From assembly GCA_021292105.1 (NCBI GenBank), contig CM037874.1:7428678-7492677 (forward strand): a stretch of 64,000 nt of DNA. Reading direction: 5' to 3'. Of the stretch, positions 1 to 64,000 are shown piece after piece. The position numbers and the translations under genes are program-made. This DNA comes from Anadara kagoshimensis (lineage: Eukaryota; Mollusca; Bivalvia; Arcoida; Arcidae). Each line of letters begins with the position of its first letter. Position 1 is the first letter of the stretch. The notes below the pieces were generated by a model, which was not told the origin of the DNA, did not search any database, and saw only the letters and a program-made list of their open reading frames with translations.

Positions 1-257
1 TAGACTTTTGAAGACTTTCCGATTCTTTGAAAAATAATTTTAATGCATTCGGAAAAATATTATGATTTAAACTTACATACTGATTATGTCTTTTTTCTAG
101 GTGATTAATTTACTTTTACTATAACTAAATAGAACTATATTCTTACTTGCGCAGTTGATTTGGAGGTGATTTGTCTGACCCAGATAGACATCGTCTGTTT
201 CTATATGGCATCAAATAATATGAACATGTCATTATGCCTCAGTATTTTGAGTTATGT
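1..257. other. Intronic sequence at the left window edge
   Basis: AT-rich sequence with no coding exon that I can support. The first recognisable DHX37 exon starts at 4085 with an internal (non-initiator) codon, so this stretch most likely lies in an upstream DHX37 intron. Confidence 0.5.
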
Positions 258-424
258 GATATATAGAATCTTAGACTCGTGAGGGTTTAATATGAAATTT
301 ATTAAACTCGTTCAATAATTAAACATGCCACTCGCCAAGGCTCGTGGCATATTTAATTATTAAACTCGTTTAATAAATTTCATATTAAACCCCCACTCGT
401 CTAAGATCCTCTATTTATTATATA
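258..424. repeat. Long hairpin repeat, family H1 copy 1
   Basis: Inverted repeat with arms of roughly 75 bp that close on a short loop near 335-340. The outer arm reads ATATAGAATCTTAGACTCGT on the left; on the right CTCGTCTAAGATCCTCTAT is its imperfect complement. Inner segments (ATGAAATTTATTAAACTCG and its complement, then GCCACTCG/CTCGTGGC) extend the stem. The same outer motif (GATCCTCTAT next to an ATTATATAATAAATAGAATC-like end) recurs at 3561-3666 and 14741-14860, so this is a dispersed family and not a chance palindrome. Confidence 0.8.
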
Positions 425-430
425 ATCTAC

Positions 431-709
431 TCAATAATCCATGTAATACGTAGTCGTAACATGCTCCTCTTCCTCAGTATATGCAGACGCATCCAAAAAT
501 TTCTCTTCCTCATTCTCTGGATCCATTGTTGACTTGAGGTACTCTAATAAAAATCTCCTCATCTCCTTTGGTTTCTCTAACTTCGGCTTTGCTCCCATTG
601 TTTTGAACATCTCCTCTAATAAGTTGATTTCCATCTTTGACAATTTATTCTCTTGCTCCTGAATTTCCTTGTCTCCTGGCTCCGGTTTTACATTTCCACC
701 AGTGGCCAT
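431..709 (-). CDS. Small acidic ORF of unknown function (92 aa), possible mobile-element ORF
   Basis: Open frame with its own ATG (709) and stop (431), rich in Glu and Lys. It has an acidic C-terminal tail (TEEEEH) and a short amphipathic stretch around residues 27-60 (EINLLEEMFKTMGAKPKLEK). I do not recognise the family. It ends six bases before hairpin H1 copy 1 and lies downstream, on the same strand, of a putative LTR and primer-binding site at 2419-3277. It could therefore be a gag-like or accessory ORF of that element, but the 1.7-kb separation is long for a leader. It could equally be a chance ORF. Confidence 0.3.
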   Translation of the reverse strand: MATGGNVKPEPGDKEIQEQENKLSKMEINLLEEMFKTMGAKPKLEKPKEMRRFLLEYLKSTMDPENEEEKFLDASAYTEEEEHVTTTYYMDY

Positions 710-2418
710 TGCAGTTGATTAATATTAAATTAATGATAATGTTTAGAGCTTGTACCCACTTATATGCACTTACCTTATTAAATGTCCCCAACTTGGTAAT
801 AACAATGTGTGGTGTAATGAGCTTGTACCTATAATAATATTACTTACTTTACATAAGGCACAATAAATGGGCTGTAAAAAAAAATGATCCAAGTCAATGC
901 AGTAATTGCTACATTGACAATACTTACCACATTAGACAGGAACAAAATTTTATTTGAATATGTACAACAAAAGAAATAAAATTAAACACAAATAATGAAA
1001 AAGAATATAGAAATAATATAAAAATAATAACCTTGTGAAACCCGAAGAGAAGAAAAAAAAAATAATATAATAGGATGACAAAAGCCTGACAGTAACTATA
1101 AAATACCAAAACAAGATGATAGTAAAGAAATTACAACTGAACTAGAACTGCAATATACCAAATACAACAAACTGAAAGTACACTAAACACTAAAGAGAAC
1201 CAACTACAAGAACAACTGACGACTTTATGGGTTATGACAAAGTAGCCATATTATATGTAGTATATGTAATGATGTAAAAGTATGAATGGGAAAAAGTATG
1301 TATGGGAAAAGTATATAACTGTACAGGAGATGCAAATTTAAGAAATGAAATTGCTTAACGTAATGTAATCTGGATGGGATGCAAGTAGGATGAAATAAAG
1401 AATTTTGCAAAGTAAAGATTGAACAGATAATGTGCAAAAGTAAGATGCAATATTAGTAATGCTAGTTCATGCTGCTGCACACAACACAACACTACACTGC
1501 AAATTTTATAAAACTATGTATCAGGGAAAAAAAAAAATAATAATAAATAAATAAATAAAGCGGAGAAAAAAAAAACAAACCAAAATTGGACCTTGGAATG
1601 AATGTAGTTTGTATATAGTAACTATAGTAACATTCAAAATGGACACACGGGTATCAAATGACAAACAAACAAAATACTAACTATTGGACACACGGAATAC
1701 ACATTAAATATAGGTCACATGGGATACACATAACATGAAGGTCACACGGGATACACATAACATGTAGGTCACAGGGATACTTAATTAACACTTAATTACA
1801 AAAATAATTATATAAAAATACCCATATAAACACACAAAAATATATATAAATAATCAGTTATTGTGCAAAAAAAATATACGACAATAACCAATTAAATAAT
1901 GGAAATGATGAAAATAATAATAAAGTCACAACCACACAATAAATTGTGTAGGTTAATAATGGTGATGTGAAGTAAAACACCAAGTCACTTTAATACACAA
2001 TATAAATAAAGTCTATGATGTCGGGTAGATCTGTAGCACTAATAATGATGACGCGAATCGATGTATACGCGAAAACAAGTGCGTTGTCAAATAATAATCA
2101 ATAAATAAAGTCAAAGATGTACATCTACTATATCTATGTACTGGTAAACTGGCACAGTAACGTAGTCATTGACAAAATACACTGAGTTCAAAACGACGGA
2201 AAATGTGCACAAATATCATTAAAGGAGCGATATGTCGACATATATAGCAAATCACAAATTATAAACAATTACCGTTGACTAAACATAGGTGTCTGTAGAT
2301 GAGAAATTCCAAATCACAGCCTGAAGAATCACAAGTTGAAGAAAACACATGTAAATATCACACACTTCCTCCCGGAAGTCGCCGAACACCGGAAGTTCCG
2401 CCAGACGGATCCATTAAA
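710..2418. other. AT-rich region with degenerate short repeats; possible retroelement leader
   Basis: No convincing ORF. Between about 1620 and 1790 a motif of the form GGTCACACGGGATACACAT recurs four to five times with drift, so there is a short degenerate tandem array. If the LTR call to the right is correct, this stretch would be internal, untranslated sequence of the same minus-strand element. Confidence 0.4.
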
Positions 2419-2436
2419 CAACGTGGGCGCCAAAAA
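2419..2436 (-). other. Putative retrotransposon primer-binding site
   Basis: On the minus strand the sequence reads TTTTTGGCGCCCACGTTG directly after a segment ending GTTACA. A TGGCGCC-type tract immediately after an LTR end in -CA is typical of metazoan Ty3/Gypsy retrotransposons, where it pairs with the 3' end of a tRNA. Seen: sequence and position. Inferred: function. Confidence 0.5.
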
Positions 2437-3277
2437 TGTAACGGGTTTTAAAGCTGTTATAAATTATTAAAACTCGGAGCCGTTGATATTTCTTTCTGTC
2501 ATTTTATTATTTTTATTTCCATCCCTAATTAAATAAAACAAATACAATACATTTACTAACATGATACACAAATGACATACACAATATTCACCATTACATA
2601 AAAATAGAACAGTCCCGATGCTCACGTCACCAATGGATCACGTGACCAGTGAAAATCAACATAACCTGGTTTATTTCAAACCGGTAATTTATAAAGTTGG
2701 AGTTTTAGCACTTATATCATAAACTAGGAACAGGACATTCATAAAATAATAGTTCCACGGAACAAAACATTATGTTGGGAATATACTAATAAAATACTAT
2801 GCTATAAAGTTGTGATATAAGTGAAATATAGCCATTATAAATAAGCGGGTATAGCAATCACGTGACGGTAAAGGAATGTCACGGGCTAATCAAGGAACGG
2901 CAAGAACATGTAAAAATACTTGCAACTTATATATTTTAATACAGGGGTAAATAAATTATATAACATACCCAAAATATGGTTTTAAGGACTCCTTGAAGAA
3001 TAAATAATGGCGGGACAAGATGGCGTTTCCGACCTAAGGGAATAAACAAAAAGGGAGTATAAACAAAGGGTTTACATGATGTATTCATCCTTACAATCAC
3101 TTATACAACTTTATTTACATTCATTCCAATATACTTTTACTGAAACTTGATAATAATAATAAATCTTACCTTAATAAAAATACAAGACTACCACAGTCAT
3201 ACAATAAAAATCATATTGAATGAGTGTGACGTCATAAAAGCATAAAAGTCATTCCAGAGTGACGTAACACAATTGGC
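2437..3277 (-). mobile_element. Putative solo or 5' LTR of a Gypsy-like retrotransposon
   Basis: The inner boundary is set by TGTAACGG at 2437 (GTTACA on the minus strand) abutting the putative primer-binding site. The outer boundary is tentative, at TGTTACGTCAC on the minus strand near 3277. A palindromic CRE-like TGACGTCA lies near the outer end at about 3227, where U3 promoter sequence would be expected. No partner LTR is in the window and no reverse-transcriptase ORF is visible, so the element is either cut by the window edge or degenerate. Confidence 0.4.
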
Positions 3278-3560
3278 CGAGTTCACAGTTGTTTGTTTCA
3301 TTTGACACTGTTTGTTGATTCTAATTTAAGCTGATACTTTTGTACTTTTCTTCTAAAAAGAAGATACATTGTATTTAAATTGAAAATGTTTGTTTTGTTT
3401 TTGTATCCTACGGACAGACTATTATTTACTTTTAATATTTCAGCAGGATTTCTTTTGGCACATGTACACCATTACATGAACTTGTTGTGTTTTGGTCAAT
3501 CAGCTGTTTTCTAATAATGAGAAGACAAGTTTTAAATCTACGAAAACCCGTTTTTATGGG

Positions 3561-3666
3561 ATTATATAATAAATAGAATCTTGCATGAGTTCAACATTGA
3601 ATTTATTAAACTCACTGAATAAATTCAATATTACATAAACACTCATGCAAGATCCTCTATTTATCA
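3561..3666. repeat. Long hairpin repeat, family H1 copy 2
   Basis: Inverted repeat: GAATCTTGCATGAGT on the left is matched by ACTCATGCAAGATC on the right, with an inner stem of ATTGAATTTATT and AATAAATTCAAT. The flanks ATTATATAATAAATAGA and CCTCTATTTAT match copy 1. Confidence 0.8.
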
Positions 3667-3822
3667 ATAAAACTTGATAATAATATATTTGATACTATTC
3701 CGTAACCAATGAAAATTATTACTCTGCACAAATGTTAGGAGGTATCACTTGTTACACCAGTGAAATCCCTTCCATTTGTTAAAATATGAAAAACATTCGG
3801 GTTGTTTCTTGACCACTAATAA

Positions 3823-4020
3823 ACCTCACCTGGATCACCCACTCATACTTTTAAATTTAGATTACAATTAATACTCACCAGAATCACCCACTCATACTTT
3901 TAAATTTAGATTACAATTAATACTCACCAGAATCACCCACTTATACTTTTAAATTTAGATTATAATTAATACTCACCGGGATCACCCACTCATACTTTTA
4001 AATTTAGATTATAATTAATA
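3823..4020. repeat. 49-bp minisatellite, four copies
   Basis: Four near-identical head-to-tail units, each containing ATCACCCACTCATACTTTTA followed by AATTTAGATTA. It ends 65 bp upstream of the first DHX37 exon in the window, inside that intron. Confidence 0.9.
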
Positions 4021-4084
4021 GCATGTTGTAATAATAACATTTTAATTTCATCTGTCATTTATTGTAATTGTTTACATGTTATAG

Positions 4085-7000
4085 GTATGTAAGATACACA
4101 GAATGCTACCAGAAGGAGGTATACTTGTATTTGTAACAGGACAACAAGAAGTACATACACTTATCAGAAAGTTGAAACAAACATTTCCTGTTGATGCAAA
4201 AAATGGTAAATTGATTAATCATTTCAAAACTTATAACAAAACTGTTTCACTGGAACATCTTTTGTTTGGACTTGTATGTAGATCCCTCCTTTACCTAGAG
4301 ATAGTGAATAGAGATGAGTAATGTAGTCTTTATGCCACGGTCAAGATATATACCACTTACATTGAGGCAGTCAGTTAGGGGATGGTAGAGATAATTATAG
4401 AAAACCAGTTACCTTTGGCAACCAACTTAATACACTTTTTCGCAATAGAACATGCCTTATTAGAATTTGAGAGTAGATTTTCAAAAGTGGTGTGGTCTTT
4501 AGACAACTCAGTCACTGATTGAATGGACATTCTGCTTTTCTCCTTTACTGAGACTGAGCCCTAAAACACCATTTTACCCTCTTTTCAGAGAAACAGAGAA
4601 AAGTGTGCTGCCACATTAAATTTGTTGCTAAACTGCAAATATTGTGTATGCCTCATGCTTTTACAGGATTTCGCTATTTTGCATATTATCTACTGTGAAT
4701 TGACTTGAAAATTACAGTAAGCATCTGGTAGTAAAGACCTAGTTAATTGATATTGAATTGAACTTAAAAGTATTTTACGAAAGTTTACAGTTAAAACCAA
4801 AGTAAATGCAAAAACTGATCCCCAAAGACAGGTTGTTGTTGTTATAGACAGGTTTGACTGTAGTTAATTGTCTTTGGTTTTTATTGTAGCAACTTCAGAT
4901 AATAAACAAAAGAAAAAGTCAAGAAAGAAAAAAGTTGAACAAGAAAAATTAGAAGCTCCAAAAATTGATTTGAACAAGTAAGTTTATAAATGGTTAAAAC
5001 TACTGTAGAACTTCTGTCATAGCCTCATCAGACTCAGTACAAACACTTATTCTAAATACCAGCATCCATTGTACATGTATATTTGTATTACTTAAGACTA
5101 GGCTAATACTTGGATAAGACAAGAACAAAAGACTTGGCCTTATGAGATGAAGGATATATATTTCATCAAATCAGCTTTTTATTTTGTACATGAAGTTAAA
5201 ATGGCTTGATTTATCATTTGTAGAAAATTATTAAAATTAACATTTTCACTTTCTGTTCATGCTTTTTAAAGAAAGGGATATTAAATTTGAATTTTCATCT
5301 GTCCAGACATTTCTTGTCCATAGTTATTCTCCAAAACTATGAAACACTTCACAAAATATGCTCCATGGTGGCCAAGTGGTCTAAAGTACCATCCTATGTA
5401 TGAGAGTGCTGGTGTTTGCTTCCTAGTCTTAGAAAATATGTCCGCTTGTCTTCAGAAGATCTTTTGGTTTCTAATTGACTTGGGGATTATTCAACTTACC
5501 CTTTCACAAAAAATAGGTAAGTAAAATTCTGAAAAATCATAAACATCTACTTATTTATATTTTAGTTACTCTATAGAGCCGATTGATGAGGAAGCAGAGA
5601 GGGAAGCTGGGATAGATTCAGACGGTGAGGACCTGATAGACAGTACAGATGTTACTGATGATGGAGATGATTTGTCAATGGTGTGTATATTTGTATTCAA
5701 TTTGAATGAATAATGACTTGCATGATTCTATCCCCTGCAAACACAGTTTTAGGCAAATATATAGAATTTACCCTGTCTGTCCGTCGTGGGGGGTGGGGTT
5801 TATTTCTTGAGAAAAGGTTTAAATTCTTGAGTGCATGGTTTAGAATATTAAGTCTGATATACTGGTAGTTTTAATTTTCAAGATTGCTGTCAGAGCTGTT
5901 ATCCGTGGTATGGTAAGGAAAATCTTGGCACATATAGTTGATTGGAGTAATATTGTTTTACACTCCAGTCAAGATTTTCATATACATCAATACATTGATC
6001 TCCAACAAGCAAATTGACTAACTTTTAAGCACTTAAGATCTGCCCAAGGTATGGTAAGAGGCACTATGATCCATAAGTACGCTCTAGACTTCTAGTCACC
6101 AGGGAAGAAATATTAAATACCAAGTACTTTTATCTGTAGCAGGTGGTTGTACAGATTTTATTTATACTTCAACATGCCACATTTATGTAATATATACAAA
6201 CCTGTCTATAAAGGCTACCCAAGGAACCAGTAAAAGTGGCCTGTATAGGCAGGTGGCCTTTATATACAGGTGCAAATAATATGAACAAAGAACAATTTGG
6301 ATACAATTCTACTGGCCTTTATAAGCAGGTGACCCTTATATAGAGGTGGCCTTTAAGCCTGGTTTGACTGTAAATGTATGTTTTATGTATTTACAGGATG
6401 AAGGTTGTACATCTGCAGCAGGTGGTTGTACTGATCCACTCTATATCTTACCATTATACTCACTGTTATCTACAGAAAAACAAGAAAGGGTGAGTCAGAA
6501 ATTAAATAGATTAAAAAAGTGTTTTGTGGGAAAAATTTTTGAGTCTGCAACTAGAACCAGGCATTCCTGTCCCATAGTTGAGACGCCTCTATCTACTACT
6601 GACATATGACAGATTAATAAAATCTGTTATGAATATCTATGTAGGTTAGGGAAATTTCACTTGAGTGGTTTAACATTTTAGTCAGAGACAAGAATTTCTG
6701 AGGGTGAGATTTCCCTATTCAACATGGATGAGCTCATAATCTTTTTCTTCAATTTTAATGTCAATGTATGGCTTCAAATATGATTTACATAGACATCAAC
6801 ACCATGTTTGTTATTAAAACTTTATAAAATTCTTAATCTGTAACTTAGGAAAATGGACAAATATAGATCATTTCCTCTCTCTTTCTCCTTTTTTCCCCTT
6901 CCGCAAATACAAGTTTTACAATAAATTTTTCACAATTATTACACTGTCATTCATCATGTATTACATTAACTAGACAAATGAGATTTGTATGACACATGTT

Positions 7001-10000
7001 TACATTTCAATACATACAGGTATTTTTACCACCACCAGAGGGGTGTAGGCTGTGTGTTGTGGCGACCAATGTAGCAGAAACATCACTTACTATACCCAAT
7101 ATCAGATATGTGGTAGACACTGGAAAGGTAGGTCAAGTTCAATAGTGTTAAAAAAATACTTCATTTTGAACAGAGGTTATTTAAGATTATCTACATCATA
7201 ATGTGTTTTAGTTGGTTAAATTCCAAAATCAGAAGTAGCTATTGGTTCAACTTCGTTTTTTTTTTTTTTTTTTGCCTTTTCTCACTATCTTGACTACTTG
7301 CTGTGATGGTGATTTTGAAAATAACTTCAATCTTATAATATATGTATATATATATGTATTTAGTTTTAACAAAAAAATTTATTCATGAAAATATTGTTGA
7401 AATTTACTTAATTTAAGTCAAGAAAAATCTTAGTTAAAGAATGGTTTTGAAACTGGGACCAGTGATGATGCCCAGATTTCTTCTTTAATTGACCCTGATA
7501 GATCAGTTAAACCAAAACCGGGGCCCGTGAAGATGATTAGATTTCTTCATTAATTGACCCTGATATACACCAGTTAAACCGATCATTGTGCTGTAATGAT
7601 TTGTTTGACTATGTATTTAAGGCAGAATTTCATGCCTTGTATAACATCACTTACATTTGTGAATCTATTTTAATCTGCAGGTGAAAACAAAATTTTACGA
7701 TAAAGTGACAGGTGTTTCAACTTTCAAGATTACCTGGACATCTAAAGCCTCAGCCAATCAGAGGGCAGGAAGAGCAGGCCGTGTTGGACCAGGTCACTGC
7801 TACAGGTTAGTTTGAATATTTATACACCCTGCAAACTAGTTTTCTGTCTGTACATGTAAAATCTTGTCCAATATTACAGCAAAAAAATAATAAAATAAAT
7901 TATTTACTTTTGTAGGTATATGAATCAAATTAACAAAGTAATAAAAGTTCGATATAAGTGAAATATTCTTGACAGGGATGTAAAATCCCATTCTATTAAT
8001 CAATCAACTTATGTATTGTTATAGGTTTTATTCACAGACCATAGCTCTATATTTTATATAAATAAGTTTAAATCTTCAATCTTAAATGTTACTTTATTGT
8101 TTAATTCTTATTTTTACTTTTGTATATAGACTTTATTCATCGGCAGTGTTTAATGATGACTTTGAGAAATTCTCACCTGCAGAAATAACCAGACGACCAG
8201 TTGATGATCTTATTTTACAGATGAAGGTAAGAACAAATCATAATACATGGGTCAGGTGTGTGAATTAAATGGGGATTTTATTTTCCAGTCACCAATGTTT
8301 CACTCTTTAAAAACCATTCAATATATATGTATATGCTAATTTATCTCATGCAAGATATTATCTAAGATGTAAATATATATTAGATGTTTATATAAAAAAA
8401 AATTAAAAAAAAAACAAAGTTTCACTCTTTAAGGATGGTCAGTTATTGAATGGCAAGGGGGCTGTGGTGGCTGAGTTGTCTAAAGAAGATCACAGTGTCT
8501 CTCATCACCTAGGTACAATTCCCACTCTGGCAGATACTAGTGTGAAAAAGTTTGTCAGTTCTCTTGCTGAAGGTTTAGGGTGCTCGGTTTTCTCTACCAT
8601 TCCAGAACTGACTGCCTTGATTTAATTTTTGTATGTAGAATGAAAATTTTATTCCTCCTTGTCTGCTAATTCAGTATAATATATTAGGTAAAATTGATTA
8701 ATTTATTCTTATTTGAGTTTGACTAAATTTTTCTTCAGAAAAAAATGAAGATATTTTACAGGCTAGATTTCCAATTCAGATATCTCTGACTTATTTCTCA
8801 TTGATGCTGTATGTTACTTGTTTCAGGACATGAATATAGATAAAGTGATCAATTTTCCATATCCAACACCACCTGATATAGAACAGATAAAGGTAGCTAT
8901 ATATTTAAGAAATAATCAACATTTAACCGTGGTATATCGTCGAATAATACATGGGCCAGAGTTCACATGAAGAAAAATATATTATGAGCTTTGCCGTGTG
9001 TATTATTTGGCAATATACTAAGGGTTAATGTTGATCATTTCAATTCTAAAATGACTTAAATAACAAGATTGAAATAACCATTGCGAACTCTTTTTTTCGG
9101 AAGTACATTTTGCAAGGGCGTGGCCTAGTGGTTAAGGCATTGGACTCATGATTCGAAGATCGTGGGTTCGATCCCTGGACCGGGCGATGTGTTGTGTCCT
9201 TGAGCAAGACACTTAATTTCACGTTGTTCCAGTTCACTCAGCTGAAAAATAAATGAGTACCAGCAAAATGCTGGGGGTTAACCCTGCAATGGACTGGCGT
9301 CCCATTCAGGGGAGAGTCTTGTACTCTCAGTCGCTTAACGCCACGGAAACCGGGATAAGCTCCGGCCTAATGGGCCTAATGGCTCGGGACAGACTTTAAC
9401 TTTTTTTTTTTTAACATTTTGCAAAAAAGGTCCATTGCAGTTGATATTAACTACATTAAAATAAATGACTTTATGAATGAAAATTACGTTAGAACCATTG
9501 TTCGCGACACATAGTATGACAACAAAAGATAAGCATAGGAGTACGTCATTAACACAGAACAGCGATGGGTATATCATTTGTTTTACCACGGCTGGCTTCT
9601 TCATGTTTTATATGAAGAAAAAGACAGGTCATGTTAGAATAGTGTACACTCCGTGATACCTTGTAACGTTTGTACCGAAATTAGAATACTTGTTATATAC
9701 TTTATGTGCATCACTTATTGAAAAAATCTTACTACAAAGTAGTACCTATATTTTTGTCTGAAAAAAAATGAAATTGATTGATTGAATAGGATTCTATGTC
9801 CCAGTCAAGAATATTTATTCTTATATCGAGACATCACCAAATAAAGGTGAAGTGGCAGAAATTTTTACCTTTACAGTGTGTTCAGGGCAATGTACAGGGA
9901 GGTTCTTCAACATGCCATTGTCTGTATGTGACAAATGGCATTGGTTTTTAAGGTCTCTTCTGAAGGACTTGTGGTTTTCATTTCTAATTGCGGAGTGTTT

Positions 10001-13000
10001 GGCAAAAGAAAAGTTACCTATTTTCAAGTCTTGATTAGACCCTTGAAGCAACCACTATACAAAATGAGTTACCATAGTGGTCTGAAAAATAGGACACTTT
10101 TAGCAAGCCATATGGTTGTTGATTATGTCGGACGTCATTGGTGTGAATAAAATTATGTAAACACTTAAATTATAATTGATAATAATGTGAAACTTTAGTA
10201 CAAATTTATTTCGCAACTACCAATCTTTTAAAGTGTAATATTCGAGATTAATAGACCTTGACCGTGAATAAAGGTTATTGACCCTTTAGGTTGATCTGAA
10301 TACTGTTTATGTCCCATCTTCATATTGGGTACTAGTATTAACAGATTCCACAGAAAGATCAAGGTAACCTTATTTGAATTTAAAACTCTCTATTTTACAA
10401 GGAAATAACGAAGGATTGATATAATAATACATGTATATGATAATTTGGTCCTTTCAAAATTTATTTTAGGCAGCTGAAAACTTGTTGATATTGCTGGGAG
10501 CTTTAACAAAACCTGACGCTCCAAAAAGATTTAAAGATACAAAGAAAGAACAAAGTACCATGATCACACCATTAGGCCGAGCCATGTCATGTTTCCCAGT
10601 AGCACCTAGATATGCTAAAATGTTATCACTAGGACACCAACATGACCTTTTACCTTATGTGGTTGCCATAGTAGCAGCACTGTCTGTACAAGAATTGTTT
10701 GTAGAAGTTAATAAACCAACTGGAGAATCAGACCAGGTAAAGATTGACATTGGTGAATTATTTAACTAAAAATGTTATCATCAAGCTTAATATTAACATA
10801 ATTATTATGAAACACACGAAAAAGTATCAACGGGTATGGGAGATTTATTTAATTTTTGCATCTGATTTTAAAAGTATAATATCTTTTAACAGTTCTATTT
10901 CATATATCAAAAAATCTCGACCACCCAGCAAAAATATCTACTGGCAGAGGATATGACTTTATTGAATTAACTTATTTATTCTTTAATTTCAGTCCGACTC
11001 ACTAAAACAAAGACTTCAACACATGATTCAGGTCAAGAAAATGTGGGCTGGAACTGTAAGTCAAATTTATATACATTTTATATTATATCTTATACAGACA
11101 CTATGCATCATTGACCAAGTTATAAATATAGAGACAGAGATTTATGATTTGTAATTTGTGATCTGTGCAGTTTTAGTTACAGTGTTAATTCTAGATGGGG
11201 CCATTAATCCCTTATTTTGCCAAATGACCCCATTGTAAAGGCATTAGTGGGTCATATTTATCATTATGTTATTGAATAATAAACGAATCGGATGTATCCT
11301 AAGAGTTCATGAAATATATAAGCCATGAATAAAAGTTGGTTTACAGTAACCTGATCACTCATTAGTGTGCGTGCAAGTTATATAAATTATTTTCCCTTGT
11401 TTCATATTTCCAGGGACATTCAATGTTGCTAGGTGACCTGATGGTGATGTTAAAAGCTGTAGGATCGTGTGAATATGAGGGATTCTCTCCAGAGTTCTGT
11501 GATAAACATGGAATAAGATACAAAGCTATGAAAGAAATCAGAAAACTGCGAGCACAGCTCACTAATTCAGGTAAGGTTTGATGTAAACAAACATATTATC
11601 TTCCTCAGTTCATCAGTCCAGTAATCTCAAAAATAAAAAAATCTCCTTTCTAATTTATACATAAAAAAGTTTGAGATTCTATCATAAAAACATTGGTTTC
11701 ACAATTTGGGTCCAAGCACTACTGATTCCGAACCAGCCATCTAGTGTCATAAATTGGTATAATATGTAATAAGACTTTTTAGAACTGTGAAATAATCTTT
11801 AATTACTAATGATATTAATTATAATTTAGATTTATTGTTCATTTTCAAATTTGGTTTTAATTTACATTGGTGATCACTTTAATTAGATAAAAATGAACAG
11901 ATTTGTTAGATTCTAATGCTATATTAATTTATTATTTAGTGAATAAGTCTTACCAATCTTTAATATTTTAGCTATACAATGTGTAACAATTTTTTCTGAA
12001 GAATTAGTCTTTCTTATAGGTAGTGCTATTCTTACATTTTAGTTAACACTGTGATACCAGAGGCCAATTTATGTGTAGATCCAAAATTAGAACCTCCAAG
12101 TGACTTACAGGCCAAATTGTTACGTCAAATTATACTAGCTGGTTTAGGTGACCATGTAGCAAGGTAATTACATGTACCGGTATATAATTATACAAACACC
12201 TCTCTCTCTCTCTCAACAATTGCTGTTTAGTCTCTCAATCTCAACCTTGATCTCAATCTGTAGAAGCATGAGACATTTACTCTTTTTCTCGCATCTTGCT
12301 TGCACATAAGTACTATTTAAATCTTTAAAAGAATTGTTTTTACTTTTAAAATAAATTAGTTCTCAAGCTAATTTCTTCTTTTCACAATTGTGGATATTTT
12401 GCTTCTTCTACCTTGTTAAATAACAATGTGACAAAACAGTTTCTAAAACTAAAAGACTATGAGGCAATGTATGCATGTTTTCATAATTTCTAAATTTTGT
12501 TAAATCTAGGAAATGTCCTGATCCATTACCCACAGATGATGCTGCTAAAAGAAAAAAGTTAAAATATGCATATGAGGTATGTTACAATTATTAAGTTGGG
12601 TAAAATAAAAATAAAATATATCCTAAAATTATTGACCTGCTGTCATTTACTTTGAAAATTGGAAAATCATATTGTAAACATTTCATCAAATTTTAAACAC
12701 TGCATGTTTTGTCTTTACCCAGCCTCACAATAATCTGGGTTTTCTTATCCACCATACACTTGTTTATCTATCATGCATTTACATGTATTACGTTCTCAAA
12801 GCAATACATTTTGTTATTAACTCACATGGTTTTAAATGTTAGTTTTGTTCATCATCCAAAATCTGTAATAGGAGTTGCTCATCGTACCATGTGATCAATA
12901 CCTCTTTATGTTTGCGTGGAATGTTTTGGATAACATTTACGTCACAATTTCCTGGAATAGTGTCATTTTTACAGGAAAACGATAACTGATGCAATTCACT

Positions 13001-16000
13001 AATGGAAAGAATTGTTCCTCAGAAATGTGGGGCCTTTAAAAGCAGATGGCCCTTATATAGAGATGGTCTTTAAGGCTGGTTCAACTGTATTTATATAACA
13101 TTTCTGTATCTTACAGTGTGTAGAGTTAGAAGAACCAGTATACATACATCCATGTTCAGTGTTATATAGACAAAATCCAGAATATGTAGTTTATCAATAC
13201 ATACATGAAACATCAAAGGTCTACATGAAAGGTAAATCTGTTATAAAATCTTCTTAGAGGAATCTTTCTGTAATGTTATCTATGGTATTGAAGAAAACCC
13301 TTGGACCTCTATTAATTAGATCAGTAAAATTGTGCAAATTGCAAAAATCGTATAAATAGAATGGCCAGCAGTTTAGACCACTGTAGTTTCATTCATCATG
13401 TCAATTCCAGTTTCTGCATAAAAGCATAAAAGTTTTAAAGAAAATATCATTCTCAAAGACAAAGAATTAAAAAAAATGTTTGGTTGTTTTTAGATGTACA
13501 GTGTAGTTATTTTCATGTTGATTACTTGTTTTGTACAAAATACAATGTATATATATTTTTTAAAAATATATAACTGTTCTTTAAATATATTTGTTCTTGA
13601 AATATAGACATACTCTTAAAATGTATGCACATTCTTAAAATATATACAAGTTGTTGTTATTATCTTTTAGGAGTTGTTGCCATAGAACCAGAATGGCTAC
13701 CAGTATTTGCTGCCACACATTGTACATTTTCAAAACCTTTGGATGATCCAGCACCTTCATATGATGAGGTCAAAGGTCAAGTTGTGTGTCACATGACCAG
13801 TACATTTAGTCGTTGTTCCTGGGGTCTTCCTGCAGTTCAGCTGGAGTATCCTATTGGACTTGATAAATATAAATGGTTTGCTCGATTTTTCTTAGAAGGA
13901 AAAGTGATTTCACAGATGAAAAAGTATTCAGCTTCATTACTGTCTACTCCATCTACTATGGTCAAGACTTGGGCTAAGTGAGTATTATTTCTAATTCTCT
14001 AATCACCCCCAACATTCATACAATAGTCATGTAAAAAAATTATTATTATATAATTAATAAATTCCATCTCTGTGATTGGCTAAAATGGTAACACGTGACC
14101 ATTGGATCTCACATCATATACCACAGATTTTCTGGTGAATATCAAATCTGTGTACGTCATCGATTTTTGTTGACGTTCTCCGTAAAATGATTAGAACGTC
14201 ATCAATTAAGTGTACGCAAGTGATTGTGTCTTGTTATTTTTTTCATAGAACGTTGACGTTATGGCATTATCAATTTACAATGTAGTGTGTAATTGATTGT
14301 GTCTCATCCGGAATGCCATTTATTTTTTCATAGAATTAGACTTAAAAGTCAGATTCATCTAACTAATGCGGGATAATTTTAGTGTGATCAACCAGGGTTG
14401 GCAGGGAAATCTAACGTCGGTAAAATAGTTAGATTGCCTGGTCACAGGTTTGAGAAAACATTGTCAACCGAAGTGCCACAGTTGCTAAATTATATAATAA
14501 AACAGTTATGGACTTTTTAGTGGTTGTATATGGTGTGATATTCACCAAAAAAAAAAAATAAATATTGATCGAGGAGACAGCCGTATAATATTACATATTC
14601 ATTATATCACTCATGTTTCCTTGGTTAATGATGTCATACAATTGTTGTAGCATGTTATGACGTCTTATTTTAAACCATGTGACTTATAGTATTTGGGCCG
14701 TTTTGGCTGGTAAATTAAAGAAGTTTAGGATTTTTTCTATATTATGCAATAAACAGAATATTACATTTGTACTTATGTAATATTAAGTTTATATATACAA
14801 TTTGTTGAATTAATTCAATATTACATAACCACTCATGTAAGATCCTCTATATATTGTATACTTGCTAATTTTGACCAGCATTGCATTAAGGGTGACAGGA
14901 CTCACACTGGACAATATTTGAGCTGATATTGGGCCCCATTCATAATTCAAAATATGATTTCATTTGCCGTGATTAATTTTATTCTCTCTTTAATTCATTA
15001 ATGAGTTACTCAATCATTAAAATGTTTCATTTGCCATTACTGAAAATTATAACCAGGAAAGCGGGACTATGTGAAAATAAATCCTTCATTGACCCAATTT
15101 ATAGATTTTACAATTATGAGACATTCAACATGTGGCAGATTTTCCTGAATAACTTTTCATTAACTTAATTTTGGCACATAATACAAATAAGACGAATCTA
15201 ACAAAATCTTTTCATCTGAAACCATGTGGTCAAATTGTATAAAATTTTATATTAATGACCGTTGGTTGATATAGATAAAAAAAAAAATTTATATGTCACT
15301 GTTACTCGAAATGGTAAATACATGTACCATAAAATGGCCCAATTATGAAGAATTATTTTTTAAACCAATTTTATCGACAAAATATTTAGTATGTTTTTCA
15401 AGAATTAAGTGAATTTAATTTTTCAAAACCATTCATGTATAGTATAGTGTCAGTTGAGTAACACTTTTTTACTCCGCTTATCATGACTAGGCATTTGTTC
15501 AGTAATTTTTTCACTAGAACAGTTCTTTTAGTTATACACATTTAATTTTGTTCTATCTTGGCAATACTACTCCTTTTTAATACTGTAAATCAGTGAATTA
15601 ATGTGAGCCAGAAAAAAAAAAAATGTGAAACTCATGTCACCACATTAGTATCTTGTTGGATTAATTTAGTATATTGAGTTACCTCCCTTCAATTGTAAGT
15701 TGGTTCATTAATAAGAACACTTCTTTTCTGTTATATTTGACAATTTACAGAAGTTCTCGTGTAAAATATCAAGACATTTTTTCCACCAAAAATAAGATTT
15801 TATTGTTAATCTGTTTCATAAATTACATGTATTAAAGATCTACAGATATAAATGATTTTGTATGGCGTAGCATAGCAGAGACAATACATTGCTGTTGTTT
15901 AAATTTTGTTGAAAGTTCATCTCACCATGCATTAAGTGCACATTAAATGGAATCTATCTGTTCTACAGTGAGATATATACTCAGACATGTAATGGATGTG

Positions 16001-19000
16001 TTGACTTATAGACATTATGAATGGAATACTGCAGGAACATATCCATTAATATTCAGCATGTCTGAAGTGATCCCCCCACCTCTCAGACTCAAAATAGTTA
16101 AGCTTCAGTTAAGCTTGTTGATCGGAATCAAGCCCTAAATATTTTTTTGGTTTTTGAAATGTACATGCTTTGCGCATTGCTTCAATGATTGTCCATATGT
16201 CATAAACAACAGGAAATGTGTTCTTTGAATGACAAATCAGTTTTACTGATAAATGACCACTGTACTGGCATAAATATTGACAAGTACAATAACATTTGTG
16301 ATACTTAAAACTTATTTGTTTGTTTTTGTGACATTCTTAGAAAATGACATCAGAAAATTGCATGAATGAAGGAACCTGTTGCCATAATTATGTAAGACAT
16401 TTGTTTTTGTTGAGTTAATGCAGCACATAATTATGTAAAATCCACATGTAAATTTCACAATCAAATAAATGTAAGATGAATGTTAAATATCATTGAGAAA
16501 TAAAATATGGCCAATTATTTTCTCAGGCATAAATTGTGCATACAGTTAAAAATATTTTGTAGTTGTTTGTACCTGACTTTTAATCATATTTCTGTGCATA
16601 ATACTAGATTTGTGTACATTTCTTAATATCATCTTAATAAGTGGTAGAGTGTCAGCCTGGAAAACAGGAGATCATGGGTTTGAACCCTGGCTGGGTCAGA
16701 CACAAGACTTTACAATTTGAGAAACTCCTACCTGGCCTAGCACTTGGTATTAAGAGGACAGAGTATTGACTGGTTTACCTGGTCATTTACCAGGATAATA
16801 TTACTGGGGAATGGTATACTTGTCTGTGATGTACTGATTCTGTGAGCTAGCAACTTGTCGCCTTGAGTGTATGATAGAACAAGACAGATCATAAAAAATA
16901 TACTAATATATCTCATGCATATATGAACTTGTTCTTAGATTAATCCTTAGATGTTAATAAACTTGCTCTTGTCATGAATATCTGAAAACTACTGATGGAA
17001 TGTTAACACTATACATCACTTAATCAGAACCTGATATAGTTTGGGAAGGAACCTTAATATTGATTGAATGGCTAATTAGTATGGTTAATCAGAACCTGAT
17101 ATAGTTTGGGAAGGAACCTTAAGATTGATTGAATGGCTAATTAGTATGGTTAATCAGAACCTGATATAGTTTGGGAAGGAACCTTAAGATTGATTGAATG
17201 GCTAATTAGTATGGTTAATCAGAACCTGATATAGTTTAGGAAGGAACCTTAATATTGATTGAATGGCTAATTAGTATGGTTAATCAGAACCTGATATAGT
17301 TTGGGAAGGAACCTTAAGATTGATTGAATGGCTAATTAGTATGGTTAATCAGAACCTGATATAGTTTAGGAAGGAACCTTAATATTGATTGAATGGCTAA
17401 TTAGTATGGTTAATCAGAACCTGATATAGTTTGGGAAGGAACCTTAATATTGATTGAATGGCTAATTAGTATGGTTAATCAGAACCTGATATAGTTTGGG
17501 AAGGAACCTTAAGATTGATTGAATGGCTAATTAGTATGGTTAATCAGAACCTGATATAGTTTGGGAAGGAACCTTAAGATTGATTGAATGGCTAATTAGT
17601 ATGGTTAATCAGAACCTGATATAGTTTAGGAAGGAACCTTAATATTGATTGAATGGCTAATTAGTATGGTTAATCAGAACCTGATATAGTTTAGGAAGGA
17701 ACCTTAATATTGATTGAATGGCTAATTAGTATGGTTAATCAGAACCTGATATAGTTTGGGAAGGAACCTTAAGATTGATTGAATGGCTAATTAGTATGGT
17801 TAATCAGAACCTGATATAGTTTAGGAAGGAACCTTAATATTGATTGAATGGCTAATTAGTATGGTTAATCAGAACCTGATATAGTTTAGGAAGGAACCTT
17901 AATATTGATTGAATGGCTAATTAGTATGGTTAATCAGAACCTGATATAGTTTGGAAGGAACCTTAATATTGTTGAATGGCTAATTAGTATGGTTAATCGA
18001 CCTGATATAGTTTGGGAAGGAACCTTATTGATTGAATGGCTAATTAGTATGGTTAATCAGAACCTGATATAGTTTGGGAAGGAACCTTAAGATTGATTGA
18101 ATGGCTAATTAGTATGGTTATTGTCTGATGTGCCGCATATGTTACCTACATTGATATAACCTATGACTGCAGTGTACTTCCATACAGTAACTCTAGATAT
18201 AGGTAAGGACACTAATTGTGACAGATTACAGTTGAACATATCTAAACTAAACAGCTTCCAGAGGTGAAACAAAAGTTTTAGTTCAGATTATCAGGGTAGT
18301 TAGGTTTTCATCTGTTAATTTAATGAACAGCATTAATGGCACATTTTAATAAAAAACATGTAGTATGATTTTCTTATGTATTGACCTTTGATTGTTAGCC
18401 TCGTCTCAACTGGCTATAACCAGGTGAGTGTGTGACATAGCAAAGTCTCCATATGTGCAGACATAGACTTTTATCTAATCCTTTGAAACTGAACAAAATT
18501 TGGTACAGAATAGATAAAATCAATTTCCATCGACATCTTAGATGGCAGCTATAAGATTTACATTTAGTATTTATATAGTTGACTTACAAATCAAATTACC
18601 GGTAGCCTGGATTTTGATTAGTTTTTACTACAGAGTTACGACTTATTGAAAATTTCACTTTTGTTATAGTTTTCCAGACTTTTTTTCCTTGATTTTTGGT
18701 ATTTGCTATGTCAACCTTATCCAAAGCATTTTGCAAAAGCATTAAGGGTCACATGGTATACAAGTGAATTTTATTGAAGCTAAACTCTGTCCAAGTTGTA
18801 ATCAGTATAGCCATTTGATCATCTCAAGCTCTATTGGACATCTTGCTGTGCATTGTGTATAAAAACCTTACATCATGGGTAATATGGTTGATATTTAGCG
18901 GCAATGCTAAAAATACGAGTTTGAATTTATTTTTATGCAGCGTTTCCATAGTTTTAAAATTATTAGTAGCCATATTTCCAAAATTTTTGAAAATATAGTC

Positions 19001-22000
19001 TTTTTTAAAATATTTTTAAACAAATATTCTAAAATAAGTTACTTTTTGAAAAAATTCTCAGAAATGAGTAGCCATGCAATTGTGATTTTGGCTACCAAAA
19101 ATGGAAACATAGATCTTTGGACATAGCAAAAGCATTTGTAGACTTTAAAAGACATATGAACACTAATGGGAATATGAGCATCCATTTGACCACCAATTTC
19201 GGTGTACACAGCTCTAACGAGATGATTTAATGTTCCTTTGCCCTAGAAAATGGAATTTTAAATATAAAAAAATTACTTAAATTAGAAATACAGTAGAACT
19301 TCGATAACTCAAACTTCGATATCTCAAATACCACGGATAACTCGAAGTCATTCTTTTGTCCCAACCAGTTTTCTATATAAACTATATAAATACAAATTTG
19401 ATAACTCAAACTCCTATAATTCGAATACCCCTGATAACTCAAAGTAACGTTAAAGTGCAAAATTAAAATTTGTATGACAAACCACCCTTCTAAAACTCGA
19501 AATATTTAACAATGAGTGATCAATAAAATGACCAGTGAAATCACAGAAATTAATCGGCCATGGGCTATAGGCTTCCATATAATCCGATTAATGAGTGACA
19601 TAGTGACATCATCCTTCAACTTCGAAAACTCGAACCCCCCAATACCTCAAAGTCATCATCAAAGTCCCGTGCACTACTTCTACTGTAATATTTGAAATGA
19701 ATCCTCACCTCTTGCCAAATCTAAAATTTGATAATGAAATTTAAATTAATCGTGTTATTATCCTCCATAAAATTCCTATTTATATATCCAGTCAGTATGC
19801 ACCAAGTTATTTCTTTTAAGTACTTATGTACTGGCTAAATATTCTAACCTGGGGATAATATCAAATCAGTTCGTAGTGAATTTGAAAATTTTATAAACTG
19901 TGCAGACTTTTTGAAATAAGATTTTAATCAAACGATTGACATTGTATATTAGGTGAATTCTTAATAAAGTGATGACACCAGGACAATTTTTAGTTGGAAG
20001 TAAAATTAAAAATTTTCTGGATTGTGGACTTTTTTAAATAAAATTTTAAGCAAGGACTAGCTGGCATTGTACATTAGGTCACATGTGAAATGTTTTAAAT
20101 AAACATTTTAAGCAACAACTGGCATTGCATGTGAAATACAGCAGTTCATTTCTTGATAAACAATGTTGTCAATTTCTACAATCTGTGATAGAAATATACT
20201 ATGTTTAGTTGGTTCTAACGTACTAAGGATGTAACACTAAACATAGCAGGTTTAAAAGATGTTTATAAACATTCAGTACCCATAGCCAATACAACAGATT
20301 ATTGATTTGTAAGGTGACATGTACTTCATAACACCATCAGCTGTCCTAGGGATATGTAATGTGTTGATGCATTGATGCAGTTTATATATTGTCTAGAACT
20401 GTGACCTACATTTGATGTGGGACATTCCATAGTTGGATTATGCTATTTTTATTTCCCTAGGTGGTTGATACCATTTTCATTACCTGTGTATTGCCGAGGA
20501 CAATACCATTTTGTCATTTAGGGGAAAAAGAAGGAGATCTGTAAATATCTGTAAAAAAGAAAAGTAACCCTAAAAATATATATAAAAAAATACAATACAG
20601 GTCTTTAACAAACTAATGGGCCATACCATTGATGCGTTTATTCCATTTCACAGACGGGGGTTTTTCAGGATTGTTCTTAATCTAGTACAAGTGTATAAAT
20701 CCTGGTACAAGTAGTGCATCAGCACTTGTTATATAGGACACAAGAACTCAGTTTAGGATGCTTGTGCTGACCTGTGGGTGGACTAGATTCCTGTCCTAGA
20801 TTGAGGTCACTACAGTACAACTGTATATAAATATCTGTTATATAGTCTGGAGGAATTAGAGCTTTCAAAAAAAATAAAAATAAAAAAACTAAAGGATATG
20901 AGACAGACACCTACCTATAAAAACTCATAAGTGTTATTTAGTCAAAACAACTATGTTTAAAGACGGTTTATCTACTATGGTTAGGAAATCAAAGGGAGGG
21001 ACAACTGTCTATTCAAACCATCTTTATCAGCCCTAAAATGTTCTAATGACTTATTTTATACAACCAGATCTCCAGAGATCTGTCTACTATGGTCCGGTTA
21101 TTTATGGGACACCTGTTTAAAGAAACCACCTTTGAATTATTTTTAAAGACCAACCTTGTTTAAAAATTACCTGTCTACCTGTCCTAGACATCTTGTATCA
21201 ATTCAATTTGTTGGGTTTTTTTTTTTCTTTTTTTTGTGAGGTTGGGAAGTGTTCTTTGTCCTATGTAATGCTAACCAGCTGTGGAAAAGACAGAGGAGGT
21301 TAGCCTTTTTCTTCACAATCCATATTTATATAGAAAACAAGACCACCATCATGCCAGGACTTCAAAGGTGGTCTTTGTATTATTGACACACTTGATAATA
21401 TATTCACATTTGGAATAAATTTTCGGAATACATTTCGGAATCTAGTAAAATATTGCGACGGGATGCATCTAATAATTTCTGCAATTTGGCGAACTGATCT
21501 CATGTTTACAATAAAAAGTAGTTCGAGAAGTTGGCGTCCTACGATGTAAAATCATAACTTTTTATGAAATGAACAGCAACGGCAGGTTGTTTAATTAATT
21601 CTTCGTGAAATCTACGGAAATTTAAATTTATTTTGAAGGTTATGATAACGTATTTTGATGTTGAGGCAATTGTGTCATATTTTCAAACTGTTTATCGATT
21701 AGATTTTACTTTCGTGAAAGGGAGATAATTCGTACAGTTGTTGTGTGCAAATTTTAAATACAGTCTTTTTACCAGTTCCGAACAGGGTTTCATATAAGCG
21801 CTGCTGCAGACGTCATCCACAAGCAGAGGAAATAAAATTTATGTGGTGTAATAATACAGATGTTTACTGATTCCAAAATATCGACACCTGTCCTCAAAAA
21901 CACGTGGTAGTATGTTGTGATCACAATTTGTTTACATCGTTAAACTAGGTCACCAACAATCTGTCGACCTGTCGTGCACATACATTTAGGAAGCGGTTGA

Positions 22001-25000
22001 AGTTTATATTATTTAAACAATTAATGCCCATACATTCAAGTAGAAGCAAATTGAGAAAGTTATTTTTCGATTCCTTTAATCAGAGACATATAAGTCTCTG
22101 CTTTAATTGAACGGGATTGAAATTTTAGATTATTCGGTAGTAAAAATTCGGAACTGGTAAACCAACTGTACTTCACCATTAACATGAAACGGGAATATTG
22201 TGAGTGATAATCAGCAGTTAATTAAAACCCAGATTAACAGCAAATGATCCAGTTACATACAACCGCTAGAATGTACCCCCTCATAGCGACGGTAGGATCT
22301 GCAAAACTCTACTTTCTCTCTATCCGAAATGACAAAACGATCGGGTACAACTTTTTTAAATTTCAATTACCGATTGTCTTTTTCATATATTTATGAAATT
22401 ATTATTTTCTACCATTTAATTCAGCAATACATTGTTTGGTACATTGTTTCCTTTTCCAAAAAAAACCATCAGTCGGACTATGCTTAGATCGAACCCAACC
22501 CCCCCCCCCCCCCCCTGAATTTTCGGTTATATTCTGTCTTGCCACAACACAATTTTCCCAACTACGCTGTACAACAGCACGACAGTGCTATGTTTCTTCT
22601 TTTAAAGCTACAAGAGAAGAAAAATCTGATGTGACATTTGGCTTCTCTAGGGTGTTAAACCTATAGTTTGTTCATTTCATGAAATTTTGACTAAAAATAG
22701 GTTACGCTTTTTTGCGTTTAATTTTAAAATAATCGTAAAATAGCTTCAAATTGGTATATCTTGACTATTTAAATAGGTAATGACATGGCAGTTTTCAGTT
22801 TTGACATATACTTCTAATTACCTTCAAAATGAGTTCAAGGTCATGACCTAATTTTTTACCTTTGTATTTATTTTTTTAATTATCTTGAAAACTATTAACT
22901 TTTTGTATAGACATATATATTAGAATAATGTTAGTATTGATACAACAATCATTATAATATATAGATGAAGTTCATGGGTTCAAAGGTCAAGGGTACAGAT
23001 TCAAAAGAATACTAAAATGGTTAATTTCTGAAAAAGCCTCAAATCTATTAGGTTACAGTATGTATGATTTCTTGAAATATATCATCTAGCCATTATTTAT
23101 CAAGTGAGCGCATCAGGCCCATTGGGCCTCTTGTTCCAACTTATGTGAGTTCTTTTTATCCCCTCGCAAACGAAGTTTTGAGTCGATATAGGATTTGGCC
23201 CGTACGTACATACTTATGTACGTATATATGTATGTTATGCTTCTCGATAACAACTTCATTTTTTCAACAGAATTTAATAAAACTTGATACAAGGATTTAT
23301 CATGGTAATATCTCAGACAAGTTCGCATGAAAAATATTACATGTTTATTACATGGCTTAATTATATTGAATATTGAGAAATAATTTATTTTCCTACAAAA
23401 ATGTGCATGTACCGGTATTGACTGTATCATAAATCTATATGTTGTGTGATTCAGATCATTGACTATATATATAATCATATGGTTGGCCCTGGTTTCACAA
23501 TCATTCCTTGGCTAAGATTTTCCTTAACTTAAATCTTACAAAATTGCAAATCTTTATAATTTTGTTAATTTTCAAGATATTGAGGAATTTATAAGGTGTC
23601 ATTTTTATGATCACTTCTAGATTAAAACATTTGCATTTAGTTTTGACAAAAATATTCACCAGTAGTTCCAAAAATAGATTACAAAAATTTGCTAAATTTA
23701 AGTTAAGGAAAATCTTAGCTAAGGAATGATTGTGAAACTGGGGCTTGGTAAAGCTCATTTGGCACAGCACTGGCCTATAATCTATAACACAACAGTTCTG
23801 GGATTTGATGACAAATTACAAATATTTGTATTCATTAAAATTGTGTTTCCAAACACATAGATAGAAATCTGCTGGTGCATGGAAAAAACTTAATAGTTTG
23901 TTTAAAGATGCAAATGTTGAATAAAAAATATGACATCTAAACAAACATTAAACAGGCCTGTAGGCACAAATTTTGTTTAGGAGATGCAATTCTGATTAAT
24001 ATTAGCATGCACTGAATGTGTGCCCTGCTAGGGGGTATGGTCCTCCAGAAAATTTTTGAAAAGGAATGGTAAAAAATGTGCATATAAAAACCAAGATCAT
24101 TATAGGGACATTGTTAGCAGTTTGGGATAATGGATAAGAATAATCAACTTCAAGATGTGTTTCTTCTGGTGTTTATTATACCAATCAGGATTTTTTGTTT
24201 ACCGGTACATTAAGTTCTCATCCATAGAATCGGTTTTAAATTTTATTATGTTTTATGTTTATTATTTAGATAATTTTAGATAAGATGACTTAAAAATCAA
24301 TTCTCTTTTCACACAGTTAACATTACAGGAAAACTCACATTGTATACGTATAATAATGCATCTCTGCAACAAAATCTGAAGCTGGTGACATCTCAGTGTA
24401 GTTGAAATAATATGACTGGGATGATCACTTGACTTTACTAGTTTTAAGTAACACAGCAATATAGAGACTAAGTAACACAACAATATAGAGAGAAAACGTT
24501 AATTTCTTATTTTTCATTTTCAGGTTACAGCCAAGAACAGAGAGTCTACTAAATGCATTGGTTAAAGAACAGGTCAACAGTAAAGATTCTTTATTAAAAG
24601 CTTGGAATAAAGATCCAAATTGTAAGAAATGAAGTTGTTATTTTCTGTGTCATTATAGCTAACAGAGTTATTCCCCTTTGATTCTTCAAACCTGCAGAAT
24701 TTAAATTTAATTTTGCAGTATCATTAGTATCTTTTAAGTTTTGAGCCATGCTCATTTTGAGCTATAAACAATAGTTACTAATACACATCAGATACTCACC
24801 ACCATTTATGACCACATCAAGTGTAAACTGACAAACATCAGCCTGATCATAAGAGGTAGCCATTTTCAATTTCATGGTGATAAGCATTTCAAACTTATCT
24901 GTCTCTTTGATACTGCTTTAGGTGTTATGCTTAAAATTTAAATACTAGTATGTTATCATTTATTAGCCAGTCTCAGTCCTGAGACTTTTAGGAAGGACTA

Positions 25001-25753
25001 TTTACTTTTTTAATAATCTCCAAATACAAATGTATAGAAAATGTTGAAATAGACAAGACAAGGACTGGCTGAAAATTTAGACTCAGGGTTCTTACAGGCC
25101 TGGAAAAGTCCTTAAATTTTGAGGTTTGCCCTAAAAAGACCTTAAAAACAATCTGACCCTAAAAACCCCTTGAATGTATCCTGAAGGCCCTAAAAAGCCC
25201 TTGAATTTGGGCAGTTGGGTGTCTGTATTTGGATATTAAGTAGTCACAAATTGACTGATGTAAATAAATAAATATTAATTAACAAGTAACTTGAAAGGAG
25301 CAATTTAAGGTACCTGGCCCTTCCAAATGCCCAACTTCAACCTTATCCACTTCACGTGTTGTTACTATGGACATTAAGTAATTGTTTTATTGATTTAATT
25401 GCCTTTGCATCAATATTTTTTTTGCTTCAATTGTAACTCTGATTAGGCCTTAAATTTGCAAAAAAGACCCTAAAAAGTCCTTAAATTTGGAGTCCAAATG
25501 TCTTTACGAACCCTGGGACTTGTATCAGACACTGAAGTTATATACAGAGGAATCTACATTGAAAAGCTACTTAAATTCATTTATTTTTTAACAGTGTCGT
25601 AATGTCCATGGTGTAAAATTTACTACTCAGAATATTTAAGTAATCTACAATAACCATGTTTGTTTTTTGTCATTTTCAGATTTACTACAGGTGTACTCAG
25701 AATGGTTACCACAGTCAGTACATGGACAATTAAAATGGCCACCTACAGGATAA
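4085..25753 (+). CDS. DHX37: DEAH-box RNA helicase DHX37, C-terminal ~60% (693 codons in 17 exons)
   Basis: Nucleolar DEAH-box ATPase (yeast Dhr1) that frees U3 snoRNA from pre-18S rRNA in the small-subunit processome. Coding exons: 4085-4205, 4890-4977, 5566-5680, 6397-6489, 7020-7127, 7681-7805, 8130-8226, 8827-8892, 10470-10736, 10993-11055, 11414-11570, 12043-12163, 12510-12576, 13117-13231, 13671-13977, 24524-24621, 25680-25753. All introns are GT-AG and the exons sum to 2082 nt, in frame to TAA at 25751. Domain order: start of RecA2 ([12 protein letters not shown]), a Lys-rich then acidic insertion ([10 protein letters not shown]), motif V ([11 protein letters not shown]), motif VI (QRAGRAGR), HA2/ratchet-type segment, OB-fold and C-terminal tail. 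RecA1 with motifs I and II lies left of the window. DHX37 is preferred over other DEAH helicases because of the early [10 protein letters not shown] exon, the RecA2 insertion and the C-terminal extension. Confidence 0.93.
4979..5565. other. DHX37 intron with a SINE fragment
   Basis: Intron between two DHX37 exons. At about 5366-5470 a tRNA-like head (GTGGCCAAGTGGTCTAAAG) resembles the box A region of the SINEs at 8455 and 37367. The rest shows nothing I can name. Confidence 0.5.
6193..6372. mobile_element. MITE with TA-flanked tips, ending 24 nt before a DHX37 3' splice site
   Basis: The left end (ACAAACCTGTCTATAAAGGC) and right end (CCTTTAAGCCTGGTTTGACTG, shown here with its last base inside the TIR) are imperfect inverted repeats, with internal copies of GGCCTTTATA. 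The tip GGTTTGACTGTA occupies 6361-6372; the intron's AG is at 6395-6396. It is non-coding and probably moved by a pogo/Tigger-like or Tc1/mariner transposase. Confidence 0.6.
7020..7127 (+). CDS. DHX37: DHX37 exon carrying helicase motif V
   Basis: Encodes 36 codons including [14 protein letters not shown], the motif V signature of DEAH-box helicases that couples RNA contact to ATP hydrolysis, followed by the RYVVDTGK segment typical of the family. It is flanked by a clean CATACAG acceptor and an AAG/GTAGGT donor, in phase 0 on both sides. Confidence 0.93.
7681..7805 (+). CDS. DHX37: DHX37 exon carrying helicase motif VI
   Basis: Encodes [19 protein letters not shown], that is motif VI (QRAGRAGR) with the arginine finger that contacts ATP, ending at GHCYR. 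The catalytic arginines are intact, so there is no sign of pseudogenisation. Confidence 0.93.
8455..8630 (+). mobile_element. tRNA-derived SINE fragment
   Basis: Head GGTGGCTGAGTTGTCTAAAG resembles tRNA-Leu/Ser box A. About 45 bp later GGTACAATTCCCACTC is a decayed box B. The tail (CCATTCCAGAACTGACTGCC) matches that of the SINE at 37367-37515. It lies in the DHX37 intron 8227-8826. Confidence 0.6.
9115..9413 (+). mobile_element. Full-length tRNA-derived SINE with target-site duplication
   Basis: The head contains box A (TGGCCTAGTGGTTAAGGC) and box B (GGGTTCGATCCC) of a Pol III promoter. A conserved central region (CCTTGAGCAAGACACTTAA) and a T-rich tail follow. The element is flanked by identical 10-bp direct repeats ACATTTTGCA at 9105-9114 and 9414-9423, the mark of LINE-mediated insertion. 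It sits in the 1.6-kb DHX37 intron 8893-10469. Confidence 0.88.
9779..10075 (-). mobile_element. SINE copy, reverse orientation
   Basis: Reverse complement of the family seen whole at 60591-60940. It begins with the 3' end motif (TCCCAGTCAAGAATATTT), then GAGACATCACCA, then the AAGGTCTCTTCTGAAGGAC segment, and stops before the tRNA-like head. Short ORFs across it on both strands are not genes. Confidence 0.75.
10470..10736 (+). CDS. DHX37: DHX37 exon: HA2 (ratchet-type) domain
   Basis: Longest uninterrupted helix-rich segment of the window's DHX37 C-half. It contains [12 protein letters not shown] and [20 protein letters not shown], the conserved TxLGRxMxxxPxxPRxAKML pattern of the helicase-associated HA2 domain, and then [17 protein letters not shown]. 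Intact, phase 0. Confidence 0.92.
12885..13000 (+). repeat. Dispersed repeat E, copy 1
   Basis: Contains ACCATGTGATCAATACC, then TTATGTTTGCGTGGAA, then ACGTCACAATTTCC. The same order of motifs occurs at 40470-40600 and, in reverse or truncated form, near 42225-42290, 52670-52720 and 53065-53135. Non-coding; probably the end region of a DNA transposon or MITE. Confidence 0.6.
13030..13089. mobile_element. MITE fragment 27 nt upstream of a DHX37 3' splice site
   Basis: GGCCTTTAAAAGCAGATGGC through GGCTGGTTCAACTGTA matches the right half of the MITE at 6193-6372. Only this half is recognisable. The tip ends at 13089 and the exon begins at 13117. Confidence 0.55.
13671..13977 (+). CDS. DHX37: DHX37 exon: C-terminal (post-OB-fold) region
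   Basis: Encodes about 102 residues beginning [10 protein letters not shown], followed by a Cys/Trp-containing segment ([13 protein letters not shown]) and [13 protein letters not shown]. The WL and [11 protein letters not shown] patterns fit the OB-fold/C-terminal extension specific to DHX37 orthologues. It ends in split codon AA|G, completed by the exon 10.5 kb downstream. Confidence 0.9.
14043..14860 (+). mobile_element. Candidate non-autonomous element ending in an H1 hairpin
   Basis: The left edge (ATTATATAATTAATAAATTC) resembles the outer end of the H1 hairpins, and the right edge is hairpin copy 3 (14741-14860). Near the left end TGACGTTCT and AGAACGTCA form an inverted pair (about 14170-14200). 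The layout (palindrome near the 5' end, long hairpin at the 3' end, several hundred bp between) resembles the element at 62047-62684, but no recombinase ORF is present. Boundaries are estimates. Confidence 0.4.
14741..14860. repeat. Long hairpin repeat, family H1 copy 3 (diverged)
   Basis: The left arm has TTACATTTGTACTTATGTAA; the right arm has the imperfect complement ending ACCACTCATGTAAGATCCTC. Arms are clearly more diverged than in copies 1 and 2, so this copy looks older. Confidence 0.7.
14861..16639. other. DHX37 intron, no recognised feature
   Basis: AT-rich intronic sequence. The motif GAGTTACCTCCCTTC at 15676 is a variant of the dispersed AGTTATCTCCCTTTG motif. I see no exon or complete mobile element. 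A small ORF (15947-16138) has no recognisable protein features. Confidence 0.6.
16640..16875 (+). mobile_element. tRNA-derived SINE
   Basis: Head AAGTGGTAGAGTGTCAGCC (box A part) and box B GGGTTTGAACCC 36 bp later. An unrelated body follows, with an internal stem (ACCTGGTCATTTACCAGG). It lies in the long DHX37 intron on the coding strand. The head resembles the unit of the 54-bp minisatellite at 25933-26946. Confidence 0.7.
17020..18121. repeat. 65-bp minisatellite, about 17 copies
   Basis: Head-to-tail units beginning TTAATCAGAACCTGATATAG and ending TGGCTAATTAGTATGG. Two sub-variants differ at GTTTGGG/GTTTAGG and TTAAGAT/TTAATAT and alternate irregularly along the array. The final units carry short deletions (17940-18045). 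High identity between units implies recent expansion. It lies inside the DHX37 intron 13978-24523. Confidence 0.97.
18122..19290. other. DHX37 intron, no recognised feature
   Basis: Unremarkable AT-rich intronic sequence; no exon, tRNA-like promoter or inverted-repeat pair that I could identify. Confidence 0.6.
19291..19685. mobile_element. pogo/Tigger-like MITE
   Basis: Begins TA-CAGTAGAACTTCGATAACTC and ends CTTCTACTG-TA, giving short terminal inverted repeats (CAGTAGAA) and a TA target-site duplication. Repeats of the form CTTCGATAACTCAAA inside both ends are typical of Tigger/pogo relatives. No transposase ORF; non-autonomous. Confidence 0.75.
19686..21770. other. DHX37 intron, no recognised feature
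   Basis: No supported gene or named repeat. A T-rich tract lies at 21215-21235 and an AGGGAGATAATT variant of the dispersed motif at 21718-21730. Confidence 0.55.
21771..22158. mobile_element. Candidate TIR element, ~390 bp
   Basis: A perfect 12-bp inverted pair, ACCAGTTCCGAA (21771-21782) and TTCGGAACTGGT (22147-22158), brackets the interval, with further T-rich/A-rich partial complementarity. No target-site duplication is evident and no ORF, so this is a weak call. Confidence 0.35.
22615..23137 (-). repeat. Family R1 repeat, copy B (reverse, about one internal unit)
   Basis: Reverse complement of the element at 28780-30655. Its right end reads GGCCCATTGGGCCTCTTG, the complement of CAAGAGGCCCATGGGCC. 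The left part matches the 3' unique segment of copy A (for example TAGGTTACGCTTTTTTGCG). Only about one of the 145-bp internal units is present, against nine in copy A. Confidence 0.85.
23487..23744. mobile_element. MITE family M2, intact copy
   Basis: Terminal inverted repeats of about 45 bp: the left begins CCCTGGTTTCACAATCATTC and the right ends GAATGATTGTGAAACTGGGG, with matching CTTAACTTAAAT inner parts. Non-coding. It is the reference copy for the partial copy at 61612-61842 and the interrupted copy around 62047-62684. Confidence 0.85.
23745..24523. other. DHX37 intron, no recognised feature
   Basis: AT-rich end of the 10.5-kb intron leading to the acceptor at 24523; nothing else recognised. 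Confidence 0.6.
25084..25515. mobile_element. hAT-like MITE
   Basis: Ends CAGGGTTCTTACAGG and TTTACGAACCCTG form imperfect terminal inverted repeats of hAT type. Inside, CCTTAAATTT-like tracts occur near both ends and pieces of the form CCCTAAAAAGTCC recur. Non-coding. It lies in the last DHX37 intron (24622-25679). I could not identify a clean 8-bp target duplication. Confidence 0.6.
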
Positions 25754-25932
25754 AAATGGAATTAAAGATTGGGACAATTCAAATGGAATTATTAAGATTG
25801 AAACACATATTTAATGTTCTATATGTGAACCAGTGATGACTGGATAAAAGAGGAGTCAACTCGAGTGGTTGCCACCTGCTTTGGTTACATTCATATTTAC
25901 AGAATGTCAGTGTCTCAATACGGTGAACTGAA

Positions 25933-26946
25933 GTGGTTGCTAAATGCCTTGGTAGTTTAGTGGTAGTATGTCAGCAGTAAACTGGAGTGGTTGCTAAATG
26001 CCTTGGTAGTTCAGTGGTAGTATGTCAGCAGTAAACTGGAGTGGTTGCTAACTGCCTTGGTAGTTCAGTGGTAGTATGTCAGCAGTAAACCGGAGTGGTT
26101 GCTAACTGCCTTGGTAGTTCAGTGGTAGTATGTCAGCAGTAAACTGGAGTGGTTGCTAACTGCCTTAGAGGTTCAGTGGTAGTATGTCAGCAGTAAACCG
26201 GAATGGTTGCTAACTGCCTTGGTAGTTCAGTGGTAGTATGTCAGCAGTAAACTGGAGTGGTTGCTAACTGCCTTAGAGGTTCAGTGGTAGTATGTCAGCA
26301 GTAAACTGGAGTGGTTGCTAAATGCCTTGGTAGTTCAGTGGTAGTATGTCAGCAGTAAACTGGAGTGGTTGCTAACTGCCTTAGAGGTTCAGTGGTAGTA
26401 TGTCAGCAGTAAACTGGAGTGGTTGCTAAATGCCTTGGTAGTTCAGTGGTAGTATGTCAGCAGTAAACTGGAGTGGTTGCTAACTGCCTTGGTAGTTTAG
26501 TGGTAGTATGTCAGCAGTAAACCGGAGTGGTTGCTAACTGCCTTGGTAGTTCAGTGGTAGTATGTCAGCAGTAAACTGGAGTGGTTGCTAACTGCCTTGG
26601 TAGTTCAGTGGTAGTATGTCAGCAGTAAACGGGAGTGGTTGCTAACTGCCTTGGTAGTTCAGTGGTAGTATGTCAGCAGTAAACTGGAATGGTTGCTAAC
26701 TGCCTTAGAGGTTCAGTGGTAGTATGTCAGCAGTAAACTGGAGTGGTTGCTAACTGCCTTGGTAGTTCAGTGGTAGTATGTCAGCAGTAAACTGGAGTGG
26801 TTGCTAACTGCCTTGGTAGTTCAGTGGTAGTATGTCAGCAGTAAACTGAAGTGGTTGCTAACTGCCTTGGTAGTTCAGTGGTAGTATGTCAGCAGTAAAC
26901 TGGAGTGGTTGCTAACTGCCTTGGTAGTTCAGTGGTAGTATGTCAG
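25933..26946. repeat. 54-bp minisatellite in the DHX37 3'UTR, ~19 copies
   Basis: Units run GTGGTTGCTAACTGCCTTGG, then TAGTTCAGTGGTAGTATGTC, then AGCAGTAAACTGGA. A second variant replaces TTGGTAG with TTAGAGG. Each unit contains a box A-like core (TTCAGTGGTAG) resembling a tRNA or SINE head. It starts 180 bp after the DHX37 stop and would be transcribed as 3'UTR if the polyadenylation signal at 27401 is used. Confidence 0.97.
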
Positions 26947-27400
26947 TTTCCAGAGATCATATAAATTTGTCAATAATGGTCAATCTATAGGCAGAACTTA
27001 CTGTTTATCTGCTTTACAGACTGCTTAAAATACTACATTATTTGATTTGTTTTGGGGTATTGTATGGAGTTATTGCCCTTTGACCAATACTGCAATTTGT
27101 ATGGATGTTACATCATTGTATTTGACAGCATTACAATAGAGTTTTGTCACTTGAACAATAAGACATTTTGTATTTCAACTGTCATCCATTTGTGTAGTCA
27201 CTGACTAGTGTTTTTCACAGTTCAAATGCAAACAGTAAAAATGTTTTTAATTAGTTATTGGTTATGTTTATAAACACTCTGCCAACATATTGTGGACGAA
27301 CTATAGCAGGGGACAAAATAGAATGTTACTGCATGAATGCCTTTAGAAACTACAATGTCTTTCATTTCAATTATGTATAAACAATGTATGTGAATTATTC

Positions 27401-27406
27401 AATAAA
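27401..27406 (+). terminator. DHX37 polyadenylation signal
   Basis: Canonical AATAAA followed by T-rich sequence, 1.65 kb after the stop codon. No earlier canonical AATAAA on the plus strand between 25754 and 27400 was noticed, so the 3'UTR probably includes the whole minisatellite. Confidence 0.6.
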
Positions 27407-27589
27407 ACCTTTTTTTTGAACATTACATGTTTACATGACTTTTATTATCTCAACTGGCGTAAAGATTGTGGTACAGACGACAGAGTGGAGTGAAGTAGAG
27501 TAATGGTGTTTTAGGCTTCAGTCAAGATTATAGTGAGTTGGTCAGTTCTGAGACGGTGGAGTAAACTGCTGGAGTACCCAGAAAAAAAT

Positions 27590-27770
27590 CAGACTTTCAA
27601 CAAGTTAACTGAAAAATTTCCTTATACCAAGATCTGCTAGAGTGGGATTCAGACCTAGGTGGTAACAAGCACTGTGATCCATAAATGAGTTCTCTAGACA
27701 CCTCGGTAATAAAATTGAAGCATTCTCAACTGATATATAAAGTTAAAAGTCAGTCTCAAGCTCATTAATC
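27590..27770 (-). mobile_element. SINE fragment, reverse orientation
   Basis: The series CCAAGATCTGCTAGAGTGGG, then ACCTAGGTGGTAACAAGC, then CACTGTGATCCATAAATGAG recurs in degenerate form at 58855-58930 and 6040-6110. It is a decayed copy of the tRNA-Leu-like SINE family; the box B complement is GGATTCAGACC. Confidence 0.5.
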
Positions 27771-27919
27771 TGGTATTAATCTTCGTTTCAGACGCATGAA
27801 GTAACTAGAAGTTATGTTAACATAGTCTCCCTTGGATGGGACATTGCTAACAGCCTAACACCCAACATTCCTGCAAGTCGCTTGCTTTTGGTGAAGTTAA
27901 ACTCTGGCTGTAAATAACA

Positions 27920-28160
27920 ATAACAGGGTCCGACCAAGACTCAAAAATAGGTAGCAACTTTTTGCAAGCTCTAGGCATTTAAAGTGAAAATTACTGGGTC
28001 TATTGGAAGAGACCTTAAAATGCCCTGTGTCACAGTAGGTATGCACATGTCTTGAGCACACTGCAAAGGTAACACTTTCTGTCACTGAAAATAAAGCTGG
28101 TTACATCTCATTATTGGTGAAATATTCTTGACTGGGATGTAAAACTCTATTCAATCTACT
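27920..28160 (+). mobile_element. SINE 3' portion
   Basis: Matches the body and tail of the family at 47700-48150 and 60591-60940: GGTAGCAACTTTTTG, then GAAGAGACCTTAAAATGCCC, then ACATCTCATTATTGGTGAAA, then TTCTTGACTGGGATG. The tRNA-like head is missing or unrecognisable. Confidence 0.65.
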
Positions 28161-28314
28161 TTTATAGTTGCTACAGTAAAACCTTGATTCATTGCCATCA
28201 TATGTTCAGTCAGGTTTTGATGTTATAAAGGAATTTGGTGATAAACTTAAAGAAAAATAAAAGAAATGGACTTCAAAATACTGTGGTGATAAGTTAGATA
28301 GCAAAGTTGTCAAG

Positions 28315-28624
28315 CAGGGATTTATCAGGGTCTTTTGGGAAAAGGCACTAAACTAAAAATTGGGAAAAACTATCAACTTTTTGCTAATTTTGGGAAAACT
28401 TTGACATCATTTTTGGAACCATTAATGATTTAATCTAATGCTTTTAGTGTATTGAGTTGATTGAAGATTGAGGAAAGCAGCCACATTTATGACCAGACTT
28501 CAGCTATTATCTGGTAGATTTTCTAATTGGGAATTTTCTCAGCCCATTTTGGGAAAAAATCAATGTTTTTCCATTGGGAATGGGGCCGAATTTCGGCCCT
28601 AAATAGGCCCTTGATAAATCCCTG
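28315..28624. mobile_element. hAT-like MITE with 13-bp inverted ends
   Basis: Perfect terminal inverted repeats CAGGGATTTATCA and TGATAAATCCCTG, flanked by TCAAG on both sides. The interior has repeated TTTTGGGAAAA tracts. Non-coding. Confidence 0.75.
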
Positions 28625-28779
28625 TCAAGGCACATAAAAACAAGGTGTTACTGAACTAGACTACTAGTATACATGACAATAAGTAACAAAGGTCTATAGT
28701 CATGCCATTTTATAATAAACAGGCAAAAATTAATCTCATACAAAGTACCCTTTGAAATGAACAAACTTGGCAATACAAA

Positions 28780-30655
28780 CAAGAGGCCCATGGGCCTGAT
28801 ACGCTCACCTGATAACTAATGGCTAGCTGATAGATTTAAAGAAAACATAAATACTAAACCCCAATGACTTTTTTCTTTACATCATGATAACCGTTTTATC
28901 AATACCTACAACATTCTAGTATACATGCCTATACAAAAAGTTTATAGTTTTCAAGATAATTAACCATTTCAGTATTGTTTCACATCTGTGACCTTGACCT
29001 TTGAACCCATGACCTTTTTCTTTATATCAAAATGATCGTTGTATCAATACCTACAACATTCTAATATACATGCCTATAAAAAAGTTTAAAGTTTTTGAGA
29101 TAATTAAACATTTCAATATCGGTTTCTCATATGTGACCTTGACCTTTAAATCCATAACCTTTTTCTATACATCAAAATGATTGTTGTATCAATACCTACA
29201 ACATTCTAATATACATGCCTATACAAAAAGTTTATAGTTTTTGAGATAAATAACCATTTCAGTATTGTTTCACATCTGTAACCTTGACCTTTGAACCCAT
29301 GACCTTTTTCTATACATCAGAATGATCATTGTATCTATCCTACAACATTCTAATATACAAGCCTATACAAAAGTTTATAGTTTTTGAGATAATTAACCAT
29401 TTCTGTATTGTTTCGCATCTGTGACCTTGACCTTTGAATCCATGACCTTTTTCTATACATCAAAATGATCGTTCTATCAATACTTACAACATTCTAATAT
29501 ACATGCCTATACAAAATGTTTATAGTTTTCGAGATAATTAACCATTTCGGTATTGTTTCGCATCTATGACCTTGATCTTTGAACCCATGACCTTTTTCTA
29601 TACATCAAAATGATTGTTGTATCAATACCTACAACATTCTAATATGCATGCCTATACAAAAAGTTTATAGTTTTTGAGATAATTAACCATTTCAGTATTG
29701 TTTCACATCTGTGACCTTGACCTTTGAACCCATGACCTTTTTTTATACATCAAAATGATCGTTGTATCAATACCTACAACATTCTAATATACATGCCTAT
29801 ACAAAATGTTTATAGTTTTCGAGAGATAAAACCATTTTGGTATTGTTTCGCATCTGTGACCTTGACCTTTGAACCATGACCTTTTTCTATACATCAAAAT
29901 GATTGTATCAATACCTACAACATTTTAATTTACATGCCTATACAAAATGTTTATAGTTTTCGAGATAATTAACCATTTCGGTATTGTTTTGTATCTGTGA
30001 CCTTGACCTTTCAACCCATGACCTTTTTCTATACATCAAAATGATCGTTGTATCAATACCTACAACATTCTAATATACATGCCTATACAAAAAGTTTATA
30101 GTTTTCGAGATAATAATTATAATCAGAGGTAAAAAAAATTAGGTCACGACCTTCACAATTGACCTTGACCTCATTTTGAAGATACTAACAAGAAGATGTC
30201 AAAACTGAAAACCCCATGTCATTATCTGGTCAAATAGTCAAGTTATAACAATTTGAAACTATTTTACGATTTTTTCAAAATTAAACGCAAAAACGCGTAA
30301 CCTATTTTTTATCCGAATTTCATAAAATGAACAAACTATAGGCTTAAGACCCTAGAGAAGCCAAATATCACATCAGATTTTTTCTCCAATCAGTACTTTC
30401 GGAGAAGAAGATTTTTTAAGATTTTTGCACCCCTAGGTCACCTTGACCTAGTTATGGTAGCCATGGCAACGCCACGAACAAATCTGAATTGCACCGGCCC
30501 ATATATACTTCTGACAAAGTTTCATTAAAAACTATCCAGTAGTTTCAGAGGAGAAGTCGAAAATAGGTGTTAACGACGCACACACGCACACACGCACAAC
30601 ACACGCTGCGCTATGCCATAAGCTCACATGACCTTCAGTCAGGTGAGCTAAAAAT
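28780..30655 (+). repeat. Family R1 repeat, copy A, with nine ~145-bp internal units
   Basis: Opens with CAAGAGGCCCATGGGCC and closes with a hairpin, AGCTCAC...GTGAGCT (about 30621-30649), followed by AAAAA. The interior has nine tandem units, counted by CTACAACATTCT at 28906, 29051, 29196, 29340, 29484, 29629, 29774, 29915 and 30060. Most units hold GTGACCTTGACCTTTG. A unique segment (30120-30560) and a CA-rich tract follow. No ORF. The terminal hairpin suggests a Helitron-like or other hairpin-ended non-autonomous element, but this is inference. Confidence 0.85.
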
Positions 30656-30929
30656 GGTGGTGCCCATGAGTTTGGCACAAAATTTTTAAATCTTCAGTAT
30701 ATGTTGGAAATAGAATGTTGTAAAGTTTGTTTTTTTTTTTTTTTTTTTTCTCAATATGTTGTCTATAGAAAAGGTTGTGCTTTCTACTATTTGACATTGA
30801 CCTTCATAATTAAACTTGGTCCACAACACATTATCACATGCTGGTGGTTTACATTTGTACCAAGTTTGGTAAAAATACATCAAGAAATGTTGAAGATATA
30901 CAGTGCATATAAAGTACACTACCAAAATT

Positions 30930-31250
30930 CAGATTTGACCTTGTGACCTTGACCTAAAGAATTATACATGGTTCATGACACATCAACATATGCTGGTTTA
31001 CAATTGTGTTGTTTGGTTCAATTGCATGGACAAGTGCAGGAGAAATGATGCAGATCCAAAGTACACTGCATAAATCTATATTTGACCTAGCGACATAGGC
31101 TTTTGACCTTCACAATTAAATGTGGTTTATGACATGGCTTTTGACCTACACAATTAAATGTGGTTTATGACACATTGTCACCTGCTGGTTTACAATTGAC
31201 CAAGTTTAGTTAAAATGTATGGGAAAACGCACAAGATATGGAGTGAACAC
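30930..31250. repeat. Degenerate CCTTGACC-rich repeats
   Basis: Includes an imperfect local duplication (CTTTTGACCTTCACAATT and GCTTTTGACCTACACAATT, about 31093-31160, both followed by AAATGTGGTTTATGACA). It resembles the R1 interior but without the 145-bp register. Confidence 0.5.
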
Positions 31251-31754
31251 AATTGTGACTAACAGACTGTCAACAAAAACATTATAGTGGGGCTATAGAA
31301 ATTGCTGCTGATGGCCACCTTGGAAATCTTATCAACATTAAATTGTGATATGCACAAGCAAGTCCTCTGCTGACCATGTCTACCAAGTTCCATTGAAATT
31401 TTCAAATTTCAAAACGACACCAATCTTGGAAATTCCATCAACCTCAGTGATATAAAACATCAAATATGGTAAATAACTTCTTAATAAATATAGAATAACC
31501 AAGTTATATATGTGGACAAGACAGTGTAAATTAATATACATTTGTTAAAAGACAGCATTGCAACAATGTAAATTTGAATGTTGTGAATTGTCTCACGCAA
31601 AAACTTCTCCTCGTTTAAAAAAACTTCCCTCTAACCTTGGCTGAGGAAGAAGTCACTTCTCCCTGTTTTAAAAACCTATTTTGAGCCCTGAATAATGTAA
31701 CAATACTACTTGTTTAATTAGAACACAATATCATTTGATAAGGGCTTATATATT

Positions 31755-31811
31755 ATGTATTTACCAAGTTATAACATTATTTCAAATAATGTTATAACTT
31801 GGTAAATACAT
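31755..31811. repeat. 57-bp perfect palindrome
   Basis: Two 28-bp arms, complementary without mismatch, around a single C at 31783. The left arm starts ATGTATTTACCAAGTTATAA. Confidence 0.95.
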
Positions 31812-34009
31812 TATAGAGAAATAACCCTTTCATAAGAGTTTTTAGAGGGGACATTCAGTTCTTATAAATCTCTTCTGTATTTATTCAAAACAATATGTAA
31901 CCGTGCTGCTGCTCATGTATTGTATGTATCATATGTAATGTGTTTACATATTAGTGGTGTCAAGTGACTGTTTCTATGTTTAATATGCTTGTACCTGTAC
32001 ATATGTGTTGACGATTAGCCAATCACGTGACTGGACGTATAGCATAGATTTATGTTAATAAAGTTAAAACAGTCCACAATCACTTTTTGCGGTAAAATCT
32101 TTTTTTATTTCATTCTGGCAATAAAATCTCGACAAAGAGGATCATTTTATTTAGATAATAAGAAATCTTTATGAACTCAAGAGATGGTAGATCCAAAGTT
32201 CTGGTATATAAAATATTAACTTAATATGAAATTATTATTTGTAAATAAAAAAATATTATACCGCAAGTATTTAGATTTATATATATAAATATTTTTAAAT
32301 AAAATATTTTATTAAACAGACCTGTCGCCCACGTAGGGATTAACCAGACCCTGTTACAACAATACCATTTGAAAAGAACTTTTGCAGTATGCATATGTAT
32401 CAACAATGTAACCTGTAAAGTATCAAGGGAGAAATAACTCTACTTAAATGTTTTTGGAGGGGGCATTAGACTGAAAAAATAGTTCTTGTTGCTAGTTTGA
32501 AACATGAATAGCAAAAGCATCGACATCCCCCCTACCCCCAACGTCTTATTGGACGTTAAATGACCTGCTCAAAAAAAAAAAAAAAAAAAAAAAAAAAACA
32601 CGATCTCCGTTATTCACAAGGTAATACACGCTAGAAGCTTCCACATTGTTTCCATTGTTTTACGATGAATTGCCGTTTACAACAAAGCACATTTGTATAG
32701 TCTCAACACCCCCCCCCCCCCCAATGAAATTTGGCGTGGCATTCCCTAAAATCAAGAGAATTAAACAAATGGAAGGATGTGCGTCTTTTATCGAATCAGA
32801 CGACGATTTCCGACGAGTACCAACGTGCGAAAAATATTCACAAGGTCATAGCTAGAATTCGGGAGAGGGCGACACAAAAATTAGCGACTTGACCAGCATA
32901 TCTTCGAAATGTCCGACTGACATCCATCTGTCTTAACGCTTATACGATGCATAGCCTGAGACAAAGGGAACGGCTACAAATCAGTTTAATGAATATCAAC
33001 TTCGCTTATAAAAAGTACACAAATTACTTCCAACGAGATTTTAATTTCTTTTGAACCTTCCTCCTTACCTTGGAGAAATCCTGTAAATGAATAGGAAACC
33101 CCACAGATATGTGACATCACAATTGTTTATGCAAAGTCGTACCATATATTTTTGTACCCGGTAATTTTTTACCAATCTTGATAAACGTAGTTATAGTCAT
33201 GAGAAATTATATATTTACTACACTTTGTTATCTTTCGAAACCCTTACAAATTAGAGCCTTAAAGTTTTGATATAAGTATTGAATGTATACAGAAATTATT
33301 ATTTTTATTCTTGGAAACATGATTTAGGGCCAGTCAAGAGGTGGTGGTGTTTAAACAGAAAAGCAGTTAAAAATTGAAAATCATTTATACAGGTAACAAC
33401 ATCAAATTTTGTCTCTATGATGCCCAACTTGAAAACAATGTATCTCTTGCTTTCCACTTCAAAGGATTTTAACCCTGTGCCCGCTTGATGCATTGTCAGA
33501 ATAATAGACAGGTGGTGCAGTATGTAAAAAAAAATCCAACTACTGTTTCGGTGTACTATGACCTAAAAGTCGCCCCCAAATACGCACTAGTCATTCAATG
33601 AAAGTCATATAGACATGCACTCTATATAGCTCAACTAGTTCCTCGTATTGAAGGTGGTGGTAATACACCTTCATGTTGGTACAAATACCAAGCTGTTTCA
33701 ACAATTGGAGAACAAGAAAATGATTAAAACAAGAAAGTATTAACTAAGGAGATCAACTTAAATAATACAGAAGGCAAACAGACAAAAAGCAAATTTAAAA
33801 AATTGAGAGTGGATGTCAGTGCAACAATTTCTTTATTTTTTTTAAATTCATAGTTCCAGTATATAACTGAAACTGTCTCTATAAAGGACTTAAATAAACT
33901 CAAAATTTTGAACTCTAAAACCAGGTAATAAGAAACTTGAATGAACTCAAAATTTGAAAAACCCTGTAACCCAAAATGCAATCAATCATGTTAAACATTT
34001 GCAGGTGCA
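31812..34009. other. Intergenic sequence between DHX37 and HGH1
   Basis: No gene recognised. It holds a poly-A run (about 32571-32598), a poly-C run (32709-32722) and AAGGGAGAAATAACTC at 32425 (dispersed motif, reverse). Small ORFs here have no recognisable features. Confidence 0.55.
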
Positions 34010-34738
34010 TAACTTCAACTAATGTCAAAGTCAAATATATTCATAAACTTTGTAGGATCCTACACACTGATTCTGTTTATGAAGTTTGATGTCTATAGCC
34101 TTTCGGTTCATGAGAATAAGTCATTTTTAGCATTTCAACATACAATGTCACCAGTGACCTTGAACTATGGTCAAAGTTAAATCTATTCGCAAACGTTGTA
34201 GAACTTAACATGCTGATAAAGTATATTCAGTTTGAGGATCCTAAGTCTTTTTGTTCATTAAAAGAAGTCATTTTTAGCATTTTTACACACAAGGTCACTG
34301 TAACCTTGAACTAAGGTCAAGGTCAAATATATTCACAAACTTTGTAGAATTCTACACACTGATTCTATATATGAAGTTTGATGTCTATCGGCCTATCAGT
34401 TTATGAGAAGAAGTCATTTTCAGCATTTTTACATACAAGGTCACTGTGACCTTGAACTATGCTCAAGGTTAAATCCATTCGCAAACTTTGTAGAACTTTA
34501 CATGCTGATTAAGTATATTCAATTTAAAGCTCTTAGGTCTTTTGGTTTATCAGAAGAAGTCACTTTAATCATTTTCCACCTAAGGCCTCATTTTCAGCCA
34601 TTGTGACCTTGAATTCATATCAAGGTTAACGATTTTCGCAAACTTTAATCGTCATTTCTTGTGGATCATTCTAACCAAGTTTCATTAAAATCTGTCAAGC
34701 GGTTCAGGAGAAGAAGTTGTTTAAGTAAAGTTTACGGA

Positions 34739-34770
<32 letters not shown>

Positions 34771-34846
34771 CGGACGCACGCACATACACACGCCGCATCA
34801 TACCATAAGCTCACGCTGGCTTTAGCCAGGTGAGCTAAAAACGGTT
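34010..34846 (+). repeat. R1-related repeat, copy C, alternating ~145-bp units
   Basis: The landmark ATTCRCAAACTTTGTAG (R = A or G) or a close variant occurs at about 34040, 34186, 34331 and 34477, spaced 145-146 bp. Units 1 and 3 resemble each other (CACACTGATTCT) and units 2 and 4 resemble each other (CATGCTGAT), so the array is A-B-A-B. It ends with a (CGCA)n tract at 34737-34785 and a closing hairpin AGCTCAC...GTGAGCT followed by AAAAA, like copy A. Confidence 0.8.
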
Positions 34847-35133
34847 CCAACCCATTTTCAATTCTAAAATCTTGAGTGATCATACAAATTTACTGTAGAA
34901 AATATTACATATTGAGAAGTTTCAGAAGAATTATCATTGATATTGTTTGTCTGAAATTACTTCCAAAAAGGTAGTTTCCACTTGGGAAAATAAAAATGAA
35001 AATTCCCCAATGTTACCAATAAAATTCCCAAATTGATAGTGATATAAGATCAAAATGTTTACAATAAATTACAGCAAATTGTCCAATAATGTCCTGACCC
35101 ACAAATATTCTCATAATAGTTTGCTACCACATA
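34847..35133. other. HGH1 downstream flank
   Basis: AT-rich, no recognised feature. Confidence 0.5.
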
Positions 35134-35139
35134 TTTATT
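35134..35139 (-). terminator. HGH1 polyadenylation signal
   Basis: AATAAA on the minus strand, about 100 bp after the HGH1 stop codon. Confidence 0.6.
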
Positions 35140-35234
35140 TACAAACTTTATTTTCTGAATACTTTCAATAACTGCCCAATTTCCTAATCTCAAAGGAAAT
35201 AGGTTGTAATTAAAAACAAAAAAAAATCACTGTT

Positions 35235-38200
35235 TTATGAACTTTCATTTTCAATTTCTTTTTGTTGTTCTTGTTGTTGCATTTTTAAATCCTCAAAATC
35301 ATGTTTTTTAAACATTTCCTGTAAATTTTCCGGAATCTCAACTTGATCAAGGTTTTCTAAATGTTTTTCTGGTTCATCACCAATAAGAATATCAATCAGA
35401 TTCATCATGGCCGTCTCGTTTGCCACCACGGTCTCCCATTTGTGGTATTCCCGCATATTGACATAAGCATTCTTGTCTTTAACAAATGTTCTTCCCTTTT
35501 TGGTAGTACACAACTGGAACAAACATCAATAGAGAATGAATAAGACCGCAACTGCAATTGGTAGTAAAAGGTCAAAGTTCAAGGTCAAGAAATAACAATT
35601 TGGATAATTAACTCCATTTTAAATGCTATACCTAAATTTAGTCTATCCTATGGTGAAATTTCATGTACAAGTGAAGTCAGCATTAACATAAATGTCCTAA
35701 GTCAAGTGTGGTAAACACTTGTACTATCCAATATCTCTTCCAGGGTTTTTGTGCAAAATTGTTAAAATTGAAAAGAAAAATTTGTTTTGATATTTATAAC
35801 AGAATGCTCAAATTTTTAACCAGGAATGACCATAGATAAGAAATAGATTTACTTCATACAAATATGAAGGGTACCATGTGGTATGTGGTTCTGTGACAAG
35901 ATGGAGGATGACCGAACTGACAAAATGTTAATCCTAAAGGTTACCATAAACCTTTGGCTCTGGTAAATTAAAAGGACCCTAAAACAATGGCCCTTTTAAA
36001 TGAGTGATCTTTATTAAGAGTGGGGGATTTATTGTTTAAAGCCACATCAGCATTATTTAAGCTATTAGCAGTTAATGTCTTTATTAAGAGGTGGCCATGA
36101 TATTGTATTATAAATACCCCATTTGTAGCATCAAGAAAAGCGGAGTATATTTACTTTTAAAATAGCTTCCATCAGCATTTTACGAATATCTGGATCCGGT
36201 TCCCGTTGTTTGTCTGGTGGTAAGTACTGAAGATCATCTGGTAATCTTTCTGTATCGTCATCATCAAATTCCTCTGGACCAGCCAATGGAAGCAGTAGCC
36301 GTGGCAATAAATCTACTTTATCACTTAGCAACCATTCATGATAAGCTGAAATTATAAATTTAAATGAATAAATAATGCAAGCAAAAATATATATTTTATC
36401 AACTAAACATTTAAAGGGCAGTATTTAATACCAGTAATGAGACAATTTTTTTGTCCCTTTAATGGATGGAAAAAGGTAGTATAAACATCGGGGGCCAGTT
36501 GTTCAAAGCTTGATTAGTTTAATCAATTGATTAGTCAAAATAGGAATTTCGTATGATTTCAGATCTGTTGTGAAATTAAAGTTGAAAATGTTGAAGGTAC
36601 TGGTAAATAGAATTCCATCAAACTTAATCATAGTGTTATACAACTATCAATTTGAATGTTAATGTTATTTTTGATTATTTTTTAATGTTTTGTTAATCAT
36701 TAATTAAACTAATCAGGCTTCGAACAACTGGTTCCACATAGAAAATAGGCTTTTGCAAAGTCTACAATGTAACATGCATTGATCAATCCTGGATTGAGAG
36801 GTGTGCGTGTTTAGCAGGGTCACTGGCTCAAATGTGCAATTGAAGTAATACATTAACATACATTTAACTGCACATTAACAGGCAGAGTTAGACAATTATT
36901 TATTGATAATGCCAGCGTAGATATTATTTTTATACATTGTAGTATAAATTGTACTGTCCATACACAATGATATTTTACTGCTAATAGGGTTGTTTATAAT
37001 GTTCTTGTTGGCTTCACATGTAGAGGTCTAAATAATTCACTGATGTGCCACTGACTTTTACCGTAAGGCAGACGATACAAATAATGTAAAAGATGACTGG
37101 TATATCAGGATGCTTTGTCTTTCCCCTTACAAATGGTCCTTATTTCACTTGAAACAAATAGCTGTGACTAAATAAGACTGGCCAGATGAACATCTTCACT
37201 TGTGTGTACTGTAAAGCATGGAATCCACAGCTTTCAGCATTCTGGTTAAAGAGGTTGAAAATGTACTTGTAGTCTTAGATGTTACAGTAGCATTTCATTT
37301 CTGATCATGGGGCCTTGGTGACCTGATCATGGGGCCTTGGTGACCTGATCATGGGGCCTTGGTGACAAAGTGGTTTATGGATCACAGTATCAATCACTAC
37401 ATAGGCTTGAATCCCACTCAGAAAATTTGTAAATATGCTTCCCTATTTTTGGTCAACGCTACCATCCTAGAACTGACCACCTTGATATACATGAAAGAAT
37501 CTTGACTTGGGAATAAAACATGATTATTCCACTCTGCTCTTTCGATTGTAAATTATCGTAATTGTAATTTTACCAGAGTCAAAACAGCAGTTCTTTAATA
37601 TCCCAACAGCTCCAGATCTCCTGATAAAGGATTCTTTAAACTCAATAAAAGGAATTATCTTCTGTATCACGTATTGATCCTTAACCATGATTTCCCTCCG
37701 TATCGCACTGACTTGTGACAAATTTTGTAAAATGGGAGATAAATAATGTAGTTTGGCTTTAGAGTTATAAGAAGTGTTGCACAAAGCATCAACCATTTTT
37801 TTAACACTAACTTTATCCCTGTGATGTAAAACTTGTTCCGCCACTTTTGCCGCACACATTTCTGGTCGTGTCAAGTTTGACAATAGTTCACATGTAGAGT
37901 CTGCCAATTCAAAAGTTGGATCCAATGAATAAGATAACCATGTTATTGCAATATTTGGAAATTTTCCTAAATTTAAAATTTTAAAACAATTTTCTTCGAC
38001 AGCAGCAACATTTATTAAAGTATTATAAGCCAGCTTCTGGATTTTTTCATCTGTATCTTCTGTTAGTGAAATTATTCCTTCTACAAATTTATCACTTGAA
38101 CCAATAAATTTTCTTCCTTCATCTGACCCAGATAAGCTGAAGAAATGTTCAATGGCAATCCCCTTCAAATCACCTCTTGCAGCTGGGTTAAGAAACTCAA

Positions 38201-38240
38201 CAAATTCCTTTTCAAGTAATTCTTTATCTAATTCACTCAT
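35235..38240 (-). CDS. HGH1: HGH1 homologue (armadillo-like eEF2 chaperone), complete, 378 aa
   Basis: Cytosolic armadillo-like protein. Yeast Hgh1 helps fold translation elongation factor eEF2 with the chaperonin TRiC. Minus-strand coding exons: 38240-37574 (667 nt), 36345-36155 (191 nt), 35513-35235 (279 nt); the sum of 1137 nt is 379 codons including the stop. Introns are GT-AG. Exon 1 carries the N-terminal ARM-like helices (KLAYNTLINVAA, LLSNLTRPE) and the HGH1 block ending LKNCCFDS. Exon 2 carries HEWLL and LPLAGPEEF, then the very conserved LPPDKQREPDPDIRKMLMEA. Exon 3 carries YVNMREYHKWE and LIDILIGDEPE, then an acidic/Gln-rich tail. Length is close to other animal HGH1 proteins (about 390 aa). 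Start choice: the first ATG gives MSELDKELLEKEF. A probable 5'UTR exon ends near 39599. It is convergent with DHX37. Confidence 0.95.
36491..36735. mobile_element. MITE in HGH1 intron 1 (family M3)
   Basis: The left end GGCCAGTTGTTCAAAGC then TTGATTAGTTTAAT is answered on the right by ATTAAACTAATCAGG then CTTCGAACAACTGGTTCC, giving imperfect ~30-bp terminal inverted repeats. About 245 bp, non-coding. Confidence 0.75.
37301..37366. repeat. 22-bp tandem triplication at a SINE head
   Basis: Three identical units of CTGATCATGGGGCCTTGGTG plus AC start at 37301, 37323 and 37345. The third runs straight into the tRNA-like SINE head at 37367. Lies in HGH1 intron 1. Confidence 0.9.
37367..37515 (+). 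mobile_element. tRNA-derived SINE
   Basis: Head AAAGTGGTTTATGGATCAC, decayed box B GGCTTGAATCCCACTC, and tail ACCATCCTAGAACTGACCAC and TCTTGACTTGGGA shared with the copy at 8455-8630. Antisense to HGH1 in its first intron. Confidence 0.6.
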
Positions 38241-38285
38241 ATTTTCTTAATTGTCAGCGAGTATGCACATGCAATTATTGGATCA

Positions 38286-39720
38286 CTGAAAACCTGTCAA
38301 AATAAAACAAAAACATGTGTAAGTAAGGTAGCAAGTTATTATACAACTACAAGTATAAAATGTTCCAACTAAATTAACAATCTGGGCTTAATATTGACCC
38401 TACAAATATCCCTATGTTTGTGTGTATTTAGTACAGTTTTGATGTTCATCAAAACAGTTGTTGTAATAATTTCTGTCCTACTATTCCACAAAATGTTGTC
38501 AACAGAAAATAAAATCTACAATGCCACTTATCCTCTCCACTAAACGTTAAGCGACCGGAATATAACTTAACAGTGATAAAAAACTAGTGAAACATGTCCA
38601 TAAAAAATGTAAAAATAGACATTGAGCAATATAGAGGATGAACCAAATTACTGCAATGACATGGAAGTGTAAAAGACAAAATTAAAGAAAAAGGAAAATG
38701 CAGTACCAAACCTAGACTCAACATGGGTCCTACGCATTGCTAGCAAGACGATCTACTACACGAGTTACTTTTCAAGCTTGATTTGTCACATAACAAATGA
38801 CAAAGATACCAGTGTGGCAGACCAGGCTCAATAGGTGTCCGGTAGCTCAGTCAGTAGAGCGTCCCACTTGTATTGTGAAGGTTGACTAATAGACGAACTA
38901 ACATATTGGTCCCAGGGTGGAACCTGGTAGTTTCACATTGAATCAAAAAAAGAATGGAGTAATGTGGCGGATTAAGCGTGATAGGTGTCCAGGTAGCTCA
39001 CTTGGTAGAGCATCCCACTAGTAATGGGATGGTCCCGGGTTCAAGCACCAGTACCAACTTTTACAATTTACAACGAGGGTAAAGAAAGTAAACAACTACA
39101 TGTATTTTCATTGTGACAATTATCATGATTGATAAGTATGGCATCACTACACCATTTACAGATAATGGTAATGGTCTATAACTTGGATATCACTGTATAC
39201 AGTTAAAAGTTGTGTACTGTTTTAAGGCTGGCCAATTTTAGAAAAACTATAAAATTGTTGAATTAATGTGAAATTCTTAAAGTTGGTGTCATTTTACCAA
39301 ATGCCTAAGAAAAGAATGTCAATCTGTCCATCGGTCAATGTACACTTTTTAAGGCACAGACAGATTTTAAGGGGAGATATTTTGTTTTGGGAATTGTTAC
39401 TAATGTAATCACTGGTAATTACAAGTGCCTGTATTGTAAGGAGTTCCATATTATTCAGTAATAAATCACAAGACTGGAATTTATATCTTATCACACGTTT
39501 TCGATATTGAACATGGGTTGGTATAATGATTATTATATCCCACAAACATGACATAAGCGTACCGATCTTAATCTTTTCTTCAAACTAAGTCTGCTTACCT
39601 CTCACACCTGAAACACGTGTGTCAACATTACAAACAGGAAGTGTCTTCAGGTGAAGGTCGATTTCGATCACAAGTTATCTCCCTTGAAGCAAGATTATGG
39701 CGACCGCTTGTTAGCAACCA
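38286..39720 (-). promoter_or_regulatory. HGH1 5'UTR intron and promoter region
   Basis: On the minus strand TTTTGACAG at about 38294 is a good acceptor 54 bp upstream of the HGH1 ATG, and GTGTGAGAG/GTAAGC at about 39599 is a good donor. This implies a non-coding first exon just upstream of 39600 and a 1.3-kb 5'UTR intron. The proposed first exon/promoter contains a palindromic E-box CACGTG at 39614-39619. No TATA box is evident. Transcription start is inferred. Confidence 0.45.
38836..39062 (+). mobile_element. Two tandem tRNA-like SINE heads
   Basis: Two copies in the same orientation, each led by a similar stretch. Copy 1 (about 38838) has GGTAGCTCAGTCAGTAGAGC; copy 2 (about 38992) has GGTAGCTCACTTGGTAGAGC. 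In copy 2, TCCCACTAGTAATGGGA can fold as an anticodon arm with an AGT anticodon, and box B is GGGTTCAAGC. The T arm and acceptor stem do not close properly, so these are SINE heads and not functional tRNA genes. Confidence 0.6.
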
Positions 39721-40454
39721 AAATCAATCAAGGTATTCCTTACGTTTTTAATCCGAAATTTATCTATCTAATGTCATAGAAGTTGGAGAATAAATAGTGG
39801 CTATGCTTAATTATATTAAATATTTATTTTACCCTTAAATAAAGCTAAAAAGAAATTTCCAACACATTTTACGAAACCGGAAATTGCAACTTTGCCTCAG
39901 GTGTGTCCAATAGAAACGGTATATAGAAAATTAGCATATGAAAGGGAATCCGACATACCATTGTTATCATACTTACGAGACAGATTTGTCCACAATGTAT
40001 ATATAAAAGATAATTATCTGTGTTAAGATATAACTGATATAAAGAACTTAAGATCATTTCTTTTGCTTACAGATGTAGCTGGTCCAGAATACAGAATGTA
40101 GGGGAAAAGTTGACATTTGTTTTCTGTTATTTTAATCATTACTATTGGTATGTATATTATTACATTATGTTTAGTAATGTTAAAAATGTTTGAATTGCTG
40201 TCCTTTTTGTGCATTCATTATAAGCAAGTTGCAATCGTTTGATAAATCAGTTTCATAATGAATATTTTGTTAATAATCCTTACTTTTATAGCAGTGTTAA
40301 TAGAAATGACAACCATGCACTTCCAATCGAAACCTGGTCCTAGAGAGAACCAGTTATTATGTCTATTAGTTTAGTTTTACATTTTGCACACATGTACATA
40401 TTAGTATTTCCTTGATGTGATACATGTCTGCTTATGGATATTGTCAAATAATGA
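39721..40454. other. Intergenic sequence upstream of HGH1
   Basis: AT-rich with no supported gene. Short ORFs on the minus strand (39869-40214) show no recognisable protein features. Confidence 0.5.
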
Positions 40455-40700
40455 AGTTGAAATGTGGTTCGATCGCCGCTATCATGTGATCAATACCGCT
40501 TATGTTTGTGCGAAAGGTTTTAGAAAACGTCAACGTCACAAATTCCCGAAATGACGTCATTCTCACAGGAAAATGCCATCTTATGCGATTACATATCTAT
40601 TGGAAATAAGTGTTCCGCATAAATGTTACAGGATATCACGTAGTACAGCAGCGAACCCCAATGAAGTTCTTATCATGCCCCTTGTAAGAGAAATCAATTT
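40455..40700 (+). repeat. Dispersed repeat E, longest copy
   Basis: Contains ATCATGTGATCAATACCGC, TTATGTTTGTGCGAAA, AACGTCAACGTCACAAATTC and CGAAATGACGTCATT. It includes a CRE-like TGACGTCA. Reverse or partial copies lie at 12885, 42225, 52670 and 53065. An overlapping 65-codon ORF (40573-40770) is not convincing as a gene. Confidence 0.6.
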
Positions 40701-40860
40701 TTTTTATTACACCACCTATTCTGTTTGTGGCGGCATTGATTGTATTATACATCTCTTTTCTTGTAACTGAAGCATTTTTACTATTTGGTGTCTGCATTAA
40801 TCTGCATTAAAGACTAATTCAACAGCTCACAATTCTTATTAATTAATTGAACAATCTTTA

Positions 40861-41450
40861 TACCATTGATCTAGCAGTTCACCTATCTTACTGCTGGATG
40901 TAAGCTGAAATCAATATACCATTGATCCAGCAGTTCACCGTTCTTACTGCTGGATGTAAGCTGAAATCAATATACCATTGATCCAGCAGTTCTCCGTTCT
41001 TACTGCTGGGTGTCAGCTGAAATCTGTACACCATTGATCTAGCAGCTCACCTTTCCTACTGCTTGGTGTCAGCTGAAATTAGCACACCATTGTTCCAGCA
41101 ATTCACCTTATTTACTGCTGGTTGCCAGCTTTAAACAGTACACCATTGATCCAGCAGTTCACCTTTCTTACAGCTTGGTGTCAGCTTTAATCAGTACACC
41201 ATTGATCCAGCAGTTCACCTTTTTACTGCTACATGTATACCATTGATCCAGCAGTTCACCTTTCTTACTGCTGCATGTCAGATTTAATCAGTACACCAAT
41301 GTCAATGATCCAGCAGTTCACCTTTCTTACTGCTGCATGTCAGATTTAATCAGTACACCAATGTCAATGATCCAGCATTTCACCTTTCTTACTGCTGCAT
41401 GGCAGATTTAATCAGTACACCAATGTCAATGATCCAGCAGTTCATCTTTA
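40861..41450. repeat. ~57-bp minisatellite, about ten diverged copies
   Basis: Units contain CCATTGATCCAGCAGTTCAC, then CTTTCTTACTGCTGSATGT (S = G or C). Unit length varies and one short unit lies near 41225. Divergence is higher than in the arrays at 17 and 26 kb, so it is older. The last units overlap a minus-strand ORF (41389-41658) that I do not accept as a gene. Confidence 0.9.
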
Positions 41451-41659
41451 CTACGGCTGAGTGATATCCAGCACACAGCAGGTATTTTTTATGTTCAGCA
41501 ATATTTTTTGCACCAGCATTAATTAGTATACCAATGGCAACAGAACCCATAATTCTAATTCGCTGGGATGATGAAAGATGTTTTCCATCCAAGATGATGG
41601 CAATATTATAAAGATTGGAAAGGATTTTATTTTTAATGCAGCAGTTTTGATAGATCATT

Positions 41660-43192
41660 TGGTAGAACTATAGTGTGAGGGATTGTAGATTCAAGTCCTA
41701 ATATGACATAAGCATTTTTCCCTCATCTGTTAAATATATACATGTATTTATACAAGAACCTGCAAATTGTGTATCAATTATGCTGGTATTTACTGTTGTT
41801 TATATATCCACATATGGTAACTTTCCCACAGATATCAATTATGTATGTGTATAGTTACATCTTATACAACAGAAGATGATACAATTAGCATGGTTAATAA
41901 TTAATGTGTGACTACAACCTTTGACATTACAAACCAATATATCTTACTACAGAATCTTCAATTAATCTTCAGGGATTTTTCTGACTATTCTTGTAAAAAT
42001 ACCTTGATTACAAATAAGGTTTGCCCACTTAACACGTAATAACAGCTAAGTTTGTGCAAAATAATTACATTACAACAGCTTATACTTTATAACATTAAAA
42101 TTGGTTATCATGAAGATGGCCATCAGAAAGTGTTGAATGTATTTTCAACACAATGGATATGGAATGATATCAGTTTCCATTTTCCTGTACAAACAACATT
42201 ATTCTTGGAATTCACAACATAACCATTTTTCAAATGTCCCACACAAATATTAAGTGGTATTAATCACATGATACAGCCGCAAAACCCCATAGGGAAATTG
42301 ATTGACCAAACAGAAAAATTGGTTGACATGTATCAATTTGAAATTCCCATTATACATGTATTTTGGACACTTTTGGTACCTTTTTTCTGTAGCAGAGTTT
42401 CGTTGATCTACAGATACCATCTCTTTCTTTTTCCATTTGTATGTAATCTAGTGTTGACAGTGATCATATAGTCACAAGTGACATCCCTTAACCATCTTTT
42501 ATGGGGACATGGGGAAGTCAAACAATGATGGGAATCAATGTGTCCTATTACCATGAATCATTTACCATGGAATAGTATGTTTTTATTGATTACCAATAAT
42601 CAGGTAAATTATTGATTTTTCATTTCAGTTGTTAAATACACTTTATTTCTTTAATGGAGCAGTTTATTGTTTCATGGCGAGTCGGTGACAAACTAGATGA
42701 ACATCTCCAATAAAATCAGGAATTGTAACCTTTTTTATTCACATAATTTGTTAGTCATAATGATTTCAGTCCAATAACAAACATTATTGTTCAGAATTAT
42801 TTATGCAAAAGATGACATCAAAATGCTATTAAAATAGTGAAACATTTAAACATTTTAAATTTTATTGAATTATATCATTTTTCTAAACCAATGTATGAAC
42901 TATTAAAAAACTTCTTAAATTTCTATTGAAATTGAAAAAAATATAAATGTTAATCGATCAACCTGTAGAATACACATTTCAAACACATTTTGAAGATAAA
43001 GCATTATGTTGTCAGCAAGAAGTAAAGATTTAGTTTTTGTAACACTACTTTAACAGATTACTGTCAATAAAGTGAGGCAAAAAACTTTTAAATTTAGATT
43101 TTACAAATATTATCTAGTTCTTTACAGTTTCAAAGTCCATAGAATTGCTGTCTTTATTTATAAATTTCAATCAATTTAAGGGTTATAATTTA
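41660..43192. other. Intergenic sequence left of the Crypton element
   Basis: AT-rich. A reverse fragment of repeat E lies at about 42225-42290 (TTAATCACATGATACAGCC). Otherwise nothing recognised. Confidence 0.55.
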
Positions 43193-43359
43193 GGAGATAA
43201 CTGTCTTGTATTTGAAGAGTTCCGACCGTAAAACGTGGATTTTACTGTCGCAAATTGAGGTCTACCTGGCGACGCTTGCGGAGCCAGGTAACCGGTATTT
43301 GCGACAGTAAAATCCACGTTTTACGGTCGGAACTCTTCAAATACAAGACAGTTATCTCC
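43193..43359. repeat. Perfect 63-bp-arm hairpin at the 3' side of the Crypton
   Basis: Arms 43193-43255 and 43297-43359 are exact reverse complements over 63 bp, with a smaller stem inside the loop (TACCTGGC/GCCAGGTA). Each arm contains one near-palindromic site (43222-43250 and 43302-43330): arms CGACCGTAAAA and TTTTACTGTCG around the spacer CGTGGA. The same site, with one spacer change, lies at 46678-46710 on the other side of the recombinase gene. The hairpin lies 312 bp after the recombinase stop codon. Confidence 0.95.
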
Positions 43360-43520
43360 ATTCTAATGCAAATCAAATTTAAATCGATTTGGTATTGAAG
43401 GAAATCACCACTGAGTATTTTTAATGCGAGACGCATCACTAATTTATAAAGTAGATCATATTGTTACGCAAAGAAAAATAGTTCTGTTATTAAAACACGA
43501 AGATCAAGTGATATGATAAT

Positions 43521-43526
43521 TTTATT
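43521..43526 (-). terminator. Polyadenylation signal of the Crypton gene
   Basis: AATAAA on the minus strand, about 145 bp after the recombinase stop codon and before the hairpin. Confidence 0.5.
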
Positions 43527-43670
43527 GTTTGAAGTATATTACAGATTAAAAATAAACTTCTGTAAATTGTTAAAAATATCGTTTTTGTTAGCAATTACGA
43601 AACCTTGATAATGTTTCAATATTACGTCACAGATGATGTCAGATCATGCAATATGTAGGTCAGTTCGTAT

Positions 43671-45650
43671 TTACTGTTGTCCGAGGTGGTAGTTGAATAC
43701 TTGCACACTGGAATTATGAATTTCAAATTGTTTTTGATATGAGACGGAGAGATTTGACATGTTGGGGATTCTTAATTGTTGGTTACTTAAAAAACTGGGA
43801 GCAAATGAGGGACAAGGCTGGGGAGGAAAATGGGTAAGTCCTTTATTAAATGCTTCTGGTCCAATATAGGGTTGAATCTGCAATGTACTTTCACTCTGGA
43901 GGCTTTTACCACTTAAAATACCAGAGTATGAACGCTTCTGTTTGTCAGAAGAATCGGCATTATAAGAATCTAGACTTGCCTCGCATTTATGGCCAGTAAT
44001 TTTCATTATTTCACGGTTTGGGACACCAGCATGTGCAAGAATTTTCACTGTACTTGCCCTTACAGAATGGTTTGTGTACACCCTACTCAACTTTGCAGCT
44101 TTTGATATTTCTTTCATGAATCCAGTGATAGTTTTTTCTCCAACTGGTCTGCTTGTGTACCAGATGGTGTCAGTTTCTTTAACTCTAGGGCGGGGTTGCT
44201 GGAAGAGAAAGTTTGATCCAGGATTTCTTTTTTGTATGTACGTCTTAAATGCCAATACAGGGCAATCTTTTTCACCTGTTGCATACATTCTAGGCTTTGT
44301 TTCAAAAGCCTTATCACTAAGATCACCCTGGTGATTTTTAGTTGTTTCACTAGAAATAATTTCTACATACTCAATGCCAAAATCATCAGTTTTAGTCTGA
44401 AATGTAGTATGAGTGAAACTCCTCAGGTTTTCCCTACCCCTTCTACCCAAGTGTAAAACAAGGGAAAACCAGACCTTATACTGTAAAGATTTGGCAGAAT
44501 CAATTGACAAAATTTCAGAACTTCTAAGTTTTTCCATGTCACCTTCAGTTATAGGGGGATAATGTGTAGTTTTGTCTAAACCTTCTGCTTGGATTTTTTT
44601 CAACATAGAACTAAACATTTGATTAGACAGGTGAAAGTCAGAATCAGTCAATATATTAAATTTCTTGTTGTGAGGTGGCAATGAAAGGTGTCTTTTAATG
44701 GCTGCACGGATTCCAACATAGGTGCTTTTTGCATACAATTTCCCATCTGCATTGCGCACTACAGAATAAAATTGCTTCAAGGTTTTGTCCAGTACAGGCA
44801 CAGGTAGGTCTTCAAATTTGGTAGACATCTTTCTGGCAGTCAAATATTCTATGAAAAAATGGAGTGATTTTGATTAGACAGTTTTCAAAGATTCAAGTTT
44901 ATTAAATAAATTTTATAAACATAATGATGATTATACTAGTTTGAAAATTTCAAAAATTGAAATTGAATGAAATCAGAAATCTATTTTCATTATTATTACT
45001 ATTATTAAACATGTTTATTTCAAGTTAAGTTTTTATTTACAACATATGCCTAGTTATTTGATTGATTTTTTCTTTCTGTAATCAAGTAAATTTATAACAT
45101 TTTTTTCTTTTTAACAGATTCAATGATTGTTTTTAAATAGAAAAAGTTCAGTGGCTTGTCATAGAACTTTTAAAAATACATTTGAAGATAATAGCTGAAA
45201 TTATAATATTTCAAGAAAAATCAAGAGTAGAATTAAATTAGATTTTCAATAAACTAATACTTTGTTAAAACACAACTTCATTAATCTACAAATTTACAGA
45301 TTTTAATACATAAATAAGGAAAACACACCTGTAAAAACATTCACACCATATTTTGTCATCTTTTTAGTCCCTTTACTTTTTGAACCCTCAATAATGTCCT
45401 CCCTTTCCTGTCCTGTTAACTCTGGAAACCTTGCATTTTGACCAGGACTGCATGGTTCAAAAGGGGCATATCCACCATTCTCAGATTCAACAGACATGTT
45501 TTCTTCAATGCTATAATTTACATCCTCAATAACAGCAGTAGCAGCAATTAGATCATCATCTGAACATGCATTTGTCTCATCCATTGAAAATTCCTCATCT
45601 AGAAATGAGTGAAACATATTTACTATACCTTTATAACATAAATACACAGT

Positions 45651-45691
<41 letters not shown>

Positions 45692-45779
45692 AAATCCATT
45701 GATTTATTTACTTGCTACAAGGTTAATAAGTAGAGGACCGTAACTCCCAAAAATATGTGTGGCCACTATTTTTTGTTCT

Positions 45780-45816
<37 letters not shown>

Positions 45817-46271
45817 TATTTTATTACTGTTATAACTTGTTATCAAAATAGTAGGGCATCATCTCCAGGGGTGAAGCTTAAATATTTTGAGTTAGGGGCC
45901 CAGCTCACTTCAGAAAAGAAGTTGTAGTAGTAACAAATAGCTAAAATGTGTTAACATTAAGGTGTCTAGACTGATTTTTATTAGCCATGGGCTACTGGGC
46001 TCCTGCTAATCTCCATCCCTGATCCCTGTGCCTATATAGAATGTGATGAAATGTGTGAATGAGAGTTATCTCCCTTTGATTGTTTATGTCCCTCGAGGAC
46101 CCATGGTTAGGTTATTATTATTATAGTTATTATCATTATTCCACATTATGCAATTTATAGCACATAGTTCTCAGAAAATGATGGATTTATTAGTATTCAG
46201 TTCATCTCTCTCTCTCTCCTCTCTCTTTCTTTGTCTCTCTCTCTTTCTTTGCCTCTCTCTCTCTTTCTTTG

Positions 46272-46305
<34 letters not shown>

Positions 46306-46593
46306 AATTATATGCCATAATGGAACTATAGAAATTCACGAAATAATCTTCACCGTTCTCTCTCTCTCTCTCATTCCGTCGTCTGCTAAGCTATCAGGGC
46401 CGGGGTATCGATGTATGCAGTTTTGTATATATTTGTATATAATTTATATATATTCGATAATATTATAAAGAGAAACAAAATTAGAATTACCAAAAACATC
46501 CGCAACACTCGTTTCAGTGGAGTCAGTCAATGACCCGACATCTGCTTCTAAAATAAAATTTGGCAGTTCCGATTCATCAAAATTCTCCGTCAT
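43671..46593 (-). CDS. Crypton-type tyrosine recombinase (DUF3504-like), 516 aa in three exons
   Basis: DNA-cutting and -joining enzyme of a Crypton transposon. Minus-strand exons: 46593-46491, 45598-45329, 44848-43671; all introns GT-AG; 1551 nt, 517 codons with stop. Residues 1-124 are an acidic N-terminal region. Residues ~120-200 are the SAM-like DNA-binding domain (EYLTARKMSTKF ... YVGIRAAIKRHL). Residues ~220-430 are the catalytic domain with the full set expected of the family: Arg in LGRRGRENLRS (~261), Lys in SSETTKNHQG (~295), HSVR (His ~385, Arg ~388), TGHK (His ~411) and the nucleophile Tyr in LDSYN (~420). The tail is Pro/Ser/Gln-rich. The start ATG lies 85 bp inside the palindromic site at 46678. 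A domesticated host gene with this domain is possible, but the flanking hairpin and palindromic sites favour a transposon. Confidence 0.85.
45656..45814. repeat. (CA)n microsatellite and poly-T run in Crypton intron 1
   Basis: A CA run at about 45656-45688 and a run of more than 30 T at about 45779-45813. Both lie in the intron between the first and second recombinase exons. The CA run extends a spurious in-frame upstream peptide (VCVCVCV) that is removed by splicing. Confidence 0.9.
46206..46376. repeat. (CT)n low-complexity tracts
   Basis: Imperfect TCTC tracts at 46206-46302 and 46356-46372, also in Crypton intron 1. The overlapping serine/leucine-rich ORF is an artefact of this repeat. 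Confidence 0.9.
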
Positions 46594-46677
46594 CTTGTTT
46601 GTAAACAAACGCACATGTACCGGCGCGTAGGAATATATTGCGTAATCGTAACCTAGTTAGCGCGCGACATCTTAACT

Positions 46678-46710
46678 CCGACCGTAAAACGTAGATTTTA
46701 CTGCGGTCGG
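46678..46710. other. Candidate tyrosine-recombinase crossover site, 5' side of Crypton
   Basis: Near-palindrome: left arm CCGACCGTAAAA, spacer CGTAGA, right arm TTTTAC then CGGTCGG after a 2-bp insertion. It matches the site in each hairpin arm at 43222-43250 and 43302-43330 over 27 bp with one mismatch, which falls in the spacer. Confidence 0.65.
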
Positions 46711-46751
46711 CGTCCAATCAAAATTGTGTTTACAAAGAGTTTGCATTAGAA

Positions 46752-47699
46752 ATATACATATATATAATACAATGGTATAAAGGTATTTTGATAAGTTACG
46801 ATCTTCTTAAATCCTACACAAGATAAAAGGTTAAATTGAAATTCATATAGTACTAGGATATAATATATATCTAATGATAGATGAAATATTGAATCTTATT
46901 TATAAAGAGTATGATTTATTGTAAATAGCCTTTAATTCGAAACACTTAAATCTGGGTTACATAGAAAATAAATTATAATTTATAAATATGAGAGAAAGAG
47001 TTTTGTCCATTTGTACCTTCCAATAAAATTTTAACTCTAAAAAGCTAAAAAATCACGTATTAAAGAAATTGAAAACAATTTTTAAAATTTTGTATAGAAT
47101 ACAATAGAATGGGGGAGCAATGTTTCAAAATATATGGAGAATACAGTGGCTTTTAGGGGGAAACACTAAGATCGGCTGAGTGAGTGAGATCAGAACCTAG
47201 TTGGTGAGAAAAACTGTATGTAAAGTGATGTAGATTTGAAAAGTGAGTTGTAGACTAGTGCTTAAAATAGACCAATCTACTACCTATAACCCCCCCCCCT
47301 TATTGTTAGAGGAATGAGAAATAAAAAAGCAAACACTATCTAAAAATCATCATCTGTGATTTTGAACTCTTAATGTCATTACAGGTAGACAAATAAAGAA
47401 CAGTTATATATGTATATAATATTAAGTATATTTACTTAGTGGACAGAGAAAAATCAATTTTCATGTTATGAATTATTTGCTAAGCATAGATTATTTATAA
47501 TGTCACTGTCAAGATTTCCTATATATCATGTTTAATGGCTGTAAATGGTGTTTACTGTGTAAATGAGGCGACTTTAATAATAAGTTTAAATAACTGTAAA
47601 TCTATCTGATATTGAATGAGTACTGATTTATGTTAGTTTGTACCATATCCTGTACTACAGACTTCATAGTCACAATCTGAGTATTCAAGGTTATAACTT
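46752..47699. other. Intergenic, no recognised gene
   Basis: AT-rich sequence with a poly-C run at about 47289-47299; nothing else recognised. Confidence 0.55.
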
Positions 47700-48150
47700 A
47701 ACATAATGGTAGCCCATTTGATGGAGTGCTCACTTTGTATATGGGAGGTTCTGGGTTTGAACCCTGGCCAAGGTCTAAACAAAACTTTATAATAGGTAGT
47801 GACTGTTCTTTCGTCAAACACTCAGCATTTAAAAATGAGTCACTGGGTCCTTTTGTTGACGCCCCATGTAACAGCAGACATGACATGTAAAGAACCGTCC
47901 ATGCCCATTGCCAAGACCATAGTGTAATTGCAAACATTTAGAAGTCAATCATGCATTCTTCAGAAGAGACCTTAAAAACGATACTCCGTGTAATGGTAGG
48001 CCTGGCACATTAAAGAACACTCAATACACATTGCTTTTAGCATATTGCAAAGGTCAAACTTTCTGACACTTTACCCATAGCTGATGACATCTCGATATAA
48101 GTGAAATATTCTTGAGTGGGCCGTAAAACCCTACTCAGTCAATCAATTCA
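47700..48150 (+). mobile_element. Long tRNA-derived SINE copy
   Basis: Head with TGGTAGCCCATTTGATGGAG and box B GGGTTTGAACCC; body GTAGTGACTGTTCTTTCG; a duplicated middle part (two versions of the 'ACTCRGCATT ... CACTGGG / AGAAGAGACCTTAAAA' blocks, R = A or G); tail ACATCTCGATATAAGTGAAA and GGGCCGTAAAACCC. It is longer than the 60591-60940 copy because of the internal duplication. ORFs across it are not genes. Confidence 0.75.
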
Positions 48151-50407
48151 ACACTGCAGTTGTATTTCTTTGTTGTATAATGTCTAATACACTGCACGTG
48201 TACATAGTTTATAGGGTTTTAAGGTAATTATAAGATTTTATCAATGAGATTAATGTGCTACATTAAGTTTTACCATGTGGTAGATTAATATGACCATAAG
48301 TTATAGGTAAAAATATTTATACTTTTTAACATGAATAGAATATTGACATTCCTTCAATAAAACATTTAATTGTGATTATTATACTTTTCATAACAAATTT
48401 TGAAAATAGGTCTAGGTTTATTTTAAATTGTGGTGAATTTTGGTGTCGTAAAAGGTTGACATTATGAATTATTACAACTTCCTTAAATGGCAAATTAAGC
48501 TTTTATATATAACTAAATTAACAGCAAACTATCTTACTATTTACATTGAATTATGATTTTTAATAACAAACTTGTTGAAACAGGAATATATCCCAATATA
48601 TCTACACACACTTTAGATGTGTTATTTCACTACCTGTTGTAACCATGATCTTTGACAGAAATTTTCTTTAAGAAAATGGAGACATGGTGCTCTGTTTGAC
48701 ATTATTAAATACCAAAGTTTTTCTTTAATTTCCATACTGAATAGATATTTATATATCACTGTCTATTAAAATTACATCTATATGTAAAAATGTACACATG
48801 TTATATAGAGATAAATTCCAAATATATCCTACAAATTTGTATACACTATGTTATATTTATCCATTTATAAATTATAATATCGCTTTATATAACTGGACCA
48901 TTAGTTTTTTAGTAACACAAAAACCATTCCTAAATGGAGTTGTGCTGAAATCCTACATTTTATTTCTTTAGATGTATGGACTAGTTTTATTGCAAAATTG
49001 GTGATTTATAATAACAAGAATTACTGGTTTTTGTGTTTCCAGACATGTCTTGTTGGGTTTTATTAATTGTCACATAAATGCATGGTTTCTTAACTCAAAA
49101 TTTGCTCCTTTACTGATTTTCAAAATTATTATTTTTTTGGGTAATTTTAACAATTATATATCACTGAAATTATTTGTCATAGATTACGATCATGTTTCTA
49201 TAATGTGATTTTACTAACTGAATGTTGTAGATATTGAACGTAAGCCAGGGAATATGCGTTCTTCCAGAGCATCTGGTCTCATTCTTCTGTTTTCTATGAC
49301 TTACTCTTCCAACACTGTATGTTGAATATTCATGCATTATACTAAACTTGGTATACATAATAACCAGGATATGACATTGTGTGTGCCAAAAGAAGGGGTA
49401 ACACTGTGCAAATTTCTTAGTTTAACACCTTGAGTTTAAAAAAAACTTTCTTTTCTTTCTATGTGATCTTTACCAAAACTTTAAATGTAAAAATGTAAAC
49501 AGGTACCATCTAGTGGTACTCTTGTTAAAATAGGATTGATGCTAGTAAAAATAAAATAATAATAATCCAGTTTGATCCAGTACAATAAGTGCATCTCACC
49601 TTAATTGGGGAAAAAAATATAATAACGATAATTGGTTCTTATTATCGTTATCACAAATTATGTCTACCATATGTTTATCTGATTGTAGGCATATTACCTA
49701 AACGATAACAAAATAAGTTGAGTTTTATTTATTGACATAATTATATATAACTTAATTATTTTCTTGGTTTCAGTTTGTACAGAAATTTTTTATTTTCATA
49801 GTTTCATAATTATAAATGTTTTAGTTAATTCATGGTTACAGCACCTGACACTCCTCGGCCGGCTGTTCCTTGGATACTCTTTATACTTTTGTATTGTTGA
49901 AACATTATGCTATCTTTACATAATTTTCAGAGACATGTAATCTATGGATGTATAAATATGTAAGCATTGATGTCTGTAATAAATTATTTCACAGCATTGA
50001 AACATATTTTTGTCATTTCAAACTATCTGAATGAAATCTTGAGCAAAGTATTTTCTTTGTCAAATTCTATGTTTCCATTCCTGGTAAGAAATCCCCATTG
50101 GTCACTAATTTCTGAGAAATTCTTTCAAAAAGTAAGCTATGTTAGCAAATTTTTGAAAAATACATTAAAACATAATATGTTTTTACATTTTTTTTTCAAA
50201 ATTTAGCTACAAATAGTTTTAAGTCTGTAAAAACCTAGAAATTGTGTAAAATAAATACCTGCCTCGATTATCCCAATTCTTAAGTTCAGAATGTTTAGGT
50301 AGGCGGTTGTGCTGTATATAGCTGTCATTATGATTGATTTCAGTTTATATAATTATTTTATTTTTGTAATTCCAGTTACAGTTGTATACCTGTTTATTGG
50401 TGCTTAG
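48151..50407. other. Intergenic sequence upstream of CCDC74
   Basis: AT-rich with no supported gene. It contains a short hairpin, ATAACGATAAT/ATTATCGTTAT (49622-49651). The CCDC74 promoter and any 5'UTR exon should lie toward its right end, but I cannot place them. Confidence 0.5.
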
Positions 50408-50450
50408 ATGGACACAGCTCTGAATGATGGACAATGCCGTATAGTAAGCC

Positions 50451-53400
50451 ATGATAAAGCAGGGTGTTGTTCAAGAAAAGATTGCGGATCTGACATCCAT
50501 GAACCAACTTCCTCCACTGAGTACATTACCCCAGTGGTCACGTGTTAATACATTGGATAGAGGGCGCTATCCAAAACCGTTTGTTAAAGACAAAGCCCAA
50601 TCATCGCAAGATGCAAATAAAAGAGAGACAATGATCGAAGAAGAAAGACAAGTTGATTTGTCGGAGTTAAATCCGACACAGCGTATCCATCATCTAGAAC
50701 GGAGTGTTGTGTTCTTAAAACAACAACATTCAGAAGTTCTCAAACATCTCCATGATGAGATTGAGGGATTAAAGAAAGAAAATAAAGGTACATACATGTA
50801 GTTTTACTTTCTGTATAATTTACCCCCAAATCAGAAAATAATATCAAGAATTCTTTTTCAAATCTTGTAGTTGTTGTATTATTTAACTTCTTTTTAAAAT
50901 TTGATTAACACCTTGAAATATCAAGTATATATTGTCAAAAAATAGAACTAATTTCAAGTGATGAGATTACCAACTCCAGTCTTTGACCAGTAGAATTTAT
51001 GTGTACACTAGGTTTTTTCAGCTTTATAGAAACTGAAGATCTGTTTTATGCCCTGGTCACACATTCACGTATCACCTCACAGGTTTACCTATGGATATCA
51101 TTCGACATTATACCTGGTAATCTGTACTGGTCTATAACTTAACATTTGGTAGCTGTAGTCATTCAAAGTCGTACTTGTATACCGGTATCCATGACATTTT
51201 AACATGTTCAAAAATTGACCACTTTTGACCACAGATTAAACACTTGTAGTATAGCATTGTTCACATGGTTGTGCATCGATATTGGATCTGTGTCTGACTT
51301 CAAAAAATCGGGTTTCCCTGCGATCATATGTGAAATTGAATTCAAAGTTGATCAGACTAGATGATCCATGAATGTGTAATCATGGTATTCAGTTCTTATT
51401 AAGGAAGTGGAACTAGTCCAACACATAGTTATAAAGATCAAAATTTTTTTTTTTAGCCAAAGAAGTGTGTAAGAATAAACCATAATAAACAACTTATATT
51501 TTCTTCTTCTTCAGATCTTCAATTTAAGATTGTTATGAGCCAAAAAAGTCAGCATGAAAAACGAAGTGCTGGCAGTGAGAGAAGTGAGAGCAAAGATAAA
51601 CAAACAAGAAATGATGTTTCTCGTGGCATGGATAAGGGTAAGGAATATTCATCACCTATCTGTAGTTTGGATTTGGAGTTTTTGTCATTGCAATTGTACA
51701 ATCATGTAATAAGCTGGTGTTCGAGTTGGTTTGTTACATTTAACTGAATTTTTTAGCAATTCACTATGAGACACAATTTGGTTAATCAGTGTGTGCAAGT
51801 TTGTGATTAAGTATGTGGAAGTGTTTCTGATCTGCTGTGTACTGATGTGTACTGATGTTTACTTCATTGTAATTATTTAAAGTACTACATGTAGTACACA
51901 ACACCAGACAATGATATGGCAAATCAATCAGTCAAATCGATGATATTGGGTTTATTAGAAAATCCCTAGTACAAGACTAGCCTTTCTGGCGTTTACAATG
52001 AATGAACATAAAACTTGAATAAATAATAGTTATTCAGACATTATGAAAAAAAAATTTCAAAGTTCAGAGTTGATTTTAAGCTCCAAAAACTAAAAAAGAA
52101 ATTCTGTTGTCCATTAATGTTAAAGTTTCTGGTTAAAGTTTGTGATGAAGAACCGCAATCTTCTTATTACAATGTTTATTTATCAGGTTGGGCTAAAACC
52201 CACATTTTGGTAACTTTCTCTTTCTTTGAAATCTAATTTCTGAATTATTAAGTTTATTCCCAAAATCTTATTTTTATACATAATATATACACGTACAATG
52301 TTTATTAATAAATTACTCGTAGGTGTTTGTTTGGTCTAGTTTGAGAGATATACTCAGACAAATGGTACATCTTTCCTTGTTTATTTATGAAAATTATAAA
52401 AACTGATGATTACTTGTATGGTATTTCAACTAATTTTTAATAAAAAATTTTCTTCACATAAATTTTTGAGAATTGAATTTAGAAAAATTTCAAACTAATC
52501 TACTGTTTAGGAGACAGTTATCATTTTGGGAAAATGTTATCAAACATCAGGTTTAGCCCAACCTGTTTAGTAGATATAAATAATTCATTTTTAGATTACG
52601 GTATATAACAAGAAAACATGGATCTGTTTGAACTAGCTCATATTATATAATTTAAAATGGAGTTCAACAGAGAACCATGTGATACCCAATAATGTTTGTG
52701 TGAAAAACTATTCTCATTAGATATTTAACCATTGAGCTGTCTAGAAATGGTTTTTGTATGCTATAACTTCCATTGCTGTGCATAGCAAACTGAATAATGC
52801 ATGCCTGACAGTTCAATGGTTATATTTACTTTTTGCAGTTTTGAAAATCTTATTTTTGTTTTTTTAATCCTGAATTAACTTTAATACAATATCGTGTAAG
52901 ACATGCATTTCCAATCACTGAAACGGTGATGTCATGCCTATAGGCATAACCAAGAGATGATTGATGTCATATTAGCAATGACAATTATAATCCTATATAT
53001 AATTGTATAGATAGATGTAATCATGTACCGTAAAAGTAGTTATTCATGAAATTTTTATGCAAATATTTTCCATGTTCCATGCAAACATTAAGAGGTATTG
53101 ATCATGTGGTATGCTGCGGAACCCCATTAATCATGGCTTCTATTAAGACTGTTAATACTTTGTACTACACATACTCACAGGGCTATGTGTGTGTGTGTGT
53201 GGGTGTTCTATAACTTATTTGACGATATCAAATTAATGATGAACTGTATCAAGGCTTGTCTTAATCATTTTAATTTTATTTCAAATTTTACTCTGTCTCT
53301 TTGTCTGTCTGTTTTATGTTTTACTGGTTTAAGTTTTAACTTCTTCCAAGTTTGTCTTTTTCTCTGTGAATAATTTGATTATTGTTATAAGAAAAAGGCA

Positions 53401-55521
53401 AACTTGGCTTTGAATATTGTCTATACAGGTATACTCCATATTTTTAGAAATAGCGTTTAACCAATAACATTTTGAGCTCACCTGAATCAAAGGCTTACTG
53501 GTAACTGAGCTGTTGCTATGGTTAATTATCCATCCTCTGTCTTCCCAAGTTTGTTGAATTTTCATTATTCTTTCCAGTAAACATTGTGTCAAGTTCCATG
53601 TTACTGCAGTGTATTTGATCTTGGAAGATTGTCAAGTTTTCTCAGTATTTACTCAGATTTACCATTTAGACTATGCTGTAAAGTTGTTGATGAAAACATA
53701 TAAAGTGTATCCAGTTTCCTATATGCAATATTTTCCACCTATCTTAAATACATTTACAAAATAGTTGGGGTTGCTATATGCAAATTTACCATAACTTTAC
53801 ATACATCAGTACTGTAAATTGGTATTTGTCATATGAATTCCTGTTTGTAACAAGGCACACAAATATTTAATTTATCAGTGATTGAAGTTGCACTGACCAT
53901 CTCCAAACAATGCAAATATGGAAGTACAAATTTAAATGTCGCTTTTCTGGAAAATTAACTGATGACGTAAAACCTCCTGATCTACAGTAGATCTACAGTA
54001 TATATGGAGTATACCTTAATCTCTAGTATAGACAGTAAGTTTTTACACTAATCTAACATTGTATAATTTTCATTTTTCAGAGTATTCTCCAATTCTATGA
54101 TTTCTCAAACAATCGACTATACTAGTTCTGCAGGACAACTGCGGGTAAGCTTGCCTATCCTTTATTGCATTCTTATTTATTTTTTCTTTTTCAATTTTTT
54201 TTTCAGTTTTGTTTTTTAATTTTTTATTTTTTTTATTTATTATTTTATTTTTTTTTTTTTGTAAATCAAATTTGTATTCTATCGTATATTGTCTTAGTTT
54301 TATCTGAAAAAACAAAACAGTTGAAGAATGGTGCTTTGTCCTATTAAAACCAACACATAAGTTATAAGCACCAAAACACTTTTGTTACTATTCCTGGTGG
54401 TCAGAATCTTTTCTGTCCTGGTGGTTTTGGTTATTGATTGTCACCCAACCTTTCTTTTTTTCTTTTTTTTTTTTTTTTTTTTTTGATAGGTTTACAATTG
54501 TTACAATACAATCACATGTGGTTCTATAAACGGTAATTTCATGAATTAATTTTTTATAAATTTATTTATTTTTTTTTTTTATATATATTTATTTATTTAT
54601 TTATTTTTATTTTTTTCTTATCATGTGATTCTCAAGCCAAACCGTGCAATGATCTGCTATTACAAATTATATATTCTATTTTTATTTACCACCCTTAATC
54701 TCCGTGCTTCATACTAGTATGTACATGTAAAATACATGTATCAATAAACAAAAAAAGTGTTTACAAGAACATAATGATTTGGAATATTGATCTGAGTCAC
54801 ATGGAATAAAGAATGATACAGGAAAGGTTTGAAAATTAATAGGTATAGTTTTGGAAATGTGAAAAATATTAAATTTGTATAATGTGGATACTTCTGCCAG
54901 CTATGTGTTTTATTGTAAGTTAGATAGTCAATGGCATTATCTGTACAAGAGAAGCAAGGCTTTACTGTCTTCAGTCTTGAAAAATGCTTTGGGAGATAGC
55001 CCAAAGGATAATCTCCAAAACCCAGCTTGGATAGATCTGTAGACTAGAAGCTAAGGGAGAAGTAACTCAGTAACCTGAGCAAAAGCCTTTAGTGATAAAG
55101 TCAGAGATGTCTTAATGACACCCCAGTACTATCATAGACCCCAACAACATTGGGCATTCATCTCTAATATGATACATTGTAAATTAGCAAATATCAGAAA
55201 GAGGGCAAAATACATATATACATGGAAATGAGTGTCTATAAATAGTTGTTATTTATATGAAAGTAGGGATGGAATTACTTTTCTCTGAAATTAACCAAAA
55301 TCCAAAGCAAAGGGTGCTCAAATTAAAAAGTGAATTTTTAAAAGTTATACTAGCATATGAAAATTCTGGAAAAAGTCAGGGCTTGAATTGTTAAGTGATT
55401 TGACGTAATGAACAGGACCCTAGAAAGGTTTGTAAATCTTGTGATTTATTTGCAGGATTTTTGTTGAACTTTTTTTCAGGCCTAATATCAACTTCATTCT
55501 CAATTCTGAAATGTATGCGCG

Positions 55522-55558
<37 letters not shown>

Positions 55559-58500
55559 ATTTTTGAATTAACATACTATTGTTCATCTTTAATGTTTAGA
55601 GACAGTCATTTTCATAAATAATTTTTATACCTTTTAAATTTTCGAAACTTAACCATCATATTTTGTTTTGGAAACAAAAGGCGCATCTAGAAATATTTTT
55701 ATTTTTATCTTTACTTTTTCCGTTATTTTTCTACATAGAGAAAATTTTACATTTTTAACTAAAATTCAGCTGTAGTATGTTCCTTAGGTTACCCCATATG
55801 CATATATTAAATAGTTTAACTAAGGTCAACAATTACAATGTAAATCACTTATATATCACAATAATTATTAGCATTAGTTTTGACAAAATCATGGAGAAGA
55901 AATATTTCAGATGACGTGAAGTATGTAGTTTTGAAGTTTTGAAGTGTTTTTATTTGTGAAAAAGCATTAGGATCACATTATTTAAAAGTGGACAATCTGA
56001 TTAAGTCTACGACACAGGCGTGATTCAGGCGTGAATATCAATGTTTTAGAACATGGGGTTCATAACGGGTGTTTTAGTTCTTAGTCTAATCGCGATATTT
56101 GTAAATTTGCTGATTTTTTCTCTATATACAGGAATAAATGTAATAATATAAATTTTTCGTGTATTTTTCCTTGTTAGTATTTTTGTTTTTAAACACATAT
56201 ATTGTGGTTATTTTATGAGACACCAAATGATAATATAGCAATTTTAATTAAGGACTGTCTCTAAGTATAAAATACGCACAATAGTATTTGAGGTTTCATT
56301 GACTTTGTTTTTATATATCTTGAAGATTGATCAGTGATCCCTGGGATAAAAATAAAGACAACATAATTGTATCAGGTGATTTCATTCTGCAACTCGTAAG
56401 TAGTAGGAATAATGATATGCATTGTTATATGCAATGATTTAAGTTGTCTATTTTCTTTTCTTTTTGCCTTTTAAAAATCAACGCCTTCTCGCAATATGCA
56501 TGTACAAAAAGATCTCTTATTACTATTTCAAATATAGCTGGCAAGGTCTCAATATAAGTACAAAAAGTCTTGTCCCTGATTTAAATTTCATTCTCACATT
56601 TTTAAGCTTGTATTTCCTGAATTTCAGAGGATAGATTAGATGAATTGAAGATTATATTCTTAGAAGAAGAGATAAAGGAGTTAAAACATGCTCTGAGGGA
56701 GTCGCGGAACCGCAATAATTATCTGTCCCAACTCCTAGAACAAGCTGAGGAAATCAAAAAGAAACAGTAAGTTACAACTACAGGGCAAACTATCCAAACT
56801 GAACACTTTCCAGGCCCCAGTGTTTGTTGGGTTTGGTTGGGTTTTCAGTTTACAAAAGGTTACATTAACAAACAATATTAGCAATATGACGTAACTGAGA
56901 TATTCAGTTTAAACAGGTTTTTGGTTTGCTAATTGACTTGATTAGGATATCAGGGTGAGTCAACAACAAACCAGCCTATCCCATTTCCAGTTGTCTTACA
57001 TGGTAATGATTTTTGTGCATTGTTTCAATACATGTTTTATACCTTGATACAAAGTTACATGCATGTCGAGTAATTCTTGAGATGGATCTCAATCAGAAAT
57101 AAGTTAGGCTGGTTACTTCTTGACTCGCCCTCATATACTGTTTATATTGTTTATTGAAATAACCAGTGTAAACTGAAGATCTCTCTAATTGAACAAAACC
57201 AGAGGATATTTAGTTTAGACAAGTTCCAGTATACATTCATTCTGTATGGTTGAAAATACATGTGTTACATTTCATTCCTGTTTCATTTCTATACATTTCC
57301 AATATGTAAAACAACTTTAGAATTGTTCTTGTATTATTTTGACTTATTTTATATACATATAGGTGGGATTTACATATTTGCCTAGATCAATACCTACAGT
57401 ATGTCAAATTTCAATTTCTGCTGTGCCATATATCGTTTTTTACAATTACAGTAACATGTTTCATTCAATCATTATTTTCCTAACAGAATGCTTGGCATCT
57501 GATCATGTTATATGTTATATAACTGTAATTATATTGTTTACTTTCAGACAATCTCGGATAGAAACTCTGCAGTTTCAGGTCACCCAGGGTGGTGGTCCTC
57601 TAGCAGAACAGATAGCATCAGGAAACTTAAATCTATTTAGCAATCCATCACGACCTCCTAGTTTAGCTGAATGTGAAGCAGTTATCAGACATTTACAGGC
57701 CGTAAATGCCAACCAGGCTCATGAGGTAAATTGTTTGAATGATTAATTGATTGAATGAATGGGGTTTTACATCCCAGGCAAGAATATTTCACTCATATTG
57801 AGACATCACCAGCTATAGGTGAAGTGATAGAAATTTTGACCTTTGCAGTGCATTTAGTACAATGTGCAAGCAGTGTTCTTTAACATTCGACGTCTGCCAT
57901 AACACATGGCATTAGTTTTTAAGGTCTTCTTCTGAAGGACATTAAGATTTTCATTTCTAAATGCTAAGTGCTTGGCGAAATAACAGTCACCACCTATTTT
58001 CAATTTTTGGTCAAACCCTGGCTGGGGTCAAACCCACGACCTCTATCATACAAAGCAAGCACCCCACCAACTGAATTACTGTAGTGGTATGAGGTAAATT
58101 CAACTGTATCAGATCTTTTTTATAAATCTACCTAACCCTTCTAGTTTAGCTGAATTTTAATCTGTTATTACATTATTGTTGCATGGTTTGCGCTCAATAA
58201 ATTTAATTCCACATTGTTCCAGATCAAGCACCTGCTAAAATAAATGAAAACCAGTAACAATAATGGGAGTGATGTTAAAATGGAATGACATCTTGTCTAC
58301 AAGTGAAATAATGGAGTTTTACACCTCAGTCAAGATTCTTTCACTTATATCAAGCAGTCAGTTCAGGGATAGTAGAGAAAACTAGAGTGCTAGGAATAAA
58401 CCACCAACCTTCCACAAGTGAACTAGAGTGCTAGGAATAAACCACCAACCTTTCACAAGTAAACTAGAGTGCTAGGAATAAACCACCAACCTTCCACAAG

Positions 58501-61500
58501 TGAACTAGAGTGCTAGGAATAAACCACCAACCTTCCACAAGTGAACTAGAGTGCTAGGAATAAACCACCAACCTTCCACAAGTGAACTAGAGTGCTAGGA
58601 ATAAACCACCAACCTTCCACAAGTGAACTAGAGTGCTAGGAATAAACCACCAACCTTCCACAAGTGAACTAGAGTGCTAGGAATAAACCACCAACCTTCC
58701 ACAAGTGAACTAGAGTGCTAGGAATAAACCACCAACCTTCCACAAGTGAACTAGAGTGCTAGGAATAAACCACCAACCTTCCACAAGTGAACTAGAGTGC
58801 TAGGAATAAACCACCAACCTTCCACAAGTGAACTGACAATTTTTCTTACACTAAGATCTGTCCGAAGTGAGATTTTAACTTAGGTGGTGAGACACTCTGT
58901 GATGATGTGACCTGTAAGTATGTGCTCAAGACTGCATGGCCACTGAGATCTTCTTCTTGAAATAGTCTGATTAGCACATGGATTAAGAATGGTTTAAACT
59001 GGAGATTTATATTTCAATTTTTATGATACAATACAATTCTTAACAACATCATCTTTATTTTTACATTTTAGCTTGACCGTTTGAAGTCAGATTTACGTGA
59101 TGTTCTATATTCTCATAAATGGACACCTGATGCCTATCTACTTGCCAAGGCATACATCGCAGAGGATGATGCTAAGGAGCAAGATCAGAAGGACAAAGTT
59201 TCAGGAGCTGCTTCTTTACCCAAAATATCACTCAAAAATCCCTCCAGAAAACTGTAAGTGTGTTACAAGTAACTAAAGTTACTTGCATCTCTATACTTTC
59301 GCATACCAAGCCATTATTTATTCTAGCCTAGATTGCATGCTATCTCTGCTTGTTTGTTCACTATTGGTTTGATCTATTTAAAATATAAATTCTTTTCATC
59401 CTTCAAAAATTGATGATTATAAACTTAAATCTGCTGTAATTTTTTAGAAGTCTTACTAATGCAATGATTTTAAAATTTCAACACAAAAAATATTGTCAAA
59501 CTTATGTCATACATATGTTTGCAGACAGTTTTTTTTTAATTCAGAAAAAAAAACCACATACATTGGAAACTTGATACTTAAAATGTTGTCATGGCAACTA
59601 TAAACCAGTAATTTTGCCAAAATATGCACCATGTGTACTCTTTGTACAAATATATTTCTATCAAAATTTGTCAGATTATTTTAAATGTTTTAACAGTTCG
59701 ACAATTTTGTGAATATTTTGCAAAATTATAATAAATCCTGTAGACACAAAAAAAGTTTGGTTATCGAATAGTATATACTTTATTAATGACATAAACAAAC
59801 ACAATTTTTAAATTTGGGATGATTCAGTCAAAATTTGTGATTTGTAAATCCCGTTTTGTAGTATACATGCCTTAAAAATTGATTGTTGGCAATTGAATAT
59901 TCTAGGCTGAGAGCTAGGACGAGATATGATTTTAAGTCGTAAAGGTAACATTTTCTGTGTCGATTTCAATAGCTTCCTGTTGTCTGATGCTCATAAATAC
60001 GCTTCATGTAATGCACTAAAATCAGTATAAATTAATAACTATATCATGTGTTTATGGACTAAAATTTTATTTTTGTAATTTAATTTTTTTGTATCTTTGA
60101 TAGGATTAAAAAATCAGTAGTCAATTCTTAATTATTGATTAATTAATTAAGATTTTGATTTTGACCTTGTGATGATATAGATTAGCGGAAATGGCAACTA
60201 AATATACAATAAATACTACAAGTCACCTCGGATTACTCTAGTGAATCTTTACAAACACAGGGTCGTTCTCAAATCATGTTTGATTGGTGCTCGATTTTTC
60301 TAGTCAAACCAACTTCGATTGGTTGTCTGTTATGATATTATCTGTTTTACAATTCCAAGTTTTCAATGGTCGATTGGTCCAAGGTACTGTTGTGATATTA
60401 CATGCCTTGACAAAATTTGTTCGATTGATTGGTCTGTTACACAGTCATGGCATCACCTGTTTTACAACTCAATTTTAATTGGTTAATGTGTCTGTTCTAC
60501 TCTTATGCACTTTTTCAGAACACGACTTAAACTCATGGTTTGATTGGATGACTTGTCTGTTTTAATCATTTAGCTAATCATGTCTTAAGCTGCCACTGTG
60601 ATAGCTCAGTTGGTAGAGTGCTTGCTTCGTAAGTGGGAGGTCGTGGGATTGATCCCAAGCCGGGTCTGACCCAAGACTTGAAAGTGGGTAGTGACTGTTC
60701 TTTTGCCAAGCACTCGGCATTACGAAATGAAAGTCATGGTTCTTTCGGATGGGAACTTAAAATTAACAAGGTCCCGTGTCACGATGGTCTTGGCACGCTA
60801 AAGAACCCTGCTGTATAATGCCATCAGCGCAATGCACAGGCAAAATTTCTGCACCTTTGTCTATAGCTGGCGACGTCTCGACATATGTGAAATATTATTG
60901 ACTGGGACGTTAAACACCATTACTCAACTCAAGCTTAATTTGTCTTAGGCACCCGTTCCTCCACAGGCAGTAAAGAGTTCTGTAGTATAATTAGCTTTCA
61001 TACTGATGGCAACCTTGATCACATACGGTGTATTCAGTGGTTGATAAGTTCTGAAAAGTTGTCAAAATATGACTGATCGAAGATGAATAATTTTGTGATA
61101 GAACTATGACTTTAGTGACCGATAACAGATTGTAACTTGAACTTTGTTAGATAATCAACCTAGGCCAGCCTGGCCAGGTCACATATCAAGTTTCTTTTAC
61201 AATATGGATCAGTATATTAGGCTTTGGGTATTCACTGGTTGAATGGATTAAATACAGCTTTGGGACATGGCCAGCAGCTACTAGTATCATTATGGTTTGT
61301 AAGTTTCATGGATGATCATTTAACTGTATAACTGACAGGTCTCTTCCCTCATAAGGTGATAGGTTTTGGGCAAAAATTTGCTTTCACATTGTGTTAAAAT
61401 GGACGAGGTAACTGAATCTGAAACAGGCTTCTAACCCTGTAACTGATTCTTTGTAATATTAAAGACATGTTTCTTATATCTATCATTTGCTTTGTCCTGT

Positions 61501-63487
61501 ATACAGGTTTTATGTGTTTAAAATTAGAGAAGATAATTCAAAATGTTTTATTAGTTGTTATTACATCCCCTTGTACAAGTTATTTATCCAATAAGTAACT
61601 GTTCTAGCTCTAGTTACAATCATTTCTTAACTAAGACTTTCCTTAACTTAAGTCTGGCAAATTTGAAATCTGAATAATTTTACTTTTTTTCAAAATCTTC
61701 ATGAATTTAGTATGATTTGGAACATCATTCTAAGCTATTTGTATCTCTATTCCAATTATGTTGAAACTTTCATTTGTATTTGCATAAAACATTGTCAAAA
61801 ATTGTCAGATTTAGTGAAAGAGTGATTGTAAAACTGGAGCCCGACATTATTTAATAATACTACCCAAAAAAATTACAGAAGTATGTGGACGTATAATTAC
61901 AAATTGTGTATTATGAATCCTTAACATGCTTTTAAGATATAGTTAATTTTGGCCTTGTAAGGATGTTAACTGGGTCCTGGTCCAGGTTTCACAATCATTC
62001 CTCAACTAAGATTTTTCTCAATATTAATTTGGCAAATTTGATAAGTTATATTATTACACCTTATGTAAAAATCTAGCAATTTCATTGGATAAGAGCTATG
62101 TAACAATTTGTACTGTCACATAAAATTTATAATGTCACATAGCAACGCGCGTGACTATGTGACAGTACGTTTGTTCGAGTCGCCTCCCTTCACTGGATCA
62201 CATCAGCGCTTTGAACAAAACATGTTTTCAGTTGTATCTACGGCAAGCATCTAATTGTTATTGATATTGTTTACATTCGTCTGTAACAACAACGGATGAT
62301 GTTTGTCGAGGTTTACAATGACTTTCTTGGCAATTTGTTAGAGTCTAAAGACTCTGCATCAACTAAGCGGATCATTAAGCGGACCGTGGATATGTTTCTT
62401 AAATTTCTTGGCTCAAATGACTGTGGATTTGAGGCATTCCCGGTCGATAAATTGGATGAAAATCGGTATGGGCATTACAAAAGACGAAGGATGCACATCA
62501 TTTATTGGTAAAATAAAACAAACATTCGGTGTAATAAAATAAATATTACATTTCTGACAGGGTGCCAGTACATATTGTCACCTCTCGAAAAGCATTGTCA
62601 GCCTCGGCTTTCGCCTCGGCAAACAATGCTTCCTCAAGGTGACAATATGTACTGGCACCCTGTCAGAAATGTAATATTTATATAATGTTCTTAATTTTTA
62701 CAATGTCCAAGAATTTAAGGTGTCATTTTGAAGATAACTTCCACCTTATAAAATTTGTGTTTAGTTTTGTCAAAATGATTAAATTTATTGTTTCAAAAAA
62801 GAGGCCAGAATTTGCTAGATTTGAGGAATATCTTAGTTCAGATATGATTGTGAAATTGGAGTTGGGTCATTGTACATTGCATTTTTAAACAGAACAAAGC
62901 ATTATATTGGCAATTTATTACCAAATATTCTAACATGACTTTTTTTATTTTCTATGAAAGAAAACAAACCCAACTCCATCATTTTACTTAATAATTGCTA
63001 TATTGCTCAAATATTCATTTTTTATTTAAAGACTTGTTGATTTTATTTACAGTGGTCATGTGTCAGTATTCTGTGATATTCAATTCACTCATAAAAATAT
63101 TCATTTCAGTGATAGAGTTGGTTTGATTGAAGGAAGTCAAAATCCTGAAATCTTGTACATTTACCAAGTTCCGTCATGCATTTTGTATATTGTTAGCAAG
63201 AAATTTGAGTTTAAAAAAGTAAACCATAATTATTGTGAAATTTTCAGTCAATGTGAAGTATATGTTCATAGTTAATGTAACGTTTTGCTCATTTATTTAT
63301 TTTTTACCGGTAGTTTCTTTTAATTTTAATTCATTTTTCTACTTTCAGGCCAGATATAGCTTATATTAGAAAAGATAACTTGGCCCTACCAGCTCTTAAA
63401 CAGACTGTTAGTAACAAAGCTACTGAAAGGAGAAAAAGGACTCAAATTTTACAGAAAGCTAGATTAAGAAATGAAGTTATTCCTTAG
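50451..63487 (+). CDS. CCDC74: CCDC74-type coiled-coil protein, 365 aa in six coding exons
   Basis: Human CCDC74A/B are reported as spindle microtubule-associated proteins; the family shares the CCDC92/74 N-terminal domain. Coding exons: 50451-50787, 51515-51637, 56628-56766, 57548-57725, 59072-59253, 63349-63487; 1098 nt, all GT-AG, frame kept throughout. Residues ~78-120 form the signature coiled coil (LERSVVFLKQQHSEVLKHL, then DEIEGLKKENK). Residues ~155-200 form a second coiled coil (LDELKIIFLEEEIKELKHAL). Residues ~225-260 hold the conserved PPSLAECEAVIRHLQAVN helix. The tail ends LPALKQT then ERRKRTQILQKARLR, the family's C-terminal basic motif. Length is close to human CCDC74A (about 378 aa). 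The start at 50451 follows an in-frame TAG at 50442-50444. The last intron (4.1 kb) contains a SINE, MITEs and a Crypton-like element. Confidence 0.92.
51638..56627. other. 5-kb CCDC74 intron with low-complexity tracts and repeat fragments
   Basis: Contains repeat E fragments (52670-52720 and, reversed, 53065-53135), a GT run (53183-53202), long T-rich tracts (54177-54260, 54455-54485, 54550-54615) and a poly-C run (55523-55558). A possible cryptic exon at 54083-54144 is discussed separately. AAGGGAGAAGTAACTC at 55053 is a variant of the dispersed motif. Confidence 0.6.
55523..55558. repeat. Poly-C run (~36 bp)
   Basis: Near-uninterrupted C after GCGCG. Such a run is rare in AT-rich DNA and its length may be inaccurate in the assembly. 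Confidence 0.9.
57740..58090 (-). mobile_element. SINE copy, reverse orientation
   Basis: Reverse complement of the 60591-60940 family: tail first (ACATCCCAGGCAAGAATATT), then GAGACATCACCAGCTATAGG, AAGGTCTTCTTCTGAAGGAC, box B complement (GGTCAAACCCACGACC) and box A complement (ACCAACTGAATTACTG). It starts 15 bp after a CCDC74 splice donor. Confidence 0.8.
58300..58955 (-). mobile_element. SINE interrupted by an internal 41-bp minisatellite
   Basis: The left portion (CACCTCAGTCAAGATTCTTT, TCAGTTCAGGGATAGTAGAG) and right portion (CACTAAGATCTGTCCGAAGT, GATTTTAACTTAGGTGGTGA) match the reversed SINE family seen at 27590-27770. Between them lies the 41-bp array 58382-58834. Confidence 0.6.
58382..58834. 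repeat. 41-bp minisatellite, 11 copies
   Basis: Units of CTAGAGTGCTAGGAATAAAC then CACCAACCTTCCACAAGTGA, nearly identical. Only the second and third units differ by a base or two (TTTCACAAGTAAA), which implies very recent expansion. Lies in the CCDC74 intron 57726-59071. Confidence 0.97.
59254..60590. other. CCDC74 intron, no recognised feature
   Basis: Intronic. At 60280-60560 a loose repeat of TGATTGGT/TTGTCTGTTTTA phrases recurs every 60-80 bp, an old degenerate array. No exon recognised. Confidence 0.5.
60591..60940 (+). mobile_element. Full-length tRNA-derived SINE with target duplication
   Basis: Head has box A (TAGCTCAGTTGGTAGAGTGC) and box B (GGGATTGATCCC). The body includes GTAGTGACTGTTCTTTTGCC and GGCACGCTAAAGAACCC. 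The tail has GCGACGTCTCGACATATGTG and TGACTGGGACGTTAAACACC. Flanked by TGTCTTAAGC (60581-60590) and TGTCTTAGGC (60941-60950), a 10-bp target duplication with one mismatch. This is the best preserved member in the window and the reference for the others. Confidence 0.88.
61612..61842. mobile_element. MITE family M2, partial copy 2
   Basis: The left end (TTACAATCATTTCTTAACTA) and right end (GAGTGATTGTAAAACTGGAG) match the TIRs of the intact copy at 23487-23744, with more divergence. Confidence 0.7.
62110..62168. repeat. Palindrome at the 5' side of the nested element
   Basis: Outer arms GTACTGTCACATA and TATGTGACAGTAC (13 bp, exact). An inner GTCACATA pairs with the same right arm, so alternative hairpins are possible. 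Confidence 0.85.
62296..62511 (+). pseudogene. N-terminal fragment of a Crypton-type tyrosine recombinase (71 aa)
   Basis: Starts at one of two adjacent ATGs. The peptide has the SAM-like DNA-binding pattern of Crypton/DUF3504 proteins: VYNDFLGNLLESKDSASTKR, then VDMFLKFLGSN and FEAFPVDKLDEN. It stops after a basic segment (YKRRRMHIIYW). It carries no catalytic residues. Either the first exon of a lost longer gene or a decapitated remnant: only 30 bp separate its stop from the 3' hairpin, so nothing further is encoded in the element. Confidence 0.6.
62542..62678. repeat. Perfect 42-bp-arm hairpin at the 3' end of the nested element
   Basis: Arms 62542-62583 and 62637-62678 are exact reverse complements. 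The loop holds a second stem (AGCATTGT/ACAATGCT) around GCCTCGGC, TTTC, GCCTCGGC. The sequence is unrelated to the hairpin at 43193. Confidence 0.95.
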
Positions 63488-64000
63488 GCTTTATAGATAA
63501 TGTATTAGTAAATATAGTGTATACAGTAGAGAATTGTGTTCAGAATCAGATGGACTTAATTTTATAGAGAAAAAAATGTGACACCGAGGAGTCTTTTATA
63601 TATATGTGAAATACCTTATGTGAGGTTGAAGATTTTTAAAATTAAGGAAATCATGTTGTTATTCTCCAAACTTTTTTTTATCTTTCTCCATTCAATGTTT
63701 AATTGCACTTATGAAAGAGTTATTTCCCTTTGACTAACCATTTCCCGATTTGATTTTTAAACTTCTTCCCATCTTTCAATTCTGTGTTCCTTATAAGATT
63801 TTTTTAATTTTCCGTTCGTTTCTAAAGTATAGCAGATTTTGTGTCAATGTAGTCGGTGTTCAATGTCAGTTTTGATAAACTAGTTATGTTGTTCATTTGA
63901 CAGTTCCTGTTAAGTAAGACTTGGTTCAAATTCACTTAAATTGCATAATATGTCCATTTTAACTATAGAAGGAGTGACAAAGTACTTCAAAACTAGTTTA
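63488..64000 (+). other. CCDC74 3'UTR and flank
   Basis: Follows the CCDC74 stop. No canonical AATAAA was found up to the window edge. It contains AGAGTTATTTCCCTTTGAC (63716-63734), a copy of the dispersed motif. Confidence 0.5.

Follow-up and report, generated by a model that had tools for sequence, protein, structure and literature searches.

A terminal hairpin as the probable attachment structure of Crypton elements in the bivalve Anadara kagoshimensis

The segment from bp 43190 to 46751 of the 64,000-nucleotide stretch of Anadara kagoshimensis DNA analyzed here (the window) contains a recombinase gene and a long hairpin, and it is probably an animal Crypton whose attachment structure is that terminal hairpin; this estimate takes in the circle and folding steps proposed below and is made apart from the single-strand step. 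Hairpin-ended animal Cryptons are the best reading of the data and, in our judgment, a likely one. All copies and families examined are from one genome, that of A. kagoshimensis (assembly GCA_021292105.1).

The element and its recombinase gene

The element, here called family A, is 3,562 bp long and has its gene on the minus strand; its borders were placed where homology between copies starts and stops (bp 43190–46751, TTAGGAGATAAC...TTTGCATTAGAA on the plus strand). The right limit is that of the initial annotation, but its left limit of bp 43193 moves to 43190 by copy comparison, which also defines the far end, TTTGCATTAGAA, at bp 46740–46751. Among the gene-bearing copies, the 14 whose left end could be read all begin with TTAGG, and these copies are less prone to bias from selection by hairpin match than the shorter copies discussed below. 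The family A ends TTAGGAG and CATTAGAA have TTAG in common, which is internal to the element and lies three bases inside the right end; direct repeats of 4 or 6 bp at both ends are the description given of the original, fungal Cryptons.

The recombinase open reading frame (bp 43671–44843, minus strand) matches PF00589 (5.1e-9) and PF12012, DUF3504 (6.6e-8), both above the Pfam cut-off, in agreement with the initial annotation of such a gene between the hairpin and the third of three short repeated sites. Inferred splice sites give a first exon with a GT donor (bp 46491–46593), a second at bp 45329–45598, and a third at bp 43671–44848 that holds the tyrosine recombinase/DUF3504 domain as judged by Pfam and alignment, all on the minus strand, with a predicted product of 516 residues. 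R135, K169, H259, R262, H285, and Y294, which we take to be the catalytic residues of a tyrosine recombinase, its R-H-R-Y set included, are invariant among eight aligned proteins of five families, and the gene appears from its sequence to be intact. The element has four open reading frames of at least 80 codons: that of the recombinase, one for its N-terminal part, one that is antisense, and one of low complexity; no reverse transcriptase, DDE, HUH, or Rep/helicase protein is evident among these four, two of which were searched against Pfam.

The terminal hairpin and the far-end copy

The hairpin forms one end of the element and lies close by on the 3′ side of the recombinase gene. Its outer arm, the element terminus (bp 43193–43255, plus strand), and inner arm (bp 43297–43359, minus strand) are 63 nt each and 100% complementary, as initially described, and are separated by a 41 nt loop (bp 43256–43296). 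The inner border runs directly on into ATTCTAATGCAAA (bp 43360–43372), which is the far end of the element in reverse complement and is absent from the initial annotation. Given this copy at the inner edge, a joined strand would fold both element ends into one stem of ∼76 bp with a 2 nt bulge at the junction. When the far end was joined computationally, the stem gained 11–13 pairs past an unpaired 2 nt junction step in family A, its short derivative, and family B, and in family D, where a small internal loop intervenes, it gained 10 pairs; the fold was computed from joined ends, which are inexact in families C and E.

The arms of the autonomous and derivative families differ at four positions, each altered on both arms. 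In five distinct copies the hairpin is 100% identical to that of the window and the 3′ UTR is 93.6–97.4% identical, but in others the hairpin is kept no better than its surroundings (92.3 vs 92.6% in L014; 82.4 vs 94.2% in L016). Gene conversion between arms can be an alternative way of keeping them perfect.

Copies, derivatives, and insertion sites

Linkage of hairpin and recombinase was scored for 40 of 676 candidate hairpins. The 12 near-identical ones (98–100% identity) each have an adjoining recombinase copy that runs in the same orientation. A whole hairpin is missing from some damaged recombinase copies (L021, L026/L027); recombinase copies that lack the sites had been named as a sign against the annotation. 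The other 28 have no adjoining recombinase match. Hairpins mostly separate from recombinase sequence had likewise been expected of an unrelated MITE, but these belong to a non-autonomous derivative (∼570 bp, 426 arm matches) that retains both element ends and shows no target duplication. Forty such copies were fetched, of which 39 are distinct; they were chosen by hairpin match, so deviating ends may be under-sampled. The left end is TTAGGAG in all 39, preceded by A, T, or C in 27, 9, and 3 copies, respectively, and the base before that is A in 38. The other element end lies 440–583 bp away in 33 of the 39; the base following it is T in all 33 where the end was found by pattern (the pattern missed it in six).

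Mapping insertions on empty sites, a check proposed with the initial annotation, placed the crossover at the foot of the hairpin. The joined flanks of five derivative insertions (L067, L075, L083, L085, and L066) can be aligned with the unoccupied repeats that match them best (89–98%) with no gap at the junction, and a target-site duplication is absent from these five, all of them non-autonomous copies. The target approximates 5′-AAH^TNNNNNWTT and is A/T-rich. The lack of duplication and the gapless empty sites at this target indicate insertion at the hairpin foot rather than at a loxP-like spacer, and at the level of sequence they show insertion to be conservative, without target duplication, at an A/T-rich target. 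Only one segregation class is present at the 39 derivative left ends. A foldable end, a bulge at the junction, and this single class in 39 of 39 are signs consistent with the use of one folded strand.

Other families in the same genome

Families B, C, D, and E encode proteins 30–32% identical to that of the window, and each ends in a palindrome of 142–167 bp whose inner foot carries the far end in reverse complement. Six of ten further recombinase loci have a palindrome of 145–173 bp; three of these are family B again, and the new families F and G have the hairpin in common with A through E. No strong palindrome was found within 1.3 kb at the other four (L107, L108, L115, and L116). As a control, one of 50 window chunks contained such a palindrome, and that was the focal chunk. 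The hairpins differ between families but their position is alike. In sequence comparison, then, the hairpin-end layout is shown to be common to non-autonomous derivatives and several divergent families of one genome, and the shared hairpin points to what may be a new way of end recognition for such elements.

The loxP-like sites and alternative explanations

The sequence CGACCGTAAAACGTRGATTTTACTG occurs three times in the 64 kb, at bp 43223–43247 (plus strand), 43305–43329 (minus), and 46679–46703 (plus), and at up to three mismatches was matched in none of 100 shuffles, which bears out the initial report of three related sites around the recombinase gene. Site searches and shuffles delimit these as loxP-like dyads: S in the outer arm (bp 43223–43250, plus), S′, an inverted copy of S within the inner arm (bp 43302–43329, minus), and S3 (bp 46679–46710, plus), 41 nt inside the far end and 3.4 kb from the hairpin. 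The 11-6-11 pattern of 11 bp arms and 6 bp spacer was equaled in five of 2000 shuffles of the hairpin arm. The loop is inverted in four family A copies (L010, L017, L077, and L087), as by S–S′ recombination, and two solo scars with unrelated flanks (L105 and L106) have the form of S × S3 deletions. These are the expected traces of recombination among the three sites, and site recombination at the dyads may occur. That the element integrates and excises there as double-stranded DNA, in the manner of loxP or FRT, is nonetheless unlikely, for all that the geometry, the three copies, the inversions, and the scars speak for it. In the copies read, insertion boundaries lie outside the dyads, by 33 bp at the hairpin end and 41 bp at the far end, and the empty sites agree, which contradicts the insertion crossover in the 6 bp spacer that was initially proposed; the annotation was right that the hairpin is the element's end, since copies and empty sites place that end at its foot, but it is not set by a crossover in a dyad spacer. 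Among the five families, S and S3 are more alike than shuffles in A and D but not in B, C, and E (40 shuffles each), and the dyad, present at both ends beyond shuffles in those two alone, was rejected as a universal part of these elements. Inversions and scars could also arise by ordinary recombination between arms or 27 bp direct repeats.

A different kind of alternative makes the hairpin a palindromic MITE in its own right, which landed by chance beside the gene. The 28 hairpins without a recombinase match would fit, but 33 of the 39 distinct derivative copies carry the element's other end, target duplication is absent from those with empty sites, all 12 near-identical hairpins adjoin a recombinase, and the corresponding position in other families is taken by different hairpins; an unrelated MITE is contradicted by the recombinase linkage and the common ends, and we give the idea practically no credence. 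Helitrons insert without target duplication at A/T targets and have a 3′ hairpin. A Helitron- or Helentron-like rolling-circle element with a captured recombinase gene, to which the 3′ terminal hairpin described for Helitrons (PMC8268682) would lend itself, is also very improbable, with no Rep/helicase frame among the element's frames of at least 80 codons and the hairpins of families A through G each found beside a recombinase. More weight is due to a model in which tyrosine recombination at the hairpin foot is of the ordinary double-strand type and has an overlap of 0–1 bp, the hairpin serving only to orient recombinase binding or being recognized in cruciform shape, and we regard this as possible, if doubtful. 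An overlap no longer than one base fits the boundary data equally well, and the arms would supply paired putative binding sites; however, typical overlaps are 6–8 bp (PMC3212892), both segregation classes would be expected from a longer overlap although the other class is seen at none of 39 derivative left ends, and the model gives no role to the far-end copy at the inner foot.

A proposed mechanism

Hairpin-ended Cryptons of the kind favored here would move by way of a circle, or an excised strand, that brings the far end up against the outer foot of the hairpin, giving a junction of TTTGCATTAGAA directly followed by TTAGGAG. On one strand, pairing of the far end with its inner-foot copy would unite both ends in a continuous stem, at whose base would lie the junction and a 2 nt bulge. 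The recombinase would read this folded or cruciform structure, perhaps assisted in some families by the arm dyads, and at the junction it would carry out strand exchange with the target. In the single-strand version, just one strand would be cleaved, at GCATTAGAA^TTAGG, and after exchange with the target, replication would complete insertion. Sharp, one-sided junctions make such an exchange likelier than the usual two-strand exchange over a 6–8 bp overlap. We therefore put forward, as a serious but still tentative suggestion, that animal Cryptons may transpose as folded single strands with an attC-like stem, by a pathway like that of integrons and CTX.

A search for the family A head-to-tail junction gave three matches, each with three mismatches, and such a junction was rejected for this family. 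The B/C/E-type search gave ten, against 0 and 0 in the control; one of them, L102, holds an exact head-to-tail junction. Two others that were read (L117 and L118) are not plain tandem copies, and so nothing is drawn from the remaining matches. A tandem family B pair (L104) was rejected as a circle junction.

Relationship to known systems

Like the integron attC sites (PMC2727003), the system described here combines a tyrosine recombinase with a palindromic site that is foldable from one strand, has extrahelical bases in its stem, and has its crossover near the stem base. Unlike them, its target is loosely specified chromosomal DNA, and the use of one strand is here a proposal. attC sites, moreover, belong to cassettes without an integrase. 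Helitrons and IS200/IS605 elements resemble this element in having a subterminal hairpin, no target duplication, and an A/T-rich target, but use HUH nucleases rather than tyrosine recombinases. The DIRS-1 internal complementary region (PMC5633606) likewise belongs to a tyrosine-recombinase element with a copy complementary to its two ends; DIRS elements, however, are retrotransposons with inverted LTRs and an internal copy, whereas the copy here is the foot of a terminal hairpin and no reverse transcriptase frame is present among the element's frames of at least 80 codons. Tyrosine-recombinase integration or circularization with one strand, as proposed here, is known from the CTX phage and from the strand-biased elements SE-6945/SE-6283 (PMC9345347), which are bacterial rather than animal cases.

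The element resembles the animal Cryptons (CryptonA) in having a tyrosine recombinase/DUF3504 relative as its sole evident product, in making no target duplication, and in having non-autonomous derivatives that outnumber autonomous copies (PMC3212892). That account describes CryptonA without terminal repeats, finds Crypton boundaries hard to characterize, and proposes movement by analogy only. Compared by description, the present elements differ in their 140–170 bp terminal hairpin and reverse-complement far-end copy; they have both a terminal palindrome and a far-end copy of 10–13 bp, although the absence of terminal repeats is how animal Cryptons have been described in the literature and not something that membership demands. 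The ends of the human Eulor5/6 repeats are described as Crypton-like (PMC5753468). A literature search that took in few subscription papers and no Repbase entries found no account of hairpin ends in Cryptons.

A hairpin end with an embedded far-end copy provides an exact rule for the borders, by which copies and derivatives become annotatable, and the layout suggests how targets are chosen. The mechanism can be tested directly with the ∼170 nt hairpin and the recombinase of 516 residues. Should one strand prove to be used, animals would have a chemistry familiar from bacterial integrons, and the vertebrate DUF3504 genes KCTD1, KIAA1958, ZMYM2-4, and QRICH1 (PMC3212892) might descend from a structure-reading recombinase.

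The hairpin-ended element and its gene

The window (G000:C18:7428678-7492677, within a 1.115-Gb genome of 36 contigs) carries a hairpin whose 63-nt arms, at 43193-43255 and 43297-43359, are fully complementary, as the initial annotation had described. The three site copies that it listed are also present; the dyad occurs three times in the window and in none of 100 shuffles, and its strength in this family (family A) was equalled by 5 of 2000 shuffles. The recombinase ORF (43671-44843, minus strand) encodes a DUF3504-type tyrosine recombinase, and two extra upstream exons with GT/AG borders on the minus strand join to it, through putative splice sites, in a single 516-residue frame whose sole stop is at its end. 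The opening bases of the outer arm, GGAGATAACT, occur four times in the window (0.08 expected), at both arm starts and on the minus strand at 39673-39682 and 46064-46073; the latter two are outside the hairpin and one of them is also outside the element, and this may be a motif widespread across this genome. Tandem arrays with 56- and 62-bp units around CCAGCAGTTCACCTTTCTTACTGCTG occupy 40862-41449.

The hairpin is the terminus of the element. Homology between copies starts at window position 43190, or a few chance-matching bases earlier, and stops at 46751. In a genome search with the hairpin, the best 40 of 676 candidates scored fall into two groups, 12 with 98-100% identity and 28 with 93-94%. 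Among the best 106 of 925 candidates scored with the recombinase, all 12 close hairpins adjoin a recombinase copy in the same orientation; none was seen in that listing beside the other 28, which are a non-autonomous (MITE) family. The reading left out other recombinase fragments of that listing (e.g., C5:45.70, C1:33.68, C14:70.94 and C17:39.88 Mb). Damaged family-A hairpins lack inner parts (L014, L016), a portion of the outer arm (L017) or the inner arm (L026 and L027, whose common flanks mark one duplicated insertion), or are mostly gone (L021).

Forty MITE copies (L052-L091), chosen by hairpin match, were read, 39 of them distinct; L072 (C1:9.19 Mb) and L073 (C1:9.60 Mb) are one insertion with shared flanks, found 0.4 Mb apart and oppositely oriented, through either segmental duplication with inversion or an error of assembly. 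The far end was located by pattern in 33 of the 39, at 554-583 bp from GGAG in 32 and at 440 in L080. An arm pattern with up to 2 mismatches matched the genome 206 + 220 times and its reversed control never, so there are about 200 or more MITE copies. One MITE (L064, G000:C18:45565910-45567010) has inserted into its own kind, at the edge of the loop in an older, now degenerate copy of the same hairpin.

Four arm positions (11, 13, 16 and 17), each on both arms, distinguish autonomous elements from MITEs. Five distinct copies (C13:22.9, C13:8.8, C9:11.6, C2:16.9 and C10:25.1 Mb) have hairpins 100% identical to the window's and 3′ UTRs at 93.6-97.4%; the hairpins of L014 and L016 are kept no better than their surroundings. 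This upkeep argues for function, conversion between arms, or both.

Insertion boundaries and target

The base preceding TTAGGAG at the 39 MITE left ends is A in 27, T in 9, C in 3 and never G (H), and A precedes that base in 38. T directly follows the far end in all 33 MITEs, with T at +8 in 31. Far ends were found in 14 of 16 gene-bearing loci (two of the 14 being one duplicated insertion) and not in L031 or L032; the next base is T in 12 and A in two, one of which is the window. Because the left H varies, the right A is fixed and the base after TTAGAA may be A, the family-A element reads as TTAGGAG...TTAGAA with no target duplication. Joined flanks of L067, L075, L083, L085 and L066 have best matches among unoccupied repeats (tandem units for L067 and L075) that are gapless at the junction and 89-98% identical; those of L052 and L084 are only 66-78% identical, and among the weaker matches listed for L066, L075 and L084 several are gapped close to the junction. 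Together with the boundaries, the gapless empty sites place insertion at the hairpin foot. The crossover had been expected in the dyad spacer; for insertion this fails, as the boundary is 33 bp outside the hairpin-arm dyad and, at the far end, 41 nt beyond the third one.

Other recombinase families

Families B-E, each with several near-equal copies in the recombinase listing, were read in three copies apiece (L092-L094, L095-L097, L098-L100 and L101-L103, respectively). A terminal palindrome lies 3′ of the gene in every copy of B, C and D and in two of three of E (L101, L103), 142-167 bp long at 92-96%; the damaged L093 has one of 114 bp at 79%. Their proteins are 30-32% identical to the window protein with invariant catalytic residues. 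The far end is ATATTTACAAT in B, C and E copies L101 and L102 (it was not seen in L103) and TTACCCTACC in D, and the inner foot repeats it reversed, as ATTGTAAATAT and GGTAGGGTAA, respectively. Outer ends of the copies read are ..TAA or ..TATA followed by [A/T/G]T, the same rule as in family A. The three family-C copies are 99.8-99.9% identical across 2.63 kb and therefore moved recently.

Ten of the next 12 unread recombinase matches (all but C13:3.79 Mb and C10:30.26 Mb) were surveyed for 1.3 kb downstream. Six have a 145-173-bp palindrome at 92-94%, belonging to new family F (L109, L110), to B again (L111-L113) and to new family G (L114); L107, L108, L115 and L116 have no palindrome of note within that distance. 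Among 50 window chunks as control, one had a palindrome, namely the focal one. F and G are known from the hairpin end, and the far-end reading covers A-E. In blastn comparisons no match in another family was found for the hairpins of A, D, F or G; the B hairpin is 75% like that of C, and E has 42-45 nt in common with both.

Some copies are rearranged. L102 (family E, G000:C6:58662000-58668000) has an exact head-to-tail junction TTTCTTAA|ATATTTACAATACTG; the element's first 27 bases are present twice, separated by half a hairpin, and the hairpin at the end of this copy is collapsed. In L104 (G000:C11:3858600-3866600) two copies of family B follow each other head to tail; about 750 bp are missing from the start of the second, whose hairpin has an arm repeated. 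Junction-like B/C/E-type sequences gave 10 matches (0 and 0 in control), including L117 and L118; reading ruled out plain tandem copies at both, and L118 is a short palindrome with the far-end motif on either side.

In the portion of the Crypton literature consulted, animal members are reported without terminal repeats and Crypton boundaries as difficult to characterise (PMC3212892). No earlier description of hairpin-ended Cryptons was found in the literature searched, mostly outside subscription journals and Repbase; mention elsewhere is possible.

Possible roles of the dyad and mechanism of insertion

Among the 14 gene-bearing family-A copies whose loop could be read, two have it inverted (L010 and L017, the latter also carrying a deletion), as do two of 39 MITEs (L077, L087); family-E copies L101 and L103 have opposite loop orientations. 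A query for the product expected of exchange between the outer-arm dyad (S) and the far-end dyad (S3) matched two places over all 103 nt at 89-90% (best 40 of 843 candidates), and these candidate scars (L105, L106) each have proper ends and their own flanks. Such loops and scars may be products of the recombinase acting on S, its inverted inner-arm copy S′ and S3; ordinary repeat recombination is the alternative. The proposal that the dyads are recombination sites gains from the inversions and the two scars and loses from insertion occurring elsewhere and from a far-end dyad that exceeds 40 shuffles, among families A-E, in A and D only.

In family A, ATTCTAATGCAAA directly after the inner arm is the reverse complement of the far end TTTGCATTAGAA plus one T. 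Computational joining of the ends, as a circle would have them, pairs the far end with this copy, lengthens the stem from 63 to about 76 pairs and leaves two unpaired bases at the junction; the inner foot would thus be a standing copy of the circle junction, two bases short. DIRS-1, in the part of its description consulted, likewise retains an internal complementary region (PMC5633606).

If two strands were exchanged over a 6-8 bp overlap, insertions with either partner's overlap should be present after replication. Left ends are of a single class in the 39 MITEs and in the 14 gene-bearing copies where this end was readable, and across the 47 far ends read (33 + 14) TTAGG never comes next; in L039 TTAG does, and the sequence then diverges. 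Either two strands are exchanged with an overlap of no more than about one base, or a single strand is exchanged and replication completes the reaction, as the excerpt consulted describes for integron cassettes (PMC2727003). We tentatively put single-strand exchange at a little under even chances; it would fit the foldable end, the unpaired crossover bases, the lack of target duplication and the A/T-rich target.
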